Source of the DNA: Scytalidium lignicola
Taxonomy: Eukaryota; Ascomycota; Leotiomycetes
Direction of reading: 5' to 3'
NCBI GenBank assembly: GCA_002812745.2
Contig: NCSJ02000168.1
Location: forward strand, 1 to 64,000
Length of the DNA: 64,000 nucleotides
Shown here: piece after piece, positions 1 to 64,000 of the stretch
Numbering within the stretch: the first letter of the stretch is position 1
How the letters are laid out: every line of letters begins with the position of its first letter
The notes under the pieces: generated by a model
The model's input: the letters and a program-made list of their open reading frames with translations, nothing else
What the model was told of the DNA's origin: nothing
Database searches by the model: none
Position numbers and translations under genes: made by a program

Positions 1-958
1 CAAAGAATAGCTAGGAAACCTACAATTTGCAGAAGATCTCTAACTGTTTGATCTAACTGGTTGATCCGATCATCAGCGATTCTTGCCAAGTCTTCTATTG
101 CATCCTGAACATCCTCTAAATCCCTTCCTCCGTTGTAAAGATAACAATATTTCTGGACAAAGACTTTGGCAACATTAACATTTTCTCGTAAGGTGGATCG
201 AAAGTTAGCCCACTTCCGCGCATCCTCCGCAAGGCGATGAATGAGTCCGGGACTGTTCCCCTTCTCACGAAGTTGGTTATCTCGCTGTATTGCATGTATA
301 GTTAACAAGACCATATTAGGAGGTTGAATCATTGGAATTAAAAATGTGGATAAATCAGGACTAACTCACGCATCTGAATAGATAAACCTCAGCTAGGTCA
401 AACAATTCCACCCATCTTCCTTTCAGGGGGTGAATAAGCTGTTTGAAAAAGTCAATACCATCATCTGGGATCCAAACATATGGCAATGTGCCGAAATGAT
501 AAACAGATGTCCAAGACGATCTGTCGTTTGTATTGTCGGTTTGTATCATAGTCCATGTTATTCTGCATTCTTCCCAATGAGCTATTTCGAATTGATTTTT
601 GTTTCTTAGATCCTCCCTGGAGGGCACCCGGACTGCTACAGAAAAGGCAATACTACGATCGGTTATCTGTTCAGTAGAAATTTCCAATTTATCGCGCTGT
701 GGGATGCTTTTTGACCCCGGAACTGATGTCCTCTTGGCCCCTCTCCTTTTTACTTCTTGTTTCTTGTTTGTCCTAAGTCAACTGCAAAGGCTTGTTAAAC
801 GGCAAGTGCTGGCAGTTTGCACTGAATATCGAGCCCCGTATCGGGAATTGGGTTTTGTCTCAATACCTGCCAACATCACGGCTTATCTCCTTTCCCTGAC
901 TTAAGCCCTTCTCTTCTTCTCTTCGTATGCTCCACTCCGCTTGGACTGCGACCTGCAT
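1..958 (-). CDS. Partial hypothetical fungal protein, 3' end off the window
   Basis: Three exons fit together: 867-958 (ATG at 958), 370-772 and 284 down to about 24, with introns 773-866 (GTATTG...TTAG) and 285-369 (GTGAGT...ACAG). Both junctions keep the frame. A third donor (GTAGGT) at 18-23 suggests the gene continues past position 1. The product is soluble in the visible part. Exon 3 is amphipathic and helical, ending in a stretch that begins DRINQLDQTVRDLLQ; in many fungal proteins of this sort such a helix precedes membrane segments of a CorA-like tail, but that part is outside the window. I recognise no catalytic motif. The start is uncertain, because the first exon is short and lies only 58 bases after the end of the extended reading frame upstream. 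Function unknown. Confidence 0.5.
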
Positions 959-1016
959 GAAAGCATCAAAAATACGGCCTGACCAAATCCACTTCAGAGG
1001 ATGAAGGCGATCCCCT

Positions 1017-2124
1017 CTACCGCCTTTCTCGCCCAACCAAGACAGATTCTGCTGTGAGAGTGACACCAGATTTGACGTCAACACTCTTAAGACTTTGTCG
1101 GCGCTCTCTATCCTTGCGCAGCCCATCATTATGTATACGGACCTTAGTTGTCTTGATAACTTTGCTAGATTCACCGTACGGGATATCTTCAGGATTATCT
1201 CCAGTGTAGATATAAGCATTATATCCGACTCCCTTTACTAAGTTCTTGATCGACCGGTCGTGTCTGTCGTCGTTCAATATCTCCACAACTAATGCCATCC
1301 ATATCAATAAGGCCACGCCCTGTACTTGTACTCATCTCCGTCAGGTTTATGGGCTTATTAGCCAGCTCGACAAGCTTGTTGAGAATACTAAACTCCAACT
1401 TCAGCTTAACACTGTACATAAGCGGCTTGCACGCTGTCTGGATGTTGTAAAGGCCTGTATACTCAAGGGCAAGGATGATGACATCAAGCAGGATGACGAT
1501 TACATTGACGATCAATAGATGTACCATGATACGATACGCTGTTCCATTTACTCGTATGCTGCTCTCAAGTCTCCTGAGCTTGGTAGTCTCCCAAATGTAC
1601 AAGCTTGAGATAATAAACTCTTGAATGAAAAAGATGGTAATCTGGAACCTTTCGTAGATTGCATACACCTTCAAGTATAACTCTAGGTGGGACAACTCGG
1701 TAGCGTAGACCAAAAAGATCGCAGGAGGCTGAAAGATAATAATGTCAAAGATGATCATGCCCAGGACGAACTGCAAGCAGGTTCTGTTACTGAGCACGAG
1801 GTGCAGTCGTGAATACAGCACAAGTGATTGGCCGGTTACCATAGTAGACCAGCCGACAACCATCAGAGTAACATAGATGCTAGGAATAGTGCACAGTAAT
1901 AGGTTCTTGATCAAGAGACCAATGGAATGAAAGGCGATGCCCCAGGTAGCGATAACAAAGCTCCAGAAGTAGAGACCGCTGCGCTTCTTAAAGGTAGCAA
2001 AGATAATAAAGTTGAGCTCGACTATGTTATAGAAGGCGATGCTGAGGAAGGCAACAATGACGACTTGGGCAACAGGGCTGATGATTGAGGTACTGCTCGA
2101 CATACCAAAGTCAAGGACTACCAT
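1017..2124 (-). pseudogene. Seven-helix fungal integral membrane protein (DUF7703-like), probable frameshift near the 3' end
   Basis: Frame one runs 2124-1219 (301 aa) and has about seven hydrophobic segments between residues 15 and 235, including WSFVIATWGIAFHSIGLLIK and the GQSLVLYSRLHLVL motif after helix 3. This pattern fits fungal DUF7703-type membrane proteins related in layout to PTH11-like receptors. The frame then turns into an unlikely short tail. A second frame, open from about 1316 to 1017, continues with a polar tail containing YGESSKVIKTTKVRIHND, the style of C-terminus seen in this family. That suggests a one-base shift between about 1270 and 1320, either a real lesion or an assembly error. 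ATG 2124 is used; ATG 2103 (MSSST) is an equally good start. No ligand or pathway can be inferred. Confidence 0.6.
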
Positions 2125-3578
2125 CTCGCCTGATAGTCCTTATTGTAGTCAGAGATGATCAAAGACAAGCTTAGTAGCCTAGAAAACAGGAGTTAAGGCA
2201 AGCTTAAAAGTTCAAAAGATTGAATCGAAGTGCATAAGAGCTCGAATAACGGGAGGCACTGAAGATAAAAGTGTTACTCAAGAGAACTCTTATAATGCTG
2301 GCAAGAACATTTCACAAGGTTAGTGATAACACCTAGCACGCTCGCCGGCTCTGCAGTCACCAAACCAAGGAGAAGAAATCAAAAAGCGTCAGCCACGTCC
2401 GTTTGTGCGCACATTGAAGCGATAGCATCTCCTCGGCCGTTGGCGCATAAGGCAAGAGGTAGGTTAAAAGGTCCAAGTCGTCATCAGGCACAGGCGTCTT
2501 ACTTGTACCGCAGAACTGATATTCAGGCTCGGAAATGGGACTTGCAAATATACCTTGCTAGTTTGGAGACATAGGGCATTCGAATAGCCCGTAAGGTTAT
2601 TGGCCACGTTCTCTGCGGAGAGAGATTTGGGAACGCCGTTCTCTAACGGCTCAGGCCAGATTCAAAGGGCAAACTCAAATACCAAGGAATATCCTAGCCA
2701 TTTGGCGTTTTGTGACATCTTTGTGCCAGCTGATTGGAAAGCTGGTAGTTAGAGTATAACTCGGCAGTCTCAACGTGGAGACTTCGCACGACAAATCAAG
2801 TTGCGGCAGTTCAGCTACTGGCATGGAGGTGCCACTCTTAGGGTCCGGATCCACTTCCAGATTGCTGTACTTTGGTACTTCGACGCCATGACTCTCAGGC
2901 ATGAACTTGCAACATGATTGTTGAGATTTCACATGCTAATATGCAATTCTGCTCGTTAAGCAGGTAGTATAGCTCGTAGCATAGTCAGTGCTCAAGCCAA
3001 GACGATCATGAGGACTGCCAACGTATAAAATTGTATGTGGATGAAAGGGTTGAAGATCAAATCGGGGAAGTCCTTGTGAGGGCGCAGAGATCATGCACTA
3101 AACATGTCCTGCTAAATCGCTTACACGTGTATTTGCTTGCGAAGGTCGAGGCCGTCATGAAAGACTGCGCGATGGCTAGTTTCGACAAGAGTTCTCGTCA
3201 TGAGCATCCCCACCATCACGACAACGCCTACGGAGTAAAGGCTGTCGTAAGCCCTGAACGTCTCGGTAGATGAGCTGTAAGACCAATAAAAAGGAATATA
3301 GCGTGTGGATACCGCTTCGAGCGTGGGTCACGCTTGCAGTATCAGGGAAGGTCAGATTCAGATGGCATGATGGGCATTGGAGTTTGCGTCCACTTTTGTG
3401 ACGTTGAAGTTCTCCAATAAATTCCTCACAGCACAACCGACAGGCTGATGTCTCCAGTGCGATGGCGGTCGAGGCGCTTCATGCCCGGGCCAATGTTTAC
3501 CAGCATTAAATGGTGTTGAGGCGAGAGTTGTACGGGGTGATTTTCGATGTATTAGGTAATGATACGGTTCCGCATAAC
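2125..3578. other. Intergenic, no supported gene
   Basis: Upstream region of the seven-helix protein. It holds only short open frames (for example 2323-2574 on + and 2675-2932 on -) with no recognisable domain, no plausible splice continuation and biased, repetitive-looking composition. I see nothing else that I can support. Confidence 0.5.
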
Positions 3579-4017
3579 TAACGTAATTCCTGGTCTGGCC
3601 GATCACCCAGTCCCACCGATCACTGAAATTTACAGCAGAATCTAGCAAAATCGCCCCTTAGCAAACACAACAACTACATTAAACTTTAATCTTTAAATCT
3701 AATACTAAGACAGTATAAGGTTACTTAATATACTAGTTAAGTCTTGATAAAATTTATATTTGATTTACATAATATAAGAAAATAACCTTAATTATAAGAT
3801 TAAAATCAAAGTTAACAAAATTGCAGATTATCAAAAGGTTTATAACATTTATAAATTTAATATTTATATCATATTAAAGTAATTAATTGATCTGTAAAGT
3901 ATTATCATATAGAACTTCTCTTTTGTTATGTTTGCTAGGGGGCGATTTTACTGGATTTCGCTGTAAATTTCAGTGATCGGTGGGACCGGGTGATCGGCCA
4001 GACCAGGAATTACGTTA
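3579..4017. mobile_element. MITE with ~93-bp terminal inverted repeats and TA target duplication (Tc1/mariner-pogo type)
   Basis: The left arm (3581-3673) and right arm (4015 back to 3923) are inverted copies with only a handful of mismatches. Both begin ACGTAATTCCTGGTCTGGCC. The element is flanked by TA on both sides (3579-3580 and 4016-4017), the target duplication of Tc1/mariner elements; an ACGT-type terminus is common in fungal Fot1/pogo relatives. The ~250-base interior is very AT-rich and has no coding capacity. This is a non-autonomous element of about 435 bp. Its termini differ from those of the pogo element at 23837-26654, so it is not a deletion derivative of that copy. Confidence 0.85.
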
Positions 4018-5319
4018 ATTCGGATTAGATAGTTGAACATATAATAATAGATTAGAAGAATCTGAGAAGAGATGAGAGGAAGAGTTCTAGACCTTACAAC
4101 ACAATAGAGCTGGCGTCGACACGGACAGTCTTTTCCACGACAGGTAGTTAAGTTTAACAAATTATGCCGAAGCTAATCCTTACGGGAGATCCTGCGAAGG
4201 GGGCAAGGTTGGTGTGGTCAGGACCATTGAGCCAAGGAGCTGGGACCTCAACGTTCAGATCCTCTGGCACCCCAAGGTCACGGTATACGCTGACCGCACG
4301 CACTACACTTGTAGCATCATAGTCGACGCCAATCACTTGTCCAAACGTATTCTGAGCAGTAATCTGACCACATCCAATTCAGGAGACAATATAGCACATC
4401 CCTGCCATCCGTCCTCGATCGTACCCTTCCAGCCAGGCCCGGACTTTGTCGAGCGCCTTGACGGTACAGCTTTGCTATGCCATAAATGCGCTCGGCCGGT
4501 ATGTCGGTCCTCACGTACTACTACTTGATGATATAAGCGCAGAAAGTCTGGGATGGACAAGGGTTGGATATGGATAAAGTGGAAAAGGTGTCATCAAGGT
4601 CTACTTAAAGCTTACGTTGCTTCAGATTTTGGGAGCTTAGTTGATAGGTGGAGGCTTCAAACTTGAGAATTATGGAGCGTCGGTTGGATTATGTCCATAA
4701 TCCAAAGTTAGGGATTGTTGAGCGTCGGGCAGATCATATCCATCCTGATTGTTGAAACTGGTATAATAGTCTGTTTCTTCCAATAATTGACTGTTCGGGT
4801 AAGTCCTCTTCGTAGCCTTGGTAGTGGGTGCCTGATATTAAAGCCAGTAGTCGAAAGCCTAATCAGAACCCATAAGCTTAGCACATGGTAATTGGGATAA
4901 TATCTCTGGAGAATTGCAACAGTATCTTCAGAATCTCTTTTCATTGGGTTTTAATTTTTTGTTCTGAAGTGAAAAGTGTAGTTTGCTGTTATCCTGAGGG
5001 GTTCACGTGAAAATGATGTCATACTAGCGAGATCTCAAGACTCGCAAGCCTACTTCTGTAAGGTTTTTCTATTAATAACAAGCACAAGCTATCGAAGCAC
5101 TAGGGGCGTCTTAAGTAAAGGAACGTAGGTTTTTTCACACCTCCCCCGACCATTTCCAATCCTAATCCGTTTTGATTCTTCCTTCGTGAACTTTAACTAG
5201 TCTACTGCTATCCAGGCTACTCCTTGGCCTTTAACCCTAAATCCAGTCCGGGGTTGGTGGTGTCATCTTTCCTTCTTCTATTTCCTCTTCTGTCCCCTTG
5301 CAGTCCTCCTTTTCCATAG
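4018..5319. other. Intergenic, possible coding remnant 4154-4560 on the minus strand
   Basis: Immediately right of the MITE, three overlapping minus-strand frames each read briefly like protein: 4333-4560, 4317-4514, and 4154-4336, the last with YRDLGVPEDLNVEVPAPW. They switch frame within about 100 bases. This could be a decayed gene, but no domain is recognisable and the frames cannot be joined by obvious introns. The rest, to 5319, shows nothing. Confidence 0.3.
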
Positions 5320-6561
5320 TCAGATGCTGGCTAAGCTGCAACCGGCTACTAATGGACTGCTAGGTAAGCTCCCACTTTTTATACGGTGTAAAGACCTGAT
5401 GCTCTGACGATCTGAAATCGCCTGCCCTGCGCTAAGAGCAGCTGTGACAACCGTCCTCCGTGTTGCTGCTGAGAAAGGTTTTGGCGAATTTAATCTGAAG
5501 AAAGGATGCATCTGAGCTTCTCTTAAGCTCCTGTTCGAACTCGTTACCCGTGAATTCTTTTTAGTGGCGTTTCTATAACTATTTGCCGGATTATAACTGC
5601 AACTCTTTGGCCAGTTTCCTGACGCTGGCTCTAAATTAAGTGGAATCCCAGGACTCAGGCTTCTGCTACTTGTGAGAGTAGCAGGTATGATTTCCAGAAA
5701 CCTTGGAGTCGGCGATGATTTTCCCAGGACAGCCTGCCGTACGTCAAGTTCTACTGCAGACGCATCCCAAGAATTAATGCTGTCTTCAACGAATGAATTC
5801 GCCTCATGATATCCAGAATCCAGGGATTCCGACCTTTGTATTGTTTTCTGACTACCAGATATAAGTTTCGTCTTTGATGTGATTGGACGCACAACTTACG
5901 ATAATGAATTTCGAACAGACGAACGCTTGCTCAGAGAGGGTAAGAATATTGACTTAACAGAATTGCTCCCTCTGTGATCAACACTTTCTGGAGGACTTTG
6001 GTCTTGTTGCCTCTCAGTCTGCTTCATTTTTGATAAATTGTGATTTCTCGATTCTATTTGGAAAGGTTGCATTTGCTGATAGCAATCCATCCTTTGGATT
6101 AAGACAGTGGCTATTATGAACCCGACCCCGGAAACCAAAGAAATGGCCCAAATGACAAAGGCACCGGTTACCAGACTTTCCGTGGAAGAGCCTAGCGTTC
6201 GACGAGGAAGATCAGCAATCCTGTTCCGAATCACACAGAGACTAACAGCCGTCGCAGCAGTTGACAAGGTATAAAAAAATCCACAGAACCCGGCCAGAAG
6301 ATATGTGTACTGTCGACCATGTCCGACATCTTGGACATGTGCTCTATCACGATATTGGAACTGTCTTGCAAGTAACATTGATAATAGGCCCGTATTAACG
6401 AAATTCAGCACCGATGCAACGATTTCCACCTTGTTGCCCTTTAATCTGGTATATGCGTCAGAGAGAGTGATGGTGAATACTATGTTGAAAACCAGCAAGG
6501 CGATCTCACAGAGTACGGCGAGCACGCCCAGTAGCACAAGAATACCTCTACGAACTGTCAT
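5320..6561 (-). pseudogene. Four-helix fungal membrane protein interrupted by one in-frame stop codon
   Basis: ATG at 6561 opens a frame with an N-terminal membrane helix (residues about 5-35) and three more (about 50-65, 85-115, 130-160), followed by a long polar serine-rich tail. The frame hits TAA at 5896-5898 and then continues in exactly the same frame to 5320 without another stop. The tail after the stop keeps motifs such as SDRQSIRSL and SGSLPSSPLV, which I recall as conserved C-terminal elements of an uncharacterised fungal membrane-protein family. Without the stop the product would be about 413 aa. The stop could derive from CAA by a C-to-T change, could be a sequencing error, or could be hidden by alternative splicing (GTAAGT overlaps the stop), although no acceptor giving a sensible join is visible. 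Function unknown. Confidence 0.65.
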
Positions 6562-7423
6562 GATGCACTAGCTCCAAACCTGTAAAATGAATTCTTGACG
6601 TCAATACCTCAAAGTATAACAGCTGTACAGAGGCATACTGGTCCTAAGAGTTAATGATGGAACAACTCAACATGTAACTGATTGATCGACAGAAGGTCAA
6701 AGAAAGTGGTCATTAATTCCAGTTTCTCGGATATAACAATGTGTGTATGAAAGTTTTACAAATTTTTGCAGGTTTCTGCCAAGTACAGCTGGGTTGTGGG
6801 CCTTATAAATGAAGTTCAGGTTTTGTTGCTATGAACCTCATCTAAAGCGCTTTCAAACGTAATTTAAACTAGAATAATGTCGATTAATAATTTTTGAAAG
6901 AGTGTAAGACAGGTGGAAATAAAAGATGACAGTTCTCAATTTATCGAGCAGAAGGCCACAACATCTATGTCAGGATTTGCTCTAAGCTGAATCCATCGCA
7001 GTCGATCAAACCCAGGCTCTGTTGAGACCTAGAAAATGCGCCTGCATCCATCGTACAAGAAGCACTTCCCTTAATGTTGGGATCCACCTTAGAACGCGTT
7101 GAAGTGGACGACCTATGTCTCTGCAGACTGGATTAGCCTTGCAGGCTAGTAGCTCGGCCCCTACAGAGGTACACGCATGGCACGGTTAGTAGGGCCAATG
7201 CAGGACGGCTGAGACGGTGCAGGAACCAAGTCGAAAAACGGTTCGGTCACCGAGACACCATGTATATTTTAGTTGGAGCCCAACAACGATTTATTGAGAT
7301 ATTAAGCACATCCATGATAGTCTCATACCTTGGTTACCGGCGAAATAATTCGGTCAAGCCTTCTAAAGATTTCGTCGCGAGCCAAAATACGGAATCCTGA
7401 AGAGGCATTTAAAATCCTGCAAG
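6562..7423. other. Intergenic, no supported gene
   Basis: Promoter side of the interrupted membrane-protein gene and left flank of a transposon fragment. No open frame with domain content, tRNA-like fold or clear repeat was found. Confidence 0.45.
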
Positions 7424-7828
7424 ATGACCATACCTCCAGGTTCAAAAGTTGCATATCGGAATAAGAACNAAAAAAATTGGATTGATGACAGTAATGCATA
7501 TCAGCGCATTGTTGAAATGGCCAGCTTTCCCAATTCCAAGCCGAGGAGGAAGATAATGGAAAATGATCTGACTAAGGTACTATTAGGGTTGTTTGTGCCA
7601 TGGAACCGCTTGCAGATCCTCTCCCAACAACATGTAGCAGACCATAAGACAACGCGGGATGCTTGTGCCAAAATCTGGAAGATCGTGGAGCCAACACTTT
7701 CTCTGCATAACCACAATTTTGCCAGAAACATTGAACTCTTGCGCAAGTCCAAGGAAGATAGTCGGATTGATGCTACACTCCGCAAACTCAAATCCAATCA
7801 GCCAAGATGCATTCCCGGAAATGAGTGA
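7424..7828 (+). pseudogene. Helitron-type helicase-protein fragment (relic)
   Basis: The frame reads LFVPWNRLQILSQQH near residue 50, then a segment ending FARNIELLRKSKEDSRID. In fungal Helitron Rep/Pif1-like polyproteins a stretch of this style links the helitron helicase-like domain to the Pif1 helicase. Only about 130 residues are present; neither the HUH nuclease nor the helicase motifs are visible on either side. One N lies at 7469 beside an A run. I treat it as a truncated remnant. The assignment rests on remembered resemblance rather than a diagnostic catalytic motif. Confidence 0.4.
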
Positions 7829-8954
7829 TTCGGCCCAGAGATTGCTAGTAGAGAGAAGGAACTCTTCGTTTGTGCCGAGATGGGCAATGTGAACCGCTCT
7901 TGAATTTGTAGGATGTTACTAGCACTATCCTGAGTTCCAGACGCTGCATAAAAGCTCCGAGTGTCTTGTAGCTTATTAGTTATTGAGAGCGGAGAGGGGT
8001 TAGGTTAGTTGCAAGATTCGCAGGGTCGGCTTGGCTCAGATGCTGCAGCCAGCCTTGCATTGAGGAGGGAAGACGGTGAATACTGATCCTAGATCCGTCA
8101 CTCTCAAGTCTGCTGGAATCAATAGCATATGTTCTCTTCCCTCGGTTCTAATTCTTCTATTGGAAACTCCAACTTTCAATTGATAGCGAACAGCGATTAG
8201 TAAATGTGATCCTTGAACTTCAAAGGCTTCTTGATCAGGTAGCTGAATAAACTGGACGCCGGAAGCCTGCAACAGCCTCCCCCCTAAAACCGCCCATTGT
8301 GGATAGATAGGGCTAAGTATTGTCGTATCACTTGGCCTTGGCAAGGCCACAACCTTATAGACGCATGAATTTGTTTTTCATAGATCCCAATTGTCCAAAT
8401 TCATGAAGCCCTCTTCGTTACTTTTCATGCCCCAACAACCAGGTTCATGAATGTCCGGGGACGAAGAATCGCGATGGAGCGTCGATAACAGGTGATTTAT
8501 ATAGGTAATTAACAACCATCAAAGATGCTTAGTATGGTTTTACGTCTTTGGTCAAGACCTGCGTGGCAGTTGCTGAGAAGATGTTCAGGAAAGGCGGTAC
8601 TAAAAATTGTTACCTTGGTTGCCTCTAGGACTTCGCGTTGCTGCAGGGTCATAGGAGGACAGCTTAAAGCAGTTCTTGACTCCACCTCACGGCTAGGTAG
8701 AAACCTCTGCTCGATAATTTGTCGAAAGTTATGGAGATTTTGTGTTGATAGTAGGATTAACCTTTAACAATTTGATGTGCAGCATTAATAGCAACCCAGC
8801 ATTGATGCTTCGTTACTTGTGTGCATTGCGCTGAGGCCTCCTAGGAGCATACGCGAAGGAGACGAGTACGCGCCAGAAAGTTACAGAAGGTGGTGTAAAC
8901 AAAACAAAAACATGCTGTTCCATGCAAAACCGCTACACCATCAAGCCAGAACTA
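7829..8954. other. Intergenic, no supported gene
   Basis: Contains short frames at 8036-8350 (-), 8525-8767 (+) and 8819-9016 (+, partly antisense to the PNP gene) with no recognisable domain. They could be part of the same degraded element as the Helitron-like fragment, but I cannot show it. Confidence 0.4.
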
Positions 8955-10151
8955 TCAGAAATTCATCGATCCAGCTTCATAAGTCCCACCTTGGTGAATG
9001 CCCTTCCCAGCCGTAAAGTTTCCACTGAAGACTTGATGTATCGGTGAAGGGACGGGTACTTCGCCATGACGCCCATTCTGAACTGGCCTTATTGTCGGCC
9101 TCCATATCTTCAACATGCTTTTCGCGCAAGCTGCTGCCGTCGCTGCTGCATAAAGCTGCCACTCTTTATTCTTATGGCTATCTGCATAATCGCACACCCC
9201 TTTGATCACGATAGTTGGGATCGTCTCCCACAGCCCCGCTCCTTCCATCTCGAAAGCAACAATGTTTTCTTGCTTGGCGATGCAGTCTCGATGTTGAGCT
9301 GACTTTATGACCTGATCCCCAGAAGCAACCCCATCAAAATGCACGACCGGGTGGCATGGTGAGGCGCTGCTACCTTGGTCGATAGTTTTCTGGATCCGAA
9401 CACGGGAAACCAATTTGCTTGCATCACATCCGAGCTCGGTGCAAGGTAGATCCAATGCTTTCACGCAGACACTATCCCCAGGATTAAGGCACCGGGCACA
9501 AATTGTGCAAGCGTTTGCGTCTTGATGCTTGTGACGATAGTTCTCTTCAAGGAGCTTATCATCATGGACACCAGGGGATTTCGAATGCTCAAAGCCTTCC
9601 GCTTCCAAAATGGTGACAAGATTAGTTTGTATTTGTTTTTCGAGTTCGATCTGAGCGGTTTTGCCCTGTAGCCTCGACAGAAATCCTTGGATTTCTGGGT
9701 TCGGTCTTCCGAGACTGTCTTGTAGCGTGTCCATGCGGACAAAGCTATCTGGATATTGCCGCCCAAAATCCGTTTGAACAATCTGTGTGCTGATGATAAT
9801 GTCTTCCAAAATAATTTCTCGCTTGCCGCCATCTATGAAGGGAACACCGCCGCATATGCCAACCAACAAGCCAAGTCGGATCCGTGGGAAACTAGACCGC
9901 AAGTTCGCCGCGACGCTGGCCGCTGACACCTTGCCCATATGGGGCATATGGACTAACACCACATAGTGTTGTTCCACCCGGCCAATGGTATAGCTGTTAG
10001 TATCTCCATCAGCCTTCTCGTACAGCTCTTCCCGCTCCCAGTTATCGTCAAACAGCGTGATCATGGCATCAGCTTCGATACTTAAGGCGCAGATGATAGC
10101 AACTTCAAAGGCGTCGCGGCCTCGAGGTCGACTGTGTGTATTTGTATACAT
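8955..10151 (-). CDS. Stand-alone PNP_UDP (nucleoside phosphorylase superfamily) protein with C-terminal amyloid-like motif
   Basis: A single-exon 398-aa protein. Residues about 15-345 form a PNP/UDP-phosphorylase fold as found at the N-terminus of many fungal NLR-type proteins: FEVAIICALSIEADAM at the start, GLLVGICGGVP in the glycine loop and FEMEGAGLW...GVCDYADSHKNK at the end. A Cys-rich insert (CTICARCLNPGD) lies in the middle. The enzyme family cleaves nucleosides or AdoHcy-like substrates; in fungi it often acts as an immune effector or NAD/nucleotide-depleting module. The last 24 residues (375-398) leave the fold and carry FSGNFTAGKGIHQGGTYEAG, a Gly/Asn/Gln/aromatic repeat of the kind used as amyloid signalling motifs. 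The gene is divergent from the NACHT gene at 11209, whose N-terminus has a similar stretch. That suggests an effector/receptor pair (inference). Confidence 0.85.
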   Translation of the reverse strand: MYTNTHSRPRGRDAFEVAIICALSIEADAMITLFDDNWEREELYEKADGDTNSYTIGRVEQHYVVLVHMPHMGKVSAASVAANLRSSFPRIRLGLLVGICGGVPFIDGGKREIILEDIIISTQIVQTDFGRQYPDSFVRMDTLQDSLGRPNPEIQGFLSRLQGKTAQIELEKQIQTNLVTILEAEGFEHSKSPGVHDDKLLEENYRHKHQDANACTICARCLNPGDSVCVKALDLPCTELGCDASKLVSRVRIQKTIDQGSSASPCHPVVHFDGVASGDQVIKSAQHRDCIAKQENIVAFEMEGAGLWETIPTIVIKGVCDYADSHKNKEWQLYAAATAAACAKSMLKIWRPTIRPVQNGRHGEVPVPSPIHQVFSGNFTAGKGIHQGGTYEAGSMNF

Positions 10152-11208
10152 GGATGACTGTGTTGAAGACTAAATGTTTGCAAGAGAGGCTGGCAAGGTA
10201 GTAGTAAGTTTGGCCGAATAAGAAACCCAGAAGGCAGTATTCTGAGATTCTAAGAAATGCAAAGATAGTAATGCATGGGATTTCCTGATGAGAACGCACG
10301 GGAGGATAATAAAGACATCTTGGAGACGAGGCTGCGGAAGCGCTGACTAAGGAAGAAACTAGTAGGTTAGCAGAATAGATCCTTAAGAAGAGACCAAGGC
10401 AGATATGCAATAGTAGCTGGCGTTAAGACTCCGAACCCAGTTTCCTTAAACGGTTAACTTCAGCAGCAAGCCCATTGGGCTCTGCACGTTTGTCAGAATG
10501 GAGGCTGATCGATTAAGGGTTGATAGAGTCCGTACGCTCCGGGCGGTCGTTCAAGCAAGGGTCAAATAGATCACCAAAAACACATTGATTCCTTATCCCC
10601 TGCGATCTTTCAGCTTGGAGACATTGAAGCCTGATGCTGAGGCATTTTTAGCCACTATGAGGCTGTGGGACAACTCAGATGTTCCCAAGACGGTTGTAGT
10701 ACAGGTGGAGTGCTTAAGAAAAAAGGGCTTGATTTTAAGGAGGGTGATACTACGGCTCTATTCGATTCAGCGCACGAGGCCGACTTTGGCCTTTAGGCAG
10801 ATTTCCGGGCAAACTAATATTCCAGAATTGCGAAACTGTATTATCAGCACTAGTGCCCTCGAAATCGAATCACAGTGAGGGATGGCATTGCTGTGGTGTT
10901 ACCCGAGCAGCCAAAAATTGGACAGCAACTTGCATGTGCCCGCCCCAATTGGTAGTGCTATGAATGAGGGGCTTTATCGATAAATGGATCCTTATGCAGT
11001 CATTGGGCGTTCCCTAATAGCCCCTCACCAGAGTTTCCATAATAAACATTATATCTGCAAGTTAAATATCTTACTACCTAAGAGGAAATTTAATAAGGAA
11101 CTCGCGCGTTTAATCATATTTACTTTATTTCCACGCTTATAACAACCGACCGGCCAGACTGATTTGATCTCCGGCCTACTGTCCTATCGACTATCGTTTT
11201 TGCCGACA
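10152..11208. promoter_or_regulatory. Divergent intergenic region between the PNP protein and the NACHT/ankyrin gene
   Basis: About 1.06 kb separates two divergently transcribed genes, so it should hold both promoters. Small frames inside (10105-10410 on -, 10585-10878 on +) have no recognisable content. No clear TATA element or repeat could be assigned. Confidence 0.45.
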
Positions 11209-13431
11209 ATGGCAAGCACTCAAAAATTTGACGGTCATTTCGCTAGTAAATTTCACCAGTTTAATGGCAACAACTTTCAAGGTCCCGTATTTGTCCACAC
11301 GCCAGATTCAAAAGCTAGAGAAAATTCGTCAGCCGTGCAAAGCGATCCGCAGAGAAAGTTTGCAGAGCAAAGTCGTGGGGAGCACAATGAAAGATCCAAA
11401 TATGGCCCCGAGGAGGGCTTGGAGTGGAATGGTTAGTTGCTATAAGTCTTTCATTTTGAAATAACTATTCTAACGAAGAAGATTGTTTTCATTCTCTGGA
11501 ATTTGAAGCATCAGATTATCGAGAAGAAGCGATAGATAGACATACAAATGGGACTTGTGTATGGATTCTTCAATCGCCTGAATACTTGCGTTGGGTCAAC
11601 CAATACGGTTTGCTTCTTATTAGAGGCAAACCTGGTTGCGGAAAATCCACGCTATTGAAGTTTATTCTGGAAAAACAGATAGAAGCTACGGCCTCTTCGG
11701 GAGGTATTGTGATGTCNTTTTTTTTTCTACGCTAGTGGCACAGAGCTTCAGACTGGCGTAGTGGGACTCTTTCGGTCCCTTCTTCTTCAATTATTGGACC
11801 AAGATGATAGTGCAAGATCGACCTTTCAAGACATCTGTCGCAAACGATGGACCAGAGAAGGGAAGAAGAATAAACAACTAACATGGCATCGAACTGAGCT
11901 GAAAAACAATCTTGAGAAGCTTATACTTGAGTGTTCTACTGGACAAAAAATCACGATATTTGTTGATGCTATTGATGAATGCAGAGACCAAGATCGAGAT
12001 GATGTCATCAAGTTCTTCCACAGTCTAAAAGATAGGTTGGCGGTATGCCTTACCTGTCGTCTCCATCCAGACGGACAGATTGATGAAGATTTTAGGATCC
12101 GCCTTGACGATGAAAACCAGGAAGATATAAAAAAATTCATTGAACGGGAGTTGCGTCTCCCAGATGAAAATGAGACAGCCAAGGACGAGCTTAAGCAGCT
12201 TCTTCGTAGCAAATCTGACGGAATGTTTCTCTGGCTTGTCTTGATTATCCGACAAGTCCACGAAATGAGCAGTAAAGGTGTAAATATGAAAGTTATTCAA
12301 TCAGAGATATCGAGATGTCCCAAACAATTAGATGGGATTTACAAGGGTCTTCTTCAGGCAATTGAAGACAGTGAGCTGCTAGAAGCAGGCAGATTATTCC
12401 AATGGATTTGTTTTGCGGCCCGGCCACTATCAGTTGATGAACTCAGGATTGCGTTAACAATCCATCTCAGTGGGCCTAAACACTCATTGGAGGAGTACAG
12501 AGACGAATGCAACCCTTACTACATTCCCAATGAGCAAAAAATGAAAAAAAGAATGATATATTTAACTAGAGGTCTTGCAGATGTTTCAAATTCAAAGTCA
12601 GCGGAGGGGAAAACTTTTGTTCGATTCTATCATGAGACGATCAAAGAATTCATGATTAAAGATGGCTTACAATATCTTGACAGTAGACTGAAAAGATCCC
12701 AAGGCTTCGTTGTGACCGCCAATTTTCAACTAGCAAATACGTGCCTAGACTACTTATCCACAACAAATATTCGTATCGCCTTTTCAGGGACACAGATGAG
12801 ATCTCCAACAAAATTCTTGTTTCTACACTACACAACAATGTATTGGCTTGATCATGCTATTAATGCAGAGAAAGATGGGTTCGGAGAAGAGGTCAAATGG
12901 TCATCCCAAGACGCTCTTAAAATATGGGTACGCACAGGCAGTACTATAGAACAGGATTCAAAACAATCACCCGAAGAAGGTACTAGCTTAATGCATATCG
13001 CAGCAGAGCATGGATTAGAAAGGCTAGCTAAACATATCATCGGTGAGAGCAAGCAAGAAACGAAAGGTCTAGCACAAAAATCATTCACGCGGACTACACC
13101 AAGGTCTAGAATAAATGTCTCAGATTCTAGTGTTCAAGAATCGGTGAAAAACGGACCCAGAGATAATAGACAACAGAGTCCTATGGTAATATCCAATATT
13201 ATCAGGCAAAATTGTTATAACTCTAAAGGAGGATCTAACTCAAACATTAGTAAAGCGCGTGAACAGGCGAAAAGTCCTACTAAGGGAAGCATGCGAAAAG
13301 TTACAGGCTACCAGAAAGTTCTAGGGCAACAAGGGAACCATAAAACTGGATCTGGAAAACAACGTTTGAATATTCAGAATTATATTATTGTTGGCATGGT
13401 CACATGTAGGCTAGAATCACGTGTAGATTAG
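11209..13431 (+). CDS. NACHT-domain NLR-type protein (N-terminal motif + NACHT), frame broken only at an N/poly-T run
   Basis: Exon 1 (11209-11431) encodes a 74-residue N-terminus with FDGHFASKFHQFNGNNFQGP at residues 7-26. An intron at 11432-11481 (GTTAGT...AAG) joins in frame to the conserved pre-NACHT segment (CFHSLEF, then TCVWILQSPEYLRWV). Walker A is GKPGCGKST (around 11630) and Walker B is IFVDAIDEC (around 11955); a sensor-like LTCRLHP follows. The frame is lost only at 11717-11726, an N followed by nine Ts, where one base less restores VMSFFFYASG; this is almost certainly an assembly artefact. After the NACHT module come a helical region (WICFAARPLSVDELRIAL), an ankyrin-like start (SLMHIAAEHGLERLAKH), and a low-complexity Ser/Lys/Gln-rich linker to 13431. 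The ankyrin array begins 150 bases later, so gene and array were probably one NACHT-ANK receptor. Confidence 0.8.
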
Positions 13432-13563
13432 GTGCACGTGTAGATAAGATAAGGCTAGTTCGGTTGCGGTAGGGGAGGGCGGTACTGTACGGCAGTACTC
13501 CCCATATAACTACCGCAGTACGAACTTACCTATAGCTAACAACAATAAACTACCATATCAACA
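13389..13563. mobile_element. Possible small solo LTR between the NACHT and ankyrin segments
   Basis: The 175-bp interval starts TGTTGGCATG and ends ATATCAACA, giving the 5-bp inverted termini TGTTG/CAACA typical of LTRs. It contains a TATA-like CCCATATAAC and a duplicated CACGTGTAGAT-type motif. Flanking pentamers are ATTAT (13384-13388) and CGTAT (13564-13568), matching at only 3 of 5 bases. Removing the interval plus one pentamer does not exactly restore the frame between the two coding blocks. So either further mutation occurred, or this is an ordinary linker or intron. Confidence 0.35.
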
Positions 13564-13580
13564 CGTATTACCTCCATATA

Positions 13581-15131
13581 TTGGAGATGTACGTTCACCG
13601 TAGAGGTGAACCGACAATTATAAATGTACAAAATAAGGCAAGAGAACTTCCTTTGCATTTAGCGGCACGCCATGGCCACACCAAAATAGTCAAAATTCTG
13701 CACGAATACAGAACGCAGGTCAATACAGCAAATGAAAAAGGCTGCACAGCATTTTATTTAGCATCGGTTAACGGTCATCTCGAAGTGGTGAAATTCTTGT
13801 ATGAGCATGGAGCAGACGCAGATATTCATGCATCAAACAAAGACGGTTGGACTCCACTCAATGCAGCATCTAGTAATGGTCATCTTGACGTGGTGAAATT
13901 CTTGTATGAACATGGAGCAGATTCAGATATTCATACAACAAGCAAGAATGGTTGGACTCTACTCAATTCAACATCGGATAGTAGCTATCTCAACATTGTG
14001 AAATTCTTGTATGAACATGGAGTAGATGCAGATATTCATACAACAAACAAAGGCAGTTGGACTCCACTCAATTCAGCATCGGATAATGGCCATCTCGACA
14101 TTGTGAAATTCTTGTATGAACATAGAGCTAATGCAGATATTCATGTATTAAACAAAGACGGTTGGACTCCTCTTAATTCAGCATCGAATAATGGCCATCT
14201 CGACGTAGTGAAATTCTTGTATGAACACAGAGCAGATATAAATATTCATACAACAAGCAAGAATGGTTGGACTCCTCTCAATTCAGCATCGAATAGTAGC
14301 CATCTCGACGTTGTGAAATTCTTGTATGACCATGGAGCAGATGCAGATATTCATACGACGGACAAGAATGGTTGGACTCCACTAAATTCAGCATTAGATA
14401 GTAGCCATCTCGACATTGTAAAATTCTTGTATGAACATAGAGCTGATGTAGATATTCGTACGACGGACAATGATGGCTGGACTTCACTCAATACAACATC
14501 TAGTAATGGTTATCTTAACGTAGTGAAATTCTTGTATGAACATGGAGTAGATGTAGATATTCATGTATCAAACAAAGACGGTTGGACTCCACTCAATGCA
14601 GCATCTAGTAATGGTCATCTTGACGTGGCGAAATTCTTGTATGACTATGGAGCAGATGCAGATATTCATATATCAAACAAAGACGGTTGGACCCCACTCC
14701 ATACAGCTTCAGTACATGGCAATCACGAATTGGTGAAATTCTTGTGTGAGTATGAAGCATGGAGAGATATTCGCCGTATAACATACAAAAACGGTTGGAC
14801 TCCACTTCATGCAGCATCAAATGCCGGTCATCTCGACGTAGTGGAGTTCTTGTATAAGCATGGGGCAGAAATACATGCGGTAGATCAAAAGGGCTCAACA
14901 CCCTTATACTTAGCATCAAAAAGTGGTCATCTAGAAGTGGTCAAGTTTTTATGTGAACATGGAGCAAATTCAGATATCCATGTCGTCGCGCGGAATGGCT
15001 GGACTCCACTCTATGTTGCATGGAGTAAAAGTCACCTCGAAGTGGAGAAGTTCTTATTGGAGCATGGAGCAGATATAGATGTCTATGCGGTGATAACTGA
15101 GGGCTTCCCACTACTGTATTTGGCACCATAA
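13581..15131 (+). CDS. Ankyrin-repeat array, probably the C-terminal half of the upstream NACHT protein
   Basis: The frame (516 codons, first ATG at 13587) consists almost entirely of ankyrin repeats: two diverged ones at the start (LPLHLAARHGHTKIVKILHE, then TAFYLASVNGHLEVVKFLYE), about eight nearly identical 35-residue units with the core VKFLYEHGADADIH and GWTPLN, and four more diverged units at the end. The period is 35 rather than the usual 33, because two residues (DIH region) extend each loop. There is no start context of its own and it begins directly within a repeat, so it is best read as the ligand-binding part of the NACHT protein, detached by the 13432-13580 interval. Ankyrin arrays in fungal NLR-type proteins are the presumed recognition domain and change fast. 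It could alternatively be expressed as a separate ankyrin protein from ATG 13587. Confidence 0.75.
   Translation: MEMYVHRRGEPTIINVQNKARELPLHLAARHGHTKIVKILHEYRTQVNTANEKGCTAFYLASVNGHLEVVKFLYEHGADADIHASNKDGWTPLNAASSNGHLDVVKFLYEHGADSDIHTTSKNGWTLLNSTSDSSYLNIVKFLYEHGVDADIHTTNKGSWTPLNSASDNGHLDIVKFLYEHRANADIHVLNKDGWTPLNSASNNGHLDVVKFLYEHRADINIHTTSKNGWTPLNSASNSSHLDVVKFLYDHGADADIHTTDKNGWTPLNSALDSSHLDIVKFLYEHRADVDIRTTDNDGWTSLNTTSSNGYLNVVKFLYEHGVDVDIHVSNKDGWTPLNAASSNGHLDVAKFLYDYGADADIHISNKDGWTPLHTASVHGNHELVKFLCEYEAWRDIRRITYKNGWTPLHAASNAGHLDVVEFLYKHGAEIHAVDQKGSTPLYLASKSGHLEVVKFLCEHGANSDIHVVARNGWTPLYVAWSKSHLEVEKFLLEHGADIDVYAVITEGFPLLYLAP
13746..15126 (+). repeat. Tandem ~105-bp direct repeats encoding the ankyrin units
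   Basis: The phrase GTGAAATTCTTGTATGAACA recurs with small changes at about 105-base intervals (for example near 13890, 13998, 14103, 14208, 14523), together with GGTTGGACTCCACTCAAT. The DNA-level similarity of units 2-9 is much higher than needed to conserve an ankyrin fold. It indicates recent unit duplication or gene conversion. Units near the right end are more diverged. Confidence 0.85.
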
Positions 15132-15382
15132 CTGGTTAGGCTTAAGATCTCCCTATCGGACGGTTTCTCTTCGTTCAAGTATTGTTCAACTAGGGTCGTT
15201 CTAAGCTCCAGGTTAGAACTAAAATGATGTATGAGCTAGTTCAAGACGTATGTAAATGAAGATTGACTTCTAGAAAGAACATTGGTAAAGACAAAGAGGC
15301 TAGCACGCTTGTAAAAATCCCAGACATGATATTACTCGACTTAAAACCATTATATTCTATTGCTTTTCCGATAATTTCAAAA

Positions 15383-17999
15383 TCAAAGGTACATTTTGTC
15401 AGATTGAAGTTTGATCTTATGGACCCTTGCCACATGATGTTTGAAATTCTCTTTGTTATTGAGAACCACCTCACGGGCCATACACACTGGATGGACGCAA
15501 ATGATCGGTTGACATGCTGGTATGAGGCCCAAGCGATGAACCTTCTCAACATGGGTCATCATGTGTAACATGCGAGAAAATGTGCGTGTTCGTTCTTTAT
15601 AACTTAGCCGTGTATCCCCAAGACAAAGGATACACTGGGTCTTCTTGCAAATAAGTGGGAACCGTTCATGTTGTGACTGAGGTGTAGGACAAGGAGACTC
15701 TTGCCTAATTGTATTTACACGCACAGCTGGAGGGCGCCGTGGCTGACGAGTTTGGCACTCTTGGCATAAGGCGAGTGCAACAAGGAGGATGATTGTAGTC
15801 ACTTTCCGAGTAACGATCTCCTGCGGGGTCAAGTTTCTCGAGAAATCGCAGAGGACCTCCTCTAGGAGGGTCTGCTCTTTAAGCTGATGTTGAACCTTAG
15901 GTCTTTCGCTTGTCTCCTCAATCACGGATGGGTTGAACTGCATCTTCATCATCTTGCTGTATGCACAGTGCTCGTAGTCCTTGTCGTAAGCGTCATGGAT
16001 TGCCTCCTCTAGGCTCTTCTTCTCGTTTTTTAATTGGTTCTTGAGCTTATTGTGCTCTTGCATCTCCTTCTCTGGTGCATGATTGATGAACTTGTACTTC
16101 GCCTTGAGCTGCGTATTATTTGTGTCAACTTGTTGCCGAAGGTTAGCAATCTTAGGATCTGCATCCATAACCTGATCTACTAAGTCTGAAGGTGCTTTGG
16201 AATGGCTGACAAGGTGGCGTCGAACGCTCATATGGGTAAACGCTTGCGTCAACCTATCCTCGGTAATCTCACCGTTAAGATAAGCGTCTTGTACATTAAG
16301 TCGGACATGTTCGTTTATATATACTCCATCGAACGTCCCCATGAGAGGTTGCTGGTGTGTGACTTGATCATGCACTGCAACTTTGCCTGTATTTGCAGAT
16401 TGTCTTTTAGTTCGCAAGAAAATACACCAGAAGGAGGCAAGAAACATACTATCGACTGCATTAAGCAAGGCTCGGCGGAAACAATATGTGGTCAAGATGT
16501 CTAACAAGTTTACAGCTTTTCCAATTCGTTTGAGATAGAAGTTGAACTTGGTATAGAGAAAAGCCTTTGTTTTAGACTTTACCCACAATCCATTCTCTAG
16601 CACAGATTGCTGAAAGACAGGACCTTTGAGCTACTCTGGTTTCCATCGCACCGGTATAGCCGGCCGGCCCATGCACCGCAGGTCCGTCTTGAAAAATTTC
16701 TCGGGATCATTCCAGTCATCAGCAAGAATCGCGTCATCCCGGATAGCACGAGCTATAAGGTGAGAGATTGGACAGAGGATTGGGAGATCATTCTCACGGA
16801 ACAAGAAGATTGTCCTGCAAGAAGGTAAAAGTAAGCCAAAGTAACAACGTAGTTAATGAAAAGATAAGAGAGAGTACATACAGTTTGGGCTTATTGTTGA
16901 CTCCTTTATGATTCCGGAGGAAAACTTCCATAGCAAGAAGGTCTCTCCCTCCTGGCTTTGGATTTTGTACAATCCAGAGCTCAATATCCTCGTAACAAAG
17001 TGCTTTGCACCCCCTGATCTCCTCATCGAAGCTGCTTAGCATCGGAGTGTCTTTGTAACTCAACGGCAGGTGACTTTCATTGCTGATTTCTACGGGACAA
17101 CAGTCCGTCCTATCCTCAGTCATAGCAACATCGCTACCCTCACTGTTGTACCCGCTATCTGTGAAACTGTCGTCAATTCTTAGCCTATTGAGAATAGATC
17201 CGTCCTCGACTTCTCCTTCATCGTCACTGTCGAAGAGCTGTTCGTCCTCGTCCACGAGATTGTCATCCTTCTCCGCCCAACAATCTTCATCATCACTATC
17301 AAAGAGATCTTCCTCATAACTGTTAAAGAGCTCTTCGTCAGAGAGATCGTTGTTCGTCCCATAAAGATCATCAGAAGGAGAACCATCATTTAAGCTATCA
17401 GCAGCAGTAGCAGCATTACGCTCTTGTGTCCCTTCTACTTCACCTAGAGGGTCTTTGCTAACGTCACCTTTTGATGCATCGACGAATTCGGCTGGTCGAC
17501 CACCTGTGTAGGCCAAGAAGAGCATAATAGCGGCAGTATCCAGGCGGTCATCTTCAGTGGGGAGGACACTTTCATCGCATGCCCAGTGGTACGATAATGC
17601 AAGAAGTAGCTCATCTGGTCTCACAACGGGCTTAGACTTAGGCATAATATCCAATTTATAGTATTCCATGAGAAAGCCGTTGATATACTTTATATTATGA
17701 AGTTAACAACATGACAGGAACAAAAATGCAAAGGATAGAAATGAAAGAGTAAAAATCACCTTGACGACCTTGTAAGAGTTATTCACGTTGACATATTCAC
17801 TATTAACTCGTCGATAAAGTATCTTGAAATCTTGCCAATATTGATTAATCGTCTTTCTCTTAGTTCTCTTCCTTCGTATAAGCTTTGGCAGGACATAAGT
17901 CTTGTAGATCCAGTGCAAAAATCCTATCATCTTCCCCTTAGTACACTTTGCCACGATAAGAGCTCTCCGCAAGCACTTCTGCTTCTTTATCTTACAATA
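15383..17999 (-). pseudogene. DUF3435 (tyrosine-recombinase-like, Starship-captain-related) protein, interrupted by a stop
   Basis: Reading from right to left, exons encode LVAKCTKGKMIGFLHWIYKTYVLPK-type sequence in two parts, then LLLALSYHWACDESVLPTED with LFLAYTGGRPAEFV, an acidic Ser-rich insert, and after an intron (GTATGT...GCAG near 16820-16885) LPILCPISHLIARAI. Next come YCFRRALLNAVDS, a second in-frame intron (GTATGT...ACAG near 16390-16450), a coiled-coil stretch and a C-terminal Cys/His segment (CILCLGD...HMMTHVEKVH...CVHPVC...HHVARVH). This order is that of fungal DUF3435 proteins, the family that includes Starship captains. A TAG at 16631-16633 replaces the expected Trp of a RWKPEW motif and is the only clear lesion seen. 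The 5' end is not resolved: stops occur upstream of about 17999 and an N sits at 18070. Whether this lineage is a captain or a related DUF3435 gene cannot be told here. Confidence 0.75.
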
Positions 18000-20946
18000 C
18001 CTATCTTCTTATTAACTTCATCTAGTTAATGACATTGAGTACTTGGATCTGTCAACCATACTTGACCTANTTTTTTTCTAGTATATTTTATACTAGCCTT
18101 CATATCATCCAAGTCTATTGGCTGGAGAAATGACTCTTGATCATGTTCCTCTTCTATCTGCTTGTAATCTTTTCCAATGAGCACCTTTCTATTCTTCAAC
18201 ACTCGAAAAGTCTCTTCTCGTCGTTTGAGAACATTCTAAAGAACTTGGTCCAGAGGTTGTTGTCAGGAAACTTGAATCAGAGCCATAGTCGTGTTGAGTT
18301 TCTAAGAAGCGAAGTAAAGGAACTGCTGCTCTATAAACTAAACCTATGTGTTTTGATGCCAGTGAAGGGAAATGGAAATAGACTTGAGAAGAGATTAAGG
18401 AAGAGAAAAGAAATGAGAAGGTTTCAAGATGGAAGTAAGATAAAACGGGTACTTTATGAACAGATGTGAAATATTGTAGAATAGTAGGGGAGATATGATG
18501 ATGGTGAAAGAATATCTTCAAATCAATCGGAGGGTTAAAGCCTAGGGAGTGCATAAAAACCCAGGAAAGAGCAGACACTTCCGGTCCAGATTTGGCGGAT
18601 TGAGAGAAGCAAAGGTCGGGTAGAGACTGTGGGCCCTTATGTAACGCAGACGGCCCTCAAAATAAGGGGGGCCGTGATACGCCATGGCTAAGAAAATGAT
18701 GGGGCCGTTTCTGGCTCCTGAAATCTGGATACTGGATATTGATGAAGAGCAGCAATGTTTTGAGGGGGGTCGTGGACGATCGACGGCGTTTAGCGGCTAG
18801 CCCGTGACTGTTGCGCCAGTGTTAGGCGAGCGGTCGAGGCTGCGTAAAACAGCGACCAAACCTACCGAATCTGGGGGCCCAAACCGCAGTACTCAGATTT
18901 ATTATATAATAATACGTTCAGCAGCTATCATATATAAGCGAATAAGAGAGTTACAGCCTGTAAGCATGACATAAAGCTTATGTAGTAACATTTGATTCAA
19001 CTTAGAACTCTGATCTAGCTGAACATTTGTAGTGTAATCAGGATTGTAAAAGAATAATTGAGTGAATTTAGGTATTTCCTGAGAATAAGCTAGCTTTAAA
19101 GGCTTTTGTAAATGATATAAGCTGCTCTAAATAGAGAAATAAGTTATATTACTTCTTTAGTTGTCAGTTCGTTAATCTTTAGTATAGTTTAAAGATGTAA
19201 ACGCAAAAGCTGAGTTATATCTTCGTATATAAGACTGAAATTCTTTTGCTCGTAGATTGCCGTCTGTAAACAGGTTTTTTAAGAGTTGAGGTAGCTTACA
19301 AAATAACGTTAAATCTAATTTTCTATTCTTATAACAACTTATCAACGTTTCTTCTAGCTAGTATACTACTTTACAGTTTGTACACTCATCACTTATCTGT
19401 CTTATGTAATGAGGCTTAGCAGGCTTAAATGTAAAAATAAAGCCCTTTAGTACATTTTGCAATTGGACTACTTCTTGAAGAAGTTCTTGTAGATCCGTTA
19501 AAGCTGTACTCAAAAGCAAAAACAATAAAGAAGGTAGAAGAGGCAAAAGAAGGTTTTAAAGTAGTATAACTGAAAAAGTTTCATGATTCTAGAATAGCCT
19601 TACAATGAGCAATTGTACTAGTTGATCAGGAATTACAGATAAATTCTGTCGTCTTCTTTTGTTTGATTATGATAAAGTGTTGAATTAAGGCACGTGAAGC
19701 ATGGTACGCAATATGGGGTAACTTTGTGTATATTGTGGTGTTGTACGGTAGTAACTACGTACGAGTAGAAGAGCTAACTAATGGGACTACCTAAAATGGA
19801 AGTCACATGTAATAAACAAGATGGTGCCTAAGGCGACACACAGGATATCACAACATAAAGTATTATAAACTTGTCGAGTTTGCTATAAAGTAATTACATC
19901 AAGTTCTCTTAGTACAATTCGATTTCGATTTTGATGGTGACATTCTTACAATTTGTTAGTATTAAAACGTAAATAAGATAAAGAGAAGCAGTAACACAAG
20001 CAATAACATACTTTACAGTCTGTACAAATGTTATATAAACTACTATGTAGCTAGTAAAGGAAGTATTAAAAAGGACAGTCTCTTTTACAGACTGTACAAT
20101 AACCTGTAGGTAAAGCTAAAAGAACCTGTTCTCTTGCTCTCCTAGGCATTATTAGCAACGAAGTAATACAATTTCAAAGGTGTAGGAAAAGGGAAAGAGT
20201 AAGGGGCAAGGAGAATTTACAGTTAATAAACTTACGGACCGTAATAGAAGAAACACGTAAAAGCACGTCGAAAAGGACGCGTAAAAGGGGAATCAACATT
20301 ATATCACAGTTCCTGAAGAGTATAACGTTTCCGAATAGCTAAACGTGTGATAATTGATATACTGAAGAAAGGGGAAAGTAGGTAACTGTACGATATTCTA
20401 CGTATACCACGTTATTGATAACCTTTGAGAATACCGAGGCTGTAAGCCAAAAAGTTGATTGGATAACCACGTTCCGAAAACAGCATAACTTATAGACCTG
20501 AACAGCCAATGGAACGACCGAAAAGAGCTCTCAGGAACCAATTATACACGCGGAAAGTGTGTCAAATTACGTAAGGGGGTCCACAATGTTTTCGATTTTA
20601 TATAGAAGATAAAACGTCAAGCAAAGCCTTCAGTCCGCGATTTTGCGGGGCGGCTATGAGCGCTTCCGAATTTGACGGTCTCCCAAGAGCCCCTAATGGC
20701 TGCTGACCGATACTGCACACGCCGATCAGCATCAATCCTCGGCTAGGTGACCTCGTAAAATTTGCCAGGAAGAGCCTCACTCCACGCGTCACTCCGCGCG
20801 TCGCTTCACTACCTGCTTGCCATGCTCATGTTCGTTTCAATTTCTTTCTGCAATTTCTTCCTTCGCTCATAACCTCTTCTTCTCATATATTTCCGCCAAT
20901 CATCGAACTTGTCAACGTCGGACCGCGTGCAGCACCTGGCAACATC
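18000..20946. other. AT-rich gene-poor stretch, then promoter of the Zn2Cys6 gene
   Basis: From about 18600 to 20600 the sequence is AT-rich with many short stops on both strands and repeated short words such as ACAGTCTGTACA (near 20010 and 20085) and ACAGTTTGTACA (19372). No domain-bearing frame is visible. The minus-strand frame 18189-18578 and plus-strand frame 18137-18469 have no recognisable content. The last ~350 bases become GC-richer and CpG-containing and are likely the promoter of the gene at 20947. Confidence 0.45.
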
Positions 20947-22667
20947 ATGGCAGATCCTCCTGTGATGAAAAGAACACGAGCACGCGGGCCAAGAGTGCGG
21001 ACTGGATGCATCACCTGCAAGTACGTTTCTTACATTTGTGTCAAGCCTTGAGGAAATTGACTGGGACCCAAAGGATACGACATCTCAAGTGCGACGAAGA
21101 GAAGCCATCTTGTCGACAATGCATCTCCGATGGCGTCAAGTGTGATGGCTACAAGCCTCCCCAACCAGCCAAGCCTCGAAAGACCGCAGCGACGAGCACT
21201 TCGGTCGGCGTTGTAACACCGCTGGCAGCCCAGAAGAGGCTGTTGCCAAATCCTGGTTGCTACGAGCTCAAGCTGTACCAGCGCTACGTAGCTCCGAAGC
21301 TCTCCAGTTACTCTGACGCTGGTTTTTGGAACGTTCTTATTCCGCAAATGTCACAGACAGAACCTGCAATACGACACGCGGTGGCTGCGATCTGTGCTGT
21401 GTACAGGGATATTGAGTCTATTCGCAGCTACTCTAAACTGAGCGTCCTCCGGCCTAACCCTCTGGCCATAAAAGAGGCCAGCCAGGCCATGCAAAGCCTC
21501 TCGCAGAGGATCAACTCGGATCCCAGTTCAAGCCTCGTTCCCCTAGTCGCCTGTCTGCTCTTTACGTGCTTAGAGCTTCTCTGTGGCAACTTCGAAACTG
21601 CAATCGTCCACATGGCGAGTGGCTTTAGGATCTTCAACAGTCTCCGTTCTGCCGAGCTTGCCGGAAGGTCACATCAACAGATCGCAGACATGAACACGAT
21701 TGAGAAGGAGGTCGCACCGATGTTCCAGCATTTGAGTGTGCTTTGCCTGCTGTTCGGGCAGACGCATGCATTCGATACTACCGGCCATGTTGCAACAACA
21801 GAATTCGCTACGTTCACATCGTTGGAAAACGCACGACTTAATCTGTTCGAGCTGTTCAGCCAAGTCTTCCGCTTCATCAAAGTTGCCAGTAACAAGGCTG
21901 ATAAGGGGAGCATTGACGTGGTAGATCTCATTGAAAAGGTTAAATTTGAGCGGCGGCTGCAGCACTGGTACAGCTGTATGGAGCAGTATGTAGAAACTAC
22001 AGCCAAATTAGGCCGCCATGTCAACGAGAACACGGTGAACATCTTGCGCCTGCACCACCATACCATCCTCGTTTGGCTCTCAGTGTGCCTCTCCGTAGAC
22101 GGAGCTGACCTCGATCTTCACACATCCAACTTTGAAGAAATTGTCCGCCTCTGCGAGAGTCTCGCGCGAGATTCGCCATCAAAGCACAACTCACCCGGTT
22201 CAACAACTACCTCGCTGCCTCAAATACCAGGATATAACAAATTCTCGTTTGGCATGGGTATGATACCGTCGCTCTACTGGGTTGCAAGGGAGTGTCGCGA
22301 TGCCACAATCCGTAAAAAGGCGTTGGACCTGCTCCTAAAAGCGCCACTCCGCGAAAGTCTTTGGGATGCGCACGTTTTTTCCAAGATTGCCGAGCGCGCC
22401 AGGGCCATAGAGGAATCTCAAAAGCACAGTCAGAAAACGCTCTTTCCGGAAGACTACTTGCGAGGGAATCTCTCATTAGCGTCAGATCATAAAATTCGCC
22501 CTGAGCTACCTGTACACAACTTCAAACTTGTCCGGACTTACAGGATCCACAACAGCCTCGTTTCGAACAACTTGTCTTCCGATCAAAGATCAGGAGTCAC
22601 TTTTCGTGCGAAGCCATGGGGACCACTCGGTGCATGGCACATAGGGGATGATTTTGTCTATCTATGA
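20947..22667 (+). CDS. Zn2Cys6 transcription factor with Fungal_trans_2-type regulatory domain
   Basis: Exons are 20947-21020 and 21074-22667, joined by a 53-base GTACGT...AAG intron that falls inside the zinc cluster, as in many such regulators. The joined protein (about 555 aa) begins MADPPVMKRTRARGPRVRTG. It then has the cluster C-ITC-KIRHLKCDEEKPSC-RQC...KC, with all six cysteines correctly spaced (CX2CX6CX6CX2CX6C). The C-terminal region (YELKLYQRYVAPKLSSYSD onward) resembles PF11951-type acidic regulatory domains. Reading straight through the intron also stays open and gives a longer frame, but breaks the cluster. It acts in the nucleus; its target genes are unknown and no neighbouring pathway gene is obvious. 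Confidence 0.85.
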
Positions 22668-23834
22668 CAGTAACACGCTCGTCACCATCTACAGCTAAGC
22701 TTGAGATGTGGAGCTTCCGGCTCGATGCCGTTCGTGGGTCACTCGGCTATGCCGTATTACGATCATATATGTTAAAGGCTCTATCAAGAGTGCCTTGAGT
22801 GGCGGTCATCCGACTAGAGTCTCAGGCCTCGGATCGTATCAGTATGGTGTATCTGTAGTCAAGTTGTCAGAGTGGACGTGCTTTCATCGCAGTCCACTCC
22901 AGGTCTTGCTTATTCATCTCATGTTCCATTGGTACAAGACAATAAAGTCACCAACAGCTTGGATGATAGTAATAAGGCGAAGTATCGTAAATGGAGGCCA
23001 TGAGGGCAGCGAGATGAGGCTGTCAAGTTATCTTTCGAGGATGCGAAAGTTCGAGGGAGACTGAAGCCACGAGGGATCGGGCCTCTAAAGTGAGAAAGGC
23101 AAAACAACTGTCCACCAATTATCTGTACTATCAATTAAAATGCTGTGGAGGTAAGATGGGTGGGCCAGGCAGAAAGATCAACAGCAATGAGTAACCAAAC
23201 GAAGCAATGTCAATCATACGGTGCCTTGAGACGTTCAAGTACAAGCACTCACAACAATATCGCCCATTGAATGACAAGGTGCGATAGTAGAGTTTATATA
23301 CTCTGACGTATACCAACGATCCAGGTGGAAACAGGACCCCAACCAATATATGTGTAGATATGAGCCCTAATGACCAAAGTGATCGAAGCTCTAACTCAAA
23401 CGTCAAGAGCTGTTAGACATAGGGTTGCATTATTACTATATCAGAACGCAGCTTCCGTATTCTTACCATTTGACGTAACTGCCAAGGCACTAATAGATAG
23501 ATTTGTTATATGTGATTCTTACTTAGTTAAACTAAGAATTAAAGCTATTAATATTATTTCTCATGATGCCAGCCCACTTAAATCTACTAATTGAGAGTGA
23601 GTTCTCTCATTCTCAAGCCCTTGAGAAAGTCTTTATGGCTTACTTTTAAGCATTGTACGAACTACAATAGAGCGCATAATACATCTCGAGCCTTAGAACA
23701 TCTCAAGAAATGCGAAGGATACAAGGCCAAACAATAAGAGTCTATAAATTCCTCTCAAAAACGGCAACATACGCTTACGCTCCTATCTTACCCTGTTGCT
23801 CAAGGTCGTAAGCTCGATTCTCTTGCTGCAATAA
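22668..23834. other. Intergenic between the regulator and the pogo element
   Basis: Only short frames without recognisable content (22708-23064 on +, 23131-23406 on -). The segment 23600-23830 is an ordinary left flank of the transposon. A conserved gene is not visible. Confidence 0.45.
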
Positions 23835-23836
23835 TA

Positions 23837-23937
23837 GTTGGTGCGCTCTCGGAGTACGCAGTTATATCGCTTACCAACCACCCAGGGGCGGTTGGTTACA
23901 AAACCTCGTCACCTTACAAAACCTCGTCACCTTTCGC
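23837..23937 (+). repeat. Left terminal inverted repeat of the pogo-type element
   Basis: 101 bases, identical to the reverse complement of 26554-26654. It contains an internal 18-base direct duplication (TTACAAAACCTCGTCACC twice), a plausible transposase-binding site pair. Confidence 0.95.
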
Positions 23938-24010
23938 ACGATAGCCGAGCCATACAATTTGCCATACAATTTATATCTGAACAGAGGAAAATATCTTTAT
24001 TATAATGTAA

Positions 24011-26448
24011 CTACTCTAAAAATTCGACAAAGTCTTGATCCATCCATGATGGTTTTGCATTATTCTCCTTTGTAGCTGTCGTTTTATTATATTGTGCTGT
24101 AGTTGTAGTTACTGTAGCAAGTATAGGATCAATTGCTAATGCTTCATTCACCATAGAAACTAGCCTTTCACTACCATTTTCAACAGCATCTAGCTGGCTT
24201 AAATGGCTGTTATATGTGCTTTCTAACACAAAATCAACTTCTTGCTCTTCATCCACGGAAAGTATCGCATTGTTGAAAGTGGCTGGATCAACTGGTTTAT
24301 TTGGTGTTGTAACTAATAAGGATGCTGGTACAAGGTGCTCTTTTGTCTTCCTTCCTTGGGTAATACGTCGAATTGCAGCTTTGCGTTCTCTTTCCTTTTT
24401 ATTCCACTCTTTTAGCTCTTCCTTATATATCTTCTTGATTTGTGCTTCTTGTTTCCTTTGAGTGATCTGAGCTTGTTTTTGTAAAGCAGCTTCCTCCTGT
24501 TGCTTTTTGATATGAAGCTTTTCTCGAAGATCAGCAACATAGCCACCATCTTTATTCTTGGTGATTCTTTTCCGACTTCGTGCTTTAACTTCTGATATCT
24601 GCTTCCAACTTGATATAACAATAGATTGTTCAGTCTGTGTAAGATCTAAATAATCAAGCATAAACTTCGTGCCTTTGATTGTTGACAAGTGCTGTTAAGC
24701 TGAAGGACTAGAAAATACTTCTGGAATACGCGTTTCTAGCTCTTCTAGGGCTTGAACACCATGACGTACAGTTCTAGGCGTTGAAGGAAGAGTAGGGAGT
24801 GTTAACTCTTTTGGTTGATCAGGAATAGAGTATGTGCGAAGCTTGGAAAGCGTTTTGCTAACTTCGATTGGCCATATACCACTATCACGAAAAGCATGGC
24901 GTATAGTAAGCTCTGTGAAAGTATGCTCTCGAATTTTGGTCAAATCACGAAGGAAAGAAGTGACTGTATACTCTGGTTCAAGGCGTCCAAGTGCTTCACG
25001 TATAGCTCTTTTATGATACCACTTATATGGTCGAAATACCTTTACATCTAAAGGTTGAATAATATGCGTCAAATGCGATGGAAATTCCAATGGAATAATG
25101 TGATACTTTTCAGCCAACTCAATAAACTCTCTAGATTCATGAGATTCATGACCATCAACAAGAAGAAGCTTGTTTTTAATTGGTTGACCAGTCTCCAAAT
25201 CAATATATTTATGATTTTTTGAGTGCCAAACTCCTTGTTTTGCACCAGAATATTTGATGAAATGTTGTAGCCAAATTACTCCAACTTGGTTATTAGTATA
25301 ACCTTTCTCAGTAGGAATAATTCGAGCGTTACCAGGAAGGTTATCTTGTGCCCAATTTTCCATAATCCATACACCTTCAACAAGGATGACTGGAGGAATA
25401 GAAGCTTTTCCATCGGCTGAGACGCATTCTATAACAGTGACAGACTTGCGGTTTTGAAAAGTACCTTCATACAACTAATAATTTATTAGTAAAAGGATGT
25501 ACTTTATAAGAATATATTTATTTTAATACCTCTTTAATTTCTACTGGCACAATAACTTCCTCTCCAGGTGTAACACCAACCCGAAAGCCTGTCTCGTCCA
25601 TATTGTAAATATTATACCTATCATGTTACGGGTTTTACCTAACAAGCTGATTGGTGTAGGCCTGAGGCTCGGTACAGAGAAGGTGTACATAGAGAACCTA
25701 ACAATCAGAGGTCACGTGATGGAGTCCTAGGATCCTTGGAGGACTCCAGAGGACTCCCAGGACTCCAAAGGGTCCAGCAGGATTTCATTATCTATATAAG
25801 CACACTGTAGGAACATGAGAGTAGACTCCTTGTGTTCAACCTAAATACATTACTAGACCCTACCTTGGATTTAGCCGCTTGCTTGTGTGTCACACGTTTC
25901 CGTTGTCCCTGAACATCTACCTTACCCTTGGCTATCCAGTGACCTGGATGGCGTAGTTTTGTAACATATCAACGTTGTTCTCACACTTCAGATCTTCATA
26001 TTTCAAGAACCACTGTTCTATAACCTCTTTATCTTGAGCTTTAATTCGCTCCTTCTCAATTGGTTTAGTGGTAATAATATGAAATGCAGGATTGCCTTGT
26101 ATAAACCGTCGTAACCATGCCATTGAAGGTTCTTCTCCACTGCCATTAAGGTGTGTAGCTGCCCTTATAACCATAGCTCTGTTTAATGGGTTTCCATCAT
26201 ATGCTTGCTTGCGAATATGAGCATTTAAAGCTTCGATTTGGTGTGGTTTTAAGAAAGAAGGGCGTCCACCAAGATTTCTAGCTTTTCTAGTAGTTGATTC
26301 ACGTCGAATTGCTTTGCGAAGAGTGTTGACTTTGAGCTTGAATATACGTGCTGTAGCTGTGACAGTAGCACGATCATTGAGGTCTTTTTNGGTTGTCGAA
26401 ATACCATTGCATAGCTTCTTGCAATTGTTCTTTGATGGTAGTAGTCAT
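24011..26448 (-). pseudogene. DDE_1-type (pogo/Fot1) transposase, interrupted
   Basis: From ATG 26448: an N-terminal helix-turn-helix region (GRPSFLKPHQIEALNAHI), a CENP-B/Tc5-like second DNA-binding part (PSMAWLRRFIQGNPAFHI), then the catalytic domain with YNMDETGF (first Asp), LLLVDGHESHES (second Asp region) and LTHIIQPLDVKVF (last part of the DDD core). A coiled-coil, lysine/glutamate-rich tail ends in WMDQDFVEF. An intron at 25475-25529 joins in frame. Lesions: an N beside a T run at 26390 that shifts frame (probably assembly), a solo LTR at 25624-25966, and TAA at 24695-24697 in frame before the tail. The protein would cut and paste elements with these termini; this copy is unlikely to make a full product. 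Confidence 0.85.
25624..25966 (+). mobile_element. Solo LTR (343 bp) nested in the transposase, exact 5-bp target duplication
   Basis: It begins TGTTACGGG and ends TTTTGTAACA, with 6-bp inverted termini TGTTAC/GTAACA. The plus orientation is suggested by a TATA-like TATCTATATAAGC in its right half. It is flanked by TATCA at 25619-25623 and again at 25967-25971. Removing the LTR and one TATCA restores the transposase frame across the catalytic YNMDETG motif. No internal retrotransposon sequence remains, so it arose by LTR-LTR recombination. Confidence 0.9.
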
Positions 26449-26553
26449 TTTGGAATGAGTCCTTGTCACCGTTGAATGTATTTAATCTCAAAAATATATG
26501 GTAACTATAGTACAAACGCGAGATGAGGTACGCGACTTTGATGTTTGGGTGTC

Positions 26554-26654
26554 GCGAAAGGTGACGAGGTTTTGTAAGGTGACGAGGTTTTGTAACCAAC
26601 CGCCCCTGGGTGGTTGGTAAGCGATATAACTGCGTACTCCGAGAGCGCACCAAC
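26554..26654 (-). repeat. Right terminal inverted repeat of the pogo-type element
   Basis: Exact inverted copy of 23837-23937, including the duplicated 18-base block; followed by the TA target dinucleotide at 26655-26656. Confidence 0.95.
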
Positions 26655-26656
26655 TA

Positions 26657-28080
26657 TTACCGATCGACATGGAATTCTGCGACTTTTCCGAGTCTCCGCG
26701 TCTTTGCTTTTTTTGCCAACAAACCTCTTTGCTGTGTTTCGGCGCTGTGATTCGAGAGAGTCGTCTCTTTGAACATCTTGTATTTTATCCGGCCAAGGTG
26801 GGTAATCGGACCTTTATACGTGGATGGGGAGATGGGCTCGTGTTGTTTTGCTTGCAATTACAGTACAAGTATTTCGAGTTGCAGGGTGGTTGGGATTATT
26901 TGGAAAGTAGTCGAGGACCACTTACGCAGAGTCCCATCATGGCATTAGCTCATAATCTGTCTTGCTGTTGGCTTCTGAATGTTAATACTGTATCATCACA
27001 TCCGTCTGACTGGCATCAGCTAAATAAATATCATTATCACCATCAGCTTCTCTAACAACGTACACAAACACAAACACAAACACAAACACACACACACACA
27101 CACACGTACGCTCTCTCTCTGGAGGAAGCGGCGGAAATATGACGTCGGTGACGGTGGATTTGCCCGTAAGCCCACCCCCCAAACGGCTGCTAAGAATCTG
27201 ACACTTGTGGAAGTGAAGCGCGGGGTAGTCAAGCACTCAAGCACGTCAAAGTCATCTTTTGTCCGGATGTTCCTTCCCCCCCCCCCNAAGTTAGCTTGCG
27301 TCGTTGATCATCGTGCTAGCACGCGCTGAGCAAGTCCAACCCAAAGCCCGTGGCTGACAAACTGGACAATTGCTGGTTAAGATCACGTGCTGCAAAACGC
27401 GTGTGTCAGCAGGATGTCAGCAAGACACGGTATCACGTGAGATGGGACGTAGCAGATACACGAGTGCAGTGGGCGAATGAGGAGAGAGGGAGATAAGAGA
27501 CAAGAGGCAGAGGCAGATTATACAAGCTAATGGGACTGAGTGTTCTCACTGTGTGTGCATGGGGAATTCTCCCATCTGCCATCATCTCCATATCATTTTT
27601 CAGTTCTAGAAATCCATGATTTACTTCATAGATATAGGAACAGGAAACTGCAAAAAAANGTCTTCATCCTCATCTCGTCATGACACACTGAAGCGGGGGT
27701 TGGCCAACCTCAATTTCCCCCACACACAAAGCTTCTGGCTGCCCTCCTTTTNATTTTTTATATATTCTTTTTTGCAATTCAGTTCCATATCCGTTCTCTT
27801 CTCGTCCCTTTTTTTTCCTTGATAGAAAACAACTTCCCAACCCAGATCAGAGTAGAATTCTCAAAAGTTCTTTCAGATTGTGATGCACTATTCCCTTCCA
27901 AATCCTTATTATTTCCCCGCGCCTGCACCCAAATTCGCCAGAAACGCCAAATATCCACGCTATGCATAGACCATTGATCACCATGTTTAAATTACGCCGT
28001 CATCAGCAGACTGCCTCCCAGTTTTCGCATGCAACATATATCTAATATGTATATATCACCTCGCAGGGCTGCTCTCGCTC
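26657..28080. other. Intergenic with microsatellites and homopolymers
   Basis: No gene is supported; the frame 26669-27055 (+) has no domain. The region contains a CA/CAAA microsatellite (27062-27105) followed by a CT run, a poly-C run ending in an N (27287), and Ns at 27659 and 27752 beside A and T runs. It is the 3' side of GLE1. Confidence 0.5.
27062..27105. repeat. (CA)n/(CAAACA)n microsatellite
   Basis: Alternating ACAAAC units pass into pure CA dinucleotides over about 44 bases, followed directly by a short (CT)n at 27111-27120. Confidence 0.9.
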
Positions 28081-29848
28081 TCATACAATCAAGCTAAGGT
28101 CAATGTTCGTCAGATCCATCCCGTAATCCCGCTGCAGTTTGTCGGCGAGGACGCGCAGAGCTCCGACCGATGCCGTCGTCATGACTGCCTTGGCTGGCCA
28201 GTCCACCAGGGCGACTCGCAGCGCGGCTCGCGCCGAACTACCGTAAAACTTGAGGAACTTTTCTTCGTAGTTCTCAATCATGGCCTTCAAAACCGTGTAC
28301 TGTGTCGACGATGCCTCTTCCGGTGGGGTTGAGACGATGAGTGACATGGACATCCAGTACCTCGTTGGCGGGTACGGGTTCGTGCAGACCGACTTCGAGA
28401 AATCTCGTAGGGCAATAGCCGCGTAGCCTGCACCGATACCTGTCATGCGTGTGTTGTGAACCTGCTCGGGCATCCAGTTTCCGCCCTCGTCCCTCCTCCA
28501 GCCCAATCTTGCACGACCTTCTTCCGTTTTCTCGTTTCCTCGAATGCCAAACAGTACCGGACAAGCTACCCTGATCTTGGCTATCAGGATATCGATGAGT
28601 GACTGGCCTCGCCAGCAGTAACTCAGTCGTGAAAATATCATCGATGCATTCATGCCAATTGGCTCCGCTGCTTTGGGTGATACACCCGCCTCCTCTACGA
28701 ATTGAGAAACGACGGCTTTGGCATAGATGTTCAGGAGGTAAATAAAGAGTGATGGCAGAGTATCACCATTGTGTATAGCACCTTCTTTTGGTTGTGGGTT
28801 TGCCAGCATGAACGCTCTTGGGTCAATGGGCGGAGTGGGAAGAGCGAGCGCTTGATCAAGCATCTTGAATATCTTTTGATTCTACATATATAGATCATGT
28901 TAGCTCATCACGGCTGAGTCGAGATGCATATATAATACATATCCCTAAACTTACCGGTTGGGTATTGGCGCCCTTTCCCTCTCTGAGCTGACCAACTGAC
29001 TTCCGAATCTCTCGTCGCATCTCACCGACCTTCTTCTTGAAATCATTATTTTGGGCCCCCATTCTAGCAATGCCACGCCGAAGATCTTTCAGAGTCTTGT
29101 GTATCCGAGCATACTCCTCAATGGGGAAGGTAGATTTTGTTTGCGCTGTAGTAGATTTAGTAGTAGCTGGCGAGTCCTTTGAACCAGCAAGAGATTGGAA
29201 GCTAGTAGCAGGTGGTGGTTGTTGTTGTTGTTGTTGTTGTTGAATATGATGTGCAAGTTGGGCATTTTGCCTGAAAGTAGAGGAATGCTCGGGCGAAGTA
29301 GTTAATTGTGAAGCTGAAGTCGAGGTCTGACTACGTTGCGCAGCCGATTCTGAATGGTTTGGGCCAACGGCAGGAGCAACTAAAGCTTTCTCTTGATCAA
29401 CTTGACGTGGAGGTTGAGGAGCTGAAACCGGCGATGTGGCCTTTGGTGGTGATGGTGGAGGCGGGGGTGGAGTTGCTGCTGCTGCTTTCTTTGCATCCTC
29501 CTCGGCCTTTCTTGCTTGTTCTTCTGCAAGACGTGCCTTCTCTTGAGCAATTCGTACCTTCTCGGCTTCTTGCGCCTTTTCTTGAGCAATTCGAAGACGA
29601 GTCTCTTCCTCCTTGGCTTGTCGACGAAGGATTTCGCGTTCGACCCGGAGTGTGTGGAGCTCAATTACGCGCAATGCTGAGTCGCGAACCCTCTGGTGCT
29701 CCAACTGAGCCGCTGCCAGAGCGTTTTCGTGGATGAGCTCCGCGTTCCAGGCCTCGAGCTCCATGGCCGCGCTGCTGTCACCAGGATGCAGAAACGAAGC
29801 TTGCTGAGCAGCTTTCAGCGCATCGTCATGCACTGTCTGGTCGTTCAT
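28081..29848 (-). CDS. gle1: GLE1-like mRNA export factor / nucleoporin
   Basis: Exons 28955-29848 and 28081-28881 are joined by a GTAAGT...GTAG intron (28882-28954), giving about 564 aa. The N-terminal half is a long coiled coil rich in E/K/R/A (about residues 40-120), a proline tract (TPPPPPPSPP) and a low-complexity region with an eight-residue polyglutamine tract. The C-terminal half is the all-helical GLE1 domain: LPSLFIYLLNIYAKAVVSQF, then PVLFGIRG, GWRRDEGGNW and GAGYAAIALRDFSKS. In yeast and animals this domain binds InsP6 and activates the DEAD-box helicase Dbp5 at the cytoplasmic face of the nuclear pore. The gene lies head to head with SSD1, another mRNA-fate protein, 501 bases apart. 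A further 5' exon cannot be excluded, as the N-terminus is slightly short. Confidence 0.9.
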
Positions 29849-30349
29849 CTTCAGACCATTGCAAAGAGCGAATTGGAGTTGGCGTGCAAATGATTAGAGG
29901 TGCTCGAGGGCGAGCAGGCCAGAAAGAACGTGGAGATGTAAAGAGAGAGAGCTAAAAAGTGTACCAGGACGAAGGTCAAAGGTGAGCCGAGCGGGAGTGC
30001 GGCAGAAAGCTGCAGCACAAAGGCGGTGAGCGAAACGGGCTCGGCAAGGAAGCTGGTTCTGACGCTAAAACATGGAGTGACCAGGGAAGGCCGCAGGGAC
30101 GCCAGCATCGAAGCAACTCACACGTCAACGTCTCTCCCTCTTCTCAATCCGCCATCTCTATCCTTCTTCATCATCATACACATTCTCGAAACCTCGAGAC
30201 CGCTCACTCCTTCTGCCTTGCACTGCTCTCCACCAGCTCCAGTTCAATCCTCTCCTTTTGGCCTCGTATTTTGATCCACCACCCTCATATAGGAGTGCCT
30301 ACACTTTGTTCCTCGATCACATCAGTCGCACTCGACGTGCACCTCCATC
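29849..30349. promoter_or_regulatory. Divergent promoter between GLE1 and SSD1
   Basis: A 501-base region between two divergent start codons. It is pyrimidine-rich toward SSD1 (CTCTCCCTCTTCTCAATCC around 30135), typical of constitutive fungal promoters. It may also hold a small upstream exon of GLE1, but none could be defined. Confidence 0.5.
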
Positions 30350-33300
30350 ATGGAGCACCAACAGCAGCCGCAACCACCTCCTCAAGGTGGTGTCCCGGGC
30401 CCAGCCGGCCGAAGACTCCACATTGCTCATCGCAGAAGTCCTTCAGAGCTCACCCCTCTGATGAGCATGTTCTCGAATCCTGGAAGTACGTCACCCCTTT
30501 CTTTTTTCCTCCCTTATCTATCCACCCGACGATGACCCATCCGATATGTTGTCATCAACTATCCCCAAGCTCCTCCTGTCGATTAATTCAGAACAACTTT
30601 TGACTGAATTCTCATTGTAGTGGAACAACTTGCTATTCAGCAGCAAATCGAACTCTTGCAGCAGCAACAGCAACAAATTCAAGCTACCCACCAGCAATAT
30701 GTGAACATGGGCATGATTCCACCAACCCAGCACCTGACTCCTGCCGGCGGTTTCAACCCTCTACAACAACAAATGCAGAACCTCACACCGCAGTCTGCAT
30801 TCCAGTACCCCAATCAGCTTCAGCAGCAACAGATGGGCGCCCCTATGGGTGCACCGACACAACCACTATCTCACCGCCGTAACCAATCCGCCATTCCAAA
30901 TATGGGCATGGGCCCACCACCTGCTCCATCTTCAGGGGCATCTGGTTCGGCTTTTGGCGACTTTGGAGCACAGAGGGAGCCTCACTCTCTCCGTGGTCGT
31001 GGCGGAGGCGCGGCCGGAATGGGACATCAGCGACGTCACTCACTCGCATTGCCTGAGGCTAAGAAGGCCGCTGAACTTGCTCAGCAGAAACGCACTACAT
31101 CAGGATTCCAGTTTCCAATTCCTACTGCCGGCGGTGCTTCCCCATCCAATGAACGCAGTGACAGTCCTGCCAGTGCCAGTGAAGATAAGCTTGGTTCATC
31201 TTTGGGCAGTGGTACTGCTAACACCCTGGGCCCAGGTTCAGGTATGCGTGGCGGCCGCGCATCTAGTCATGGTCACGGCAGAAGTCAGAGCATGGCTGTT
31301 GGCTCAAATACTCGAGGCGGTGGTGCTCCGCGCGGAGGCGGTAACTTCCAGTTCCCAGCTCAGACTGGGTCAGAAAACAGCAGCGGAGGTCCAACCAATG
31401 ATTTCCAACGTCGATCCAGCGCCAATAATGGCCACAGCCGTGCCGCGTCAAGAAATTTTGATAGCAACTGGAGAACCAATCCTCAACCTCAAAATCAATC
31501 AGGCCAGCAAGATCAGGCAACTCCAATGGGAAGCTTCGGCCAAGGATCTCAAAACCAAGGTGGCTTCCAGCCTGGCCATCGCAATCGTGCTTCAATCAAT
31601 CAGTCAATGGGTTCTATAAACTCATTTCAGTATGGAGGACAACCCCAGCTGGTCCAACTGCCCCAAGGGCAAATGGCTCTTATGCAACAGCCAATCTATC
31701 CCGGTCAACAGTTGAACCCTCTGCAGATCAGCCAACTCCAAGCCCTTCAAGCTGCGCAGATGAATGGACATGTTGGTCTTCAGGGTAGCCAACATGCTCC
31801 ACAGCTCTCAGCTCAGCAACAACAACAACAGCGCAAGACTTTGTTCACCCCTTATCTGCCTCAGGCAACACTGCCAGCACTTCTAGGAGATGGTCAGCTA
31901 GTGTCTGGAATTCTTCGCGTCAACAAGAAAAATAGAAGCGATGCTTATGTAACCACTCAAGATGGCCTTCTCGATGCTGATATCTTCATTTGTGGAAGCA
32001 AAGACCGAAATAGGGCTTTGGAAGGAGACCTTGTCGCTGTGGAGTTACTTGATGTAGATGAAGTGTGGGGTCAGAAGCGCGAGAAAGAGGAAAAGAAGAA
32101 GCGTAAGGATATCACTGATACTCGGACAACAGGCTCCAACGCTGGTAATGCCGATAGGTCTCACCGTGACAATTCCACCAACGGTGACGACCAAGGCGCT
32201 ACGGAGGGTGGCATCAGACGTCGTGGGAGCTTGAGACAGCGTCCAACTCAGAAGAAGAATGATGACGTTGAAGTGGAAGGCCAGAGCTTGTTGCTCGTCG
32301 AGGAGGAGGAAGTCAACGACGAACAAAAGCCACTCTATGCAGGTCATGTTGTTGCGGTTATCGAACGTGTTGCTGGGCAAATGTTCTCCGGTACTCTTGG
32401 TTTGTTGCGTCCCAGTAGCCAGGCTACAAAAGAGAAACAGGAGGCTGAACGTCAAGCACGCGATGGCGGCTCAGGTCGTCACCAGGAACAACGACAGCAA
32501 GAAAAGCCAAAGATTGTTTGGTTCAAGCCAACCGACAAGCGTGTACCACTTATAGCGATCCCTACTGAACAGGCCCCCCGTGACTTTGTCGAGAAGCATC
32601 AAGAATATGCTGATAGAATCTTTGTTGCCTGCATTAAGCGATGGCCGATAACCTCCCTTCATCCCTTCGGTACCCTCGTCGAGCAGCTTGGCAAAATGGG
32701 AGAGTTGAAGGTTGAAACAGACGCTCTTCTCCGAGACAACAACTTTGCATCTGATGAGTTCTCTGAAGCTGTACTTCGTAGTGTTGGCCTTGATGAGTGG
32801 TCGCTCAACAAGGAAGACAAGGAAGCCATCGCTGCTAGACGGGATTTACGTAGCGAGCGCACCTTTACAATCGATCCAAACGGTGCCAACGAATTAGATG
32901 ACGCTATTCATGTCAAGACATTAGATGACGGCAAGATCGAAATCGGTATCCACATTGCTGATGTGGCTCACTTCATCAAAGCGAATTCCTTAGTGGACCG
33001 CGAGGCCAAGAAGCGAGGTACCGCTGTTTTCCTAATGAATAGGTCTTGCAACATGCTTCCACCAAAACTCTCCTCCGATATTTGCTCCCTACTTCCTGGG
33101 CAGGACCGTCTTACTGTTAGTGTTGTGTTTAAGGTCAACCCAGCTACCGGTGGAGTTGCTGATGAGGATGTTTGGATTGGGAAGTCCATCATTAAGAGTT
33201 CTGGCAAGCTTCAATATAAAGAGGTGGATACGGTTCTCTCGGGTCGTACCGACGTCAAGCTCACCGGAGCAGGAGTCAAAGATATACAGATACTTAATGT

Positions 33301-34817
33301 AAGTTGTTTCTTAACAGGCAGGAATTAATAGCGCTGGCTAATTAGTTTTTCAGGCTGTTGCACATAAGTTCAGAGAGGCACGCTTAGGATCACAGGGTGA
33401 AACTGTTGCTCCATTAAGATTGATCTATCAGCTGGATGACGAGAACGTCCCGGTTGAACAAAACATTTTCAATTCCACTCCTTCACATGAATTGATCGAA
33501 GAACTTATGCACAAGGCAAACGCCTATGTCGCCCAGAAATTGGTGAAGGAGCTACCTGAAAAGGCGCTTCTTCGTAGGCACAGCCCTCCAAATCCTCGAC
33601 GACTGCAGACTTTTGTCGACCGCATGAGGAATATCAACATTGAGATTGACACCTCGAGCAGTGGCTCGCTTCAAAACAGTCTGTTCAAAGCTGAAGACTT
33701 CGACACCCGAAAGGGTATGGAAACTCTACTCTTGAAGACTATGCAACGCGCCAAATACTTCATTACAGGCAAGACGCCCCAGCACCTCTGGCCACACTAC
33801 GCCCTCAACTTACCATTATACACTCATTTTACCAATCCTTCCCGTCGTTATGCAGATATTGTCGTTCACCGACAACTGGAGGCAGTTCTTTCCGGGGGCA
33901 AGATTGAATTTACCGAAGATGTGGATGCTCTTGTCAAGACGACTGAGTCCTGTAATACCAAGAAAGACTCAGCACAAAATGCCCAGGAGCAGAGTGTCCA
34001 TATTGAGTCATGCAGAATGATGGATAGAAAGCGAGATGAGGCCGGTGGAGAGTTAATCAGTGAGGGTATTGTCCTCTGTGTGTACGACTCTGCCTTTGAT
34101 GTGCTCATCCCTGAGTTTGGTTTCGAGAAGAGGGTACATTGCGACCAGCTACCTCTCAAGAAGGCTGAGTTCCGCAAGAATGAGCGTGTTCTAGAGTTGT
34201 ACTGGGAGAAGGGAGTACCATCGTCTGCTTACGTTCCTGAGGACGAGCGTCCGAAGCCCGGCATGTCGCAGCGAACTGCAAACGCAATTGCAGCCGCCAA
34301 ACAAGCAGCAGTCGCAGAGAGAGCTAAGAAAGAGCACGAAGAAGCACAACGCAAAAACATGGAGACTGGCACCATATCCACCGATGATGTTGATGCTCTT
34401 TTCGATGACGAGGATGAGGATGACGTTTCTGATCTTGCCGACAGCGTCGCCGGTGTGTCTCTGGCGGAGCGTCCAACCCAGAGTGTCCCACCATCCCCAA
34501 CCAAGAGCTCTGTAGCGGCAGAGACGGGCAACCTTCACCGTACCCGGTCTGACTCTAGAGTCCCGACGACCGAATCGACTGAGGCCAAGACGTCTGCTAA
34601 GGAGAAGTACTTGCACTTATTCACCTTGAGAGAGGAGAATGGCGAGTACATTCAGGATGTGCGAGAGATGACGAGGATTCCAGTCATCCTCAAGACGGAT
34701 CTTACCAAGAGTCCTCCGTAAGTAGACCTGCCATGAGTATTTATTCCTTTTGCAACAAAGCTAACAAGTGTATGTAGATGCCTCACAATCCGTTCGATGA
34801 ACCCCTACGCATTGTAG
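30350..34817 (+). CDS. ssd1: SSD1/Sts5/GUL-1-type RNA-binding protein with inactive RNase II (RNB) fold
   Basis: Exons 30350-30485, 30621-33298, 33354-34717 and 34778-34817 give 1405 aa, with GT-AG introns and all phases matching. Residues about 45-440 are low-complexity, Gln/Gly/Ser-rich, with polyglutamine and RRHSL/HRRNQS-type phosphorylation-like motifs, as in known Ssd1 proteins controlled by NDR kinase. Cold-shock-like OB domains follow (KTLFTPYLPQATLPALLGDG onward), then the RNB domain with TIDPNGANELDDAIHV and SSDICSLLPGQDRLTVSVVF, and a C-terminal S1-like part and acidic tail. The second acidic ligand position of active RNase II enzymes (Asp-x5-Asp-x-Asp-Asp) reads Glu here, consistent with the known lack of nuclease activity. 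Ssd1 binds mRNAs for cell-wall proteins and delays their translation in the cytoplasm. Confidence 0.93.
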
Positions 34818-36659
34818 AGTCGCCGCAAGTGTATCATCATGACTCGAACTATTTCAACAGAAAGTATTGACGTCCCTATCGAACAACCAAAAATCAGCAG
34901 TAATTGATCAACATGAGCTCAGCGATGGCGCTTTGAAACCCGGAGCATCTTGATTTGTGTTTTCTAGTCCATATCAAGGGTGGTATAAGGGGAACCGTCC
35001 TCCCTCGAGATGTTTTGCATGTGGTTTGCTATATGTTTAATCTGGTGGTGGACGGTGGATGGTGGATAGTGGGGGCGAGAAGGCAATTAACAGTAGTCAA
35101 GTGGTCAAGTGGTCAAAAGGACTAATGAGAAGAAAGAGGAGGATGAAGTGAGATAGTTGATAATTAATCTTTTTTTTTTTCGTTGCACACTGCCTTGGTT
35201 TGCTTTAGCGTTGTAATTATGTCTTCATAATGTGCTTGGAGTGATTCTCATCTAGTCTTGCCTAGTAAGATCTGTATCGTCGCGCCCATTTTTTGTTGGC
35301 ATGTCACCCTGCCTGTTGTTTATGCTGTGAGGCAATTTCATGATGGGGATTAATTATGCTTGCTCATCCTCTCCGTACTCCCTCAGCCCTTTCCTCAATG
35401 TTACGCTACTACAGTACAGTACTCACTCGTCCATCCTAGAATAATTCGATCCGCCCTCAGCCTTTGATTCACCAGCTGCAGTAGTTGATGACAAAAGCAT
35501 GGGCCAGCTTCGTCAGGAACCTCGACCATCCGGAGACTGGCATTAATTGTAGCTCGTCCATCCGGTCTCATCGCAAGAGTAGCGCGCGCTCTGATTAGCG
35601 ACAAGACTTCTCTTGCGACGAAGCGACGACGCCTCCGACACGTTCTGACACAACCCCCCCTTTTTTCCCCCTTCACAATCCAAGCACGGTGATACAGTCC
35701 TTGATTCCCCTTCACTCCGCGATCTGCCTGCGCACGGAGGTGGTTCCTGCCGCCGTTTGCTGCAGGTTCGCGATAAGCTTCAAAGTTTCAGTTGAGATGG
35801 TGGAGATGAGGCCAATCGTCGGCCCTCTTAGCTCATCTCCCGCCGAACCCTCGAGGTTTCGACCCCCTTGAGGCAAGGTGAAGAGGCCGCGGATTGGTCG
35901 TTTTCTCTTCCTCTACCTGTACAGACGGTAATTACCCCCAGACGTGCTGTACCTCCGTACCAGACATACAGTGGGAAATCTAACCCCCAGACCTTCAATG
36001 TGCCGACAGGTTGCACTGTATGCTTTCGGATGAGATCGCAGCCGCTTTTGCCAAGATGTTTCTTCTGCTTCTCCTCCATCTCACTTGCCTCTTTTGAGCT
36101 CTTTTTCCTTTCTTTTTTGTCATTGCGTCAGGGGGTGTTTCTTCCTTTCGGTTGAATCTATTCCGGCTTGAGGGTGAGAGAGGTAACTGTAGGTAGAAGG
36201 GGACAGAGCGTCAATTGACAGTCCCTTAATGAGACATCTCGTCCCTCTTTTCTTGTTGCTCTTCTTTTTCTCTCTTACTTCTTCACCGTATTGTTCGCCA
36301 TCTCGTCTCTCTTGCCTCTCGTTGCTCTTGTATTCCGTTCTTTTTTTNACTCTCCTTGAATCAAGCGCTGGTCAGCTTTTCACTTCTTACACACTTGACG
36401 AAAGCCCATACGACAAGGAAAATATTCTTTCGTCTTGACATTCCTTTTTTTTNGGTTGCCCTACCGAAATTTTAAAACTTATTTTTTAATTTAAATTTTA
36501 AATAATTTGCTCAGGCTGGTCTTGGTTGCTCAAATCTACTCCCTCGCTCGAGAATTGTCTGTCTTGCTGTGCACGAGAGGCCAATATCAACACAACTTTT
36601 CATATATTCCGAACATTAATCTAAACTTCGACGACCCCGACACTCGCAAAAGAACAAAA
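34818..36659. other. Intergenic, long 3' region of SSD1 and promoter of the ferritin-like gene
   Basis: Contains poly-T tracts, pyrimidine-rich promoter-like DNA from about 36050, and two Ns at T runs (36348, 36453). The frames 35401-35715 (-) and 35868-36155 (+) have no recognisable content. The bases just before 36660 (ACAAAAATGCCG) form a good fungal start context. Confidence 0.5.
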
Positions 36660-37758
36660 ATGCCGAGCATTAGGAAAATTGTGGGAACGGTGGCCGTGGG
36701 CATGGTCGCGGTTGCTTCTGCTCTTCCAGCCCAGCCCAAGCTCAGCAATTATGCGCGCAAGGTGTACGATCTTTCAACGCGGCAAGCTACTTCCACCGGT
36801 CTCCCAGCGGGTCTCACAGATATTGATATCTTGGAATTGTATGCCTGATTTTCCTTTTCTTCATTACTCTTTGCCTTAATATGTTTTGTATGCTAATAGA
36901 ACTCCAAAACAGCGCCTTAACTTTGGAGTTTCTGGAGGCATCATTTTACCAACAGGGTTTTGCCAAGTTCGCCGACTCTGATTTCCTAGCCTTGGGTCTA
37001 TCTTCGGACGAGCTCACAGATCTGAAGAGCATTGGAGAGACAGAACAGGTGCATGTCACTACTCTGCTCAGCGCCATCGCCGGCGCAGGAACCCAGCCTG
37101 TTGCGCCTTGTACGTATAACTTCGGCTTCACCGACGCCGCAGGCATGGTAGCCACCGCGGCAATCCTCGAGAACGTTGGTGTCTCTGCGTAAGTTCTCCC
37201 AAGTATTCTACACATACAAAATACATAGATCTCCAAAAAGACTAACAATTCAATAGCTACCTCGGCGCTGCTCCCCTGGTGACATCTGCTTCAATCCTCA
37301 CAGTCGCCGCTGAAATCGTCACCGTCGAAGCCCGCCACCAAACCTTCATCCGCCTCGCCTCCAAAGCTCTTGCTGTCCCCTCCGCATTCGACACCCCACT
37401 AGGAATCCGCAACGTCTTCTCCCTAGCAGCGGGCTTCATCTCCTCTTGCCCCACAGGTTCCAACCTCGCCATCACGGCCTTCCCATCTATAACCATGTCC
37501 GCACCCGCTGCAAACGCCGTCGCAATCGGTGTGTCACTGCAACTCAGCACCACAGCTTCGGGAGCGACCTTCTGTGCCTTTACCAATGGTGGTGCGCCAG
37601 GTGGAACTATCTTCGTGGCGTTTACAGGAGGTGCTTGTGCTGTTCCGGAGAATCTTGCGGGGATCACATATTTGAACATGGCGAGTGCGGCATCTCCAAC
37701 GGGTGTGTTGACGGATGATATTACAGTTGCTGGACCTATGGTCTTGACTATCTCGTAA
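36660..37758 (+). CDS. Secreted ferritin-like domain protein (Rds1/stress-response type)
   Basis: Exons 36660-36838, 36913-37188 and 37257-37758 join in frame to 318 aa. Residues 1-21 form a signal peptide (IVGTVAVGMVAVASALPAQP). The body matches the ferritin-like (Ferritin_2) fold of fungal Rds1-type proteins: DILEFALTLEFLEASFYQQG in helix 1, ETEQVHVTTLLSAIAGAG in helix 2, the conserved PCTYNFGFTDAA and ILTVAAEIVTVEARHQTFIR. The E..E/H pattern could bind metal, but many family members are uncharacterised. Related genes are often induced by stress or nutrient limitation. The long serine/alanine C-terminus (CPTGSNLAITAFP onward) is also typical. Confidence 0.88.
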
Positions 37759-38549
37759 GGTAATTTGTAACTACGAGGAGTTGGGATGGAAGGATGGATG
37801 GAAGGATTGGTGGTTTTTTATAGGAAGGGAAAGATGGGGGAAATACTCAATCCCGGACTTGGGGGATGGGAATCTTGGTTTTCTGGCACGGGATTTGACT
37901 AAATAATTGCTTTTGTTTCTTTTTTTTCATCGAAGCTGAGCCCTGAGATGGGGTGTTTAAAGTTTAGCGTGCAGGTAGCTGAGTTTCTCTTCCAATACAG
38001 CTTGGTCAAGTCCTCATGGTCTCTTAATTTTACAGTACCTGTGTCGTCCTCTGCCTTAGATATCTATATAAACACAGTTTCCACGCCGAATCTTAACACA
38101 GAGTTATGTAACCAGTTGAGTATTAACTTACTTCCCTAATACACCAAAAAAGCGGGTGAGGAGAAACACTTTTTGGTTGTGCAGAGTCACTTATAATTCT
38201 AAGGTCAACTTTCAAAACAGGTAATATCACCAACATCTAACACAATGTTGTAGAGCGAAACTGTAACTGTTTCCTAATGCATAAAAAAAAACTGGTATCT
38301 TAAGTCTACAGTCCAAAAAAGCCTTCATCGTCATCATAAAAGATGTATGTACATGAAGCGAAAATTCCAAAATGCTCCCATCTATCCTTCTACTCCAAGC
38401 AAATCAAAGTCGCAATAGGTCATTTATGAAAAATAGCCAGTAGAGGACGGTTTACCAGAAAACGTCGAGAGCAGGAAACAACATTCCTACCCCATCGTCA
38501 TGCACAGCACAACGAATTCTATTCTATTTCTCTGTACCGATCCCCGGAT
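37759..38549. other. Intergenic between convergent genes
   Basis: 3' regions of the ferritin-like and GH16 genes. The frame 37948-38139 (+) is not supported. Nothing else is visible. Confidence 0.5.
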
Positions 38550-39518
38550 TTATAGCTGATAAACCTTAACCGAATTAACCAGCCAATACGCATCCGTAAA
38601 CGCCTCCGGATTGTTCGCAACATAAGCCTCGCAACTACCCGCCAACGAAGCACAGCTTCCACTCCCCCAGACACCACCAGCCCACCCACCGCAAAACGTC
38701 GTGTCAAACACGATATTCTGGTTGCTGAACGCCGTGTTGAAGTCGCACCCTCCACCAGTGAAAGTAGCCAACGGCATGCCCCAGCTTTGTGTAGTAGGTT
38801 TGCCGGAGGTAATATCGGAGGGAATCGATCCACGAGGGAAGAACCACACGTAAATACCCGTAGACTCCCACTGCATAGCGTAGACGCCGCCACCGATGGC
38901 ATTAAATCCCTTGCCGTATGTTTGCGGGTTCGAAGTAGTAACACCGCAGCCTGTATTCGCATTGCCTGCATTGCAATCTGAACCAACGGTTGTGGTTCCC
39001 GACAGGGAGTTCGCGTTACTGACAGTGCACCCAGGTGATGTATGCAGCGTTATCGAGTTGGTGGTTTGAGTGTTGACGCCCTCGATGATGTCGATTTCTC
39101 CGCTCGCGGGCCAGTTGGGTCCAAACATCCAGAATGCAGGCCAGGTTCCACAGATGCCACCTGGCATGTGGGCGATGTCTGCGATGAAGAGACCCTTAGT
39201 GTAGGGGATATCAGAGCTCAGTCGTACTGAGGCACGGCCGCCGGATGGGTTTTGAGTAGTATGATCGACGCCGAGGTAGACTTGGTTGTTTGTGTAGTAG
39301 ACTAGGTGGTCATTCTCAGCCACCGATTGGGGGACATAGTCAACGAAGCCATTAGTTGGGTCGGCACCGGTGAAGAATGTAAAGTAATCGAAGAAGTTGC
39401 TGGCATCGTAGGTGTTGCGAAGGGTATATTGTGCCACAGTTCTAGTTATAAGGAATGAAAGAGATGAGATGATAATGGAGGCCGAGCCTAAAGGAGTGGA
39501 AGTTGAGAAACAACGCAT
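38550..39518 (-). CDS. Secreted GH16 endo-1,3(4)-beta-glucanase-like enzyme
   Basis: An intronless 322-aa protein. The N-terminus is hydrophobic (signal peptide about 1-29, ending TRTVAQ). The catalytic motif is GEIDIIEG around residues 139-146, in which the first Glu is the nucleophile and the last the acid/base in family 16. Further family landmarks are YVPQSVAENDHLVYY, GICGTWPAFWMFG before the motif, and the cysteine-paired C-terminal half (GGGCDFNTAFSNQNIVFDTTFCGGWAGG). The length matches fungal laminarinase-type GH16 enzymes without an added binding module. It probably acts outside the cell on beta-1,3/1,4-glucans of plant or fungal walls. No GPI-like hydrophobic C-terminus is present. 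Confidence 0.93.
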   Translation of the reverse strand: MRCFSTSTPLGSASIIISSLSFLITRTVAQYTLRNTYDASNFFDYFTFFTGADPTNGFVDYVPQSVAENDHLVYYTNNQVYLGVDHTTQNPSGGRASVRLSSDIPYTKGLFIADIAHMPGGICGTWPAFWMFGPNWPASGEIDIIEGVNTQTTNSITLHTSPGCTVSNANSLSGTTTVGSDCNAGNANTGCGVTTSNPQTYGKGFNAIGGGVYAMQWESTGIYVWFFPRGSIPSDITSGKPTTQSWGMPLATFTGGGCDFNTAFSNQNIVFDTTFCGGWAGGVWGSGSCASLAGSCEAYVANNPEAFTDAYWLVNSVKVYQL

Positions 39519-41397
39519 GATGATATTTTATGCTGAAGAGCAGTCTGCCAAACTTGGCTATGGTAATGGGAAAGTGTTGTTTCTCCTTGGCATCTCATTC
39601 AAACACCAGAGGGGGGCAAGCCCGTCTATATATGCCGTCCCAAAGAGTCTAGATGGCGTGAAAACTCATTTAGATTGAAATCCACTTACATTCTAGGCCC
39701 GACAAAGGAAAGAGCAGGTGGCACAAAGGATAGGATGAACCACACACACAGCGTCCACGGAGGTCATAAGTGCACAAAGAAAATTCGGATCCAACAAACC
39801 AATGGCGATCAAGCTTCGCCCAACTTCACGGTCGTTGAAGCGCTGGCGCAATATTAGAAATGTCTTATGAGGAAGGGGATTGATTTTTTCCCGGTCCTCG
39901 ACCACTGCCATGCCACGCTCGGCATTTGTCCGCTGCACACTTGCACATGCATAACCATATGCCCCTGGTATTCAGAGAACCCAGTGTTTTCGTCCATTCG
40001 GAGTTGTCGATTCAAACTTTCGAGGGCCCTCGACGTGGCGATCTGTTTGAAGTTTTGAAACGTTGGAACAAACGTAGGTGTCGGGGAATTGGTGGTGGAG
40101 GGTGTGCTGAGCTGCCTGATTGGGAAGATCAGATCCAGGGGAAGAATCAATTCTCCGAGCCGAGGGGTCAATTCTAACCAATCACAGCCCGAAGATGCCA
40201 AAAAAGGGGTCCTGCACGAAACTTTGGTGCTGAATATGCCGAAATCTAGAATCTTTTAGACCATCGGACTGCAATCAACTGCAGTTCAGACGTGTCGGGG
40301 AGAAAAGCTTGTCTCGCTCCCAAATCGAGCGAGATCGACGGTTGTAATATTCGATAGCAAATGAGGACTGAACCGCAAGATTCCCGTACGCCAGCTCTTC
40401 ATTCGAGCCTAATCTTACAAAGAAATGAGACGGTAGAATTTTGGTCTTAGGTGGAAGCGATTTTATTAAAAACCCATTTGAATTCAAAGGTGCGATGGAT
40501 CCTCTAATGTGACAAGCGTGCTCTAATCTGTTTTCGGCTGGTTCTACACTGTTATATTACTACTCCCATTGTAAAGAAGTGGAAGACATTGTCTCAAGAC
40601 AAAATATGAAAAAGAACATACATGCCTACTCTACCACTCTCTAGGCAATGGTAAAGCGATTTCCAGCTGCCAAGGATATACAGGACACATTTGAAAGTCT
40701 TTCTTCTGTAACAATGAAGATGTACAACTTAGACAACTTAAGCTGGTTGATAGGTCAAGCAGCTGGGCTTAATGATGTCCCTTCAGGGCCAGCAAAAATA
40801 GCTAAGCGCGCAGACTTTTGTCACATACAGTATATTTAGAGGAGGGGTCTTATATTCCATTAAATGTCAGGACAGCGACCCTTTGCTAGGAGGTCTTATA
40901 GCGAAGGGCAGTCTTATATGCTAATTTATACAGTATGGTAGCATTGACTTCCACGCTTCGCTCAACTTCAAACCAATCGTCAAGAGGGATGCGGTGGTAT
41001 ACAGCATTGAGCTCCATCCGGCCGTTGTAACCCTCTCATCCTGCAGCGTTGAGTTCACCCCGTCACCCAGCGTTCTGGGTATTCTTCCTCCTGATTTGCA
41101 GTTGCGTATGTGACCCGACTTGACACAATTAAAGCACAGTTGTTCTGTCTGCGCCGCTGTTTTCTCTAATCTGGAAGCTACTGTAAGGGTGTGACAAATG
41201 GCTGTCACATTACTATAAGCTTGGGGTTCTACATTGCAGTTTCCATAGTGGAATTATCATTCTCGATGACAAGGGTGGGAGACAGCCTCCGGCCGCTTTA
41301 CTGTGCTACCCTCGCCAATACACATTAGACGAGCTCCAGCGAAACAATCCTACACCAAGCCACGTATCCCTGGATCTGTACCCAAAGCTCCGTTCAC
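39519..41397. other. Intergenic, possible retroelement scraps
   Basis: 1.9 kb without a supported gene. A minus-strand frame at 40921-41208 contains CFNCVKSGHIRNC, which resembles a zinc knuckle but is one residue short of CX2CX4HX4C and has no neighbouring retroelement domain. The plus frame 40648-40839 is unrecognised. Confidence 0.35.
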
Positions 41398-43197
41398 TCA
41401 CAGGGACCTTTCTTTATACTGCTGCAGAGCATAATGATGATATCTTGCAGCACTACGAGCCCGGAACGTCTTGCCCCATCTGAGAAAGACAACAAAGAAC
41501 GACAACACGGCACAGGCAATCAAAATGATGGTGATCAAGGCCCATTTGATGCCTACCGCGCGGACCCAAGGCGAAAGGGCAAATATGAAGATGGTGCTGA
41601 ATGTATTCCTTACTACGGTGACACCCACCAACGCGTCGCCAATGATCTGCCATGCCATTAGTGTCGCCTTTCCAAAAGATCCCATTGCGAGTAAAGTTTG
41701 ACTTACGTCTTTATATGAGTCGGTAAGGTAAGTTAAGGTAACGCTGTTAACAGGGGCTATGCCAACAAAGTATATCACTAACCCAGCGGCGACAATAGGC
41801 CACGGTAGACCATTGTTGAGGCCAATTCCATACATCAAAGCACCGGTAGGAATAAAGAGGAGGAAGGGAAGCACACACCACAAACGTACTTCTGGCTCAT
41901 AAATGCCCTTATTGCGACGGGAAAGATACAAGATTATCCAATCACTCAATGGGCCAACGATAAGAGAGCCAATTGTCGTACCGATAAGCCTAGGCAGACT
42001 CATAAGACCGATCTGACCCGAATTGAAATTGTAAGGTGGTTTAGACATATATGTAGATGAGGTTGTTGCCATAAGGTCTCCTAGCGCGACCAAGATACCA
42101 TAAACAAGTGCCACAAATACTATAGCAGGTATAGTGGCAAGGAGAATCAGAGGCTGGTACATGTGGCGGAAAAAAATCCTCCTATCTCCATTGGACGGTG
42201 ATGTGGTTGTGATTGCAAGTCTTTCCAAATAGGTCTTCCTTCGGATATTGGGGTTTATGGTAAGAGTGTATACACCATGTACTGAACCTTCCTCAAGTGT
42301 TTTGGATAACGCAGGTAGAGCGCCATCTTGGTTCGAGCCCATCTTGGTCTCTATCTCTACTGGCTGTACTGAAGTACCATCCGTTACCCTATGGTGTGGC
42401 TTTCCCGATAGAGCGGGATTGGAGTGATGATGTCCTTCGTTATCTGTGAATACATCTAGGTTGGGAATTGAAATGGAAGGTGGGCAATACTTGGTCTCCT
42501 CGTAGCAAAAAATGACGATCAAAAGCATAGCACTAAAGAAAATGGCATTCCACCACCAGACCCATCTCCAACCCTCGTCAGCCGTAATGAAACCAGCAAT
42601 GAGAGGCCCAATTGATGCAGACAGACTCCATGACCAAATATAAAGGCTGTTCATTCTTCCTCGTTGGTGTACAAAAAAGACATCGGCTATAGTCATTTGG
42701 ACGATAACTTCGGCAAGAGCACCAAATAGACACTGGAACACGTTGGTAAGCATAAGGTCTGCAACATTCTGCATCTTCGCAGACCACACGCTAACAATAA
42801 GCTGTACTATTGTGCTGAGAATATATAGTGGCCGGCGACCGAATTTGAGAGCAAACGGAATGAGTAACACGGCACCAACCGCCAGAGACGCACAGCCAGC
42901 AGCGTAGCTATCGTTGAGAATATCGTAGCTATATCCTAGCTCAACATGCATCGGGTCCCAAGTCGGAGTTGCAGCGTTGATACATTCAGAAATCATAATG
43001 ACATAGAGGCATGCCAGTGCGAAATTCAGATATTTTCGCCGGTTCGACCAATTCAGAGGATCATTGGGGTTATCGGTTGGACTTGGTTGCAATATGATCT
43101 GTTTGCCAGAGGAGGCATGCAGATCCTCGAGGGTAACGGTGCCAGGGGGCCATAAAGTGGTGCTGCCGACACCACCATCAGTCAAATTATCAGGCAT
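41398..43197 (-). CDS. MFS transporter (12-helix, DHA1-like)
   Basis: An intronless 599-aa protein. It has a hydrophilic N-terminus with the NPNDPLNWS motif typical of fungal drug/solute:proton antiporters, then six helices containing KFGRRPLYI (loop 2-3 signature) and GALAEVIVQMTIADVFFVHQRGRMNSLY. A long cytoplasmic loop (about residues 255-335) and six further helices follow (GLMSLPRLIGTTIGSLIVG, then PVNSVTLTYLTDSY). Substrate is unknown. The gene is transcribed toward lower coordinates. The next upstream gene is an FAD-linked amine oxidase, and a Zn2Cys6 gene follows that, so uptake or export of an amine-type compound is a reasonable guess. A perfect palindrome lies about 280 bases upstream of its start. 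Confidence 0.9.
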   Translation of the reverse strand: MPDNLTDGGVGSTTLWPPGTVTLEDLHASSGKQIILQPSPTDNPNDPLNWSNRRKYLNFALACLYVIMISECINAATPTWDPMHVELGYSYDILNDSYAAGCASLAVGAVLLIPFALKFGRRPLYILSTIVQLIVSVWSAKMQNVADLMLTNVFQCLFGALAEVIVQMTIADVFFVHQRGRMNSLYIWSWSLSASIGPLIAGFITADEGWRWVWWWNAIFFSAMLLIVIFCYEETKYCPPSISIPNLDVFTDNEGHHHSNPALSGKPHHRVTDGTSVQPVEIETKMGSNQDGALPALSKTLEEGSVHGVYTLTINPNIRRKTYLERLAITTTSPSNGDRRIFFRHMYQPLILLATIPAIVFVALVYGILVALGDLMATTSSTYMSKPPYNFNSGQIGLMSLPRLIGTTIGSLIVGPLSDWIILYLSRRNKGIYEPEVRLWCVLPFLLFIPTGALMYGIGLNNGLPWPIVAAGLVIYFVGIAPVNSVTLTYLTDSYKDVSQTLLAMGSFGKATLMAWQIIGDALVGVTVVRNTFSTIFIFALSPWVRAVGIKWALITIILIACAVLSFFVVFLRWGKTFRARSAARYHHYALQQYKERSL

Positions 43198-44064
43198 GGT
43201 GAAGTAGTATCGTGCAAGGCTGAAAGGTTGTAAACTGAATGGAGATTATTTTCGTCTGTGAAGAGAAATTATTGAGGACATATATATATACAGTTCAGAC
43301 TTCTGAGACCAAACAGGGATTCCATGAAGCCTATTTTGCCTTGGCGCAAATTACCATGGCAAGATAAGAGGCTTTCCCAGCGTTGATATCCCCAGCTTGA
43401 CCTCCTTGCCTTGATATCCCCAGTTATACGCTAATCGGGAGAATACGACTTATCCCAATCCACGCTACTCGGAAATCTCCGAGTAGCGTGGATTGGAATT
43501 CCCGCCACTAAGTCATCTAAATCGAGTGCCCGATTCAGCCACGTTCGGCCGCTTTGGGGAGTGTTCGATATACAGAATTACAAGCAAACTAATATTAGAT
43601 AATTCGAAAAGTCTCAGGTAATTTTAGATATTGCTTCAACTAACTGGTGCAAGGAATCCATGTACTTGGGCGAGAGCCATCATTATGGTGCCACTAGGTG
43701 CTATCAATCTAGTCAGATTGTACTAACATGAATAGGAATTCGTTGCATGTGTCAAATGGTGCAGCGAGGGGAAGATCTGGAGATCGTATCAGCGCCGACT
43801 CTCCACATGTAATCTGCGCCAACGGGAGGGTCTGATAACAAGGGAGGATGTTCATTTGTGATGCCACTCATAACGCAGCTTGGCCCGACTCTTTTTTGGC
43901 ATGCCATTTATGGGCTTTAGAATTGGGATCTACAGATGTTCTAGAGGGTACATCGCCCGATTCCTCGCTGTCGTATTTCTAGGTACTATATCTAGGTTCA
44001 CTAATATATCATAACTCGAGACTTCATTTTGTGTTGGGAATAACATTAATATCAGTGACTCTAT
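43198..44064. promoter_or_regulatory. Promoter region of the MFS gene / 3' side of the oxidase
   Basis: Holds the palindrome at 43457-43498 and two direct copies of TTGATATCCCCAG (near 43383 and 43412). A poly-TA stretch (43280-43292) lies near the gene. No gene is seen. Confidence 0.55.
43457..43498. promoter_or_regulatory. Perfect palindrome with 19-bp arms centred on CGG-N6-CCG, candidate zinc-cluster operator
   Basis: Left arm CCAATCCACGCTACTCGGA (43457-43475), loop AATC, right arm the exact reverse complement (43480-43498). The centre reads CGGAAATCTCCG. Zn2Cys6 dimers of the Ppr1/UaY class recognise CGG-N6-CCG. The site lies 260-300 bases upstream of the transporter ATG, a usual distance for fungal activator sites. 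A terminator or hairpin RNA is less likely, as no gene ends here. Confidence 0.6.
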
Positions 44065-45612
44065 CTATATCCTGCTATGCATTTTATCAAGGCTATTCTC
44101 CTCCGTTAAACACTGTTTATACAACGCCCTCTTGCTCTCAAGTCCCTCCATGATGTTGTTGTAGGCTGTCTCGCCAGGATTCGGGCTTCGCCATTGCCAC
44201 AGCTTATTGAGCCTGTTGGACTTTCCCTCGATACGGTCGACCACATGCTTACCCAGCGTTGGGAGAAACTTGAAAGCATGCCCACTTCCACCAGTAGCAA
44301 CCATCACGCCTTCCATATCAGGAACAAAATCTATAACGAAATGGTTATCAAAGGAATCGGTATACCAGCAAAGTCGGGTCTTGACCTCGCAAGGAATTAG
44401 TTCCGGAAGGAAGTCTTCCACGAATCTGCGAATAACGTTGGCCGCAGTTTGTGGCAATTGGCGAAATGAGTTCTCGGTCCATCTTGTGATAGGAACGCTT
44501 CGGATGGCTCCGTCTGGTTGACGCTGAGGATTGGTATACTTGGTACCCCGATACCCTATTTTGACCGCACCATAGGGATCACGCGCGAATCCATAAAGTC
44601 CACCCTCTTCACCATGCATGATGTTGTATCTGTGAGGCCATGTTAGAGAAGTCTAAAACGCTGAGCAAAACGCGAGAACTTACGCCCAGGTAGGAAAGTT
44701 TTCCGGAGAGAACCGATCCCACAGCGGTGAGCCAGTAGGTAACTGGAAAATGCTCACACTCCCACCTGTTGTCTCACACAAGTTGTCCATCTGGGGGACT
44801 ATAGACGGTGTCCAGCCTCCACATGCCATAATGACTAGACTTGCAGTTCTGCAACAGTCGTCTACTGTTTTCACCCCAGTGATCTTGGAGTTTGGGTCAC
44901 GGAGAAAAGATTTAAAGGTGCCAGCTGCTCCACCTAATACAGTCTCCACGCCTAAGGTTTTGGCTTTGTGAAGTGCGAATCGACATGCTTTGTCTGCATA
45001 GACAAACCCGCCCATAGTGTCCAGAAGCCCGTAATTCTTCTCTGGTGACCTCTTGAAAGGGTTTACCGCAAATTCGAATCCTTCTTTTTTGGCTCGAGCA
45101 ACGTCTTGAGCATCTGTCAGCACCACTTGGGTGCTCCTAAATCCCGACTTAGTCATATTTGATATTGAATCGAGCTCATATTGCGAGAGGTTGACATCCG
45201 AAGTCAAATCAAGGCTGCCGTTGTTGACGAAGACCATGTCATCTTTCCTGAACCCTGTGGGAAGATGGTGTCCAGCCTTGATCTCAGAATTCCACTGTTG
45301 CCAATGGGCAATAGCGTCAATGGCCATATCTTGATATTCAACCTGTGCCCCGTAACCCGCCCTGATGATTTTGTTGATATCTTTTCCTAATCAGCACTGT
45401 AATTATTACCTTAAGAGACACACAATAAACCTACCTGCGGAGGCAGCGTCGCAGCCTGCATCGTATGAATAGCGACTCTTGTCGTACGGCTGTTTGTCCA
45501 GGATTGTAACATATTTATATCCACGTTGGGCCAGATGGATTGCAGTGCTCAGCCCAAAAATACCTGCGCCAATGATGACTATGGGCGACGTCTTGTCGAT
45601 AATATGGGACAT
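44065..45612 (-). CDS. FAD-dependent amine oxidoreductase (fructosyl-amino acid / sarcosine / saccharopine oxidase type)
   Basis: Exons 45435-45612, 44684-45380 and 44065-44629 join in frame to 479 aa. The dinucleotide-binding start is PIVIIGAGIFGLSTAIHLAQ (residues about 11-30), followed by the substrate-side motif YSYDAGCDAASADINKIIRA shared by Amadoriase-type enzymes. The C-terminal part has RLCWYTDS followed by FVIDFVP and ATGGSGHAFKF; by comparison with monomeric sarcosine oxidase and Amadoriases, this Cys is the covalent flavin attachment site. The enzyme should oxidise a secondary amine or fructosyl amino acid, releasing H2O2. No C-terminal SKL-type peroxisomal signal is present (ends HSRI). 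It is divergent from a Zn2Cys6 gene 877 bases away, with the MFS transporter downstream. Confidence 0.88.
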
Positions 45613-46488
45613 TGCACTGTTTGCTATGAACGCAAAATCTAGAAGTAGTCCTGCAGCAGCTGCTCTTGTACTTGGCGGTAGCCGCAGCAGGCTGCACATG
45701 TACTTTAAAGTGTAACTCGTTTTCCATCAATGACCATCCACACGGATATGCCAAAGTATCGACTGTGAGTGTCGGATGATGCCCCACAAGCAGTTGAACA
45801 AGGTTTAAAGTCGTCACCTCGCTACTCGTATTCTTCCGACTAGATTCGTAGTACTTTAGCTATTTAGACCTTTCGGCTACGTCGCAGTGCCAGGAAATCT
45901 AGTTGTCGTGATTGTCATAATCCTACTGTGCCCTTGCAAAGGTGACTTTAGTCCAATGGTAGTATATCTCTTACAATTTATCATATCCCGTGGTGAACGG
46001 TTTAGGAGCGATCAGGTCATATTGAGCATCGGAATCGGTATTAGATCATGGGAGATCGCTACCGACGATGACAGTGAAAACGATCCTATCAAGGGTACTA
46101 TATTCAGCTGTTTGGCTGGAGAAATAGTGGTCTTCATAATTACAGTAGAAGCGTTTGTAAGTGCCGTCTCCTTTTGCCGCTACCAACAATATCAAAATAT
46201 TTTAAAACGTCCAGAATGGGGGTTTCCGATAATGTGACACTAGCTTCGGATGGTTCCGAGAAGATGTGCGATACCACGCTATTTAGAACGATCTCCGGAG
46301 TCTCGACCGCAGACAGTGGGTGTGAGAACGACAGGGGAAAGTTCACAATATCGGTCAAAAATGATACGTAATAAGTGATAGGTGCAAGTCAAGTGGGTTA
46401 CGCTACCAGATAGTACGTGCAAGTGCTCCAGCATCGTTCGGACGACTCCACGAAGTCGTTCAATTACCTGGGAGCGATCAATTCAATC
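45613..46488. promoter_or_regulatory. Divergent promoter of the amine oxidase and Zn2Cys6 genes
   Basis: 876 bases. It contains CGCTACTCG...TCCGACTAG at 45820-45843, a degenerate version of the palindrome core upstream of the transporter, and CTTCGGATGGTTCCGAGAAG around 46245-46264, which again fits CGG-N6-CCG (46248-46259). Small frames inside have no recognisable content. Confidence 0.5.
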
Positions 46489-48952
46489 ATGTCTCAAAAT
46501 ACTAGGACTCCAAGGAATCGAGCATCCGGTGGCGCTCAACGCTTACGTGATGGAAGCAGGACGCAGGTAGCCTGTATCAACTGCAAGGAAAGGAAGCTGA
46601 AGGCAAGATTAACTTCCAAGTCTCAACACACTCCGCTAATAGAACAGTACAGTGCGACGATCAGGTCCCAGCATGTGGCCATTGTCGCCGCTTTGCTTTT
46701 CGTAAGAATATCCTTTTCATTCAGTATCTTCAATGCAGAATGACTCGAAGTGCAAGTACTGCAAAGTATTTTCCTCTTGGCTGACGAGTGATATAGTCTG
46801 CCTTGTGGAAGACCCAGTAACAAAGCGACGCCAGCCGCGGAATTACCTAGAAACCTTGGAATACCGCGTGGGTTTTCTCGAGAGAATTTTGAAGGAGGCT
46901 CGCCCAGATCTAGCCGACGATCATCTCTTCCAAGGTGATTTTCATCGGCCAGAAACACAATCTAGCCCTTTCGCGGTGGTAAAGTCTATTAACAATCAGT
47001 ATGGTGGTCGATCGACCTCAATCAGAGCCGGCGGCGAGAGTGATGGACTTGATGATCTCGCCTCAAAGGTCGGTATGCTGAGTATGAACGCAGCGGGAGC
47101 AGAGCCCCATTATCTAGGTTCATCGTCAACTTTTGCTTTCTCGCGACTGATCAATCCGACCCTTCGCCAAGCAGTTCTACGGAAAGACACTGGTATGAAT
47201 GCATTTCGCCAACATCAGGACGACTCGTCAATGTTGCCAACACCATGTCCGCTACCTGATTACGAAACAGCCGTGAAACTTAGCAACGCTTATTTTGAAA
47301 ACATTCATTCTCAGTACCCATTCTTACATGAGCCCACATTTAGAGTATGGGAGGCGATGCTCAATGGTACCTCCGAATCCTTAGACGCACTCAATTTCAA
47401 CCCTATTCCATTATTCTTTCTAAATATAGTAGGTCTATATTGACCCATACTTCTTCTCGCAAGGGTAAAGTTAAACGTTCTAGGTATATGCGGTTGGTGC
47501 TTTGATTTTACCCAGTTCCGGATACTCAGCAGAGGTAAGTAAGCAAACATATACATTCTTAATATGCTGACAGGTTTACAGCGATTATACATCTCAGCAC
47601 AACTGTATATTGATCATATATTGCAGCTTGAAAATCTGGAGGCTATACAAGCAATCCTAGGCTGCGCAGTATACTCTCTCCGATCGCCTATTGGTACATC
47701 GCACTGGTAAATATTATCAAGCCATATCAGGGAAATTATTGCTTATAAGAATTAGGAAGCTGGCTGGACTAGCTCTTCGTCAATGCATTGATCTTGGCTA
47801 CCACCGCAACTCCAGACGTTTACGAACAATGGCAAACCCACTGCAACTAGAGCTGCGAAAGAGAGTATTTTGGTGTGCCTATGCAATAGACTGTATGGCC
47901 GCTATCATGCTGGGGCGGCCATTAGGTATACCTTGCCAAGAGTTTGATGCTGAGGTATTGTAACACCGACCCCTTGTTTGAAGCAGCCTAAAAGCAAAAT
48001 TCTTATATCACATTCTGACCATTACGATATACAGTATCCAATGGACATCGATGATTCTTGTATTACGAATGAAACAATCCGTGGTACGCCACGAAGCTCT
48101 TCAAGTGATCCACCAACGAGCATGACTAGAGCAATCCATGCCTTTCGCTTTCGACTTATTTTGAGTAACATTCATACCTCTCTCTACTCGGACATTATCC
48201 ACCCTAATCCTGCCAATCACTTCCACCACATCGAGCATCTCCGTTCCAAGATCGAGGATTGGCGAGCCTCAACTCCTCCTCTGAAGCCTCTCATGGGCGA
48301 AGAGCTCTCATTATTCGTGACTGCAGAATCATTTGACATGGACTATAACTATAGTATCTTACAACTCTACCGACTTCAGATCATCGATAGTACAGGTGGA
48401 GCCACAGACGGCATTTTTCTCGAATGTATGCGAGCTGCAGAAAGTCTTTGCCATAGTTACCGGCGCCAATTCTTTAAAAAACCAACGACCTACACATGGG
48501 CTGCCCTTCACGAGCTATTTCTTGCCGGGTTAACGTATCTTCACTGCCTCTGGACATCGCCTGCGGCCCGCGGAGCAACTCAGCAGCACCTAGTAAGCAA
48601 TACTTGCACTGACTGTACAATTGTTTTGGTTTTAATGGCAGAGCGGTGGGTTACTGCAGCACCGTATCGCGACATTTTTGAAGCGCTTTCTCGTCATACT
48701 ATGTCCATGATGGCAAACAAAAGTGATGAACAGTCTACATTGCCAAGCGTTTTAACGCAACATGATAATCCCGATGCTGGACACTTGGCCCAGTGGATAG
48801 CGTGTATCGCTGATGAGGGAATGTCTGAGGGTTACAATGGTTTATTGACTAGTTGGGTAGATGACCTGCCACTTCAAGAGCAGAATTCTGAAGCCGGATG
48901 GTCTTGGGACGATAATGATGCCGGCTACCCCAGTGATTTATCCTGGAAGTAG
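46489..48952 (+). CDS. Zn2Cys6 transcription factor with Fungal_trans domain, pathway regulator of the oxidase/transporter cluster
   Basis: The start is MSQNTRTPRNRASGG at 46489. The zinc cluster begins VACINCKERKLK (to 46602). The next exon, from 46653, continues CDDQVPACGHCRR, implying a GC-AG intron (GCAAGA...ACAG) at 46603-46652. The seam around 46702-46790 is not resolved: the continuation KCKYC...LVEDPVTKRRQPRNYLETLE is clear, but spacing to the last cysteine is longer than normal with any canonical splice I can find. Later exons fit well: to 47428, 47484-47534, 47582-47706, 47756-47954 and 48035-48952. They encode the PF04082-type domain (AILGCAVYSLRSP, LAGLALRQCIDLGYHRNSRR, RVFWCAYAIDCMAAIMLGRP). 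Position and the CGG palindromes suggest it controls its neighbours (inference). Confidence 0.8.
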
Positions 48953-50735
48953 CTGCGCAACCACTATTTGATTATATTTGAAGAAGCTGAATAATGCTGT
49001 ATGGACGAGATGTAACGCTTCACTAGCTTTGAACTTGCCAGAAATGTCCAATAGTACATACCATATCGGGTTGGCACGAAGGCTTGTAGGGATAACTTCG
49101 CTAGCATAGACAACTGATTGGATATTTATCAAGTAATTTTAAATTATAAGAATTTTAGTAAGGCAAATAATAATAAAATTTTCAATTATAATGGTTAGGT
49201 TTTGTGGACCAGTCATCCCCGAGTACCCTTCACCAGTGTGGGGAATATTGTCACAGCTATGGCAGCGCTAACGCCAAGATGCGGGTTGACCAGCGGGCGG
49301 CGCCTTATCTGTGTCGATCAATAAAATGCCGCCTCACGCTCGACCTAAGTCGTGGCTCCCCATAGTTATGGCTGGCGTTCAAGGGAACACTACCGTTCTA
49401 GATCAACATATGAATGATGCGTATGAATATCGGGCAGAGAATGAGATTTTGAGAAAAGAATTAGATGAGCTTGCCTTTCGCTCTTTCTCGCCCAACAACG
49501 AGTTTTTTAATCTTGTCGAACACTGGCCTCACCAGTCCTAATGTTATATATTCAAAGCGATCCGGTAAGGCTTGTCACTCTATCATTCTTGAATTATTAA
49601 TGTGACTATGGAGGACCAAATTCTGAGTGATATTTCCATTGAGCAAATTTCAAAGGACTGCCTACACCCGAAGAACCCCGACGAGGCGACTATAGGCTTT
49701 CGGGTCATATCCCAGAACAACGAAGTTGTCCAAGTTGAGGAATGGGGCCAATACTTTGACATTTCCGCAGAAGCATTAGGAGCCTACCGTATTCCATAAG
49801 TGATCCTGCTATAATGCCCGCTCAAATAATTCTCCGAGTATTAAAGAACAGCAAAAACGGCAGCCTTTGAGAAAGCCACTTGTTCTTAAATTACGCTGCC
49901 AACTTGCCACGTTGGCGTTCTTTCACCAGTCTATCTATAACTCCACTTATATTCAATTCGTCATATACCAAGAAACATGCTACAGAAGATAGATCGACTC
50001 CGTACAACATCGCACACGACTTAGCTTACTAGGCATTGAGGTCATAATGCTAAAGCCCCAGAAAACACCCTAGCAGCATTTCACAAAACATCCGAGCTCA
50101 ATAGCAAAGGGGTCGTCTGTAAGACTGATCTCGGTTTAACGAAAGACAACTTGCTTATCTTGATCCACGAGGAGACCGTCGAAAAAGAAAAACTTCCTGA
50201 TACGTCAACCTTGTTATCCCTTTTTCTATCAAATACAACATTTTACACAGGTTCTCGAATCGCAGTATGAGTTTGTTATTCTGTTTCGGAGTCCATTAAA
50301 GTAATTACCATAGAAGAAGAATATGCAAATGGGGGAAGGTGGCCACGACTTGAAATGAGATATGGTATTAGTAACCCTTTCACTATTGAGAATCTTACGA
50401 ACCATTCTCTGTATCCCTAGTAGCTTACCTAGTAGCTTATCTTTGACAGTAGTTAGATTGACAAGTGAATGACCCCTGTAAAGATAATTGTGACGTATGT
50501 CAATATCTACAGTCTAGATGTGAATAGAGGCAATTCGTCAGTAGGAACTAGTTTGGATTTAGTGTACCATCGAAGCAGATTTGTAAATGAGCAGTATTAA
50601 CATGCGAGTCAAACTTCCCAAAAAAATATCCATTCCAGTCAAGTGGTAATTAATGCTTCTTATCCAGGGAGTAGCTAGCTTGCGCTGTGTTCAGGTTCAT
50701 ATTATCAGAATATCTGCAGCATTCTGTAGTTCATC
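48953..50735. other. Intergenic with two unsupported small frames
   Basis: Frames 49311-49541 and 49602-49799 (+) encode 76 and 65 residues. The first has a short coiled-coil-like stretch (EYRAENEILRKELDELAF). They lie close together and could be pieces of one gene, but no family is recognised and no intron joins them convincingly. The rest shows nothing. Confidence 0.3.
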
Positions 50736-51529
50736 ATGGCAACACTACAAAAGACGTAGGCGACAACTTCTTGTCAGTTTAAAGTTCGTTATTTGTGACT
50801 GACCCACATGCAAATAGTGCTTTTGCGTCTCCGTTATTCGAGTTCCGTATTGGACCGAAAAAGAAATCATTTATGATCAATAGCACCACTCTATCACGCA
50901 TTTCAAAGCCCCTCGATACGATGATGAATGGAGATATGATAGAGTCTAGGAGTAACAGTGCTGACCTAGAACACGTCGATGAAGAGATCTGGGAACTGAT
51001 CTGCCAATATGCATACATTGGCGACTACGATGTCAAAACTTTTAGAGATCTAACTCGTCATCCTAATCAAGAGATACTTTTCAACCCCAAAACCGCGGAG
51101 ACGAAACGCAAAAATATGTGGCAGCGTTTCAAAGACGCCACATACACTTACCTAATACCAGAAAATCCAGCGCTTCAGACCGTCAGAGTTGAGAAGACTG
51201 TCCTTCGATATCATGCTGAAGTATATGTTTTTGCAGATCAGTATGGAATGTTACCGCTGCAAAATCTCGCTCTGCAGAAATTGAAACGGATTCTGGAAGG
51301 ACTAGTCATATTTCCCTCACTACGCACAGAAATATGTGAATTGGTTCGTTTCTGTTATGAGAATACACCCAGCCGGCCTCGGGATGATAAACTCAGAGCT
51401 CATATTGCTCACTATGTGGCATGCATTTTTGAATCCCTCGCTCCTAGCAAGGATTTTCAAGAGGTCACCGAAGAATTTGGCTCTTTTTCTAGAGATCTTC
51501 TCATGGAACTTCAGAAAAGGTTAAAATAA
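50736..51529 (+). CDS. BTB/POZ domain protein
   Basis: A long frame to 51529 has no ATG near its start. A small first exon 50736-50755 (MATLQK) with a 62-base intron (GTAGGC...AATAG, to 50817) joins it in frame, giving 243 aa beginning MATLQKTAFASPLFEFRIGP. The BTB fold covers residues about 10-170 with an insert: FMINSTTLSRISKPLDTMMN, EEIWELICQYAYIGDYD, and later YHAEVYVFADQYGMLPLQNL, the usual end of fungal BTB domains, followed by a helical tail. Such proteins dimerise or bind Cul3; their roles in fungi are mostly unknown. The first exon is inferred from splice signals only. The ATG at 50873 is a shorter alternative that would remove part of the fold. Confidence 0.75.
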
Positions 51530-51716
51530 GATTTTGCGTTTTGGAGGAGAATTCCATTATAGAGCATTATTATCTGATGTTAAGAATCAGAAGGGTTATG
51601 ACCTGGCATTCTACTAAACCCTAATATGAAATTATCAATAGTTTGAAATAGCTGGAAATACATTTCCTTAAATCCAATTGATCTAGCATTGCGTGACGCA
51701 TGTTCTATGTGGCATT

Positions 51717-52914
51717 CTACGATGACTTAGCTTTCTGAACAGCAATCCTGACATCTTCATCTAACGCTTCCCAAAAGCTAGGTGCATGTGGAATCCAACC
51801 CAACTTTTTCGCACGCGCTGATTCAGCTCGGCTGTTAGATCCCCAGATATATAGAGCTATTCCAGGAAACCAAGGCATCAACTCATTGACTTGATCTTTT
51901 GTCCAGGAAACAGCTTTACTATCAGCTGGAAGCCATCCTTGCCCTATGCCTAACTTGTTGATGGCCTCTGCTACCTGAATCCATTTGACTTCCTCGGCGA
52001 CAGCAAAGTAAAATCCCTAATTACCATTAAGACGAATTAGGTATAAGGTTTTCATGGTTCCGTGTGGAACGCTTACCTGCTTCCCCCATTGAGCATTACC
52101 ACCGCCTCTGATAGCTTCTCCCAGCAACAGGAGGAATATCTCTACCACATCACTGATATGCGTAACAGCTCTAATATTCTCCCCAGTTCCTAAATAAAAC
52201 GCTTGCTTCTTCTCCAACACGACTTTAACATACTCCGGAACCATGTACGTAGACCGGTTTCCGATACCCATGTTCTGTCCATATATATCAGGAGGACAGA
52301 TGATGGCAGTGTGCACAAGTCCGTTAGATACATCCATGATATCTCTATCAATAGCATGATGTCGGGCAGAGTCTGGAAGACCATAGATACCATTTATCTC
52401 GTCGATATCATTCCAAACATGCGGATTTGGTTTGCCCTCCCATGTCTGTTCTCTCTCGTCTGATATGCATCCTGTACCCGAGAGATGGATGAGGAAACTC
52501 GGGTTTAGTTTCTTGGAAAGGCCAGAGAGTATAGCAGCTGCGCAGCCTGGATGATCAATGTCGCCCATGTCTACTTAGTCAGAAAACAATCCTTCCTTCT
52601 TACTGTTATTTGAACTTACGAATCACGATATCAGCTGCATTTGCCGCTTTCGCAATCACATCAAAGGAGTCAAAGTCTCCAACGACAATTTGAACTTTCG
52701 GGTACCTGCGTTTAAATTCCGGTGTCGGAGAGCGCAGAAGTGCAGTGATTTCTAAGTCTTCATACTTCTTGATTATCCCTTCCAAAACGCTACCTCCTAT
52801 ATATCCTGTGGCACCAGTGCTTTAAGATAGTTAGGTCTTCTCCATTTTAATCATGTCAAGGAGATAATATTTTGTGGAGACTAATACTAACAGAAATAGC
52901 TTTTGAGTTGACAT
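51717..52914 (-). CDS. NAD(P)-dependent epimerase/dehydratase-like (extended SDR, NmrA-type)
   Basis: Exons 52892-52914, 52620-52819, 52077-52570 and 51717-52016 join in frame to 338 aa. The very short first exon encodes MSTQKLF and completes the nucleotide-binding motif LTGATGYIGGSVLEGIIKKY across the first intron. Later landmarks are DIVIHMGDIDHPGCAAAILS, LIHLSGTGCISDE, and HTAIICPPDIYGQ, in the place of the catalytic YxxxK region. GTGENIRAVTHISDVVEIFL follows, a standard SDR segment. The classical YxxxK is not obvious, so it may be a regulator or an atypical reductase. Relatives are cytosolic, with varied metabolic roles. No pathway partner is adjacent. Confidence 0.85.
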
Positions 52915-53728
52915 ATTTGTGTATAATGTTAACAATAAATTTTGAGGAAAAAATTAGACGAAGTGAGTCAGATATAAATCGCGATCTCGTATACTAAAAT
53001 TTTCTATATGTAGCAATAGTAGGTTATGTTGGTTATTGATAGGTACTAAATATAACTTATCATACGATCGTAAGGAATCAATCAAACTTCAAGGAACGTA
53101 TTTTATTCTCGTATATATACAGCATTTCTATAGCCCAGAAATGTATTTGTAAGCGGTATGCAACCTGAAGTCAGTCTCGAGCTAGAACGTCATTGCGGGG
53201 ATATATACTGTACATATGAAATGACAAACAAAAATGCTTTTTTTAAATAATTTGTCATATAAGTAGGCACATTGTATGTTCTGAGAATTATTTACGTCTT
53301 ACTTTTTACTTTTGAGTTTGAATGTATAAGTTTCTTGCCAAATTATAAAAATTCTCGTAGTTGTCATCACCAAATAGTAGTAGGCGTCGGATAATAGTGT
53401 TTAGCTGGGATATAGTAACTTGAGACATTCTAGAAGTTTTGATACCTTAGCGAGTTGCTCTTCCCTTCCGACAATAGGATTTTAGTAATAGGATTCAAAG
53501 TCGGGCAAATCGAGCTTGGCATAACTACAAGCTCTACTATACATCGTTTAGAAGACCATTTTGCTCCACTCCTCGCAATCACAGATGAAGAGTTTGCAAC
53601 CTAAACATTAATTGGCATGACACTTCGACTCTGGGCTACATCGATAGCTAAGTATCTGTAAATATGTCTGATTTCTGTAAACGTATGTAATACAAGTAGT
53701 GAATCATGTTAAAAATATCAATCCTTCT
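52915..53728. other. Intergenic, AT-rich, no supported gene
   Basis: Promoter side of the SDR gene and 3' side of the CON-6-like gene. AT-rich with many stops; no domain-bearing frame. Confidence 0.5.
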
Positions 53729-54093
53729 TCACAAAGCATCCAGCTTCTCTTGCGCTGTCTTCTTCCCTTCTTCGGTGACATTTGGATTATTAATAGCTCT
53801 AAGATGAAGGTTATTAGCACTTTTGGCTTGGCCATAATTTGTTTTGAATTGATCACGTACGCTTTCAACCCCCGTTCAACATTTCCTGGATCCTTCCCTC
53901 CTTCGTCGCTAACTTCGACGTTTCCACCCTGTAGCTCATTGTCTAGGACTTCCTTAGCATGCTGCTTTGCCTCATCAGAAACGTTTGGATTTGATATAGC
54001 ACTATAGAAATATCAGTCAAGTGGGACAATCATAAATCAAAGTGCGTCGTACGCTTTATAGCCACGAGCTTTGTTAGATGTTTCTTCGGCCAT
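53729..54093 (-). CDS. CON-6-like small conidiation/stress protein with two repeats
   Basis: Three short exons (54053-54093, 53861-54001, 53729-53798) give 83 aa. The protein holds two copies of the CON-6 motif: GYKAAISNPNVSDEAKQHA in the first half and GLKAAINNPNVTEEGKKTA in the second, joined by an acidic linker. This motif defines the conidiation-specific protein 6 family, small hydrophilic proteins that accumulate in spores. Both introns interrupt the repeats at the same codon (K-A junction, exon ends AAAGC, donors GTACG). Initiation at 54093 (MAEETSNKARG) is supported by frame continuity. The family's biochemical role is unknown; expression in conidia or under stress is typical. Confidence 0.85.
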
Positions 54094-55381
54094 ATTTACT
54101 GATATTGTATATCAATTCAGAAATTAGATTAGATAGGGTGGTTAAAAACTGAAATTATATCCAACAAGTTCTCATGTTCACTCTTTTATCATTGAAGAGA
54201 ATTGAGCGAAATCCAGAAACGTCATTGTGATGCTATATACAGGGGTTGACAGGTTCTTCAACATACCAAGCACTTATGCTGTCATATCACGTTACTATTA
54301 GCCAGTATCGGCCGCACTGAGTGACAGATGCCTTGTAATAGGTATCCTTGGCTATGACTTCATCTGTTTGACTGGACCTATGTTGATGCCAAGAGTGGCT
54401 TATTATTGCCGATTTGATATTATATTATGATAACAAAACTAAGAATTATATATGCTTTAGTAATGTGGAATATAAACCGTCCCCTTCACTTCCATATAAA
54501 GTTTTGGATTATTCAGACAAGATTAATGTCCTAAAAGATCATGCATAGGATTTGGATGTCAAAGAGGAATACTTTGATATACATTTCTCCTGGGCTAAGG
54601 AGAGGCTAATGCGCCTTCAAGTGAGGGCTAAAAATGACATCAAGCTCTTGCCTCCAATCCGTGCCCAAAGCAGCACATGAAGTATCCTTAAGTTTATTCC
54701 AACGATTCCACGGATGCTCGATGCATTGTTGAAGCAGCAACGTTATCATAGGATATGTTCTGAGAATAGTTCTATTCTAGCCACTAATTTCAACAGAATG
54801 TGTGTCTTTCCTTGTTGTAATATTCAGTCTTACACTTGTTGCCAGTTCAATTGTAAGCCCTAAGCTCGACGTTGTTGAAATACTGGAGAGCACGGGTTTG
54901 GAAAGTCTTAACGAATAGCCGGGTAAAGTTGCCATCGGACACCACCGCAAGGGACGTGCTGATAAGCTTTCCCCACCAAATTCATCCCCCGATATCGCAC
55001 CAATCAAGATGCTTGAATACCCAACGGAGACAACCGTAGATTCATATCGATAACGGTGACCTGGATTAATATCAGAATTATTTTCGGAAGAGTGAGATGA
55101 GACCAAATGAAGGCATATGGAGCCTGAAGTCTCGGAAAGGAAGTGCCGGGCAAAGAATGAAATGTGAGAACATATGTATATAAAGGGGAATCCTGCTTTG
55201 GAGTATCCCATGTTCATTGAGCCCGCCATCGCCGTCGGCGAACTCTGAAGAGATATTTTAATACAACCGCTGCCCCGCAGCGTGGACATCAACAATATAT
55301 CAAGTTCAATATCTCAAATATCACATATCCAACTCTTTTCTCTCTCTTTTCCTACATACATACCAACGAATCATCACAGCA
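54094..55381. other. Intergenic between divergent CON-6-like and oxygenase genes
   Basis: The minus frame 54777-55295 (172 codons) has no domain, lies in the promoter side of the oxygenase and is Ser/Gly-biased; I do not accept it as a gene. No other feature is supported. The start context at 55382 (CACAGCAATGGCTCC) is good. Confidence 0.5.
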
Positions 55382-56413
55382 ATGGCTCCAACAAAATACG
55401 CCGACCGGGTCATCCCCAGGATCTCCCTCCACGACTTCGACACCCGCATAGATGAAGTCACACAACAACTAATCAACGCCGCCGAAACAGATGGTTTTTT
55501 CACCCTAATCAACCATGGCCTCAGCGTCGAAGATATCGAGTCCATGTTCAAGACCTCGGCGTCCTTCTTCTCTCTCCCAGACGAGACCAAGGCCCTAGTC
55601 CCCTTCACAACCAAGAACGCCGGATGGGAGAAGAATGCCCAGATACGACCTAGCACAGGCATGCCAGACCAGAAGGAGTCGTATCAGATGCAATACGGAG
55701 ATAACATGAATGGGTTATGGTTACCCGAGGAGAAGATGCCAGGCTTCAAGGCGAAAAGCGAAGAGTTTATGAAGGCATGCCAGGCTATTAGTGAGAAGTT
55801 AATGCTCTGCTTCGCTAGGGGTCTAGGATTTGAGGATAACTACTTCATCAAGGCACATGATATTACTAGAAGGGATTGCCAGACCGTTCTAAGATTACTG
55901 CACTATTTCGAAGTCGATAATTCTGCTCCTGTGCCTGACAATTATTACCGTGCCGGTGCTCACACTGATTGGGATCTCATCACGCTTCTGTTCCAGCGTG
56001 CAGGACAAAGCGGCCTGGAGATCTGCCCCGGGAGAGAAGTAGTGACGGGTTACGGTATTGGAGACACATGGACAAAAGTCGACCCCGCACCGGGAGAAAT
56101 AGTCTGCAACATCGGAGATCTACTCATGTCCTGGAGCGATGATCGATTTAAGTCGACATTCCATCGCGTCAAGACCCCAACTGATCTAGAGACTGATTAC
56201 TTCGGTCCCAGATACAGCATTGCGTACTTCAACCAGCCATGTATGGACTGCGAGATTCAGGGACCTCTAAAGAAGTACCCCATGATAACTGGAGAACAGT
56301 TCACACAACAGGCTATGAATCGCAATTTTGCTGCATTGAAGGCAAAGAGGGAAGCTTTGTCTGAGATTGCTTCGGCTGCTGAAACTGGCACTGCTGTTTC
56401 CGCTGCCGCTTAA
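55382..56413 (+). CDS. 2-oxoglutarate/Fe(II)-dependent dioxygenase (isopenicillin N synthase-like fold)
   Basis: An intronless 343-aa protein. The N-terminal DIOX_N region (residues about 10-120) has RISLHDFD, GFFTLINHGLSVEDI and FSLPDETK. The catalytic domain carries the iron ligands His194 and Asp196 (AHTDWDLITLLFQ) and His261 (STFHRVKTP). The 2-oxoglutarate anchor is Arg277 in RYSIAYF, with Ser279 in the RxS motif. GEIVCNIGDLLMSWSDDRFK is the usual pre-His segment. The length and all key residues match active family members. Substrate is unknown: relatives act in secondary metabolism, ethylene formation or flavonoid-like oxidation. No biosynthetic core gene is adjacent, so a cluster is not indicated. 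Confidence 0.92.
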   Translation: MAPTKYADRVIPRISLHDFDTRIDEVTQQLINAAETDGFFTLINHGLSVEDIESMFKTSASFFSLPDETKALVPFTTKNAGWEKNAQIRPSTGMPDQKESYQMQYGDNMNGLWLPEEKMPGFKAKSEEFMKACQAISEKLMLCFARGLGFEDNYFIKAHDITRRDCQTVLRLLHYFEVDNSAPVPDNYYRAGAHTDWDLITLLFQRAGQSGLEICPGREVVTGYGIGDTWTKVDPAPGEIVCNIGDLLMSWSDDRFKSTFHRVKTPTDLETDYFGPRYSIAYFNQPCMDCEIQGPLKKYPMITGEQFTQQAMNRNFAALKAKREALSEIASAAETGTAVSAAA

Positions 56414-56676
56414 ATTGGAGAGATGTTTTAATCTCCTGTTGTTATCAAGTAAAAAATAAGAATGCATATTTCAATTAAATGCCTGTACATTTTTTCCCCA
56501 CCAGATATTTGAATTTTTATTTTGTTGTACTGTACATTTGACTTTTCATATAACCCAACCTTGTGGAACAACGCCATTTTATAGCGATCATAACTGCCTT
56601 TCAATTCCCAGTGGACTCTTTTGTAACAAATACATAACAATGATTATGTCAAATTCGGTGAGCGTCCAAATAGCCC

Positions 56677-57612
56677 TTATTCGACGACCTTGGTCTTGGT
56701 CTTGGAGGATCCACTCTGGACACGCTTTGCCTTCGGGCGGTTGAGGTGGTGCTCTGGGATCCAACTCTCATCGTAACCCTTTGAAGCCCCAGTTGCAACA
56801 GCCGATCCATCTGTAGTAGGAGAGGATGGGGTATCGACCTTCTTTGCAGGTGCAGCACGTCTGCCACCACCCTTGCGCTTTTGTGGGAAGAGCGGCTCAA
56901 CCCAGGTCTTGTAGACAAAGTATAGAGTACCGACGAAAGCAGCAAGGAGGAACAGATACAAGAAGATGCTGTAGATGGTTAGGCCACATGTAACTAGAAA
57001 AGAGGACGCAGCCGGTACTCACATTTGAGGATCAAAGAGGCTAGTCGGCGCCTCAACGACACTCACGGTTCCATTGTAGGCGCTGACCTGATAAATAGCT
57101 CCAGCTTTAGTTGCAATGAGGGCAACAACGCTGAGACGGAGATCTTCTGGGTTCAAGTCGGTGGTGAAAGAGTAAGGCACCACCTGGTTCTCGCCAGCAC
57201 CAATCTCAATGTCATATCGAAGGTTGGTGAGATTGCGGACAACAGCAGAGCTAGGATGGGCACCTTCTGGCAATGGCTTCAGGGTACTCAATGCACCTCC
57301 AACGAACGCCAGTGTGACCGGCTCTTCTTCATTGTTGGTAAAATCGAGGATTGCCTCTGTCGCATGCCCATTGATTAGCTTGATGCCGAAGACCTCAGAA
57401 TTGGGGAACGAGGCTGCGACCAAGACATCGAGACTAGGAGTGTATTCCGGGTTTTCTTGCTCAGAGCTCTGGAGACACATAGATCAGCAACTCTGGCATT
57501 TCAAATAATTTTATTGACGACATTGTAGGCTGCTTACTTCGTCTGCGGCGGCAAACGCGCTCAAAGCTCGAAGAGCAAGGAAGGCAAGGATAGAGAACTT
57601 GAAGGAACCCAT
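56677..57612 (-). CDS. irc22: IRC22 / translocon-associated protein alpha-like ER membrane protein
   Basis: Exons 57538-57612, 57023-57468 and 56677-56968 join in frame to 270 aa. The signal peptide is residues 1-23 (FSILAFLALRALSAFAAADE). The lumenal beta-rich domain (about 30-170) has GHATEAILDFTNNEEEPVTL and GENQVVPYSFTTDLNPEDLR, matching TRAP-alpha. One transmembrane helix follows (FLYLFLLAAFVGTLYFVYKT, about 175-195), then a basic cytosolic tail with KRKGGGRRAAPAKK. TRAP-alpha is part of the Sec61-associated complex that helps some proteins enter the ER; the fungal form is called IRC22. Length and membrane plan are as expected. Confidence 0.9.
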
Positions 57613-58289
57613 TGAACTGGTGAATTGACAAGAGAATGCTAGTAAAGGTAGATGGACGAAGGAGGACTTGTTTATTCTTCCGGAAGCTGCAATGTGTCTC
57701 GTTTGACGAGAGCGCTTCGCGTAATTTAGCCATTGGGAGAAGCCCAACGAATTTGGGGGAATTCCCCGAGGACGTGTACGGCAAGATCAGCCGGTCTATA
57801 ACAGTTCTTTGGAACAATTACACATTTACGGATTGAACAGAGGTAGAAGACAAAGAATCACAGCACTGAGGCTCGGGCCAATGTTCAACTTTATATTTCA
57901 TATTTTCATTATTCAGGAAGAGGCATTGAAAACCTATCATGCCCGCGATTTAAAAACGCCCGCTAAATGCAAGAACTCATGGCGCCAAAGGCCGCAAACC
58001 GCGTGCCTTTCATACGAGATGGACAAAAGCCATCGCAGCATCCATAATGCTGTAGAACTTCTATATTATCTTATTCGACCCTAAAGCGGCCGAGCAGAGT
58101 CCGCTAGGATCCGCCATAAACCCCGAGAATGGGCAATCCATGCTTTGAGGGGCGAATTCATCTGAATAGCGTGTTAACTGCTAAGTTTGCTCGCAAAAGA
58201 ATCGAGCTGGTCAACTTGTAGTTGCCTGTCTTTCGTTTGTGTGTTTTATATGAGGGTAACAGCGCAATACTCTGCACAATCGCATCCCT
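57613..58289. other. Intergenic
   Basis: Promoter of IRC22 and 3' side of ROX3. Small frames only; nothing supported. Confidence 0.5.
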
Positions 58290-59491
58290 TCATACTCCAA
58301 CCATTCCAGGGCCATAGCTATTATGTCGTATAGGAGGACCTTGGAAGTTATGAGTAGTTGGAGTCTTTTTCTGTTAGCACGAAAATATATCCAGCATGAC
58401 ACGTGCAAAGTACAAACCTTCTTTCGCTTCTTATTCCCCGGACCCCTCTCATCGCCATCACCAGTAGAATAGCCTTCCTGGATATCGTCGTCTACAAACC
58501 CTTCTCCATATCCTTCAAAGCTAGAATCGCCATATGTACGTTTCTTCACATTTCGCTTCGGTCGTGGTGCTTCAGGTCTTGCATTGAGCGATTCTCTGAC
58601 AGCTGGTATAGATGATGATGATGGCGTTTTAGCTGCAGATTGTTTGGCCACACCCAAATGGTCTTGGGTCGCCAGTTCCCCTAATACAGAACTGTTCCAT
58701 AATTCTTTGGGTACCACACCTCTCGCCATCGTCATCGCTCTCCCAAGACTGTTTGATGTAAGTTCTGTCATACCCTTCTCGATTTCCCTTCCCCGGCGAT
58801 TGTGTACCTCCCATTCCTCATCTGGTGCAATTGTCATCGCAAAAAGGGTATCAGGATCTTCTAAATCTTTCTTGGCAGCATCAAATTGGCCACTTAGACC
58901 GAGATTTTTCATATATCCTTTATAAGTTTTGCGAATCACATTCTTCTGACCGTTAGGGAACATCCGAGCCACGCTAGCTGCTATCGGACCAAGATCATAG
59001 AGTTGGAAAAGATCCTGTGATGGATGAGGACGAACAACTTCATGACCTATGTGGCACAGCCCGTGTTAACCATCGTATAATTAACGTGGAGATTCTATTC
59101 TTCAAATGATGCAGCGACTACGCCAAAGATAACTGAGCTGTAAGAAAGAGGGTATCTTACGCGTTCTGCAAAGAAGGTACTTCTCCCCAACATTCATGTG
59201 GAGATCCTCAATACCAAGTCTGCTGCTAACCTCAACGTGGACTTTCTTCTGATCCCGATCTCCATGATCTTCGAACTCGCGTTTTCGTTTATTCGAGGAT
59301 TCCTCATTCGGGCCTACACTTTCTTGTGAATTATCAAACCCAACTGATGACATGCTGCCATTTATGCTATGCGCCGGCGTCGGAAGCGACATGGCTGTTC
59401 GGGGAGAGGTGTTCAGCTTTTGCGAAGCGTCTATTATACTAGAGGGAGTTTGAGATGGACTTTGAGGTGTCTGCGGATGTTCAAAAGGCAT
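58290..59491 (-). CDS. rox3: ROX3 / Mediator complex subunit 19
   Basis: Exons 59161-59491, 58418-59046 and 58290-58370 join in frame to 346 aa. The N-terminal part is Ser/Pro/Thr-rich (PFEHPQTPQSPSQTPSS) and then basic (NKRKREFEDH). The conserved domain follows: GIEDLHMNVGEKYLLCRT, then across the intron HEVVRPHPSQDLFQLYDLGP and ARMFPNG with NVIRKTYKGYMKNLGLSG. The end has KRNVKKRTYGDSSFEGYGEG, a nuclear-localisation-like GNKKRKK, and, from the last exon, HNFQGPPIRHNSYGPGMVGV, a typical Rox3 C-terminus. Med19 sits in the middle/head junction of Mediator and helps link activators to RNA polymerase II. The gene is divergent from NOP4. Confidence 0.92.
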
Positions 59492-60313
59492 ATTGGATGC
59501 TTCCAGTATTGAGCGTATTGAGGATATCGAGAACGATCAGGGACAAATGTAAACAAAGAGACTATCAAATGCGAATAGGTTTATGAGCGAAGTGCGCACG
59601 TCCAGCCACCAGTGAAGCCAACCCTAGATCTCTCGAACGAGCCAGGAATTGCCCAGAGCAACTAAAGAAACGATGAATATGTATCACAACGAACTAAGCT
59701 TCCATTGACCGAAGTTGTTTGCGGCTCGAGATCGTCTGAGACTATGACGAGGGTGAAGGGAGGTGATGGAGAGCGTAGAAGGATCGCGAGGTTGACCGAT
59801 GCTGCCACGAGCAGTCCTATCGCTTGTAGTCCGAAATCCTCATATAGCTGGTCGGATCTACTCTATCAACTTGAGATGTACCCGCGGATCGTATAGACAG
59901 GATTGTTGCGGTGTCAACGTTGGTAGATGCTGATCAAAGGTGATGCAGAGATGCTGGTTTCTTACCAGCCGAGACTCGCTCGCGCTACTGTCAGTCACGT
60001 GAAGACTTCCGGCAAAATCCTTCACCGGCCATTTGCAGTACTCAGCAGCGACATATTTACATTTAACGAATAAAGGATGCTCAAGCACTCAAACTACATA
60101 ATACATGTAGTTAATATCCATCAGAAATATTAAAGTCATAAAGTCACTAGGTCTCAAGTCTCCTGTGAATTTTTATCACCAACCCGAGGCATCAATCTAC
60201 ATTGGGGCTAGCTTACTTTCCATCACGCGGGGCCTTGCCTGAATTTCTGCTTTTCGAACATTTTCGCTATCCAAAAATTCGGTTTCTTAAGAGCCATACC
60301 TACAACAGCAAAA
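59492..60313. promoter_or_regulatory. Divergent promoter between ROX3 and NOP4
   Basis: 822 bases between the two start codons; the frames 59705-59896 and 59858-60088 are not supported. No conspicuous motif could be assigned with confidence. Confidence 0.45.
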
Positions 60314-62761
60314 ATGGCAGAATCAAAGAAACGCCAACGCGATGAGGATGAAACAATTGATGCTCCAGGGCAATTAAAAGAGAGCAAGGGACATTCCCCA
60401 AAAAAGGCTCGAAAAGAAACAAATGCATCAGCTCGACGATCACTTTTCGTGCGATCTCTCCCGGCAAGTGCAACGACGGAAAAATTGACGGAACTCTTTT
60501 CCCAAAACTACCCAATCAAACATGCAACTGTTGTTATAGACCCGGCTACGAAACAATCGAAGGGCTACGGCTTCGTGACGTTTGCAGATGCAGAGGATGC
60601 CCAAAGGGCGTTGGAAGAATTCAGTGGGTACTCGTTCCAGGGACGGAAAATGAAGCTTGAAGTTGCACAGCCAAGATCTCGGGAGGTCACGGCAACTGGA
60701 GGAACAAAGTCTAGTGCAGTATCTACAGAGGCAGCAGCAGCAAAGAAAGCTCGCCAGGAACAGCTAGCTGAGAGTCGAAAATCTCCGAAACTCATCATTC
60801 GAAATCTACCATGGAGTATAAAGGAATCCGAGCAATTGGCAGATCTTTTTAAGAAATTTGGAAAAATCAAGCACTCTACCGTTCCAAAAATTAGGAACAC
60901 ACAAGCTGGGTTTGGGTTTATTGTTCTGCGAGGAAGAAAAAACGCCGAGAAGGCATTGGCTGAAATGAATGGGGTTATGATTGATGGCAGGCCAATCGCT
61001 GTTGACTGGGCTGTGGATAAAGATGTCTGGGAAGGGCAGAAGAATTCCACTGGCGATCAGGATGGTGATAATGAGGGCAGTCAAAAGGGACATAAGGAAG
61101 CTAAGGAAGCAGATGGCCCTGCAGACCTTAACCAGGAAGAGGCCGATCTTGCAAATTTTATGCAGAACCATATGGAGCAGCTAGAGGATGAAGATGATGA
61201 AGATGATGAAGAAGATGAAGAAGATGAAGAAGATGAAGAAGATGAAGAAGATGAAGAAGATGAAGAAGATGCAGACGAGGATATCGATGATAATGAAGAA
61301 GAGGGGTCGGAGGAAGAAAATGATGACGCTTTTGAAACGGAATCTGAGGATGAAGACATAGAAGAAGAGAACAAGGAGGAATCGAAAAGAATTACTGATA
61401 ATTCCTCCACTCTTTTCATTCGGAATCTACCATTCACCACACTTGACGCCGATTTGAAGGAACATTTTATGCAATTTGGACCTGTCCGGTATGCACGTGT
61501 TGTCATGGACAAGGCTACAGACCGTCCTCGTGGTACCGGGTTTGTATGCTTCTTCAATGTTGAAGATGCGGATTCCTGCTTTAGAGCAGCGCCTCGCCAT
61601 CAACCTACTGGTGCTAATGCAATTAAAAGAGGTGAGGTTGTTAATCCTCAGACCAAACGATCTGTACTGGAGGATGAGAGCAAGGATCCAACTGGCATGT
61701 ACACTATTGAAGGGCGTATACTTCAAATTTCAAAAGCCGTTGAACGGACTGAAGCAGCAAAACTCACGGAAGAAAGCAATAACATGCGAACAAATCGTGA
61801 TGAGGATAAGCGGAAATTGTATTTACTCTCGGAAGGTACAGTTGCGACAGGAACGCCACTCTATGACATGCTAGCTCCATCAGAAATTAAGATGCGAGAG
61901 GATAGCGCAAAACAACGAAAGAAGCTAATACAGAATAATCCTATGTTGCATCTCAGCTTAACCCGTCTCTCAATCCGGAACATGCCGCGAAATATTAGCT
62001 CAAAGGATTTGAAAGCCCTAGCCCGGGAGGCCGTCGTTGGTTTTGCCAAGGACGTAAAGAGCGGTCTTCGAGCACAATTATCGAAAGAGGAAGAAGCACG
62101 TGGCGGTGAAGAAATGAGGGAGGCAGAGAGGCAAAGGAAAGCCAAGGGTAAAGGCATTGTCAAACAATCAAAGATTATTTTTGAAGGGCAAGAAGGTTCC
62201 AAAATATCGGAAGAGAGCGGAGCTGGTCGAAGTAGAGGCTATGGCTTCCTTGAGTACAGTTCTCACCGGTGGGCCCTTATGGGTCTCAGATGGTTAAACG
62301 GACACGCACTGAAGAATAGTGCCGGGAAAACACAACGACTCATTGTTGAATTCGCTATTGAAAATGCCCAGGTCGTAGCAAGGAGAAAAGAACACGAGGA
62401 GAAAGCAAGACAGCGCTCCAAGGAAGTCTTAGCGGCGCGTGAAAAGGGCGAGATTCCGGTGAAGGGGAAAAAGGTACTTCGCAGTGACACAATTATGGCA
62501 AGAACTCGCAAAGGCATCAAGGGAAAGAAAGGAGAACGGGTTCCAGGGCAAGGAAAATCCTTCGAGAAGATCGTGTATAATGCCGCGACAAAGTCAGAAG
62601 ATAGCAAGGACAAAGGCAAGGTCAAGAAAGCTGCGAAGAAGGCTGACACATCAAGTTCAAATCAAGAGCGGCCGCTGAAAGATCCGCGCTTAGCAAAGAA
62701 ACAACAAATAGTTGCCAGGAAGCGAATGATGAGAAGGAATCGCAAGAAGGGTTCAGAATAG
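60314..62761 (+). CDS. nop4: NOP4/RBM28-type nucleolar protein with four RNA-recognition motifs
   Basis: An intronless 815-aa protein. RRM1 begins SLFVRSLPASATTEKLTELF with KGYGFVTFADAEDAQRAL. RRM2 is KLIIRNLPWSIKESEQLADL with GFGFIVLRGRKNAEKAL. After a very acidic tract (about residues 290-350) RRM3 begins STLFIRNLPFTTLDADLKEH with GTGFVCFFNVEDADSCF. RRM4 is LTRLSIRNMPRNISSKDLKA with GYGFLEYSSHRWALMGLRWL. The C-terminus is strongly basic, as in nucleolar proteins. Nop4 is required for 60S ribosomal subunit maturation. The ATG context (AACAGCAAAAATGGC) is good and no upstream in-frame start competes. Confidence 0.94.
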   Translation: MAESKKRQRDEDETIDAPGQLKESKGHSPKKARKETNASARRSLFVRSLPASATTEKLTELFSQNYPIKHATVVIDPATKQSKGYGFVTFADAEDAQRALEEFSGYSFQGRKMKLEVAQPRSREVTATGGTKSSAVSTEAAAAKKARQEQLAESRKSPKLIIRNLPWSIKESEQLADLFKKFGKIKHSTVPKIRNTQAGFGFIVLRGRKNAEKALAEMNGVMIDGRPIAVDWAVDKDVWEGQKNSTGDQDGDNEGSQKGHKEAKEADGPADLNQEEADLANFMQNHMEQLEDEDDEDDEEDEEDEEDEEDEEDEEDEEDADEDIDDNEEEGSEEENDDAFETESEDEDIEEENKEESKRITDNSSTLFIRNLPFTTLDADLKEHFMQFGPVRYARVVMDKATDRPRGTGFVCFFNVEDADSCFRAAPRHQPTGANAIKRGEVVNPQTKRSVLEDESKDPTGMYTIEGRILQISKAVERTEAAKLTEESNNMRTNRDEDKRKLYLLSEGTVATGTPLYDMLAPSEIKMREDSAKQRKKLIQNNPMLHLSLTRLSIRNMPRNISSKDLKALAREAVVGFAKDVKSGLRAQLSKEEEARGGEEMREAERQRKAKGKGIVKQSKIIFEGQEGSKISEESGAGRSRGYGFLEYSSHRWALMGLRWLNGHALKNSAGKTQRLIVEFAIENAQVVARRKEHEEKARQRSKEVLAAREKGEIPVKGKKVLRSDTIMARTRKGIKGKKGERVPGQGKSFEKIVYNAATKSEDSKDKGKVKKAAKKADTSSSNQERPLKDPRLAKKQQIVARKRMMRRNRKKGSE
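61181..61270 (+). repeat. (GAAGAT)n microsatellite inside NOP4 coding the acidic tract
   Basis: GAAGAT hexamers, first mixed with GATGAT, run for about 90 bases and encode alternating Glu and Asp. Length variation would stay in frame because the unit is six bases. Confidence 0.9.
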
Positions 62762-64000
62762 GTTTACAGTAGCGGCATAATATTTCTAGCGTTTCTATAG
62801 ACTGAGGGAAAATGAACAAAAGCAAATCCTTGAGATTTTCAAATTGGCATTATCAAGCATCAAGAGCTGGATCAAGCGGCTATTCTGAGTGACATGATTT
62901 CCGGATCAACAATTAACAGTCCTGAGCTGGCAATAGAGAAGCTGTGGGAAGAAATCTCCTTCCTCTCCGGCTGAGATCTCCCTATGAAACTTTAACCAGT
63001 ATTGCTGGCTATTTTACAGATAATTGTTTCCTCGGGATGTGCGAATTAGGCGCCTCTAACCCCGCAGCTTGGCAGCCAGGGGGCGGAGACGAAGAGAGAT
63101 TTCCCGAATAGACAATCCTAACATGTCAAAATTCTCTGCAGCAACTGATTAGGGGAGCAGGCTTTCTTCGGACTAAACTGCTGGTTTATTTATTCAAGCA
63201 TTTTGGAAGTTCTTTTTAGCTCTCCTATCATACTGGTAGTACTTTGTACCAAGACTCAACGACAAGTGGTGTAAAAAGAAGAAGATTTTCTGTTCAACCT
63301 CACAGGATGGCCTGATATAATGATCAATTAAAGAAGGAAGCCGGCGTAGAGAAATATGAAAGGTATCTTTAATTTACGCTATAAACCGGTTATTTCACTC
63401 ATAGAATGATGGAGCACCTGATAAATTTACATGCATTGCAAATTATTCCATTTAAGCCCGGTCCAGTCTCATAAAGGGACATGGAAGAACTTTCAAAAAT
63501 CGGAGATACTGTATCAAAAGCTAGACCGCCGGATATCCTATATAGCCTTCAGCTGTCACTTTTTATAGATATCATCCAGAAAAAGAACTCAATATTAGCC
63601 ACGCGGGTATTTTCTTACATATAGGCTGATCCGGAAATCATTACATTAATATATGCTTATTTTAATCTTGACGGGCCAGGCCGGACAAGCTGCCAGCTTA
63701 AGCAACTATAAGCCGTTTCCTTAGTTTTATAAAGCCTTGAGTTCTTGGCTTCTTCACTTGATGACTACAAACCGCCTTGGCTCCGGCAATACTCACTCAA
63801 AGGCGGACTAGAGATTGCTGGCTGACCCTTTCCGGGGCTGGATCGGTCATAGAGTTCTCCGGAAATGACAATTGGAAGTTTCAACTGCTACCTTTGGCGG
63901 GACTTCCTTCATAGTTATTGCCAAGAGCTCAACTCACGAATTACCCATCAATTTCCTTGATTCTATCCGCATTCCAGCAAACCCGGAAGAATGACATGGT
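62762..64000. other. Intergenic right end, no supported gene
   Basis: 3' region of NOP4 followed by about 1.1 kb in which I see no domain-bearing frame on either strand, no inverted repeat and no RNA gene. A gene beginning beyond 64000 may use part of it as promoter. Confidence 0.45.

What the first reader, a model, noticed from the sequence alone, without database searches (positions are those of the whole stretch)
8955..11431. Split PNP effector and NACHT receptor with matching terminal motifs: candidate amyloid-signalling immune pair
Seen: the stand-alone PNP protein leaves its fold at the C-terminus with FSGNFTAGKGIHQGGTYEAG (residues 375-394). The divergent NACHT gene starts with FDGHFASKFHQFNGNNFQGP (residues 7-26). 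Both share F-x-G-[N/H]-F-[T/A]-[A/S], an H-Q pair and spaced Gly/Asn/aromatic residues. Known: in HET-S/NWD2 and SesB-type systems an effector gene next to an NLR gene carries a C-terminal amyloid motif matched by the NLR N-terminus. Inference: this is such a pair with a PNP_UDP effector. In most fungi PNP is fused to NACHT, so the split form is notable. I cannot assign the motif to a named class (HRAM, sigma, PP).
Basis: partly seen in the sequence, partly recalled or inferred. Interest (0 to 1): 0.85.

Follow-up and report, generated by a model that had tools for sequence, protein, structure and literature searches.

The report
Fungal immune receptor–effector pair, receptor interrupted
Two neighbouring genes of a wood fungus form an immune receptor and a nucleotide-cleaving effector that probably recognise each other through short matching end motifs, a known kind of fungal immune pair kept in other fungi, although here the receptor gene has been cut by a transposon remnant.

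Summary
In this one pair the likeness is not above chance (143 of 2000 shuffles score as high). Orthologues rescue it: the PNP tail is in 36 of the 38 best PNP homologues and the NLR stretch in 18 of the 25 best NLR homologues. The two profiles align without gaps over 20 columns and beat 300 of 300 column shuffles, also with sequences not picked by motif. Twelve PNP/NLR pairs share a contig, five with adjacent locus tags. So this is a receptor/effector pair of the NWD2/HET-S kind with a PNP_UDP effector, a kind already in print (PMC3321046, PMC9815663). The motif fits none of the printed PP, sigma or PUASM patterns, but the receptor side ends like a NACHT-sigma N-terminus. It may be the motif PF01048_015, whose sequence I could not see. 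New fact: a 228-bp solo LTR splits the NLR between NACHT and ankyrin repeats, so this allele is probably dead or truncated. Amyloid formation was not tested. Organism: Scytalidium lignicola.

The parts
8955..10151 (-). PNP_UDP_1 (PF01048) effector gene, 398 aa, single exon; MTA/SAH-nucleosidase-like fold
8958..9029 (-). effector-side C-terminal motif, residues 375-398 (FSGNFTAGKGIHQGGTYEAGSMNF)
11209..11431 (+). NLR exon 1 (74 codons and one base)
   Evidence: NCBI B7463_g8022 starts identically
11221..11298 (+). receptor-side N-terminal motif, residues 5-30 (QKFDGHFASKFHQFNGNNFQGPVFVH)
11432..11481 (+). intron 1
   Evidence: agrees with the protein P0121
11482..13388 (+). NLR exon 2 up to the insertion; NPHP3_N/NACHT at about 11550-12060; one N at 11717 in a T run breaks the frame (likely assembly ambiguity)
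13389..13616 (+). 228-bp solo LTR (TGTTGG...CCGACA), target duplication ATTAT at 13384-13388 and 13617-13621; brings an in-frame TAG at 13429-13431
13617..15131 (+). ankyrin-repeat part of the NLR (presumed ligand-sensing arm), in the same frame as exon 2 before the insertion

Best explanation
The two genes are (by descent) a receptor/effector immune pair. The NLR (NACHT plus ankyrin repeats, no effector domain of its own) would oligomerise on sensing a ligand; its clustered N-terminal 25-residue motifs would take up an ordered beta fold and template the like motif at the C-terminus of the stand-alone PNP. The clustered PNP domains would become active and destroy an adenine nucleotide, most likely ATP, killing the cell. 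Shown here: gene arrangement, domain content, likeness and conservation of the two motifs, conserved nucleosidase catalytic residues, persistence of the pair in other fungi, disruption of this NLR by a solo LTR. Inferred: amyloid-type templating, ATP as substrate, cell death. In this strain the receptor arm is probably not functional unless the LTR is spliced out.
For: PNP tail in 36 of 38 best PNP homologues, the window's own included. NLR motif in 18 of 25 best NLR homologues, the window's own included; of the 7 misses 6 are gene models that lack the N-terminal stretch and 1 (P0127) carries another motif. Profile-profile P 5.4e-6, 20 ungapped columns, 0 of 300 column shuffles; with sequences chosen without regard to the motif (36 of 38 PNPs, 17 of 25 NLRs) the same 20 columns align, 0 of 300. 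A tail HMM scores 16 orthologous NLR N-termini above 95 other NLRs (rank test p 1.2e-9). Mean pairwise identity: PNP body 0.61, linker 0.25, tail 0.63 (36 sequences); NLR motif 0.58, linker 0.28, NACHT part 0.60 (18 sequences; both sets chosen for having the motif). Twelve pairs on one contig by equal contig length, the window's own included; five have adjacent locus tags. In the 8 of 12 pairs where both motifs can be read, own partners are more alike than re-paired ones (361 of 40320 permutations as good; 18 of 720 without the two P. salamii pairs). P. salamii pair P0034/P0144: 11 identities without gaps, 0 of 2000 shuffles. An orthologous NLR with a different N-terminus (P0127, Coleophoma) matches tails of another PNP group: 0, 1, 0, 0, 0 of 2000 shuffles for 5 of 9 such tails tested. 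M302, E303, D321 in 38 of 38 aligned PNPs, aligned with MTA/SAH nucleosidases.
Against: The window pair alone is not above chance, and the window's NLR scores poorly with the tail HMM, rank 57 of 120, -1.2 bits. Only 1 of the orthologous NLRs scores well on its own with such an HMM (P0143, 15.2 bits); the rest are separated only as a group. A first unselected test that kept truncated models and gap-rich columns gave 20 of 150 and 18 of 150 shuffles as good, its shuffles including odd scores over 100. The motifs were not tested for amyloid formation; AlphaFold gives four short strands in the tail at pLDDT 44-47, too low to rely on. The permutation test has few and partly related pairs. No partner with a matching tail was found for the Coleophoma NLR (an insensitive search). 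The NLR is interrupted.
Confidence: 0.74

Rival explanations
1. The same receptor/effector pair, but the matching ends act as ordinary docking or co-oligomerisation peptides (tail to N-terminus) without an amyloid fold.
For: The two sides differ systematically (receptor HQLNGNxFxGPV, effector NIHNGGTYTAESINF); nothing here tests the fold.
Against: An ungapped pattern with spaced Gly, Asn and aromatic residues, placed at the two termini after variable linkers, is what the described amyloid signalling motifs look like (PMC3321046, PMC9815663, passages and two stretches read); the receptor side matches the end of NACHT-sigma N-termini, 0 of 60 shuffles.
Confidence: 0.16
2. The likeness of the two ends is convergent: the PNP tail serves the enzyme's own assembly, and the neighbouring NLR is regulated otherwise.
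For: The single pair is within chance; other PNP groups carry other tails.
Against: Profile match 0 of 300 shuffles, shared contigs and partner-specific likeness.
Confidence: 0.06
3. A housekeeping purine phosphorylase beside an unrelated NLR.
For: The domain is PF01048.
Against: The 50 solved folds listed (of 499 at E 0.001 or better) are MTA/SAH nucleosidases and futalosine hydrolases, not phosphorylases (also the 23); the pair recurs on shared contigs in other fungi.
Confidence: 0.02

Closest known systems
PNP_UDP/NLR pairs with PUASM (Wojciechowski et al. 2022, PMC9815663)
   Same: Stand-alone PNP_UDP with C-terminal motif beside a NACHT NLR with matching N-terminal motif, Pezizomycotina.
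   Different: Printed PUASM pattern FxGxGxQxxGxGxF is in 0 of 38 PNP tails and 0 of 25 NLR N-termini; profile match to the two printed PUASM peptides is within shuffles (3 of 60 for the tail, 20 of 60 for the NLR motif). The paper's second PNP-linked motif, PF01048_015, is not printed in the text I read and may be this one.
sigma motif, sesA/sesB/het-eN (Daskalov et al. 2012, PMC3321046)
   Same: Ankyrin NACHT receptor; the second half of the receptor motif (HQLNGNxFxGPVxF) aligns with the end of NACHT-sigma N-termini (NQFPGATFxGPVYF), 0 of 60 shuffles.
   Different: The printed sub-motif patterns GxGxQFN and GGTQN are in 0 of 38 PNP tails and 0 of 25 NLR N-termini; the PNP tail does not match sigma (53 of 60 and 8 of 60 shuffles as good).
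NWD2/HET-S
   Same: Divergent neighbouring genes, receptor N-terminus matching effector C-terminus (PMC3321046, passages read).
   Different: Effector is an enzyme, not the HeLo pore former; one motif copy at the effector end, not two; no HET-s family among the Pfam matches.
Detocs PNP (bacterial ATP nucleosidase)
   Same: PNP-fold immune effector; reviews say the bacterial one cleaves ATP (PMC10197012 and PMC11249213, passages read; the original paper was not read).
   Different: Bacterial, part of a two-component system; substrate of the fungal protein untested here.

Membership tests
NLR/effector amyloid-signalling pair (functional kind) | Effector and NLR genes adjacent | tested here: met
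   Window: start codons 1,058 bp apart, divergent; five Penicillium pairs with adjacent locus tags
NLR/effector amyloid-signalling pair (functional kind) | Effector C-terminus and NLR N-terminus alike | tested here: met
   Profiles 0 of 300 shuffles; window pair alone not significant
NLR/effector amyloid-signalling pair (functional kind) | NLR without an N-terminal effector domain of its own | tested here: met
   P0121: no best-scoring Pfam stretch starts before residue 98 at E up to 10. The exon-1 piece given was out of frame by one base and counts for nothing
NLR/effector amyloid-signalling pair (functional kind) | Motifs form cross-seeding amyloid and trigger cell death | not testable with these tools
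   needs peptides and cells
PUASM | FxGxGxQxxGxGxF | tested here: not met
   0 of 38 and 0 of 25
PF01048_015 (presumably the 'PUASM 2' of PMC12261475) | its profile | not tested
sigma | sub-motifs GxGxQFN and GGTQN repeated three times | tested here: not met
   0 of 38 and 0 of 25; no PF17106 match for P0121 or P0001; receptor half resembles the sigma end
PP | FxGx(x)NxGLQLxGxNxGxL, core NxGxQxGxN | tested here: not met
   0 of 38 and 0 of 25 for both
HRAM / HET-s | HET-s repeat (PF11558) | tested here: inconclusive
   not among families up to E 10 for P0121 and P0001, but HMMER's filters drop weak matches and the HRAM sub-families were not searched
PNP_UDP_1 (PF01048), nucleosidase-like | domain and catalytic Glu/Asp | tested here: met
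   M302, E303, D321 in 38 of 38; E26 in 34 of 38, 3 gaps and 1 Lys; alignment
ATP nucleosidase effector | cleaves ATP to adenine | not testable with these tools
   enzyme assay needed

The most novel reading that the evidence does not exclude
The pair defines an undescribed asymmetric amyloid-signalling motif family: one shared first half (QxFxGxFx[AS]), a receptor second half of sigma descent and an effector second half related to the tails of other PNP groups. That would make it a link between sigma and PNP-associated motifs, with motif exchange between orthologous NLRs (Coleophoma form) showing how new signalling channels arise.
Probability: 0.3. Interest if true: 0.62.

Novelty: new member of a known kind. 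Interest (0 to 1): 0.43.

Why it matters
It adds a conserved PNP_UDP/NLR pair, seen together in Scytalidium and in Penicillium species, with a motif outside the printed PP, sigma and PUASM patterns, and gives a set of aligned pairs on which co-variation and cross-seeding can be tested. The interrupted receptor is a natural broken allele beside an intact effector, as expected for fast birth and death of fungal immune genes.

Tried and rejected
Other carriers of the motif in the same genome: a PNP-tail DNA pattern (FxGxxFxAGK) has one more match (C403), not in an open frame over 80 aa, so probably chance; FDGHFA has one more (C58), and I saw no NACHT or PNP there by eye, without a search; a receptor-motif peptide and an H-Q-[LF]-N-G-N pattern find only the window. 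Of the 12 other PNP matches of the genome (some are pieces of one gene) I read the ends of 6 open frames (L007, L008, L009, L011, L012, L013): none has such a tail; L006, L010 and L017 gave no frame with the key words, and L014-L016 were not read.

A first comparison with sigma used sequences picked by their GPxxF end, which favours the result; it was repeated with NLRs picked by PF17106 alone, 24 of 26 used, two with long extra N-termini left out. A third group of PNP tails (7 sequences) matches neither profile beyond shuffles (5 of 60 and 3 of 60; those shuffles included scores over 100).

Selection: the PNP tails were taken by F-x-G-x-F in the last 60 aa (misses P0013, P0035) and the NLR motifs by [FY]-x-G-x-[FYM]-x-S in the first 60 aa (misses P0124, P0127, P0135, P0138, P0140, P0142, P0145), which favours a match. 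Tests without that choice: all 38 and all 25 (and 37 and 24 without the window's), 20 of 150 and 18 of 150 shuffles as good, with odd shuffle scores over 100; I put these down to gap-rich columns from truncated models. One search, chosen by tail length and P-loop position (dropped: P0002, P0013; P0124, P0135, P0138, P0139, P0140, P0141, P0142, P0145), gap-rich columns removed: 0 of 300 and no score over 60. The 120 proteins listed are the best of 2884 and of 228.

The search for the Coleophoma partner found nothing at E 10 among 20 candidates. A Starship reading of the neighbouring DUF3435 gene was considered and not pursued: it is degenerate, and solo DUF3435 genes are said to be the commoner case.
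Full report
What is there. The window is part of contig C75 of a 46.9-Mb fungal assembly; the NLR is listed by NCBI as B7463_g8022, partial, of Scytalidium lignicola, a member of the Leotiomycetes. On the minus strand, 10151 to 8955, lies an intact 398-aa PNP_UDP_1 protein (PF01048, 6.8e-10). On the plus strand from 11209 lies an NLR: a first exon of 74 codons and one base, a 50-bp intron (11432-11481), a NACHT-type NTPase (PF24883) and ankyrin repeats.

Is the likeness real? Taken alone, no: 143 of 2000 shuffles of the NLR stretch align as well, and the best local alignment uses a different register. With relatives, yes. A search with the PNP gave 2884 homologues, 120 listed. In 36 of the best 38 the protein ends in a stretch close to HQVFSGNFTAGKNIHNGGTYTAESINF, at or next to the stop, after a linker that is hardly conserved. 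A search with the NLR gave 228, 120 listed; 18 of the best 25 begin with a stretch close to QNFxGxFxSxxHQLNGNxFxGPV. Six of the seven misses are models without that stretch. The two profiles align without gaps over 20 columns, P 5.4e-6; none of 300 column-shuffled profiles scored as high, trimmed or untrimmed. Because those sequences had been picked by the core pattern, I repeated the test with sequences picked without it (36 PNPs, 17 NLRs): the same 20 columns, 0 of 300. A cruder version with truncated models left in was not conclusive (20 of 150 and 18 of 150). An HMM of the tails puts 16 orthologous NLR N-termini above 95 other NLRs (rank test p 1.2e-9), but the window's own NLR is only 57th of 120: its copy of the motif is a divergent one. 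Mean pairwise identity is 0.61, 0.25 and 0.63 for PNP body, linker and tail, and 0.58, 0.28 and 0.60 for NLR motif, linker and NACHT part (sequences with the motif).

The pair is kept. By equal contig length, twelve PNP/NLR pairs lie on one contig, the window's included; five have adjacent locus tags (Penicillium lividum, verrucosum, angulare, taxi, thymicola). PNPs with the tail are also listed from Aspergillus, and NLRs with the motif from Stromatinia, Sclerotinia and Aspergillus. In the eight pairs where both motifs are in the models, own partners are more alike than re-paired ones (361 of 40320 permutations as good; 18 of 720 without P. salamii); the sample is small and partly related. In a P. 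salamii pair the match is plain by eye, FSGSFSSGKNMLNGGTITAESI against FSGHMSSQSHQLNGVTINGNAI, 0 of 2000 shuffles. The NLR of Coleophoma crateriformis (P0127, 59% identical over the aligned part) has another N-terminus, LSGHLSSGGGTQLIGATINTGGGAVML, which matches tails of another group of PNPs (0, 1, 0, 0, 0 of 2000 shuffles for five tails tested of nine). Its own partner was not found.

Which motif class? Printed patterns of PUASM, PP and sigma are in 0 of 38 PNP tails and 0 of 25 NLR starts; no Pfam HET-s or sigma family is reported for either window protein. Against profiles: the PNP tail and the NLR motif both match the tails of nine other PNPs (0 of 60 shuffles each); the tail does not match sigma, and neither matches the two PUASM peptides beyond shuffles (3 of 60 and 20 of 60). 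The NLR motif's second half matches the end of NACHT-sigma N-termini, 0 of 60 shuffles, with NLRs chosen by PF17106 alone. So the receptor side looks half sigma, the effector side does not. PMC9815663 mentions one more PNP-linked motif, PF01048_015, seen in four pairs, and PMC12261475 speaks of PUASM 1-2, the second presumably that motif (passages); its sequence is in supplements that I could not open, and it may be this motif.

The enzyme. AlphaFold gives a mostly confident domain over about residues 10-350 (low at 131-150), a disordered linker and a low-confidence tail with four short strands. The nearest solved folds are MTA/SAH nucleosidases (499 matches at E 0.001 or better, 50 listed; best 4bmx). 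M302, E303 and D321 are in 38 of 38 aligned sequences and fall on the EMEGA and SDxAD motifs of these nucleosidases. Reviews state that bacterial PNP immune effectors cleave ATP, and one that PNP_UDP modules hydrolyse ATP in immune cell death in several kingdoms (passages read). ATP as substrate here is inference.

The receptor is interrupted. A 228-bp repeat, TGTTGG...CCGACA, sits at 13389-13616 between 5-bp copies of ATTAT; 40 further scored matches lie in the genome, several 97-98% identical. It is a solo LTR by these marks. Before it landed the NACHT part and the ankyrin part were one frame, and orthologues P0122 and P0126 match both parts in that order. It brings a stop at 13429-13431; the NCBI model leaves out part of it, as an intron would. 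A separate N at 11717 in a T run is probably an assembly ambiguity. The effector gene is intact.

Known or new? Pairs of UDP-phosphorylase/PNP effectors and NLRs with matching ends are in print since 2012 (PMC3321046, passages read) and 2022 (PMC9815663, two of 13 stretches and passages read). A search for five motif strings found no paper; in what I read of the papers found no passage named this pair. I file it as a new member of a known kind.

Noticed in passing
window 13389-13616: Solo LTR with ATTAT target duplication inside the NLR gene; 40 further scored matches in the genome.
   Followed up: yes
window 15383-17702 (-): Degenerate DUF3435 gene (PF11917, one in-frame TAG) with Cys/His-rich C-terminus, next to the NLR and transcribed towards the pair. 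DUF3435 is the Starship captain domain, but solo copies are said to be commoner; 30 DUF3435 stretches were scored in this genome.
   Followed up: partly
window 24695-25474 (-): DDE_1 transposase fragment (PF03184, 8.1e-13).
   Followed up: no
window 11717 and 7469: Single N beside homopolymer runs; likely assembly ambiguities. The first breaks the NLR frame.
   Followed up: partly
window 8955-10151, residues 130-260: Insert relative to MTA/SAH nucleosidases with invariant H207, H209, C229, C237, C242 and near-invariant C215, C218 in 38 PNPs: possibly a zinc site, not mentioned in what I read.
   Followed up: partly
P0127 (Coleophoma crateriformis BP5796_12317): NLR orthologous in the NACHT part but with a different N-terminal motif that matches tails of another PNP group: possible motif exchange.
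   Followed up: partly
P0141 and P0126 (Penicillium lividum N7490_001806 and N7490_001808): Two NLRs with the motif lie near one PNP (N7490_001809, P0011) by locus tags: perhaps two receptors for one effector.
   Followed up: no
P0042, P0057, P0063, P0068, P0094, P0099, P0106: A third group of PNP tails (like EFRGPTMVSGGMVFQGNY), conserved among themselves; receptor partners unknown.
   Followed up: no
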